Positions 1 to 38,840 of a DNA stretch of 38,840 nucleotides are shown piece after piece (positions within the stretch are counted from its first letter, which is position 1; each line of letters starts with the position of its first letter). The position numbers and the translations under genes were made by a program. Below the pieces are notes generated by a model that was not told the DNA's origin, ran no database searches, and worked only from the letters and a program-made list of their open reading frames with translations. The DNA is from Betaproteobacteria bacterium (GTDB lineage: Bacteria; Pseudomonadota; Gammaproteobacteria; Burkholderiales; SG8-41). Location of the stretch: the NCBI GenBank assembly GCA_016183675.1, contig JACPEF010000034.1, forward strand, positions 1-38,840. The letters run 5' to 3'.

Positions 1-34
1 ACACGTGTTTCACCGTGTTATAGGCTCTAAGCCT

Positions 35-1639
<1,605 letters not shown>

Positions 1640-1675
1640 TTATGAAAAACAGTTGTATTTTAGGCCGGTCGGCAG

Positions 1676-1704
1676 GGAACTCTCGGCCATTATAGTCGTC
1701 CTAA
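1676..1704 (+). promoter_or_regulatory. candidate ECF-type (RpoE-like) promoter: GGAACT-N16-GTCCTAA
   Basis: GGAACT at 1676-1681 and GTCCTAA at 1698-1704, 16-nt spacer; places a start at about 1710, the first base of hairpin 1 of the candidate sRNA. Confidence 0.4.
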
Positions 1705-1709
1705 ACTTC

Positions 1710-1813
1710 AGACGATGTTGAATCGTCTCCCGCTTCTCCTCCCTGAGCGGGCGCCTTAATCCTTATTAAGGCTTTTGCCCCCGGTTTTACTCCCCTTTAA
1801 CCGGGGGTTTTTT
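1710..1813 (+). ncRNA. candidate small RNA with four consecutive hairpins
   Basis: AGACGAT/ATCGTCT (1710-1728), CCCGCT/AGCGGG (1729-1751, loop UCUCCUCCCUG), GCCTTAAT/ATTAAGGC (1753-1772), terminator stem CCCCCGGTT/AACCGGGGG (1778-1807) plus T6; no + strand protein gene ends here. Confidence 0.65.
1778..1813 (+). terminator. intrinsic terminator, + strand
   Basis: 9-bp perfect stem followed by TTTTTTATT; no T-tract on the minus side. Confidence 0.85.
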
Positions 1814-2095
1814 ATTGTATCGAGCCGCTGATCACGGTCTGCGCCGCGGTTAAACCTTGCGCGCCGCGCCCGCGAACCGCTGCAGGGACAGCGCGGCATG
1901 ATCCCGGCGCGGGGCGCCGTGGGCGTGCTCGAGGCCGAGCGCTGCGTGGGACCGCGAGAACCTGTCCGCTTTGGCGCGCAGCACGTGGATCGGGTTTGCG
2001 GTCAAAGCGAACCACTCCCTGAGCGGGCGGTCGGGCGGAAGCTCGCTGGGATGGTGGACTGCGCGGTAGAACCCGGGCTGCGCGAAAAGTGACAT
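1812..2095 (-). pseudogene. engB: engB (YihA) ribosome-biogenesis GTPase remnant: internal deletion plus frameshift
   Basis: N-terminus MSLFAQPGFYRAVHHPSELPPD runs directly into the EngB C-terminal part REWFALTANPIHVLRAKADRFSR; GRSNAGKSS and DLPGYG regions absent; likely C-terminal end (AAQTVISGSIQ) continues in another frame. Confidence 0.7.
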
Positions 2096-2192
2096 AGGTT
2101 CTTGTTATCGTGCTTGAAACTGGCGCCCGAGCAGGGGCTTACTATACAATACCGCTCCGCCCGATAACGCATTCAACAGGGGAAGAACCGGA

Positions 2193-2828
2193 ATGAATCT
2201 CCGCTGGCCCGTGACGCTGATCGGCGGCGTTTTCGCTGTTTCGGCCGCGGTTGCCCAAACCCACCCCAAGCCAGACCCTTCGAAGGCGCAGCCGATCGTG
2301 ACCAAGCTGTGCGCCGCGTGCCACGCCACGGACGGCAACAGCACCCTGGCCGCCAACCCGATCCTCGCCGGCCAGCACGCCGAGTACACGATGAAGCAGC
2401 TGATGAACTTCAAGCTGCAGGGCGGCAAGCCGGCCGAGCGTCCACACAACGTGATGGCCGGGATGGTGGCGAGCCTCTCCGCCGACGACATGCGCAATCT
2501 GGCGGCGTACTTCGAAATGCAAAAACCCAGATTGCGCGCCGCTCGCGATGCCGAACTGGTCAGGCTCGGGCAGGCGATCTACCGGGGCGGGGTGATGTCC
2601 AAGGGCGTGGCAGCCTGTAGCGCGTGCCACGGCCCGAACGGCGCGGGCGTGCCCGTGCAGTTTCCGCGGCTTGCGGGACAATATTCCGAGTACCTCGCCG
2701 CCCAACTGAAGGCGTTCCGTTCCGGGGAACGCGCGAACGACCCCAACCGCATGATGCGCGCGGTGGCCGAGAAGCTCTCCGACAGGGAGATCGCGGCCGT
2801 CGCTGAGTACATCGCCGGGTTGCGCTGA
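2193..2828 (+). CDS. di-haem cytochrome c (c4-like)
   Basis: signal peptide, two CxxCH motifs (CAACH, CSACH), SLSADDMRNLAAYF and EKLSDREIAAVAEYIAGL repeats. Confidence 0.9.
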   Translation: MNLRWPVTLIGGVFAVSAAVAQTHPKPDPSKAQPIVTKLCAACHATDGNSTLAANPILAGQHAEYTMKQLMNFKLQGGKPAERPHNVMAGMVASLSADDMRNLAAYFEMQKPRLRAARDAELVRLGQAIYRGGVMSKGVAACSACHGPNGAGVPVQFPRLAGQYSEYLAAQLKAFRSGERANDPNRMMRAVAEKLSDREIAAVAEYIAGLR

Positions 2829-2854
2829 TCGCGCTCGCCTGAAAGGGGGGATCC

Positions 2855-3718
2855 TTGTCGGTGCGGGACGAGGGCGAGCCCGAATTCAAGGCTCCGCCGC
2901 TGAGCTGCGATGCTCACTTCCACGTGTTCGGCCCAGCCGAGCGCTACCCCTACGGCCCGGACCTGCGCTATCCGCCGCCGCTGGCGCCGCTCCAGGACTA
3001 TCTCGCGCTGGCCCGCCGTCTCGGCTTCGAGCGCTTCGTGCTCGTGCAGCCGAGCGCCTATGGCCGGGACAACGCCTGCCTGCTCGAGGCCATGCGCGAG
3101 TTGGGGGCGATTTGCCGTGGAATCGTGGATGTCGAGGAGAACGTCCCCGACGCCGAGCTCGCGCGCCTGCATGCAGCGGGGGTGCGTGGCGTGCGCATCA
3201 ACGTCTCTCCGGTGAAGCCGCCCGAGCCCGGCTTTGCGGCAACCCTGCGGCCGCGAATCGAGCGCCTCCACGCGCGCTGCGCCGAGATCGGCTGGCAGCT
3301 CGATTTCCTCACCCCGGGCTGGCTGACGAGCGCGCTGATGGGCACGCTCGGAAAGCTCAAGGTCGATTTCACGATCGCCCACATGGGCATGTTCCCGGCG
3401 CGCGAAGGGCCCGATCAGCCGGGCTTTCAGGAGCTGCTCGACCTCCTGCGGCACGGAGAAGGCCGCTGCTGGGTCAAGCTCACCGGCGCCTACCGCATGT
3501 CGGTTGCGCCCGGCTTCGCCGATACGACGCCGATGGCGCGTGCGCTCATCGAAACGGCCTCCGACCGGATCATCTGGGGCAGCGATTACCCGCACCTCTC
3601 CTTTGCCGACAAGGTGGGCTCGGTGGAACTCTTCAACCTGCTCGGCCGCTGGGCCCCGGACGAGGCGACGCGGCGCCGGGTCCTGGTCGAGAATCCGCAA
3701 CGGCTGTTCGGATTCTGA
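2855..3718 (+). CDS. amidohydrolase family protein (2-pyrone-4,6-dicarboxylate lactonase-like)
   Basis: SCDAHFHVFGPAERYPY, WGSDYPHLSF; TTG start preceded by AAGGGGGG. Confidence 0.85.
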   Translation: MSVRDEGEPEFKAPPLSCDAHFHVFGPAERYPYGPDLRYPPPLAPLQDYLALARRLGFERFVLVQPSAYGRDNACLLEAMRELGAICRGIVDVEENVPDAELARLHAAGVRGVRINVSPVKPPEPGFAATLRPRIERLHARCAEIGWQLDFLTPGWLTSALMGTLGKLKVDFTIAHMGMFPAREGPDQPGFQELLDLLRHGEGRCWVKLTGAYRMSVAPGFADTTPMARALIETASDRIIWGSDYPHLSFADKVGSVELFNLLGRWAPDEATRRRVLVENPQRLFGF

Positions 3719-3732
3719 CGCCCCGGCGGCCG

Positions 3733-3907
3733 CTAGTGCCGTTCCAACTATTTGCGGGTAATCCAGTCAGTTCTGCATGCCCTGATTACCGCCGGCAGGC
3801 TAGCCCCGTTCCAACTATCGAGCCCGATCCAACTGCGCCTCCAGGACCGGAAAGTTGGAACGGGGCAAGCCGCCCAAGTTTGGCGAAACAAGTTGGAACG
3901 GCACTAG
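3733..3907. mobile_element. MITE-like palindromic element (outer copy) interrupted by a nested related element
   Basis: 17-bp perfect terminal inverted repeats CTAGTGCCGTTCCAACT...AGTTGGAACGGCACTAG; aligns with the 17100-17207 copy once 3803-3866 is removed. Confidence 0.85.
3803..3866. mobile_element. nested 64-bp related element with its own inverted repeats
   Basis: GCCCCGTTCCAACT (3803-3816) / AGTTGGAACGGGGC (3853-3866), flanked by C-TA on the left and AA-G on the right. Confidence 0.75.
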
Positions 3908-5184
3908 CGCAGCGCCGCGAACGCCTTCTTCGCAGCGCCCACGGTCTTTTCGAGCTCCGCTGCGCCGTGCGCGCTGGAGACAAACCCCGCTTCATAGGCG
4001 GAAGGAGCGAGGTAGACTCCTTCGGCGAGCATGCGGTGGAAAAAGCGGTTGAATGCTTCCTTGTCGCACTGCAGGACCTCGGGGTAGCTCACGGGGGCTG
4101 TCGCGCGGAAATAGAGGCCGAGCATGCCGCCGACGTGCTGCGCGGAGAAGGCGACCCCCGATTCCCGCGCGGCACGGCCGAGCCCTTCGCAGAGCGCGCG
4201 CGCGGTCGCGGCGAGCCGGTCGAAGAATCCCGGCGCCTGGATGATTTTGAGCGTCGCCAATCCGGCTGCGACCGCCACCGGATTCCCCGATAGCGTGCCT
4301 GCCTGATAGACGGGGCCGAGCGGCGCGATTCTGTCCATGATGTCGCGGCGCCCGCCGAAAGCGCCGACCGGCAGGCCGCCACCGATGACTTTGCCGAGGG
4401 TGGTGAGATCGGGCTTCACGCCGTAGAGCGCCTGCGCGCCGCCGAGCGCGACGCGGAAACCGCTCATCACTTCGTCGAAGATCAGCACCGTTCCGTGCCG
4501 GGCGCAGAGTTTTCGCAGCGTTTCGAGGAAACCCGGCCGCGGCGGGACGAGATTCATGTTGCCGGCGACCGGCTCGACGATCACCGCTGCAATTTCGGCC
4601 CCGTCGCGCTCGAACGTTTTTTCCAGCGCGAACGCGTTGTTGTAGTCGAGCACGATCGTGTGAGCCGCGGTCTCCGCGGGGACGCCCGCCGAGCTCGGCT
4701 GCCCGAAAGTGAGCGCGCCCGATCCCGCCTTGACGAGCAGCGCATCCGCATGGCCGTGATAGCATCCCTCGAACTTGACGATCCTGGCCCTGCCGGTGAA
4801 ACCGCGTGCGAGCCGGATCGCGCTCATCGCCGCCTCCGTCCCGGAGCTGACAAGCCGTACCTTCTCGAGCGAAGGCACGAGCTTGCAAAGGAGCTCCGCC
4901 AACTCGACTTCCGGCTCGGTCGGCGCGCCGAAAGAGAGTCCTCTTTCGGCGGCCCGCTGCACCGCCTTCACCACTTCCGGATGGGCGTGGCCGACCACGA
5001 GCGCGCCCCAGGAACCGACGTAGTCGATATAGGCGTTGCCGTCGGCGTCCCACACCTGGGCGCCCTTGCCGCGCTGGATGAAGGGGGGCGTTCCGCCGAC
5101 CGCGCGGAACGCCCGCACCGGGGAATTGACGCCGGCGGGAATGAAGAGCTGCGCGTGCTGGAACAGTTTCTGGCTGCGTTTCAT
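3904..5184 (-). CDS. hemL: glutamate-1-semialdehyde 2,1-aminomutase
   Basis: [36 protein letters not shown]..., [36 protein letters not shown] stop lies in the element's terminal CTAG. Confidence 0.98.
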
Positions 5185-5194
5185 ACCCCATTCC

Positions 5195-5815
5195 CTATTC
5201 ATGCCCTGGAAAGAGCGCGCTGAGGCGCTGGGCGGCGGCGCGGATGTCGGGCGCGCCAAAGAGCGCCGAGATCACCGCCACGGCATCCGCGCCGGCCGCG
5301 ATCAGTTGCGGCGCATTATCGCCGCCGATGGCTACTACCGGCAGGGAAATCCGCCGCCGGGCTTCCCCGAGCAGCGCGAGCGGCGCCTGCGGCGCGCCCG
5401 GTTTCACGGCGGAAGGAAAGAAACTGCCGAAGGCGACATAGTTCGCCCCGGCGTGCGCCGCGTCGAGCGCGTTCTCCAGCCGGTTGTAACAGGAGACGCC
5501 GAGGAGTTTTTCCGGGCCGAGCCGGGCGCGCGCTTCGCCCAGCGAACCGTCCTCGCGTCCCAGGTGCAGGCCGGCTGCGTCTACCGCGGTCGCAAGATCG
5601 AGGTGATCGTTCACGATCAGCGGAACGCTGTACTCGCGGGCGAGGGCGTGCAGCGCGCGCGCCTGCAGGAGTCTCAGCGCTGCGCTTGCGGTCTTGTTGC
5701 GGTACTGCAGCAGGCGGGCGCCGCCGGCGAGCGCCGCCTCGACCTTGGCGAGCAGCTCGGTGGTGTCGACGATGTCCGGCGTGACGGCGTAGAGGCCCTT
5801 AATCGCCGCCTTCAT
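5195..5815 (-). CDS. thiE: thiamine-phosphate synthase
   Basis: [54 protein letters not shown]. Confidence 0.96.
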
Positions 5816-6632
5816 CGGTGGCTTCGTCCTCGCGCGCCCAGAACAGACGATCCGGGATGTGCTGGCCCATGCCGGGGCGGAACGCCGCCTTGAGCGTCTG
5901 CCACGTGTACTCTTGCGCGTCCTTCACGGCGTCGCTGATCTCAAGCCCGTTGGCGATGGTGGCGGCGATGGCAGAGGCGAGCGTGCAGCCCGAGCCGTGA
6001 AACGAGCCCGGCAGCCGCTGCCAGGCATCGCTCCTCACCACGCCGTTCTGGCCGTAGAGGATGTTCACGACCTGCGGCGTGTTCTCGTGGGTGCCGGTAA
6101 TGAGCACGTACTCGCAACCCGAGGCGATCAGCCGCCGCGCGCATTCGGCGAGATCGGGGCTGTCGCCCTCCTCGGCGTCCTCGGCCGCGAGCCGCCGCGC
6201 TTCCATGCTGTTGGGCGTGAGTATCGTCGTCTGCGGGATCAGCAGCTCCCGCAGCGCATTCACCATTTCCTCGTTGACGAGCTCGTCGCCGCGGCCCGAG
6301 GCGAGCACCGGATCGAACACCAGCGGCACCTCGGGATAATCGGACACGACTTCCGCGATCGCGGCGACCTGCTCGACGCTTCCGAGCAGGCCGATCTTGA
6401 ACGCGGCGACCGGCATATCTTCCAGCACGCAACGCGCCTGGTCGGCAACCCACTCCGCGTCGATCGCGCTCACGTCGTCCACGCCCATCGTGTCCTGGAT
6501 GGTGACCGCGGTCACCACGGAGAGCGGGTGGCAGCCCATGCTGGAGAGCGTCATGATATCCGCCTGCAGCCCCGCGCCGCCGCTCGGATCGGTCGCAGCG
6601 AATACCAGAACGATGGGTGGAAGATCCGACAT
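5799..6632 (-). CDS. thiD: hydroxymethylpyrimidine/phosphomethylpyrimidine kinase
   Basis: ATDPSGGAGLQADIMTLSSMGCHPLSVVTAVTIQDT, FHGSGCTLASAIAA. Confidence 0.96.
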   Translation of the reverse strand: MSDLPPIVLVFAATDPSGGAGLQADIMTLSSMGCHPLSVVTAVTIQDTMGVDDVSAIDAEWVADQARCVLEDMPVAAFKIGLLGSVEQVAAIAEVVSDYPEVPLVFDPVLASGRGDELVNEEMVNALRELLIPQTTILTPNSMEARRLAAEDAEEGDSPDLAECARRLIASGCEYVLITGTHENTPQVVNILYGQNGVVRSDAWQRLPGSFHGSGCTLASAIAATIANGLEISDAVKDAQEYTWQTLKAAFRPGMGQHIPDRLFWAREDEATDEGGD

Positions 6633-6718
6633 GCGCGGGAGAGACCGGGCGCCCGCGCGGTTGGTCGCGGACGGAGTGATTCGTTAAAATCGGATTCTAG
6701 CTTAAAACGGATGCGGGC

Positions 6719-6907
6719 ATGACCACCGCCGACACCGAGGTATACAAGACTTATATGTGCCTGATCTGCGGATTCATCTACGATGAGGCCGCGGGGCTGC
6801 CGGACGAGGGCGTCGCGCCGGGCACCAAGTGGGAAGACTTGCCAATGAACTGGACCTGTCCCGAATGCGGCGCGCGCAAGGAGGACTTCGAGATGGTGGA
6901 GATCTGA
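6719..6907 (+). CDS. rubredoxin
   Basis: MCLICGFIYDEAAGLPDEGVAPGTKWEDLPMNWTCPECGARKEDFE; two CxxC motifs. Confidence 0.97.
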   Translation: MTTADTEVYKTYMCLICGFIYDEAAGLPDEGVAPGTKWEDLPMNWTCPECGARKEDFEMVEI

Positions 6908-6912
6908 GCTTC

Positions 6913-7003
6913 AATGTTGAATTTTTAATTCTCAATTCTTAGTAGGCCTTGGCAAATTCATTTCGCCTGCTAATTCAACATTCAACATTTAGAACTCAAC
7001 ATT
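6913..7003. repeat. AT-rich intergenic repeat with inverted and direct ATTCAACATT copies
   Basis: AATGTTGAATT (6913-6923) inverted to AATTCAACATT (6972-6982), then further ATTCAACATT/ACTCAACATT copies. Confidence 0.7.
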
Positions 7004-7009
7004 CAGCGT

Positions 7010-7399
7010 ATGCGTATATTGCACACCATGATCCGCGTCGGCGATCTCGAGCGCTCCATCGGCTTCTACACCCAGGTGCTCGGCATGAAGCTGCTGCGCA
7101 GGGCGGATTATCCGGGCGGGCGCTTCACCAACGCCTTCGTCGGCTACGACGACGAATCGAAGACGGCGGTGCTCGAGCTCACGCACAACTGGGATACGCG
7201 GTCGTACGATCTGGGCGGCGGCTACGGGCACGTGGCGATCGAGGTCGAGGATGCCTACAGGGCGTGCGAGGAGGTCAGGAAGCGCGGCGGCAGGGTAACG
7301 CGCGAAGCCGGCCCGATGAAGCACGGCACGACCGTGATCGCATTCGTCGAGGACCCCGACGGCTACAAGATCGAGTTCATCCAGAAGCAATCGTCCTAG
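7010..7399 (+). CDS. gloA: lactoylglutathione lyase (glyoxalase I)
   Basis: [31 protein letters not shown]...LELTHNWDT...GYGHVAIEV...[14 protein letters not shown]. Confidence 0.97.
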
Positions 7400-8175
7400 G
7401 CGGAAGCCGCCCGCGCGGCGTGATCGGCAAGACGCACGAATTCGTCGATTCCCAGCTCCTGCGCGCGCGCACCGCCATCCACCCCGAGCCGGCTCAAGTC
7501 CTCGGTGCTGAAATAGCGCTTGAGGGCGTTGCGCAGCGTCTTGCGCCGCTGGGAGAAGGCGGCAGTAACGATTTTCCCGAGCCACGCTTCATCGCGCGCG
7601 CGGTGCGGCAGCCGGGCGAACGGAACCATCCGGACCACCGCCGATTCGACCTTCGGAACGGGGTGGAACGCCGCAGCCGGAACGGCGAGGACGGGCTCCA
7701 TCTCGAAGCGATACTGCAGCATGACCGAAAGCCGGCCGTAGTCGGAGGAGGACGGCGCGGCAACCATGCGTTCCACGACCTCCCTCTGCAACATGACGTG
7801 GATGTCACGGAGCGCCGGTGCGCTGTCGGCGAGATGGAACAGGAGCGGCGTGGAGATGTTGTACGGGAGGTTCCCGACCACGCGCAGCCCGCGGCCCAGC
7901 GCCGCAAAATCGAACTCGAGGGCATCGCCTTCGTGTATCGCGACGCGCTGCGCGGGGAACATCGCGCGCAGGCGCGCGACGATCTCGCGGTCGATCTCGA
8001 CCACATGCAGGTGATCGAGCCGCTCGACGAGCGGCCGGGTGAGCGCCCCCAATCCCGGGCCGATCTCGACTACGAGGTCCCGCTGATGCGGCGCCACGGC
8101 GCTGACGATGGCGGAGATGACGGCCTCGTCGACGAGAAAATTCTGCCCGAACCGCTTGCGGGGACGGTGGCGCAT
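7396..8175 (-). CDS. rsmA: 16S rRNA (adenine(1518)-N(6)/adenine(1519)-N(6))-dimethyltransferase
   Basis: [56 protein letters not shown]. Confidence 0.97.
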
Positions 8176-8194
8176 GACGGTTTCGCCCCGCGGC

Positions 8195-9175
8195 TCAGGC
8201 CGGGCGGCGGATGCGCCGGGCGCGAACCGCCAGGTCTGCGGCGAGCCTGATCGCCTCGAGCAGGCTGCCGGAATCGGCCTTGCCGGTGCCGGCGAGCTCG
8301 AGCGCGGTGCCGTGATCCACGGATGTCCGGATGATGGGCAGCCCGAGGGTCACGTTCACACCGGCGCCGAAGCTCGCGTATTTGAGCACCGGCAGCCCCT
8401 GGTCGTGATACATCGCGAGCACGCAGTCGTAACCCTTGAGCCGTTGCGGGGTAAAAAGCGTGTCGGCGGGCAGCGGTCCGGCGAGATCGAAACCCCGCAC
8501 GCGCAGCTTCTCCAGCGCGGGGACGATCACTTCGATTTCCTCGCGCCCGAGATGCCCCGTCTCGCCGCCGTGCGGATTGAGTGCCGCGACCGCGATGCGC
8601 GGGCGCGCGATCGCGAAGCGCTCGATGAGGCCGCGGTGCAGGACGCTGAGCGTGCGCTCCAGCGCCTCGCGCGTGATGTGCCGCGCGACCTCGCTCAGCG
8701 CGAGGTGGGTCGTGGCGAGCGCGACCCGCATGCCCCCGCCCACCAGCATCATCACGACATGCGGCGCGCCCAGGTGCTCGGCGAGAAATTCGGTGTGCCC
8801 GGTGAACGCTATCCCCGCCTCATTGATCACGCTCTTCTGCACCGGTGCGGTTGCCATCGCATCAAAAGCGCTGTCGCGGCAGCCCTCGGCGGCGACCTCC
8901 AGGGTGCGCAGCACGTAGGCGCTGTTGGCGGGATCGAGCTGTCCCGCGACCGCCCGCGCCGCGAGCGGGACGTGGCGCACCGTGAGCTTGCCGGCGCCGC
9001 GCGCAGCGATCTTGCCCTCGGGAAAATCCGCCATTTTGAGCGCAACACCAAGGCTGCGCGCCCTCGCCTCGAGCAGTCCGCGGTCGGCCACCACCACGAT
9101 GCGTGCTGGCAGGCGCCGGCGCGCGAGCTGCACGCAGAGGTCGGGCCCGATGCCCGCGGGCTCGCCCGCCGTCAC
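8195..9175 (-). CDS. pdxA: 4-hydroxythreonine-4-phosphate dehydrogenase
   Basis: [70 protein letters not shown]. Confidence 0.97.
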
Positions 9176-9206
9176 GGCGATTAACGGAATTTTGAAATTT
9201 GAATGC

Positions 9207-10505
9207 TTAATGTTGAGTTTCGAGGCGGTACTGGACGTAGGCCTTGTCGCGCAGCTGCCGCACCCACTCCTGGTAGGACTCGTCGGATTTGCGCGCGCGC
9301 AACGCCATCCGCGCCGCGAGCCGCTGCCGCTCGCGCGACATGTCCTCGTCGCGCCGCTCGAGCGCCTGGATAAGGTGCCAGCCGAACTGCGTCTTGACCG
9401 GCTCGCTGGTCTGGCCCGGATTGAGCGCGTCCATCGCCCGCTCGAATTCCGGTACCGTGTCGCCCGGGGAAAGCCATCCGAGGTCGCCGCCTTTCGCGCC
9501 GCTCGCGTCCTCGGAGTGCAGGCGCGCGAGCTCCGCGAAATCAGCCCTGTTGTCGAGCCGCTCCTTGAGGCTCGCGAGGCGCCTGCGCGCCTCGGCCTCC
9601 GAAACCAGCTCGTTGGTCTTGATCAGGATGTGCCGTGCGCGGGTCTGGCGCACGATCACGGGCACCGTGCTGCCGCGCTTGTCGTTGAGCCGGAGGACAT
9701 GAAACCCGTTGGCGCTGCGCAGGATGGGGCTCACCTCTCCGACCCGCATCGTCTGCAGCGCCTCGGCGAACAACGTTGGTAGCCTGGAGGCATCACGCCA
9801 GCCCATCGCGCCCCCCTGCAGCGCGTCAGGCGCCTCCGAAAAACTGGCCGCCACTTGGCGGAAATCGCCGCCGGCCTTCAACCGGGCGAGCGCCTGCTCG
9901 GCGCGGGCGCGGCGGGCCTGGATCTGCTCCGGGCTCGCGTTCTCGGGCACGGGCACCAGGATGTGGGACAGGCTGTACTCGTCACCGCGGCCCTCCTGCC
10001 CCTGCCGGCTCTTGATGAAGTTGTCCACTTCGCTCTCGGTGACCATGATCCGGTTCTCGACCTCGCGCTCCCGCAGCCGCGTCATGATGATCTCGTTGCG
10101 AATGTCCTCGCGGAACCTGGCGAACGGGACGCCGTCCTTTTCCAGCGCCGCGCGCATTTGCGGCAGCGTGAGCTTGTTTTGCTCGGCGATGCGGTTCACG
10201 CGCAGCCCGGTCTCCTTCGCGAACTGCAGCTGCACCCGGTCGCTGATCAACCGCTCGAGGACCTGCTTTTCCAGCACTTCGCGCGGCGGCGGCGGCGTGC
10301 CTTGCTGTCTGAGCCGCAAGGTGGCGAACTGCGTGCGATCTTCAAGATCGTTGCGCGTGATCACTTCGTCGTTGACCACGGCCACGATCCGGTCCAGCAC
10401 GATGATGGGCCGCGGCTTCTGTGCCGAGGCAGGCAGCGCCGCGCAGGCGAGGGCGGCGCCGAGCGCCAGCGCGCGCGCGAGGACGGCGATGCGCGGAAAT
10501 GGCAT
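9207..10505 (-). CDS. surA: periplasmic chaperone/peptidyl-prolyl isomerase SurA
   Basis: signal peptide MPFPRIAVLARALALGAALACAALPASAQ; DRIVAVVNDEVITRNDLEDR; two parvulin domains; last codons overlap an AT-rich repeat. Confidence 0.95.
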   Translation of the reverse strand: MPFPRIAVLARALALGAALACAALPASAQKPRPIIVLDRIVAVVNDEVITRNDLEDRTQFATLRLRQQGTPPPPREVLEKQVLERLISDRVQLQFAKETGLRVNRIAEQNKLTLPQMRAALEKDGVPFARFREDIRNEIIMTRLREREVENRIMVTESEVDNFIKSRQGQEGRGDEYSLSHILVPVPENASPEQIQARRARAEQALARLKAGGDFRQVAASFSEAPDALQGGAMGWRDASRLPTLFAEALQTMRVGEVSPILRSANGFHVLRLNDKRGSTVPVIVRQTRARHILIKTNELVSEAEARRRLASLKERLDNRADFAELARLHSEDASGAKGGDLGWLSPGDTVPEFERAMDALNPGQTSEPVKTQFGWHLIQALERRDEDMSRERQRLAARMALRARKSDESYQEWVRQLRDKAYVQYRLETQH

Positions 10506-10506
10506 G

Positions 10507-12792
10507 TCAGTAATAGGGGGTCTGCGGCTCCCCGGCCCGCGGGGCGCGGGGATCCGGCCTGAAATAGCCACCGATGTTGCGCCGGAGCGTTTCCAGCGGG
10601 TTAGAGCCGATTCGCGACACGCCGTTCAGTTCGAGCTGCACGAAGAAGGTGGTTGAGCTCTGCTGGGTGGCGGTGGCGAAGCGATGGGCCACCACTCGCA
10701 GCGTCCAGCAATCGCCGTTGTACTCCGCACCGATCAGGCCCTCAAGCGTTCGGCTCTCGCGCAGCGAGTAGTTCCAACGCCCGAGCCCCGCCCAGCCGCG
10801 GCCGAGCGGCCACTGGGTGGACACGTCGGTCTGCCGGATGGAGTTGAGCGTCTCGCGGTAGGTCAGGTTGAGCACCTTGCCGGGCGCGGGCTGATAGCGC
10901 GTGCCGACGTTGAACTTCTGCGTCTGGGAGAAGTTGGTGCTGTACTGCCATCCAGCCTCGGCCACCCAGTTGCGCGCGACGGTGCCGGAGAGCGCGGCGA
11001 GCAGGTCGGAGCTCGAGCTGGTGCGCACCGGCACCCCCGGGAGGGTCACGCGCTGCGTGGCGAAGTAATAGCGCTGCGCCACGCCCGCGCGCAGGCTCTC
11101 GGCGCCCGTGTCGGTGTTGAGAAAGCGCGAAGAGACCCCGAGCGTCACCTGATTGGCGTCATTGATACGATCCCAGCCGGAGAACTGATTTTCCGAGTAG
11201 ATGGTCGCGAAGTTGATGTCCTGCTGGCCGCTGTCGAACACCGGGATGCGGCTTTGGTCCCGGAACGGGATGTAGACGTAGTACACCCGCGGTTCCAGGG
11301 TTTGCAGGAACGGCGCGCCGCCGACCGCGGTCGGACGCTCGAGCACCACGCCACTGTCGACGGTGAGTGTGGGCAGGGTGCGGGTTTGATCCGCGAAACC
11401 GGTTGGATGGGGATCGATGAAGTAGCGCGTCAGGTTGACGCCCAGCTTGGGCGTGACGTTGGCATACGCCGTCTGCAGCGGAACGCTGAGACTCGGGTAA
11501 GCGACCGCCCGTCTGCCGTTCACCAGAGTCGGGTGATCGAACTCGACGAACTGCCCGAAGAAATCGAAATCCGAGCGCAGCACATCCAGATGCGTGGCAG
11601 CGAGCGTGAGCTGCGGCGCCCGGCTGTAAGGCGGGGTGACCGGCGCGAGCGGGTCGGGCTGTAGCGTCTGCCAGCGCTGCACCAGCGCGCTGAAGCCGTA
11701 GCTGCCGGCGCCGCCCCACGCGCCCCCGCGGCTGAGCGAGCCCTCGCGCGGCAACTGGACCTGGGAGGTCAGCGCGATCTGCGTCGAGAGGTCGGTGAAG
11801 TAGGTGTCGTCGGAAACCCCCTGCAGGTTGAGCGCTCCTGACCAGCCGTATGGCAGCGTCTGGTTGTGACGGACGAAATACGCGTGCCGCTGCGCGCCGC
11901 CGCGGGCGTCGTCCTCCGGCAGCAGCTCGACGCGCGTATCGCCGAGATAGGTCGGCTCGAGATAACGGAATTCCGTGTGCACCAGCACGCCGCGCTTCGA
12001 AATCACGCGCGGGGAAATGGTGGCGTCGCGGTTGGGCGCGATGTTCCAGTAGTAAGGCACGGTCAGCTCCGCGCCGCCCTTGGAGGTGCTGCCGTAGTGC
12101 GGGGTGAGGAAGCCGGATTTTCGTTCCTGGTGCAGCGAGAACGAAAGATACGGCGAGTAGAAGATCGGCACGCCCTGGAACACGATGCTCGCGTCGCGCG
12201 CGGTGCCCACGTCGCGGGTCTTGTCGATTCTCAGATCGCCCGCGCGCAGGTACCAGTCTTCGTTGCCCGGCCCGCAGGTGGTGTACTCCGCGCGCTGCGC
12301 GCGGTACTGCTGGGGGCCTTCGAACAGAATCCGCTCCGCCGTGCCGCGCGCGTCGGCATCCTGGAACAGCTGTTTCTGCCCGGTCGGAGCCGGGCTCTTG
12401 TGCAGCGTAAAGCGCGAGTCGTCGATGAAGCCGCGCTCGGTTTCGAGATTGAACCGCAGGCGCGTGCCCTCCATCACATCAGGCCCCTGCTCGATGCGCA
12501 CGTTGCCGCGAGCGGTCACCTCCTCGTCGGGCTTGTCGTGGCGCAACCAGTCGGCGAAGATCGCCTGTCCGCGCTTGCGCAGCCGCACGCCGCCTTCGGC
12601 CTCGGTCTCCTTGTCGTTGTGCCCCTGCACCTTGTCGGCTTCGAGGAATAAGGGCACTTCGTCCTTCACCGAGGGCGGGATCAGGATCAATGTGGGCTGC
12701 GACTTGAGTTTGAGCCCTTGCTCCGCGCCGGCCGCGAGCGGCAATGCGCAGAGTACAGCGATCGAGATGCGTCTTATTTCGAGCTTGTGCAT
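10507..12792 (-). CDS. lptD: LPS-assembly protein LptD
   Basis: LEADKVQGHNDKETEAEGGVRLRKRGQAIFADWLRHDKPDEEVTARGNVRIEQGPDVMEG; PYYWNIAPNRDATISPRVISKRG; upstream of surA. Confidence 0.97.
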   Translation of the reverse strand: MHKLEIRRISIAVLCALPLAAGAEQGLKLKSQPTLILIPPSVKDEVPLFLEADKVQGHNDKETEAEGGVRLRKRGQAIFADWLRHDKPDEEVTARGNVRIEQGPDVMEGTRLRFNLETERGFIDDSRFTLHKSPAPTGQKQLFQDADARGTAERILFEGPQQYRAQRAEYTTCGPGNEDWYLRAGDLRIDKTRDVGTARDASIVFQGVPIFYSPYLSFSLHQERKSGFLTPHYGSTSKGGAELTVPYYWNIAPNRDATISPRVISKRGVLVHTEFRYLEPTYLGDTRVELLPEDDARGGAQRHAYFVRHNQTLPYGWSGALNLQGVSDDTYFTDLSTQIALTSQVQLPREGSLSRGGAWGGAGSYGFSALVQRWQTLQPDPLAPVTPPYSRAPQLTLAATHLDVLRSDFDFFGQFVEFDHPTLVNGRRAVAYPSLSVPLQTAYANVTPKLGVNLTRYFIDPHPTGFADQTRTLPTLTVDSGVVLERPTAVGGAPFLQTLEPRVYYVYIPFRDQSRIPVFDSGQQDINFATIYSENQFSGWDRINDANQVTLGVSSRFLNTDTGAESLRAGVAQRYYFATQRVTLPGVPVRTSSSSDLLAALSGTVARNWVAEAGWQYSTNFSQTQKFNVGTRYQPAPGKVLNLTYRETLNSIRQTDVSTQWPLGRGWAGLGRWNYSLRESRTLEGLIGAEYNGDCWTLRVVAHRFATATQQSSTTFFVQLELNGVSRIGSNPLETLRRNIGGYFRPDPRAPRAGEPQTPYY

Positions 12793-12854
12793 CGGGAGGG
12801 GCTGCCGGGAGCGAAGTGCTAAAATCGCACAATTCATCGCTCAAGGCAATCGGC

Positions 12855-13802
12855 TTGCCGGCGACTTCCGATACCCGGTTGGAACAGTTGCAGCAATGGC
12901 TCGCCGCTCGTTTCGCGGCGAGTTCGTTTTCGCTGACACCCGCCTCGGCGGACGCGAGCTTTCGCCGCTACTTTCGCGTAACCGTGGCCGGCGCATCGTG
13001 GATCGCGATGGATGCGCCGCCGGAGCGCGAGGACTGCCGCCCGTTCGTGCGCGTGGCAGCGCTGCTGCGAGCCGCGGGCGTCAACGCACCGCAGGTCCTC
13101 GCGCAGGATCCAAAGCGCGGGTTCCTGCTGCTCACCGATCTGGGTGACACCCCATACCTCGCGACGCTCAACGAGGATAACGCCGATCGCCTGTTCGGCG
13201 ACGCAATCGAGGCTCTGCTCAAATGGCAGCTCGCCAGCCGCGAAGGAGAGCTGCCCCCGTACGACGAAGCGTCGCTCAAGCGCGAGTGCGATTTGTTCCC
13301 GGAGTGGTATGTCGCGCGGCATCTGGGGCTCACGCTCTCCGCCGCCGAGCAGCAGACGCTCGCGGACATGCTGGCGCTCGTCATCGCGCGCAACCTGGCG
13401 CAGCCCGCGGTGTACGTGCACCGTGATTACATGCCGCGCAACCTCCTGGTGACCGATCCCAATCCCGGCGTGATCGATTTCCAGGACGCGGTCTATGGCC
13501 CGATCAGCTACGACATCGCTTCGCTCACGCGCGATGCGTTCGTGGGGCTGCCGGTCGATCCGGACTTCAGTGTCTTCTACCGCGACTTCGAATGGATGGG
13601 GCTGCAGCGCCATTTGAAGGTGCTGGGCATCTTCGCGCGCATCCGTTACCGTGACGGCAAGGCCGGCTACCTCGAGGACACGCCGCGCTTCATGCGCTAC
13701 GCGCGGGCGGTCGCCGGGCGCTACCGCGAGCTCGCGCCGCTCGCGAGGCTGCTCGATCAGCTGGAGAAACGCCAGCCGGCGATGATGGGAAATGGGAAAT
13801 AG
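12855..13802 (+). CDS. amgK: N-acetylmuramate/N-acetylglucosamine kinase (AmgK-like phosphotransferase)
   Basis: PASADASFRRYFRVTVAGASWIAMDAPPE, VYVHRDYMPRNLLV, VIDFQDAVYGPISYDIASL; next to murU; TTG start at 12855 assumed. Confidence 0.88.
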   Translation: MPATSDTRLEQLQQWLAARFAASSFSLTPASADASFRRYFRVTVAGASWIAMDAPPEREDCRPFVRVAALLRAAGVNAPQVLAQDPKRGFLLLTDLGDTPYLATLNEDNADRLFGDAIEALLKWQLASREGELPPYDEASLKRECDLFPEWYVARHLGLTLSAAEQQTLADMLALVIARNLAQPAVYVHRDYMPRNLLVTDPNPGVIDFQDAVYGPISYDIASLTRDAFVGLPVDPDFSVFYRDFEWMGLQRHLKVLGIFARIRYRDGKAGYLEDTPRFMRYARAVAGRYRELAPLARLLDQLEKRQPAMMGNGK

Positions 13803-13804
13803 GT

Positions 13805-14500
13805 ATGAAGGTCATGATCCTCGCCGCCGGCCGCGGCGAGCGCATGCGCCCGTTGACCGATCGCGTGCCCAAGGCTTTGCTCGAAGCCGGCGGCCGGCCG
13901 CTCATCGAGCATCTGATCGAGCGCCTGGCGCGCGCGGGCTTTTCGGACCTGGTGGTCAACATCTCGCACCGGGGCGCCATGATCGAGACGCGCCTGGGAA
14001 ACGGCGCGCCGCTCGGCGTGCGCATCGATTATTCGCGCGAGGAAACGGCGCTCGAGACCGGCGGGGGTATCGCCTATGCGCTGCCGCTGCTCGGTGACGC
14101 GCCGTTCGCGGCGGTCAACAGCGACATCTATACCGATTTCGATTTCGCGCGGCTCAAGCCCGCTGCGGCGGCCATAGCGGGCGGGCTGCTCGACGCCCAT
14201 CTCGTGCTCGTGGACAACCCGCCGCACCACCCGGCGGGCGATTTCTGCCTGCGGGACGGAAGGGTGACGTCTGACGGTGCGCACCGGCATACCTTCACCG
14301 GCATCGGTGTCTACGCGCCCTCATTGTTTACTTCGGTTGCGCGCGGAACGAGGGGTCAGCTCGTCGCGCTGCTGAAGCCGGCAATGGCTCAAGGCCGCGT
14401 GAGTGGTGAGCTGCATCGGGGCGTGTGGCTCGACGTCGGCACGCCGCAGCGTCTCGTCGAGCTGGGGCGCTCGCTCGCGTCGGGCGCGCTCGGACGCTAG
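13805..14500 (+). CDS. murU: N-acetylmuramate alpha-1-phosphate uridylyltransferase
   Basis: MKVMILAAGRGERMRPLTDRVPKALLEAGGRPLIEHLIERLARAGF; adjacent to amgK; TAG stop inside CTAGTGCCGTTCCA. Confidence 0.9.
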   Translation: MKVMILAAGRGERMRPLTDRVPKALLEAGGRPLIEHLIERLARAGFSDLVVNISHRGAMIETRLGNGAPLGVRIDYSREETALETGGGIAYALPLLGDAPFAAVNSDIYTDFDFARLKPAAAAIAGGLLDAHLVLVDNPPHHPAGDFCLRDGRVTSDGAHRHTFTGIGVYAPSLFTSVARGTRGQLVALLKPAMAQGRVSGELHRGVWLDVGTPQRLVELGRSLASGALGR

Positions 14501-14510
14501 TGCCGTTCCA
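14497..14510. mobile_element. solo/truncated end of the CTAGTGCCGTTCCAACT element
   Basis: CTAGTGCCGTTCCA identical to the first 14 bp of the complete elements; no opposite end found. Confidence 0.6.
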
Positions 14511-14636
14511 GCCAGGGACGAGCATGCGGAAAGGAAGGCCTCGACGCTCGATGCGCGGTCGGTCGGGGAGCCGCTCGATTCGCAGTAGCGAGACGGCGGC
14601 GAGCCGCGGGCGAGGTTGTTTATAATCCCGTGATCG

Positions 14637-15956
14637 ATGAAGACTCCCACGGACATCGGCGTCTATCAGCGGCGGCGCGCGCGGCTCGCGGCCGCGATGC
14701 GCTCCGGCGTGGCGATCGTGCCGACCGCCCCCGAGCGCACGCGTAACCGCGACTCCCATTACCCCTACCGCTTCGACAGCTATTTCTACTACCTCACCGG
14801 CTTTCGCGAGCCGGAGGCTGCGCTCGTGATCGTCGCCGGCGAGCAGGCGAAGAGCATCCTGTTCTGCCGCGACAACGACCCCGAGCGCGAGATCTGGGAT
14901 GGCTTCCGCTACGGCCCGGAAGCGGCGCGCGCCGCATTCGGCTTCGACGAGGCGCATTCCATCGCCAGGCTCGACGCGTTGATGCCGGACGTGATTGCCG
15001 ATCGCGGCACGCTCTACTGTCATCTCGGCGCGGACCCGGGATGGGACGCGCGCATCACGGGCTGGATCAACGAGGTCCGCAGCCGGGCGCGCAGCGGCGT
15101 CACCGCGCCCGGCGAACTGAAGGACGTGCACGCCCTGCTCGACGACATGCGGCTCATCAAGGGGCCGGAAGAACTCGCGGTGATCCGGCGCGCCGCGGCG
15201 ATCTCGGCCGGCGCGCACCGCCGCGCCATGCGCGCGGCCCGGCCGGGCAAGGCCGAGTACGAGGTGGAGGCCGAGCTGCTGCACGAGTTCCGGCGCAACG
15301 GCGCTCAGGCGCCGGCCTATGCGCCGATCGTCGCCGGTGGCAGCCGCGCCTGCGTGCTGCATTACGTTCAGAACGACGGCGTGCTGCGGGACGTCGAGCT
15401 GCTGCTGATCGACGCCGGCTGCGAGCTCGACGGCTACGCGTCGGACCTCACGCGGACTTTCCCCGTCAACGGCAAGTTCAGCGGCCCGCAGCGCGAGATC
15501 TATCAGCTGGTGCTGGCGGCGCAGGCCGCGGCGATCGCCTCGGTCAAGCCGGGCAACCTGTGGGACGCGCCGCACCGCGCGGCAGTCCACGTGCTGGCGC
15601 AGGGGCTGATCGACCTGAAACTGCTCGCGGGCAGCCTCGAGCAAGCGGTGGAAACCGAGGCCTACAGGAAGTTTTACATGCACCGCACCGGGCATTGGCT
15701 CGGGCTCGACGTGCACGACGCCGGCGACTACAAGCGCGGGGGTGAATGGCGCGCGCTGGCCCCGGGCATGGTGCTCACCGTCGAGCCGGGTTGTTATATC
15801 CGCGCGGGCGAGGGGGTGCCGCAGCGCCTGGCCGGCATCGGGGTGCGCGTCGAGGACGATGTGCTCGTGACCGACGCGGGTGCCGAGGTGCTCACCCGCG
15901 ATGCCCCCAAGAGCCCTGCCGACATCGAAGCTCTGATGAGCGCTCGCGATGCCTGA
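14637..15956 (+). CDS. pepP: Xaa-Pro aminopeptidase
   Basis: DSHYPYRFDSYFYYLTGFREPEAALVI, DAGCELDGYASDLTRTFPVNGKF, HRTGHWLGLDVHDAGDY, GMVLTVEPGCYI. Confidence 0.96.
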   Translation: MKTPTDIGVYQRRRARLAAAMRSGVAIVPTAPERTRNRDSHYPYRFDSYFYYLTGFREPEAALVIVAGEQAKSILFCRDNDPEREIWDGFRYGPEAARAAFGFDEAHSIARLDALMPDVIADRGTLYCHLGADPGWDARITGWINEVRSRARSGVTAPGELKDVHALLDDMRLIKGPEELAVIRRAAAISAGAHRRAMRAARPGKAEYEVEAELLHEFRRNGAQAPAYAPIVAGGSRACVLHYVQNDGVLRDVELLLIDAGCELDGYASDLTRTFPVNGKFSGPQREIYQLVLAAQAAAIASVKPGNLWDAPHRAAVHVLAQGLIDLKLLAGSLEQAVETEAYRKFYMHRTGHWLGLDVHDAGDYKRGGEWRALAPGMVLTVEPGCYIRAGEGVPQRLAGIGVRVEDDVLVTDAGAEVLTRDAPKSPADIEALMSARDA

Positions 15957-17103
15957 CTACGATGTGCTGATTGTGGGCGGGGGGCCCGTAGGTGCGGCGC
16001 TCGCCCTCGCCCTCCGAGACGGGGGGCTAGCGGTAGGCTTGCTCGAAGCAAGGGGCCCGGGGGTGGCGCAGGCAGATCCGCGCCCGATCGCGCTATCCCA
16101 TGGCAGCCGGTTGATACTGGAGCGGTTCGGGATATGGGAGGCGTTGCAACCCGTCACCCCGATCGTCCGCATCCACGTTTCCCAACGCGGCGGCTTCGGT
16201 CGCGTCGAGCTCGATGCGACCGAAGCGCGGCTGCCGGCGCTCGGTTACGTGCTCGATTACACCCGGCTGGCCGAAACGCTGGCTCAGGCGCTCGATCGGG
16301 CGGGCGCCTGCGATTACCTGACGGGCGCGGCGGTGACCGGTCTCGCCTCGGAGCCGGGTGCAGCATCCGTACGGTTCAACCGGGGCGGGGACGTCCGGCG
16401 CGCCACCGCCCGGCTGGTCGCGGTCGCCGACGGCGGGGCGATGGCGGCGGTAACGGAGGTGCGCATTCGGGATTATCGCCAAGCCGCGGTTATCGCGCGC
16501 GTGGCATCCGGCCTGCCGCACCGCAACGTCGCCTTCGAGCGCTTCACCCCCGACGGCCCGCTCGCGGTGCTGCCCTCGGCAGAAGCGCTGGCGCTGGTGT
16601 GGACCACGGCGCCGGAGCATGCACAACGATTGTGCGCGCTGCCCGAAGCCGAGTTCCTGCAACGCCTGCAGCACGCTTTCGGGCAGCGCCTCGGAGCCTT
16701 TACCTCGGCCGGGGCCCGCGCCTGCTTCCCGCTAGCGCTCAGGGTGGCGACGGACATTGCCGCACCGCGCGTGGTGGCGGTGGGCAATGCCGCACAAATG
16801 CTGCACCCGGTCGCCGGCCAAGGATTGAACCTCGGCCTGCGCGATGCCTGGGAGCTCGGCGGCGTGACCAAGGAGTGCGGGCGGGACGAGATCGGCGGGC
16901 CCGCGATGCTCGCGGCCTACCGCGCGCGCCGCCGGCTCGACCGTGGCGGGGGCGTGTGGTTCACCGACGCGCTGGTGCGGCTCTTCTCCAATGATATCGC
17001 GCCGTTGCGAATCGCGCGCGGTCTCGGGCTCGCGCTTCTCGGCGCGGCGCCGCCGGCCAAGGACTTCGTGGTGCGGCGCATGACCTTCGGCGCGCGCGGC
17101 TAG
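15949..17103 (+). CDS. ubiH: FAD-dependent ubiquinone biosynthesis hydroxylase (UbiH/VisC family)
   Basis: YDVLIVGGGPVGAALALALRDGGLAVGLLEAR, AVGNAAQMLHPVAGQGLNLGLRDAWEL; TAG stop supplied by the CTAG of the following element. Confidence 0.88.
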   Translation: MPDYDVLIVGGGPVGAALALALRDGGLAVGLLEARGPGVAQADPRPIALSHGSRLILERFGIWEALQPVTPIVRIHVSQRGGFGRVELDATEARLPALGYVLDYTRLAETLAQALDRAGACDYLTGAAVTGLASEPGAASVRFNRGGDVRRATARLVAVADGGAMAAVTEVRIRDYRQAAVIARVASGLPHRNVAFERFTPDGPLAVLPSAEALALVWTTAPEHAQRLCALPEAEFLQRLQHAFGQRLGAFTSAGARACFPLALRVATDIAAPRVVAVGNAAQMLHPVAGQGLNLGLRDAWELGGVTKECGRDEIGGPAMLAAYRARRRLDRGGGVWFTDALVRLFSNDIAPLRIARGLGLALLGAAPPAKDFVVRRMTFGARG

Positions 17104-17207
17104 TGCCGTTCCAACTTGTTTCTCCGAATTCAGGTGGCTCGCCTCCCGGGGACAATCGGGCCTTGGAGAAACGTAGGGATTGGCTTAAATAGTTGGAACG
17201 GCACTAG
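17100..17207. mobile_element. complete 108-bp MITE-like palindromic element
   Basis: CTAGTGCCGTTCCAACT (17100-17116) / AGTTGGAACGGCACTAG (17191-17207); same family as 3733-3907, opposite orientation. Confidence 0.85.
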
Positions 17208-17227
17208 CCTGCAAATTCATCAAGTTA

Positions 17228-17278
17228 ACTGCAGAGACGCGGAGTTCGCGGAGAAATTCTCTGCGCGTCCGCGGTGAA
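17228..17278. repeat. degenerate GCAGAGACGCGGAG-type inverted repeat
   Basis: GCAGAGACGCGGAGTTCGCGGAGAA / TTCTCTGCGCGTCCGCGGTG. Confidence 0.5.
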
Positions 17279-17533
17279 ATATCGGAGCAGCGGCCGCCCC
17301 GGCGCGCCATTTGCCGCATTGCGCATGGCAAGTTACGCGCCGTCGCGCAAGCACTGCTCGAAATTTTTTGAATAAGTGCTTACTCCGGCACGCGGATTGT
17401 TCGCGCGAGGCGTGCGCCGCGCCGCGCGCGTGTGGACAGGCCGCAACACTGATCAAGAAATCGGCGGGAATCGCTTTTCTTGCACGAACACAACGATTAC
17501 AATGTCGCCCTTCCCCGAAAAAAAGCGCGACCG

Positions 17534-18541
17534 ATGCACGTTGGTCCGTATCAACTCAAGAACAACCTGATCGTTGCTCCGATGGCGGGCGTCACCGACC
17601 GTCCGTTCCGGCAGCTTTGCAAGACGATGGGCGCCGGCATGGCGGTCTCCGAGATGGTGGCGAGCAACTCGTTGCTGGGGGGCTCGGAGAAAACGCGCCG
17701 GCGCGCCAATCACGACGGCGAGGTCGAGCCGGTCGCGGTGCAGATCGCGGGCGCCGATCCGCAGATGCTGGCGGAGGCGGCGCAGTACAACGTCGACCAG
17801 GGCGCCCAGATCATCGATATCAACATGGGGTGCCCGGCAAAGAAGGTGTGCAACGTGATGGCGGGGTCCGCGCTGCTCAAGGACGAGGGGCTAGTGGGGC
17901 GCATCCTCGGTGCGGTGGTGGGTGCGACGGAGGTGCCGGTCACGCTCAAGATCCGCACCGGCTGGGACCGCGAGAACAAGAACGCCCTGCGCGTCGCCAG
18001 GATCGCGGAAGACGCCGGCATCCAGGCGCTCGCGATCCACGGCCGCACCCGCGCCTGCGGATTCTCCGGGGTGGCCGAGTACGACACCATGGCGGCGGTT
18101 AAGGCCGAGGTCGGGATACCCGTGATTGCCAACGGCGACCTTTCCACGCCCGAGAAGGTGAGGCAGGTGCTCGACTACACCAAGGCGGATGCGGTGATGA
18201 TAGGGCGCGCCGCCCAGGGCAGGCCGTGGATGTTCCGCGAGATCGAGCACTACCTGGAAACCGGCGAGCAACTGCCGCCGCCGGAAGTCGAGGAGATCCA
18301 CCGCGTGCTGGTTGCGCACCTGCACGCGCTCTATGAGTTTTACGGGGAGTACACCGGGGTGCGCGTCGCGCGCAAGCATATCTCCTGGTACACCAAGGGC
18401 TTGGCCGGCTCGGCCGCGTTCCGCCACGCGATCAACCAGCTCGAGACGAGCACCGAGCAGCTCGCGGCGGCGGATGCATTCTTCGCGCAGCTCGCGGGCC
18501 GGGGACAACGTCTGACCTATGTCGAGGAATTCGCAGCATGA
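17534..18541 (+). CDS. dusB: tRNA-dihydrouridine synthase B
   Basis: MHVGPYQLKNNLIVAPMAGVTDRPFRQLC, QIAGADPQMLAEAA, DINMGCPAKKVCN; followed by fis. Confidence 0.96.
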   Translation: MHVGPYQLKNNLIVAPMAGVTDRPFRQLCKTMGAGMAVSEMVASNSLLGGSEKTRRRANHDGEVEPVAVQIAGADPQMLAEAAQYNVDQGAQIIDINMGCPAKKVCNVMAGSALLKDEGLVGRILGAVVGATEVPVTLKIRTGWDRENKNALRVARIAEDAGIQALAIHGRTRACGFSGVAEYDTMAAVKAEVGIPVIANGDLSTPEKVRQVLDYTKADAVMIGRAAQGRPWMFREIEHYLETGEQLPPPEVEEIHRVLVAHLHALYEFYGEYTGVRVARKHISWYTKGLAGSAAFRHAINQLETSTEQLAAADAFFAQLAGRGQRLTYVEEFAA

Positions 18542-18777
18542 TGAACGAAACCGAAATGGCGCGCATGGTGCGCAAGGCGATCGACGGCTACTTCCGCGAC
18601 CTGGACGGGGAGAAACCCTGCAGGGTTTATAACATGGTCATCAATTGCGTCGAGAAGCCGCTGCTGGAGAACGTGCTGCACCGGGTGCGCGGCAACCAGA
18701 CTCACGCTGCGAACATGCTCGGGATCAACCGCAACACCCTGCGCAAGAAGATCAAGGTGCACGGCATCAAGTTCTAG
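18538..18777 (+). CDS. fis: Fis family DNA-binding protein
   Basis: LLENVLHRVRGNQTHAANMLGINRNTLRKKIKVHGIKF. Confidence 0.95.
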   Translation: MMNETEMARMVRKAIDGYFRDLDGEKPCRVYNMVINCVEKPLLENVLHRVRGNQTHAANMLGINRNTLRKKIKVHGIKF

Positions 18778-18823
18778 GATTCAGGATTCAGGATTCAGGA
18801 TTCAGGATTCAGGGTTCAGGGTT
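18775..18823. repeat. tandem heptamer repeat (CAGGATT)n
   Basis: TAGGATT, CAGGATT x4, CAGGGTT x2; first unit overlaps the fis stop codon. Confidence 0.95.
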
Positions 18824-18900
18824 CAGCGACAATCGGGGCATGGGGTTGCCTCGCAGGCTGTATGCTAATGGCTGAATCCTGACAACTGAATCCTGTTTCG

Positions 18901-20463
18901 ATGGCTGTCATCAAGCAGGCGCTGGTCAGCGTCTCGGACAAGACCGGGATCGCCGAATTCGCGCGCGGGCTTGCCCGTTTCGAGGTGGCGCTGGTGTCCA
19001 CGGGGGGCACCGCCAAGCTGCTGAGGGACGCCGGCCTCAAGGTGACCGAGGTCGCGGACTACACGGGCTTTCCCGAGATGCTCGACGGCCGGGTGAAGAC
19101 CCTGCATCCCAAGGTGCACGCCGGCATTCTCGCCCGGCGCGACGTACCCGAGCACATCGACGCGCTCAGGCGGGCGGGCATCCCCGGCTTCGAGCTGGTC
19201 GTGGTCAATCTCTATCCGTTCGGCGCGAGCGTGGCGCGGCCGGAATGCACGCTCGAAGAGGCGATCGAGAACATCGATATCGGCGGCCCGGCGATGGTCC
19301 GGGGCGCCGCCAAGAACTACCAGCACGTGGCGGTGGTCACCGACCCGGCGGACTACGAGCCGCTGCTCAACGAGATGGCCGCCGCCAACGGCGCGATCGG
19401 GGCCGAGACGCGCTTTCGCCTGGCGCAAAAGGCGTTCTCCCATACCGCGGCGTACGACGGCGCGATCAGCAACTACCTCACCGCGGTCGATGCGGCGGGC
19501 AAGCGCAGCCGTTTTCCGCGATGGTTCAATCTGCAGTTCGAGCTCGGCCAGCCGCTTCGCTACGGCGAGAACCCGCACCAAGAAGCGGCGTTCTATCGCG
19601 AGGCCCGCCCCGCCCCGGGCAGCCTCGGCGCCTACCGGCAGCTGCAGGGCAAAGAGCTCTCCTACAACAACATCGCGGACGCCGATGCGGCATGGGAATG
19701 CGTGAAGAGTTTCGAGCAGCCGGCGTGCGTCATCGTGAAGCACGCCAACCCGTGCGGCGCGGCGGTCGCCGCCAATCTCACGGATGCCTACCGCAGGGCG
19801 TTCGCGACCGATCCCGCTGCGGCCTTCGGCGGCATCATCGGCTTCAACCGCGAGCTCGACGGCAGGGCCGCTGAAGCGGTGGCGCAGCAGTTCGTCGAAG
19901 TGGTGATCGCGCCGGCGGTGGACGGCGAGGCGGCCCGCGTGCTCGCGCAGAAGGCGAACATCCGCGTGCTCGCGGTGCCGCTCGCGCCGGGCGCCAACGC
20001 ATGCGACCTGAGGAGCGTGGGCGGGGGGCTGCTGGTGCAGACGCCCGACACGGTGAGAACCGGCGCGGATCAGCTCAAGATCGTGACCCAGGCGAGACCG
20101 AGCGAGGCGCAGCTTGCGGACCTCGTTTTCGCCTGGCGCGTGGCGAAATTCGTCAAGTCGAACGCCCTCGTGTTCTGCCGCGACGGAGGGACATTGGGCG
20201 TGGGCGCGGGGCAGATGAGCCGCGTCGATTCGGCGCGGTTCGCAGCCGTCAAGGCGGAACATGCCGGCTTCTCGTTGCAGGGGTCGGTCGCGGCGTCGGA
20301 CGCGTTCTTTCCGTTCCGTGACGGGGTGGACGTCGTGGCGGCGGCGGGGGCGAGCGCCATCATCCAGCCGGGCGGGAGCCTGCGCGACGAGGAAGTGATC
20401 GCCGCCGCGAACGAGCACGGCATTGCGATGGTCTTTACCGGCTACCGGCACTTCAGGCACTGA
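18901..20463 (+). CDS. purH: bifunctional AICAR formyltransferase/IMP cyclohydrolase
   Basis: [59 protein letters not shown]. Confidence 0.98.
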
Positions 20464-20469
20464 TCGATA

Positions 20470-20595
20470 TCACCACAGAGACACAGAGGACACAGAGGCC
20501 CTAGAATTTTGCCGGTCTCGCAGCGGTCGTTTCGAGCAATAATGCTGGCGTAGACCAGCGCTTTTCTCCGTGATCTCTGTGCCTCTGTGGTGGAT
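20470..20595. repeat. intergenic palindromic repeat of the CCACAGAGACACAGAG type
   Basis: CACCACAGAGACACAGAG near 20471 and its imperfect inverse ATCTCTGTGCCTCTGTGGTGG near 20595, between purH and purD. Confidence 0.8.
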
Positions 20596-20606
20596 TTGAT
20601 TTTCCC

Positions 20607-21884
20607 ATGAAGCTGCTCGTCATCGGCTCGGGCGGGCGCGAGCACGCGCTCGCGTGGAAGCTCGCCCGCTCGCCGCGCGTGTCGCGGGTATTCGTCGCGC
20701 CCGGCAACGCCGGCACCGCGCGCGAAGAGGGCCTCGCCAATGTTCCGATCACCACGATCCCGGAACTGGCGGCGTTCGCGCGCAAGGAGGCCGTGGCGTT
20801 CACGGTGGTCGGCCCGGAGGCGCCGCTCGCCGAAGGGGTGGTGGACGCGTTCGCTGCGGCCGGGCTGAAGGTCTTCGGGCCGACGCGGGCGGCCGCACGG
20901 CTCGAGAGCTCCAAGGAATTCGCCAAGAGCTTCATGCAGCGCCACGGCATTCCGAGCGCGACCTATGCGGCGTTCAGCGAGCCGGCGCCGGCCCACGCCT
21001 ACGTGGACAGGCAAGGCGCTCCCGTCGTGATCAAGGCCGACGGGCTCGCCGCCGGGAAGGGCGTGGTGGTGGCGACGGACACGGGTCAGGCGCATGCGGC
21101 CGTGGACATGATGCTGACCGAGGGCAAGCTCGGCGCGGCCGGCAAGCGCGTCGTGATCGAGGAGTATCTCGACGGCGAGGAAGCGAGCTTCATCGTGCTC
21201 TCGGACGGCCGGCACGCCCTGCCGCTCGCGACCAGCCAGGACCACAAGCGGCTGCTCGACGGCGACCGCGGCCCCAACACCGGCGGCATGGGCGCGTATT
21301 CGCCGGCGCCGGTGGTCACGCCCGGCATCCACGCCAGGGTGATGCGCGAGGTCATCCAGCCGGCGCTCGCCGGCATGGAAAGGGAGGGAACGCCGTACCA
21401 CGGCTTTCTCTACGCCGGGCTGATAATCGGGCGGGACGGGCAGGTCAGGGTGCTGGAGTTCAACTGCCGCATGGGCGACCCCGAGACGCAGCCGATCCTC
21501 CTGCGGCTGAAGAGCGACCTGCTCACCCTGATCGAGCACGCGCTCGCCGGCACCCTGGACCAGGTTGGAGCCGAGTGGGACACCCGCGTTGCGCTCGGGG
21601 TCGTGCTCGCGGCGCGCGGCTATCCCGACGCCCCTCGCAAGGGCGACGCGATACACGGCTTGCCCGCACCCGAGGACGATTATCACGTGTTCCACGCCGG
21701 CACCGCGCTGAACGGCGGGAACGTCGTCACCAGCGGCGGGCGGGTATTGTGCGTGACCGCGCTCGGGCCCAATGTACGCGCCGCGCAGCGCCGCGCCTAC
21801 GAGATCGCCGAGCGCATCCGCTTCGAGGGCATGCAGTACCGGCGCGACATCGGTCACCGCGCGGTGGCCGGGGGCCGCAAATAG
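20607..21884 (+). CDS. purD: phosphoribosylamine--glycine ligase
   Basis: MKLLVIGSGGREHALAWKLARSPRV, ATSQDHKRLLDGDRGPNTGGMGAYSPAP, CRMGDPETQPI. Confidence 0.98.
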   Translation: MKLLVIGSGGREHALAWKLARSPRVSRVFVAPGNAGTAREEGLANVPITTIPELAAFARKEAVAFTVVGPEAPLAEGVVDAFAAAGLKVFGPTRAAARLESSKEFAKSFMQRHGIPSATYAAFSEPAPAHAYVDRQGAPVVIKADGLAAGKGVVVATDTGQAHAAVDMMLTEGKLGAAGKRVVIEEYLDGEEASFIVLSDGRHALPLATSQDHKRLLDGDRGPNTGGMGAYSPAPVVTPGIHARVMREVIQPALAGMEREGTPYHGFLYAGLIIGRDGQVRVLEFNCRMGDPETQPILLRLKSDLLTLIEHALAGTLDQVGAEWDTRVALGVVLAARGYPDAPRKGDAIHGLPAPEDDYHVFHAGTALNGGNVVTSGGRVLCVTALGPNVRAAQRRAYEIAERIRFEGMQYRRDIGHRAVAGGRK

Positions 21885-22018
21885 CGCGCAGCCTCGCTGC
21901 GCTCCGTTTCGCCCTCCGGCGGGCCTGATGCGGGATGGTAGAATCGTCCGCGCCTGGCGTAAGGTCGGTGCGGCGGGACCGCCCCCGCGGATTCGATCGT
22001 GGCGAGGGGGAAGAAGCC

Positions 22019-23011
22019 ATGAAATCATGCAAGAGCAGCCTTCGTCGGTGCGGCGCCGGGACGGCGCTCGGCCTCGCGCTCGCGCTCAGCCCGGCTGGCG
22101 GGGGCGCGGCGCAGAGCGAGTTTCCGGGCAAGCGGCCGATCCAGATGACCGTGCTTTTTCCGACCGGCACGTCCGCGGACCTGACCGCCCGCATGCTGGC
22201 CGAGGGCATGTCGAAGCACCTCCATACCAACGTCGTGGTGGTCAACCGGCCCGGTGGCGGCGGCGCCGTGGGATACAAGTATGCCGCGGCGCAGACGCCC
22301 GACGGCTACAACATCGTCTGGAACTCGAACTCGATCTCGACGACTTATCACACCGGGGCGCTTTCCTTCGACTACCGCGCCTTCGAACCGGTGGCGCGCG
22401 CCCTGGTGGAGTCGCCGCTGCTGGTGGTCAAGGCCGATACGCCGTGGAAGAGCCTGCGCGAATTCGTCGTGGAGGCGAAGCGCGCGCCGGGGAGGCTCAC
22501 GGTGGGCAACTCCGGTACCGGCAGCCACACCCACTTTTCGTCGGTGGCCCTTTTCAAGGCGGCCGGCGCCGAGGTGCTGGATGTGCCGTTTGCCGCGGCG
22601 CAAGTGGTGCCGAGCCTGCTCGGAGGGCACGTCAACGCGGTGGTGCAGCTGCCGGGCGCGCTCGCCGGCCACATCAAGTCGGGCACGGTGCGCGTGCTCG
22701 CGGCGCTCAGCACCCGGCGCGATCCGTCGTTTCCCGCGGTCGCGACGGCGATCGAGCAGGGCGTGAACGTTGCCGCCGAGCTTTGGCGCGGCGTCGCGGC
22801 GCCGAAGGGCACGCCCCAGGCGACGATCACGCGGCTGGAAGCGGCGGTCCGCGCGGCCGTTGAGAGCGAGGATTTCCACAAGTCCGCGGAACGCCTTTTC
22901 GTGACCCCTGCCTATCTCCCCGGCCGGCCGTTTGGCGAGGTCATCGCCAAGGAGGACGTCGAAATCGCGCGCGAGCTTCAAGGCCTGGGACTGAAGAAGA
23001 GCGCGAACTAG
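22019..23011 (+). CDS. tripartite tricarboxylate transporter substrate-binding (Bug family) protein
   Basis: signal peptide; FPGKRPIQMTVLFPTGTSADLTARMLAEGMSKHLHTNVVVVNRPGGGGAVG. Confidence 0.9.
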   Translation: MKSCKSSLRRCGAGTALGLALALSPAGGGAAQSEFPGKRPIQMTVLFPTGTSADLTARMLAEGMSKHLHTNVVVVNRPGGGGAVGYKYAAAQTPDGYNIVWNSNSISTTYHTGALSFDYRAFEPVARALVESPLLVVKADTPWKSLREFVVEAKRAPGRLTVGNSGTGSHTHFSSVALFKAAGAEVLDVPFAAAQVVPSLLGGHVNAVVQLPGALAGHIKSGTVRVLAALSTRRDPSFPAVATAIEQGVNVAAELWRGVAAPKGTPQATITRLEAAVRAAVESEDFHKSAERLFVTPAYLPGRPFGEVIAKEDVEIARELQGLGLKKSAN

Positions 23012-23092
23012 CCCGCCGCGCCCGCGCGGCGGGCCGGCCTCGAGACGCGGCGGCGGCGCAGCGCGCGCACGTCGGCAGACGTAGGGCTCTTA

Positions 23093-23989
23093 ATGAACGG
23101 TCAGGCCGTCAGGCAGTATTTCACCGGATTGCAAGAGAACATCGTTGCGCGGCTTGCCGCGCTCGACGGCAAGCCATTCCTGCGCGACGAATGGAGCCGC
23201 GCCGAGGGCGGCGGGGGCATCACGCGCGTGCTCGAGGAGGGCGGCGTATTCGAGCGCGCGGGGGTCAACTTCTCGCACGTCTTCGGCCGGAGCCTGCCCC
23301 CTTCTGCGACCGCTAACCGGCCCGAGCTTGCCGGCCGCTCGTTCGAGGCGATGGGGGTCTCGCTCGTGCTCCACGCCCGCAACCCGTACGTGCCCACCGC
23401 GCACCTGAACGCGCGTTTCCTTTCCTCTGAGAACGGGGCGGCGCCGCCCGTGTGGTGGTTCGGCGGCGGGATGGATCTGACGCCGTACTACGGCTTCGCG
23501 GATGACGCCCGGCACTTTCACCGCTGCTGCCGCGACGCGCTCGCGCCGTTCGGCCCGGACCTTTATCGCCGCTTCAAGAAATGGTGCGACGAGTATTTCT
23601 ATCTGCAGCACCGCGGCGAGCCGCGTGGGGTCGGCGGCATCTTCTTCGACGATCTCAGCGAGCCCGATTTCGACGCCTGCTTTGCGCTGGTGAGGAGCGT
23701 CGGCGAGAGCTTCGTGCCCGCCTACCTTCCGATCGTCGAGCGGCGCCGGAGCCTTCCCTACGGCGAGCGCGAGCGCCGGTTCCAGGCCTATCGCCGCGGC
23801 CGTTACGTCGAGTTCAACCTGGTGTACGACCGGGGAACGCTCTTCGGCCTGCAGTCGGGCGGGCGCACCGAATCCATCCTGATGTCGCTGCCACCGCAGG
23901 TTGCCTGGCGCTACGACTGGCGCCCGGAGCCGGGCAGCGCCGAGGAACAGCTCTACACCGAGTTCCTGATCGCGAAGGAATGGGTCTGA
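23093..23989 (+). CDS. hemF: oxygen-dependent coproporphyrinogen-III oxidase
   Basis: [69 protein letters not shown]. Confidence 0.98.
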
Positions 23990-24017
23990 CGCGCCCGCCG
24001 CTCGCCTGGCGCAGCCG

Positions 24018-25919
24018 CTACGTCGCTTCCGGACCGAGCCAGTTCTTCAGCGAGCGCATGCGCTCGAGCATTTTCTGCGTCACCGACTCGTCCGCGAAGT
24101 GCGGCTGCGCGACCTGGTGCTGGCGCAGGAGTTGCGGCGTCTGCTTGTAGGCCTGGTAGCGTGTCAGCGCCGCCTGTGCGTGCTGCTTCAGCAGGTCGCG
24201 GTCCACCGGCCGGTTGAGGAAGCGGAAGATCTGCGCCTCGTTGATGAGCTCGATCACCACTTCCGAATCGGAGGCCTTGGCGAGTGCGATGGCGAGAATC
24301 TCCGGATGCACCTGCTTGAGCAGCTTCAGGGCGGTGATCACGTCGTCGGCTCCCCGTTCGACGTCGGCGAGGATCAACGCGATCTCCTGGGACTGCAGCA
24401 CCCCGAATGCGTCGTCGAGCGTGCGCGCCCAGACGACCGGACAGAACGAGCCGAAGAGCTCCTCGGTGGTGCGGAAAACCTCCTGCCGGCTGTCGACCAC
24501 CAGGATGCCGGCGGTCATGGGATCGGGCACGATGGCGAGAGTGGCCGCAGTGTCGGCGAGCGCGAGCGCGACCGCGACCGCTTCGCCGATGGTTTTCTGG
24601 ATGTCCTTGTTGTCCCACGGCTTGCTGATGAAGCGGAATACCTCACCGTCGTTGATCGAGCCCAGGATGGCCGCAAGGTCAGAGTACCCGGTGAGCAGGA
24701 TCCGCACCGCATTCGGCGCGACCTCTTTCACCTGTCGCAGCAGCTCGATGCCCGCCATCTCCGGCATGCGCTGGTCGCTCACCACCACGTGCGGGTTGAA
24801 CTTCCTCACGAACTCCAGGGCCTCGGGACCGTTTACGGCGGTAAACACGTGGTAACCGCGCCGGAAGATCGAGCGCAGCGCCGTCAAGATCCGCTCTTCG
24901 TCGTCGACGAACAGGAGGCGCGCTTTCTTGCCCGCGGCCCGCGGCGCTGCCGCCGCCGGTGCCGCGGCGGGGGCTTCGGCCCGGCCCTGGTGCGCGCCCG
25001 CGAGCGCGCGCGCGGCCCGGACCAGATCGGTGTCGATGCGCTGGGTGGTCACCTCCGCGGGACCGGCGGGCGCCGCGGGGGGCGCGCTGTGCCGGATGCT
25101 CGCCTCGATGCCCCTGGTGAAGGCCTCCGCAAAATCCTTGGCGCTCTGGAAGCGCTCGTCCCGCTTCTTGGCAAGCGATTTTTGCAACGCCCAGTCGAGC
25201 TGCGCCGACATCTTCGGATTGTGCTCGGAGGGATTGACGGGGCGATCGTTCAACACCTGGCGCATCACCTCGGCGTCGTTGCCGATGAACGGGCGCCGGC
25301 CGGTGAGGAGCTCGTAGGCGATGATGCCCACCGAGTAAATGTCGCTGCGGGCGTCGATCTCGGTGCCGAGGAACTGCTCCGGGGACATGTAGCCGGGCGA
25401 GCCCATGACCTCGCCCACGTTCGTGAGCTTGGAGGAATCGAGGCGCGCGATGCCGAAATCGCTGATCTTGATGCGGCCCTCTTCGTTGACCAGCACGTTG
25501 GACGGCTTGATGTCGCGGTGCACGACGCCCTGCTCGTGCGCGTAGCCCAGGCCGACGAGCAACTGGCGTACGATCTCGCCGATCTCCTTCAGCTCGAACC
25601 GGGCTTCGCCCTGCATGTGCTGGAACAGCGACTTGCCGTTCACCAGCTCCATCACGATGAAGGCGATCTCCACATCCTCGCCGTAGTCGTAGATGCCGGC
25701 GATGCGCGGGTGGGTGAGCCTCCCCACCGCCTGCGCTTCGTGCCGGAACCGCGTCAGCGCGTACTGCAGGTCCGCGGGATCGAGCGCGGATTTGGCGATG
25801 GTCTTGATCGCCACCTGGCGCCGGATCGCGGGATCGAACGCCTTGTAGACGGTGCCCATCCCTCCCTGCCCGAGCACGCCCTGGATCTCGTATTTGCCGA
25901 TAGTGGTTGGAATGCTCAT
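24018..25919 (-). CDS. Ser/Thr protein kinase fused to a receiver domain and a second degenerate receiver domain
   Basis: GQGGMGTVYKAFD, VAIKTI, VHRDIKPSNVLV, ISDFGIARL, GSPGYMSPEQ; REC: LLFVDDEERILTAL, VVVSDQRMPEM, ILLTGYSD, FISKPW; then GILVVDSRQEVFRTT...ILADVE...FLNRPV. Confidence 0.92.
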   Translation of the reverse strand: MSIPTTIGKYEIQGVLGQGGMGTVYKAFDPAIRRQVAIKTIAKSALDPADLQYALTRFRHEAQAVGRLTHPRIAGIYDYGEDVEIAFIVMELVNGKSLFQHMQGEARFELKEIGEIVRQLLVGLGYAHEQGVVHRDIKPSNVLVNEEGRIKISDFGIARLDSSKLTNVGEVMGSPGYMSPEQFLGTEIDARSDIYSVGIIAYELLTGRRPFIGNDAEVMRQVLNDRPVNPSEHNPKMSAQLDWALQKSLAKKRDERFQSAKDFAEAFTRGIEASIRHSAPPAAPAGPAEVTTQRIDTDLVRAARALAGAHQGRAEAPAAAPAAAAPRAAGKKARLLFVDDEERILTALRSIFRRGYHVFTAVNGPEALEFVRKFNPHVVVSDQRMPEMAGIELLRQVKEVAPNAVRILLTGYSDLAAILGSINDGEVFRFISKPWDNKDIQKTIGEAVAVALALADTAATLAIVPDPMTAGILVVDSRQEVFRTTEELFGSFCPVVWARTLDDAFGVLQSQEIALILADVERGADDVITALKLLKQVHPEILAIALAKASDSEVVIELINEAQIFRFLNRPVDRDLLKQHAQAALTRYQAYKQTPQLLRQHQVAQPHFADESVTQKMLERMRSLKNWLGPEAT

Positions 25920-25947
25920 GTTCTCTTGTCGGGAAGCGTGCCCGCGC

Positions 25948-27813
25948 TCACGCCGCAACTTCGGCCGGTTCGGGCGGCGTCAACGGTAACACCATCGTGA
26001 ATCTCGTGCCAACTCCGACGGTGGAGTTCACGCTGATCCTGCCGCCGTGCTGCTCGACGATCTTGTAGACGATCGCGAGCCCCAGACCGGTGCCCTTGCC
26101 AACCTCCTTGGTGGTGAAGAACGGATCGAAGATTCGGGGCAGGATTTCGGGCGGGATGCCCTTGCCGTTGTCCTCGACGTCCACCGCGACATGCCCGGCG
26201 CCTTCGCGGCGCGTGGTGAGCGTGATCACGCCCTGCCCCGACTCGATCGCCTGCGCCGCGTTGTTGATGAGGTTGAGAAAGATCTGGTTGATCTGCGACG
26301 GCGAGCAGGTGACGGGCGGAATGTCGCCGAAGTTCTTCTTCACCGCGTGCCGCTTGAGCTCGTGCTTGGCGAGCAGCAGCGTGCTCTCGAGTCCATTGTT
26401 CAGGTTGAAGCTCGCGACCTTGCTGCGATCGATGCGCGCAAAGCTCCTGAGGTTGGTCACGATCTCGGAGATTTGCTCGATGCCGTAGAGCCCGTCCTTC
26501 GCCAGTTCCTGGAGCTCGCCGAGCACGTGATGCTCCCGCAACTGTGCGACGAGCTTGTGGGTCAGCGCAAACTGCTGCGCGAACTGCTGGGGGTCGGCCG
26601 CGCCCGCCCTGAGCAGCGCGAGCAGCTTCTCCGATTCGACGATGAGCTGGGTGAGCTCGGGCAGCTTCCCCGTCACCGAACCCAGGCTGTTCTTGACGTA
26701 GGCAAGCGGCGTGTTGATCTCGTGCGCCACCCCGGCCACCATCTGACCGAGCGAGGACATCTTCTCCGTCTGGATGAGTTGCATCTCGGAGTCCTGCAGC
26801 TGCTTGAGCGCCTCGGAGAGCTTGTGCGTGCGCTCGGCGACGCGTTGCTCCAATCCCTCGTTCGCGGTTACTAGGGCAAGGTTTGCGGTATTGAGCAGCC
26901 GGTAGCTCGCCGCGAGCCGCGTGGCGAGATAGGCGAGCAGGATCAACAGCGCGCCGGCGTAGGCGATCAGATAGACGCGGTGGAGCTCGCCCTCGCCGAG
27001 CGTGGCCTCCAGCTCCCGCGAGAACGCGCTGGTCAGGCTGTCAACGCGCGGACCCGCCGTCAGGAACGAGAGCCTCGCGAACAACTCCTGCTCGACCGGT
27101 TTTGCGCCGAGCAGGTGCTGCACGTTGCCATCGAACCGGAGAATGCCCTCGCGCAAGGCCGGCGGCAGCCGGCCGGCCGATGCCCGCAGCTCGGAGGCGA
27201 GAGCCTCGACGCTCCTGTGCTGCGCCTCGGTCGGCGAGAAATAGTACTTCTGGGTCTCGGCGAGCAGCTGCACCACCGCGCTCTCCGTCGCGACCAGGCG
27301 CTCGCGATCGCGGGAGTCCTGCCACGAGCCGCGCACGAGCCCTGCGATCTCCGGCTCGGCCGACAGCACCTGGGCGAGCGCCTGCTTGGTCGCGGTATTG
27401 GCCTTCCTGAACTTGTCGATCAGCTCGGCCTTCTGCACGAACGCGTTGCTCAAGTCGGGGAACCCCATCCTGAGCACCGGGCTGTCGATCTCCTGCACCG
27501 CGGCGGCGAGCTCACGCTGGATGCGCGCAAGCGGCGGGCCGTAATCCACCGCGGGGACTTGCGACGGGGGGAGCTCGTTGCGCGCGCGCAGCACGTCCAC
27601 GTCCCAGCGCGCGTCGATCTCCTTCAGCTCGCGCAACAGCGCGAGCACTTCGTTGTGGGGCTTGAAGGCCGCGCCCTGGGTCTTGTGATAGAGGTAGCCC
27701 AGCGCGGCGGCGAACACGACGGTGATCACCGCGATCAGCGATCCGCGCGCGGCCTTCGCTGCCGGGATGCGCCTGAGCGCCGAAGTGATCCTGGTGAGCC
27801 CCGGCGCGCTCAT
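25948..27813 (-). CDS. membrane sensor histidine kinase with all-helical extracytoplasmic region (DAHL-like)
   Basis: two predicted TM segments around a helical region; [66 protein letters not shown] overlaps livF TGA (ATGA). Confidence 0.92.
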
Positions 27814-28514
27814 TCGCCGAGATAGGCCTGCCGCACCTGCGGATTGGCGAGCAACCGCGGCGCGCTGTCGGCGAGCGCGATCACTCCGCTTTCCATCACG
27901 TAGCCACGATCGCATGCTTCGAGGGCGAGCTTCGCGTTCTGCTCCACCAGCAGCAAGGTCACTCCTTCGGCGGCGATTCGGCGTATGGTTTCGAAAATCC
28001 TCTGCACCATGAGCGGCGCGAGCCCCATGCTGGGCTCATCGAGCAGCAGGAGGCTCGGCCGGCTCATCAGCGCGCGTCCGATCGCGAGCATCTGCTGCTC
28101 GCCTCCCGAGAGCGTTCCGGCGAGCTGTCGGCGGCGCTCCGCGAGGCGCGGAAACCGCTCATAGACGCGGTCGAAATCGGCGCCGATGCGCGCCCGGTCG
28201 CGGCGGCTGTAGGCGCCCATCGCGAGGTTTTCCTCCACCGTGAGCCGCCCGAACACGCCCCGTCCCTCGGGCACCAGCGCCAGTCCCCGCCGCACGAGCT
28301 GGAATGCCGGGAGCGCCGTTACGTCGTCGCCATTATAGTGGATGCGACCCGCCGCCGGCCGCAGCAGTCCCGCGAGCGCCTTCAGCGTCGTCGTCTTGCC
28401 GGCCCCGTTCGCGCCGATCAGCGTGACGAGCTCCCCGGCCGTCACCTCGAGGTCGATGCCTTTGACGGCGGTGATGCCGCCGTAGGAGACCTTGAGACCT
28501 CTCACCTCAAGCAA
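27810..28514 (-). CDS. livF: branched-chain amino acid ABC transporter ATP-binding protein LivF
   Basis: GANGAGKTTTLKALAGLLRP, LSGGEQQMLAIGRALMSRPSLLLLDEPSMGLAPLMVQ. Confidence 0.95.
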   Translation of the reverse strand: MLEVRGLKVSYGGITAVKGIDLEVTAGELVTLIGANGAGKTTTLKALAGLLRPAAGRIHYNGDDVTALPAFQLVRRGLALVPEGRGVFGRLTVEENLAMGAYSRRDRARIGADFDRVYERFPRLAERRRQLAGTLSGGEQQMLAIGRALMSRPSLLLLDEPSMGLAPLMVQRIFETIRRIAAEGVTLLLVEQNAKLALEACDRGYVMESGVIALADSAPRLLANPQVRQAYLGE

Positions 28515-29289
28515 GCGCGCCTCCCAGATAGGCTTCGATCACCGCCGGATCGCGCTGCACCTCAAAGGGCAGGCCCTCGGCGATTTTCCTGCCGTAGTCG
28601 AGCACCGCCACGCGGTCGCACAGCCCCATCACCAGCTTCACGTCGTGCTCGATCAGCAGGAGCGTCACGCCGTCGCCGCGGATGCGCTCGAGCAGGCGCT
28701 TCAGCTCCGCCGTCTCGGTCGCGTTCATGCCGGCGGCGGGCTCGTCCAGCGCGAGGAGCTGCGGATCGGTCGCGAGCGCCCGGGCGATTTCGAGGCGCCG
28801 CTGGTCGCCGTAGGGGAGCTCGCGCGCGAGTTCCGCGGCGCGCCTGGCGATGCCGACGTAGTCGAGCAGCGCGTAGGCGCGGCTTGCGATCGCCGCTTCC
28901 TCCGCGCGCGTGGCCGCATCGCGCACGACGGCGCCGAACACGCCGGCGCGCGTGCGCACGTGGCGCCCGACCATCACGTTCTCGAGCGCACTCATTTCGG
29001 CGAAGAGTCGGATGTTCTGGAAAGTGCGGGCGATGCCGCACTCGACGACGCGGTGCGGCTTCATGCCGGTCAGGCGCACGCCGTCGAACACGAACTCGCC
29101 GCCGTCGGGACGATAGAGGCCGGTGAGCGCGTTGAAGAGCGTGGTCTTGCCGGCGCCGTTCGGGCCGATCAGGCCGAAGATCTCGCCGCGCTTGACCGTG
29201 AGCGAAACCTCCGCCAGCGCGGTGAGCCCCCCGAAGCGCTTGCTGATTGCGCCGGCCTCGAGCAGCACGGAGGGGTCAGCGGGCGGCAT
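28507..29289 (-). CDS. livG: branched-chain amino acid ABC transporter ATP-binding protein LivG
   Basis: GPNGAGKTTLFNALTGLYRP, GIARTFQNIRLFAEMSALENVMVG, LALDEPAAGMN. Confidence 0.95.
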   Translation of the reverse strand: MPPADPSVLLEAGAISKRFGGLTALAEVSLTVKRGEIFGLIGPNGAGKTTLFNALTGLYRPDGGEFVFDGVRLTGMKPHRVVECGIARTFQNIRLFAEMSALENVMVGRHVRTRAGVFGAVVRDAATRAEEAAIASRAYALLDYVGIARRAAELARELPYGDQRRLEIARALATDPQLLALDEPAAGMNATETAELKRLLERIRGDGVTLLLIEHDVKLVMGLCDRVAVLDYGRKIAEGLPFEVQRDPAVIEAYLGGALA

Positions 29290-30406
29290 CGTAGACGCTC
29301 TGCTTTCCGTGCCGCGCCTCCTCGCCCTTGGCCGCGAATTCGCGGCGGCGGGTGCTGGATGGCCACAGGCCGGATGGCCGCAGCATCATCACCAGGATGA
29401 GCGCCAGCCCGAACACCAGCAGCCGCAGGTCGGCGGGGTCGGCCAGCACGCGCCCGAAGAGCGCCTGCTGCCAGGGTCCCAGGTGGCGCAGCGCTTCGGG
29501 CAGCACCACGAGCAGCACGGTGCCGAGGATGACGCCCGGTATGTGGCCCATGCCGCCCAGCACCACCATGCACAGGATCATGACGGACTCGATGATCGTG
29601 AAGCTCTCGGGGCTGACGAAGCCCTGGAAGCCGGAGAACAACCCGCCCGACACACCGCCGAAGCTCGCGCCCATGGCGAAGGCGAGCAGCTTCACGTTGC
29701 GGGTGTTGATGCCTGTGGCCGCGGCCGCCACCTCGTCCTCGCGGATCGCCACCCATGCGCGCCCGATGCGCGAGTCCTCGAGCCGCAGCGAGACGAAGAC
29801 CACGGCGAGCGTGAGCACGAGGAACAGGTAGTAGTAGTTGTAGACCGCGGGAAAGCTCGCGCCGAGCAAGGAATGGGTCTGGGCGAGCGAAAAGTCGCCC
29901 AGCCGGACGGGATCGATGAGGTTGATGCCCTGCGGGCCATTGGTGATGTTGACGGGCGCGTTGAGGTTCACGAGGAAGATGCGGATGATCTCGCCGAAGC
30001 CGAGCGTCACGATCGCGAGATAATCGCCGCGCAGCCTGAGCGTCGGCGCGCCGAGCAGCACGCCGAAGACGCACGCAAATGCCGCCCCCAGCGGCAGCAG
30101 CAGCCAGAACGGCAGATGGACGTCGAAATGGGGCGAGGCGAGCAGCGCGTAGAAGTAGGCGCCCACGGCGAAGAACGCGACGTAGCCGAGATCGAGCAGC
30201 CCGGCGTAGCCGACCACGATGTTGAGCCCGAGCGCGAGCATGACGTAGAGCAGCACGAACGCGGCGATGCGCACCCAGGTGCGGCCGAACGCCCAGTCGG
30301 TGACGAACGGCAGGGCGACGAGCAGGAGCGCGAGCGCGATGTACGCCGCCCACACGACCCGCCGGTCGCGCTTGAGCTGCTGCCAGCGATCAAGAAGCGA
30401 AGGCAT
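29276..30406 (-). CDS. livM: branched-chain amino acid ABC transporter permease LivM
   Basis: ALGLNIVVGYAGLLDLGYVAFFAVGAYFYALL, RLRGDYLAIVTLGFGEIIRI, RNVKLLAFAMGA. Confidence 0.94.
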   Translation of the reverse strand: MPSLLDRWQQLKRDRRVVWAAYIALALLLVALPFVTDWAFGRTWVRIAAFVLLYVMLALGLNIVVGYAGLLDLGYVAFFAVGAYFYALLASPHFDVHLPFWLLLPLGAAFACVFGVLLGAPTLRLRGDYLAIVTLGFGEIIRIFLVNLNAPVNITNGPQGINLIDPVRLGDFSLAQTHSLLGASFPAVYNYYYLFLVLTLAVVFVSLRLEDSRIGRAWVAIREDEVAAAATGINTRNVKLLAFAMGASFGGVSGGLFSGFQGFVSPESFTIIESVMILCMVVLGGMGHIPGVILGTVLLVVLPEALRHLGPWQQALFGRVLADPADLRLLVFGLALILVMMLRPSGLWPSSTRRREFAAKGEEARHGKQSVYDAAR

Positions 30407-30410
30407 ATTC

Positions 30411-30565
30411 AGCCGCAGATGAACGCTGATAGACGCCGATCAAAGAGCAAGAAAACCTTCATCGCCAAGGACGCTAAGGGAAACAAAATCAAACTAGAAC
30501 GAAAATATTTGTTTGCACTCATTTCCTTTGCGTCCTTCGCGTGCCCTCTGCGTCCTTTGCGTTAA
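30411..30565. repeat. two abutting intergenic repeat types (CAGCCGCAGATGAACGC and CGCCAAGGACGC.../...TTGCGTCCTTCGCG)
   Basis: read directly in the livH-livM gap; the second is an imperfect inverted repeat. Confidence 0.65.
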
Positions 30566-30597
30566 GAGCTTTTAGGGTTGATATTATCGGCGTTCGA

Positions 30598-30680
30598 CCC
30601 TCACCCCCGCCCCTCTCCCGAGCGGAGAGGGGAGGCTCGAGCTTGCCCTTCTCCTTGGGGAGAAGGGGAAGGGATGAGGG
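30598..30680. repeat. cloverleaf-forming palindromic repeat (three-way junction)
   Basis: outer CCCTCA/TGAGGG; inner hairpins CCCCTCTCC/GGAGAGGGG (30610-30632) and CCCTTCTCC/GGAGAAGGG (30646-30667). Confidence 0.85.
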
Positions 30681-30703
30681 ATGGGCGTTTATCGGCGGTT
30701 TCA

Positions 30704-31633
30704 TCAAGATCGCTCCGCGACGCGCTCGCCGAGCAGACCGGAAGGACGGAACACCAGCACCAGGATCAGCACTAGGAAGGCGAACACGTCCTGGTAGTGG
30801 CTGCCGAGGAAGCCACCGGTCAAGTCCCCGATGTAGCCGGCGCCGAGGCTCTCGATTATGCCGAGCAGGAGACCGCCCAGCATCGCGCCGGCAAGATTGC
30901 CGATGCCGCCGAGCACGGCGGCGGTGAACGCCTTCAAGCCCAGCATGAAGCCCATAAAGTAGTGGGCGACGCCGTAATAGGCGCTGATCATCACGCCGGC
31001 GACCGCGGCGAGCGCCGAGCCGACCACGAAGGTGATCGAGATCACGGTGTTGATGTTGACGCCCATGAGCCCCGCGATCTCCGGGTTCTCAGAAGTGGCC
31101 CGCATCGCGCGCCCGAGCCGCGTGCGGTGCACGAGGTAGAGCAGCACGAGCATGGCGGCGGCGGCGAGCAGCACGATGAAGATCTGCAGGTCGTTGATCG
31201 TGGCGCCGGCGAACTGGTGGGGCGTGGCCGGCAGCAGCGCCGGAAACGAATGGTACTGGCGTCCCCAGATGATCATTGCGGCGTTCTGCAGCAGTATGGA
31301 CATGCCGATCGCGGTGATGAGGGCGGCGAGCCGCGGCGCGCCGCGCAGCGGCCGGTAGGCGACGCGCTCGATGCCGTAGCCCAATGCCATGCACACCGGC
31401 ATCGCTGCGAGGAGCCCCAACGCCGCGATCACGGGCCCGGGCAGCGCGATGCCGCTCGCCACCAGCATCTGGATCACGCTGAGCGCCACCATGGCGCCGA
31501 TCATCACCACTTCGCCATGCGCGAAGTTGATCAGGCCGAGGATGCCGTAGACCATGGTGTAGCCGAGCGCGACCAGCGCGTAGATCGCGCCCAGGACGAG
31601 CCCGTTGATGAGCTGCTGAAGAAAAATATCCAC
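30704..31633 (-). CDS. livH: branched-chain amino acid ABC transporter permease LivH
   Basis: QQLINGLVLGAIYALVALGYTMVYGILGLINFAHGEVVMIGA. Confidence 0.96.
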   Translation of the reverse strand: MDIFLQQLINGLVLGAIYALVALGYTMVYGILGLINFAHGEVVMIGAMVALSVIQMLVASGIALPGPVIAALGLLAAMPVCMALGYGIERVAYRPLRGAPRLAALITAIGMSILLQNAAMIIWGRQYHSFPALLPATPHQFAGATINDLQIFIVLLAAAAMLVLLYLVHRTRLGRAMRATSENPEIAGLMGVNINTVISITFVVGSALAAVAGVMISAYYGVAHYFMGFMLGLKAFTAAVLGGIGNLAGAMLGGLLLGIIESLGAGYIGDLTGGFLGSHYQDVFAFLVLILVLVFRPSGLLGERVAERS

Positions 31634-31649
31634 GGGTGCGGTTTACACG

Positions 31650-31674
31650 CAAAAACGGCACCCGAAGGTGCCGT
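31650..31674 (-). terminator. intrinsic terminator/attenuator between livK and livH (cUUCGg tetraloop plus T5)
   Basis: minus strand ACGGCACC-TTCG-GGTGCCGT followed by TTTTG. Confidence 0.85.
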
Positions 31675-31709
31675 CTGCGTGAGGACGTGACCGGCTCATC
31701 CCGCCATGT

Positions 31710-32939
31710 TCACTTCTTCTGCGCTGCCGGGGCGGCGGCGGGCGCGGCCGCTTCGCCACCGACGGTTTCGAGCGCGTCCCACTTGCCGCTCTTCACGACG
31801 TAGAGCGTGATCGGGCCGTTCCTGAGATCGCCCTTCCCGTCGAAAGCGATCGGCCCGGTCACTCCCTGCCGGCTGATTCTGGCGAGCTCGGGGAGGTACT
31901 TGGCAGGCTCGGTGGAATTTGCCTTCTGCATCGCCTCCACCAGCGTCACCGCCGCGTCGTAGGCGAAGGGCGCGTAAATCTGGATCTGGCCGTACTTGGC
32001 GGTGTAGCGTTCGGTGAAACCCTTCCCGCCCGGCATCTTGTCGAGCGGCAATCCGGGCGACGAGGCAACCACGCCTTCGGCAGCGGGCCCGGCGAGCTTG
32101 ATGAACTCGGGGCTTTGCGCGCCATCGCCCGCCAGGAACTTCGCCTTCACCGCGAGCGTCTTCATTTGCGCCACCATCGGGCCGGCCTGCGCGTCCATGC
32201 CGCCGTAGAACACGAGGTCCGGCTTCCTGGCCTTGACGTTGGTCAATATCGCGCGGAAGTCGGTCGCCTTGTCGCTGGTGTACTCGCGACCCACGATGTT
32301 CGCGCCGGAGGCCTTCGCCGCCTTCTCGAATTCGTCGGCAAGGCCCTGTCCGTAAGCGGTGCGGTCGTCGATGATGGCGATTTTCCTGGCGCCGAGCCGG
32401 GCGACCGCGTACTCGCCCAGCACCTTGCCCTGCTGCACGTCGTTCGCCATCACGCGGAACGCCCCCTTGTAGCCCTGCTCGGTGTACTTGGGGTTGGTCG
32501 CCGAAGGCGAAATCTGCGGAATGCCGGCATCGTTGTAGATCTTCGAGGCCGGGATGGTGGTGCCCGAGTTGAGATGTCCGATCACGCCGGCGACCCTGGC
32601 GTCCACCAGCTTCTGCGCGACGATGGTGCCGGTCTTGGGATCGGCCTGATCGTCTTCGCTCAGCAGCTCGAACTTCGCCTTCGCGCCGCCGATCATCAGG
32701 CCCCTGGCGTTGATTTCCGCGACCGCCAGCCGCGCGCCGTTGTCGTTGTCCTTGCCGAGATGCGCCTGCGGTCCGGTGAGCGGCGCGACCGAGCCGAGCT
32801 TCACCACGATCTCGGGCGGCGGCTTGGGCGCCTCGGCCTTGGAGGCGGGCGGCGGCGGGGGGGCTTCTCTGCCGCAGGCGGCGAGGAAGGCCGCCGCCAC
32901 GAGGCCCATACCGACGCTCAGTAGGTGTCTGCGAACCAT
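31710..32939 (-). CDS. livK: branched-chain amino acid ABC transporter substrate-binding lipoprotein LivK
   Basis: lipobox FLAAC; VKLGSVAPLTGPQAHLGKDNDNGARLAVAEINARG; IAIIDDRTAYGQGLADEF. Confidence 0.95.
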   Translation of the reverse strand: MVRRHLLSVGMGLVAAAFLAACGREAPPPPPASKAEAPKPPPEIVVKLGSVAPLTGPQAHLGKDNDNGARLAVAEINARGLMIGGAKAKFELLSEDDQADPKTGTIVAQKLVDARVAGVIGHLNSGTTIPASKIYNDAGIPQISPSATNPKYTEQGYKGAFRVMANDVQQGKVLGEYAVARLGARKIAIIDDRTAYGQGLADEFEKAAKASGANIVGREYTSDKATDFRAILTNVKARKPDLVFYGGMDAQAGPMVAQMKTLAVKAKFLAGDGAQSPEFIKLAGPAAEGVVASSPGLPLDKMPGGKGFTERYTAKYGQIQIYAPFAYDAAVTLVEAMQKANSTEPAKYLPELARISRQGVTGPIAFDGKGDLRNGPITLYVVKSGKWDALETVGGEAAAPAAAPAAQKK

Positions 32940-32981
32940 GTGGCCCCCTTGCGATAAACTATTGTTGCTGCGGAAAAAATC

Positions 32982-33010
32982 ATTATCCGCAGGGCCTGCG
33001 AGGTTGTCAA
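32982..33010 (-). promoter_or_regulatory. near-consensus sigma70 promoter of livK: TTGACA-N17-GATAAT
   Basis: minus strand -35 TTGACA (33005-33010), 17-bp spacer, -10 GATAAT (32982-32987); AAGGGGG upstream of the ATG. Confidence 0.85.
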
Positions 33011-33041
33011 TTTTGCAACCCGGCCGCGCGGCGCCCTGGTG

Positions 33042-33070
33042 AAAAAAAAGCCGGCGCTTGCCGGCTTTTT
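33042..33070. terminator. bidirectional intrinsic terminator
   Basis: AAAAAGCCGGC-GCTT-GCCGGCTTTTT. Confidence 0.9.
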
Positions 33071-33086
33071 CCTCATCGATCCGGGG

Positions 33087-33416
33087 TTACTTGACCGACA
33101 TGATCCACTGCACGATGGTCTTGATGTCCGCGTCCTTCACGTGCGCGTTGGGCGGCATCGGCACATCGCCCCACACGCCCTTGCCCCCCGCTTTCACCTT
33201 GCCGATCAGGTTGGCTTCCGCCCCCTTCTCCTTGCGGTACTTGTCGGCGATCTGCTTGTAAGACGGCCCCACCAGCTTCTTGTCCACGGTGTGACAGGCG
33301 AGGCAGCCGCTCGCCTTGGCCAGCGCTTCGGCGGCCTTGGCATCGGCGGCGTGCGCGCCGGCGGCGAGCGAGGCTCCGGCGGCGGCGGCGAGGATGGTCG
33401 CGATTGCTTTCATCAT
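33087..33416 (-). CDS. class I monohaem cytochrome c (c-551/c8-like)
   Basis: signal peptide; SGCLACHTVDKKLVGPSYKQIADKY; MPPNAHVKDADIKTIVQWIMS. Confidence 0.94.
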   Translation of the reverse strand: MMKAIATILAAAAGASLAAGAHAADAKAAEALAKASGCLACHTVDKKLVGPSYKQIADKYRKEKGAEANLIGKVKAGGKGVWGDVPMPPNAHVKDADIKTIVQWIMSVK

Positions 33417-33481
33417 TGTTGGCTCCTTGGGCGGTTTCAGTTCGGGGTCAAAAAACCCGCGCATTTTACCTCACATTAAAG

Positions 33482-33501
33482 CCGTCAACTACCGTTGACG
33501 G
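33482..33501 (-). terminator. candidate terminator downstream of yyaL
   Basis: CCGTCAAC-tacc-GTTGACGG followed on the minus strand by CTTTAAT. Confidence 0.5.
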
Positions 33502-33541
33502 TTTACTTGCGCGCGTTGGCGAGGGACGGCATGCCCGCCCC

Positions 33542-35596
<2,055 letters not shown>

Positions 35597-35934
35597 GCTA
35601 CACCCATGAAACGCACGAGCGCGCCCAAACTCGGCGCCCAATTTGCATTCTGTCATAGGATGAAGCCATGCGGAGAGCTCGTGCTACGCCCTATCCGGCG
35701 TGCCCCGCAAATTCCTCCGCTGCCGATAAGGCGGGATGGGCTCTCGGTTCGACCATCACCCTGCCCCTGCACCCTTACCGCACGGCTGCTGCCGGCCACC
35801 ACCATGCGAACAAAATCCCCCTAGCGTCATTACGGGTTTATTGGGGATTGCCTCCCCTTTACCTCGAAAGCGTTACGCATTACGCTAAAGGAAGAAAGCA
35901 TTTTTCGCCCATTCAGCCGAGAGGGGGAAACGTC

Positions 35935-36849
35935 ATGGCCAAAGCGATCAAGCGGAAGCTCACGGTCGAGAGCGCGGAAGCGGTACTGGGCTTGCACTGG
36001 TTCGTCGCTCAGGGCGACGGGCTCTTTGCGGAGGAAGGGCTGGAGGTGGAAATCCTCAAGCCCAAGGCCCCGCCCAGGTTCGGCCCCAATGATCCTCGAC
36101 GGTTCGATCATCACTTGGTCAACGCATTCAACTACCAGACCCTTTTCGAAGAGCGCAAGTGCGACATCTATCGCGCCTGTGAATGGGGTCAGATCCGCCG
36201 CTCCTACGACAGCAAACGCGGGGGGCCGATCGTGGGCAAGCGGCCCGCCGTCGTCTGTCAGGGAGTCTACGTGCGGCCGGAGTCGCCGGTGAACGCCCCG
36301 ATCCAACTTGCGAACAAGACCGTCGGGATCCAATTCCACCAGGGCTCGCACTACTCGACGATTGCGATGCTGGAAGGCTTCGTCAGTCCGCAGGAGATGA
36401 AGATCGTCCACGCCGGCCCCGTCGAGGAGCGCTACGACGCGCTGGAGAAAGGCGAGGTCGATGCCGCCACCCTCATGGAGCCGTGGATCACGCTGGCCGA
36501 GAAGAACGGCTTCAAGAAGATCATCGAGACTTTCTACCTCGGCGTCGAGAATATCGCGCTCGATCTTGAGCCCGAGACCTTCCAGGCCCTCATGCGCGCG
36601 GTCCGCAAGGCGGTCAAGCACATCAATGCCGACAAGAAGCGCTACATCCATTACCTCCTCGCCGAAATGCCGGACCAGTACCGGAAGCAAATCACGCCGG
36701 AAGATTTCTACCTGCCGCGCCTGCGATACGTGGATCCTGCGCCGTACTCGCGCGAGGAGTTCGAGCACGCGTCCGAGTGGATGAAGAAGTGGGACCTCGT
36801 GCCCAAGGACGCCAGCTACGAGAAGCTGGTGGCGAATTTAATCACCTGA
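35935..36849 (+). CDS. NMT1/THI5-like (ABC-type) substrate-binding protein without obvious signal peptide
   Basis: AEAVLGLHWFVAQGDGLFAEEGLEVEILKPKA, GIQFHQGSHYSTIAMLEGF; ATG at 35935 preceded by GAGGGGG. Confidence 0.75.
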   Translation: MAKAIKRKLTVESAEAVLGLHWFVAQGDGLFAEEGLEVEILKPKAPPRFGPNDPRRFDHHLVNAFNYQTLFEERKCDIYRACEWGQIRRSYDSKRGGPIVGKRPAVVCQGVYVRPESPVNAPIQLANKTVGIQFHQGSHYSTIAMLEGFVSPQEMKIVHAGPVEERYDALEKGEVDAATLMEPWITLAEKNGFKKIIETFYLGVENIALDLEPETFQALMRAVRKAVKHINADKKRYIHYLLAEMPDQYRKQITPEDFYLPRLRYVDPAPYSREEFEHASEWMKKWDLVPKDASYEKLVANLIT

Positions 36850-36871
36850 TCATGGCGCATCGTCGGTGCGG

Positions 36872-37888
36872 ATGAAGAGGAGGGGCTTCAGCATGGAGCC
36901 GCAGCGCTCGAGCCGCCCGGTCTGCCGGGCCGTTGCTTCCGGACTCGTCTTCGCGTTCCTCCTCGCGCTGATCGCGCCGGTGGCCGGGGCCGCTTCCTTC
37001 CCGACGAAGCCGATCACCTTCGTCGTCCCCTTCCCGCCGGGCGGGCGCACGGATCTCACGGCCCGCCTTATCGCGCAGTTCGTGGAGCGGCATCTCGGCG
37101 CTCCAGCTGTGGTCATCAACAAAGCAGGCGCAGGCGGGGTGCTGGGCGCCAAGGAAGTCAGCCAGGCACGGCCCGACGGGTACCTGCTCGGGTTCTTTTC
37201 GACGGCGGTGCTCACCGCGCAGTACACGGTTCCGGCTCCGACCGACCTCAAGGACTACGAGATCATTGGCATCGTCAACGTCGATCCCGCCGCCCTCGCG
37301 GTGGGCGAGAAAGCCCCCTGGAAGACGATCGCCGACCTGGTCGAGCACGGCCGAAAGAACCCCGGGAAACTCCGGATCGGGATGATCCCGGGGGCGTCTG
37401 CCCAAGTTTTCGCAGGCGGGTTCGCGAAGGCCGCCGGGATTCAGGTCACCTACGTGCCGTTCAAGGGCGACGCCGACGGCGCGGTCGCGCTCGCGGGCGG
37501 CCACATCGAGGCGCACGTGGCGGTGCCTGTCTCGTACAAGTCGCTGGTGGAGGCGAAAAAGGTGCGCATCCTCGGCGTCGCCGCCGACAGGCGCTCGCCC
37601 CTCTACAAGGACGTCTCCACCTGGAAGGAGCACGGCGTGGACGTGGTCATCACGTCATTCCATGGCGTCTTCGCGCCGCGCGGTACGCCGCGCGAGGTGC
37701 TCAGCGTTCTGGAGGGCGCACTCGAGAAGACCATGCAGGAGAAGGAAGTCGGCGACCAGATGACCGCGGCCGGGCTCGGGGCCATTTATCTCGGCCGCCA
37801 GGACGCAGCCGCCTTCATGGCTCAGCAGGACGCCATCTACCGGGCGCTGATCCAGGAGCTCGGCATGATGGTGGCGCCGAAGAAGTGA
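36872..37888 (+). CDS. tripartite tricarboxylate transporter substrate-binding (Bug family) protein
   Basis: FPTKPITFVVPFPPGGRTDLTARLIAQFVERHLGAPAVVINKAGAGGVLGAKEV. Confidence 0.9.
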   Translation: MKRRGFSMEPQRSSRPVCRAVASGLVFAFLLALIAPVAGAASFPTKPITFVVPFPPGGRTDLTARLIAQFVERHLGAPAVVINKAGAGGVLGAKEVSQARPDGYLLGFFSTAVLTAQYTVPAPTDLKDYEIIGIVNVDPAALAVGEKAPWKTIADLVEHGRKNPGKLRIGMIPGASAQVFAGGFAKAAGIQVTYVPFKGDADGAVALAGGHIEAHVAVPVSYKSLVEAKKVRILGVAADRRSPLYKDVSTWKEHGVDVVITSFHGVFAPRGTPREVLSVLEGALEKTMQEKEVGDQMTAAGLGAIYLGRQDAAAFMAQQDAIYRALIQELGMMVAPKK

Positions 37889-37918
37889 TCGGCCACCGAG
37901 CCGGTCGAGCACCACCGA

Positions 37919-38840
37919 ATGGATGACATGACGCGCAAGCTCGGTGCCCTGCTGCTTGCAATGGCGATCGCGCTGGGCGTATCGGCGCCGACCGTAATCG
38001 CGCAGACCTATCCATCCAAGCCCATCATGCTGGTGGTGCCGTTCCCGGCCGGGGGGCGCACCGACCTCACCGGCCGTGTGGTGGCCCAATTCCTTCGGAA
38101 CGAACTGGGGCAGCCTGTGGTGGTCGTCAACAGACCGGGGGCGAGCGGCGTCCTCGGCGCCAAGGCGGTGGCTGGCGGCAACGCTGATGGTTACACCTTG
38201 GGCATATTTTCCACCGGCTTCCTCACCACCCAGTACACGGTACCGACGCCCACCAACCCGCGCGAGTTCGAATTCATCGCGCTGATCAATAAAGACCCGG
38301 CGGCGGTGGCGGTTCCGGTCGCGCGCGGCTGGAAGAACCTCGAAGAGGTGGTGAGGTGGGGCCGCGCCAATCCGGGCAAGCTCCGGGTGGGGATCAATCC
38401 GGGCAGCTCGGCCCATGTCTTCGCGGCCGCCTTCGCGCGGGCTGCGAACCTCGACGTCGTGTACGTCCCGTTCCGCGGCGGCGGCGAGCGCGCCCCCGCG
38501 CTGGCCGGCGGTCACATCGATGCCGACTTCGACATCGTGGCGCCGCTGCGGCCCCTGTCGGAAGCGGGCAAGGTCCGCATCCTGGCCGTGGCGGCCGGGC
38601 GGCGGGTCGAGCTCTATCGCGACATCGCCACCATGCGCGAGCAGGGCGTCGACCTCGTCATCTCGTCCTGGCACGGGGTGTTCGCGCCCAAAAACACGCC
38701 TCAGCAGGTGCTTGCGGCGCTAGAGGCGAGCCTGCAGCGCATTTCGCGCAACCCAAAATTTCTCGCCCACATGGAGAAGCTCCTGCTCGGTGTGCGCTAC
38801 CTGAGCCGCCAGGAATTCGCGAACTTTTTTGCCGAGCAGG
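37919..38840 (+). CDS. Bug family substrate-binding protein, truncated by the window end
   Basis: open frame from ATG 37919 (or 37928): MTRKLGALLLAMAIALGVSAPTVIAQTYPSKPIMLVVPFPAGGRTDLTGRVVAQFLRNELGQPVVVVNRPGASGVLGAKAV; absent from the ORF list because no stop is reached. Confidence 0.9.
   Translation, partial: MDDMTRKLGALLLAMAIALGVSAPTVIAQTYPSKPIMLVVPFPAGGRTDLTGRVVAQFLRNELGQPVVVVNRPGASGVLGAKAVAGGNADGYTLGIFSTGFLTTQYTVPTPTNPREFEFIALINKDPAAVAVPVARGWKNLEEVVRWGRANPGKLRVGINPGSSAHVFAAAFARAANLDVVYVPFRGGGERAPALAGGHIDADFDIVAPLRPLSEAGKVRILAVAAGRRVELYRDIATMREQGVDLVISSWHGVFAPKNTPQQVLAALEASLQRISRNPKFLAHMEKLLLGVRYLSRQEFANFFAEQ

Follow-up and report, generated by a model that had tools for sequence, protein, structure and literature searches.

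Anti-hemB RNA (Burkholderia RNA 7; Rfam RF02837) is known from Burkholderia cenocepacia J2315 as ncS04, a 105-nt transcript whose 3' end was confirmed by RACE and dRNA-seq and which is reported to be bound by Hfq, has no known function and shows an unchanged level across seven conditions in a qPCR table (PMC5688073). Anti-hemB is also listed for Burkholderia pseudomallei (PMC3521395). The Pseudomonas sRNA ErsA (Pseudomon-1; RF01719) depends on AlgU/sigma-22 and represses, assisted by Hfq, the translation of algC and oprD (PMC8395346). ErsA is located between polA and engB, and this polA-sRNA-engB slot is also the locus of Spot 42 (RF00021) in E. coli. Spot 42 is under CRP/sigma-70 control. In the literature searched, three papers mention anti-hemB, none of which deals with ErsA, and no paper linking the two RNAs was found.

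In the window, i.e., the whole 38.8-kb stretch of DNA that was analysed, four consecutive hairpins followed by a T6 run lie on the + strand (1710-1808) in the gap between hemB and a remnant of engB (Table 1). The RF02837 model matches at 1726-1815 with 79.4 bits (gathering score 49.5), is covered from position 1 to 81 of 81, and is the sole Rfam family (release 15) matched across the window. An earlier note on this DNA had called the RNA unannotated, which is wrong, since RF02837 and ncS04 already cover it. The RNA is a member of the catalogued anti-hemB family, the function of which is so far unexplained. It resembles this family in the sequence and structure of hairpins 2-4 with their C-rich loops and, like ncS04, is located at hemB-engB and has a predicted length of ~105 nt, whereas hairpin 1 and the ECF-type promoter are both undescribed by Rfam. 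The start of the sRNA was placed using the promoter boxes together with the 105-nt length of ncS04. Unpaired C/U-rich stretches complementary to ribosome-binding sites also occur in the RF02278/double-hairpin RNAs (ncS27, S17) and in the alphaproteobacterial RF02344 RNAs, but these differ from the window RNA in architecture and loci. On the window both models remained below their gathering scores (RF02278, Betaproteobacteria toxic sRNA, 20.8 bits vs. 50; RF02344, ar14/CcsR-like, 26.9 bits vs. 58.8).

Table 1. Positions of the predicted sRNA gene, its putative promoter elements and the neighbouring genes in the window.
Feature	Position	Strand	Evidence
ECF/RpoE-type -35 box GGAACT	1676..1681	+	sequence; identical in 24/24 family members
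TATAGT in spacer, possible overlapping sigma-70 -10 box	1691..1696	+	consensus scan, 9 of 12, poor -35
ECF-type -10 box GTCCTAA	1697..1703	+	sequence; same spacing class across beta- and gammaproteobacteria
Predicted anti-hemB-family sRNA, ~105 nt	1709..1814	+	RF02837 match; start estimated to +/- 2 nt
Hairpin 1, 7 bp, outside the Rfam model	1710..1728	+	fold; double changes in 6/7 pairs
Hairpin 2, CCCGCU/AGCGGG, loop UCUCCUCCCUG	1729..1751	+	fold; loop 1737-1744 unpaired
Hairpin 3, 8 bp	1753..1772	+	fold; double changes in 4/6 pairs counted
Hairpin 4, intrinsic terminator, loop with CUCCCC, T6 tail 1808-1813	1777..1813	+	terminator scan, fold
hemB, divergent upstream neighbour	620..1627	-	ORF; tblastn matches beside the RNA in nearly all betaproteobacterial loci
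81-codon engB remnant lacking the central GTPase core	1850..2095	-	tblastn with intact relative (L025)

The region 1705-1815 has a predicted minimum free energy of -46.2 kcal/mol, compared to -25.1 +/- 3.4 kcal/mol in dinucleotide shuffles (z -6.3), and none of the 200 shuffles was as good. The predicted fold comprises 7, 6 (+1), 8 and 10 pairs, the last helix consisting of 9 pairs plus a G-U, and both UCCUCCCU in hairpin 2 (U1737-U1744) and CUCCCC in the terminator loop (C1790-C1795) have a predicted unpaired probability of 1.00. The earlier note is right on the location of the four stems, the two C-rich loops, the U-tract and the promoter-like boxes. In an alignment of 26 divergent betaproteobacterial-type sequences, 88.6% of the cells are paired under the four-helix structure, vs. 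31-49% when the partners are slid, and the covariation score is 0.383 compared to 0.166 for shuffled and at most 0.129 for slid partners. The stems do show compensatory changes in relatives, with double changes in 18 of 28 pairs, including all eight pairs counted in hairpin 4. Helix 2 is nearly invariant in this set, partly because most loci were fetched via an exact helix 2 match; in gammaproteobacteria its stem varies and CCUCCCU is largely kept. This comparative evidence supports the claim that the locus is an sRNA gene in its own right, which carries a terminator of its own.

Matches to RF02837 above the cut-off were found in 53 of 60 relatives. A wider draw of 369 genomes was taken from the GTDB class that joins beta- and gammaproteobacteria, and 167 of these have a match at E <= 0.001, only 21 above the cut-off. 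For the gammaproteobacterial sequences, RNAalifold on a MAFFT alignment (A2) recovered the terminator and one doubtful short helix only, as the hairpin lengths differ among gammaproteobacteria, and a model-guided alignment (A3) was used in its place. In several gammaproteobacteria the RNA is tandemly repeated, with two to four copies that are often located at polA-engB, in the manner of sibling sRNAs (loci L044, L049, L050, L063, L243, L249 and L264; contigs G230:C33, G322:C3 and G338:C8).

As in most betaproteobacterial loci, hemB lies divergent upstream of the RNA and the engB remnant convergent downstream. The family name would suggest a cis-antisense regulator of hemB, and hemB is the adjacent, divergent gene both here and in nearly all betaproteobacteria. 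However, the RNA runs away from hemB, it has no overlap with the hemB coding sequence (1709-1814 vs. 620-1627), and in gammaproteobacteria the neighbour is polA, not hemB, yet the RNA is kept. Such a role is therefore extremely improbable and was rejected on the grounds of geometry and gammaproteobacterial synteny. The other neighbour was correctly positioned beside the RNA in the earlier note, but engB is not whole there: only residues 1-34 and 122-181 of the intact EngB of a relative (L025) match the window in tblastn, leaving an internally deleted remnant of 81 codons. A search of the whole genome of the window (a fragmented assembly, 91% complete with 3.5% contamination) returned no EngB above the cut-off. 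EngB, a GTPase of ribosome assembly, is generally considered essential. In this one genus, engB shows differing internal deletions or has been lost completely in at least six genomes; internal deletions of different kinds are found at L015 and L022, no recognisable engB remains at L013, L026 and L031, and a long engB is kept at L018, L024 and L025. As the sRNA persists in all these genomes, it is independent of an intact engB neighbour. Further along the window, between an amidohydrolase gene and hemL (~3734-3906), an inverted repeat TAGTGCCGTTCCAACT...AGTTGGAACGGCACTA, which itself contains internal repeats, resembles by eye a small repeat element.

Upstream of the RNA the proposed pair GGAACT/GTCCTAA is present, although with a spacer of 15 nt and not 16. 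The motif is conserved: within the family of the window, 24/24 sequences have an identical GGAACT, and GTC and the later A of the -10 box are 92-96% conserved, whereas most flanking positions are variable, and the box pair extends well past the genus. With a loose regular expression devised for the present analysis, on which the counts depend, ECF-type boxes were detected in 93 of 134 betaproteobacterial upstream sequences (2.2 in Markov shuffles) and in 14 of 26 gammaproteobacterial ones (0.55 in shuffles), although these are not independent events, since the upstream sequences are related, and some Burkholderiaceae matches (AAACTT...TATCATA) are equally readable as sigma-70 boxes. A genuine RpoE (TIGR02939, 330.9 bits) is among the proteins of the genome, and GAACTAA...GTCAG is present upstream of the rpoE gene, as expected for autoregulation. 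A genome-wide search with GGAACT-N16..18-TCNNA yielded 24 matches vs. 77 in the reversed control; this pattern is not richer than the control and thus defines no regulon.

Alternatively, TATAGT in the spacer could be the true -10 box. The RNA would then be a C/U-rich sRNA transcribed with sigma-70, with the ECF-like boxes being secondary, and would still occlude ribosome-binding sites, but would serve in nutrient or housekeeping control, a role that has been proposed for the double-hairpin RNAs of Burkholderia. A consensus scan returns TCGGCA-16-TATAGT, in which the -35 is poor, and the TTATA element in the ECF spacer (window 1689-1695) is conserved within the window's family, where it may form part of a dual promoter, but not outside of it. 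Burkholderia sensu stricto has lost the ECF pair, and a TATATGAT box is located there just before the expected start of the 105-nt ncS04, which is not stress-responsive; this start was placed from the length of the RNA and not by re-mapping the published genome coordinate. The GAACT...TC boxes, on the other hand, occur across beta- and gammaproteobacteria, and the invariant GGAACT lies within no other known element. We therefore consider transcription by sigma-70 at the window unlikely, and an RpoE-type promoter remains the preferred reading. At L134 and other Burkholderia/Paraburkholderia loci, the ECF-type boxes appear to have given way to a TATATGAT/TATATCAT sigma-70-like box. The promoter sequences suggest that ncS04 may be unresponsive to stress because its promoter has diverged.

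The position of the RNA agrees with that of ErsA and Spot 42, as the earlier note had claimed. Among the 69 RF02837 matches of the wider draw, nearly all of them gammaproteobacterial, a convergent engB lies less than 400 nt downstream in 39 and polA is found upstream in the same direction in 36. The note had spoken of a positional analogue, which holds for the position; for ErsA the covariance models suggest homology beyond analogy, and for Spot 42 no significant score was obtained. When engB was fetched from Pseudomonadaceae, ErsA (RF01719) was recovered with a GAACTT...GTCAGA promoter. Two models were built, R1 from betaproteobacterial-type sequences only and R2 from beta- plus gammaproteobacterial sequences with no Pseudomonadaceae knowingly included; both were calibrated on short random sequence and their E-values are rough. 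R1 ranks the 14 ErsA genes 1-14 in 91 kb (E 6e-5 to 0.026), and R2 recovers ErsA at all 14 loci, again at ranks 1-14 (E 1.7e-8 to 2e-6; 31-39 bits), whereas outside the polA-engB gap no match exceeds 12.7 bits. After the -10 box was cut away, the three ErsA genes tested kept 26-31 bits.

ErsA and the window RNA both occupy the slot 3' of engB in convergent orientation and both have ECF-type promoter boxes upstream, GAACTT...GTC in ErsA. They differ in the upstream neighbour, which is polA at ErsA and hemB at the window RNA, and in hairpin 2: ErsA lacks the CCUCCCU hairpin and has a U-rich single-stranded stretch in its place, so that the match derives from the 5' hairpin, from hairpin 3 and from the terminator, whose loop carries CUCCC. 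The missing hairpin would also fit two unrelated, C-rich, RpoE-driven sRNAs that arose or were recruited separately at the engB 3' slot, the model match then resulting from similar terminators and promoters. RF01719 and RF02837 belong to no common clan, ErsA reaches no better than E 0.88-3 with the RF02837 model itself, and RF01719 has no match in window 1600-2200 even at E 5. Spot 42 of enterobacteria, which occupies the polA-engB slot in the same direction as the family, shows that this slot can host unrelated RNAs: it has no significant sequence or structure match, with E-values of 1.4 (R1) and 0.88 (R2), RF00021 has no match in the window, and homology to Spot 42 was rejected. A separate origin is nevertheless rather doubtful for ErsA, given its undivided top ranks far above the best match outside the gap, the score retained without the -10 box, and the promoter type, slot and CUCCC terminator loop in common. 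From the model scores we conclude that homology of anti-hemB and ErsA is likely, although not proven. On balance the two would represent branches of one ancient RpoE-controlled, engB-linked family of Beta- and Gammaproteobacteria, with hemB in place of polA upstream in betaproteobacteria and a promoter switch in Burkholderia, and Spot 42 would perhaps be a fully diverged occupant of the slot.

The RNA is thus quite probably a free-standing, trans-acting anti-hemB sRNA of the Hfq type, dependent on RpoE and of common descent with ErsA, whose loops would cover ribosome-binding sites. Upon envelope stress, RNA polymerase with an RpoE-type sigma factor would start at ~1709 from GGAACT-N15-GTCCTAA, and transcription would end at the hairpin-4 terminator, resulting in an RNA of ~105 nt. 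Hfq would bind the U-tail, and the single-stranded UCCUCCCU loop of hairpin 2, together with the CUCCCC terminator loop, could pair with G-rich ribosome-binding sites. This pairing would block translation of several mRNAs, plausibly those for exported proteins, TctC/Bug solute receptors for example. The gene occupies the slot of Pseudomonas ErsA (3' of engB, convergent) and would also have its descent in common with it. An ErsA-like mode, leading from envelope stress via RpoE, the sRNA and Hfq to occluded ribosome-binding sites, appears to be the most economical for anti-hemB, because of the RpoE-type promoter, the U-tail and the exposed loops complementary to ribosome-binding sites.

Possible targets were searched for in 21 genomes, in which a perfect AGGGAGGAGA complement just before ATG has 26 matches (25 places) vs. 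11 for a permuted pattern. TctC/Bug periplasmic receptors account for 6 of the 19 long ORFs with such a site, one of them in the window's genome, compared to 1 of 5 in the control. As predicted targets these receptors are only suggestive, since the genes are very numerous and the control also had one in five: the 3.0-Mb genome of the window has 145 TctC/Bug matches, some of them fragments, a large expansion. For one such leader the duplex energy is -24.0 kcal/mol, a value that is within the spread obtained with shuffled leaders (mean -16.4 kcal/mol, minimum -29.8 kcal/mol). TctC/Bug genes are also present within the window itself (22187-22894, 37061-37864 and 38075-38839, + strand).

For the anti-hemB family, which is without an assigned function or regulator, RpoE becomes a testable regulator and ErsA a well-studied probable relative. 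The diverged promoter offers a reason for the missing stress response of the Burkholderia member. An orphan RNA named after Burkholderia would thereby become part of a regulator found across much of two large groups of bacteria.
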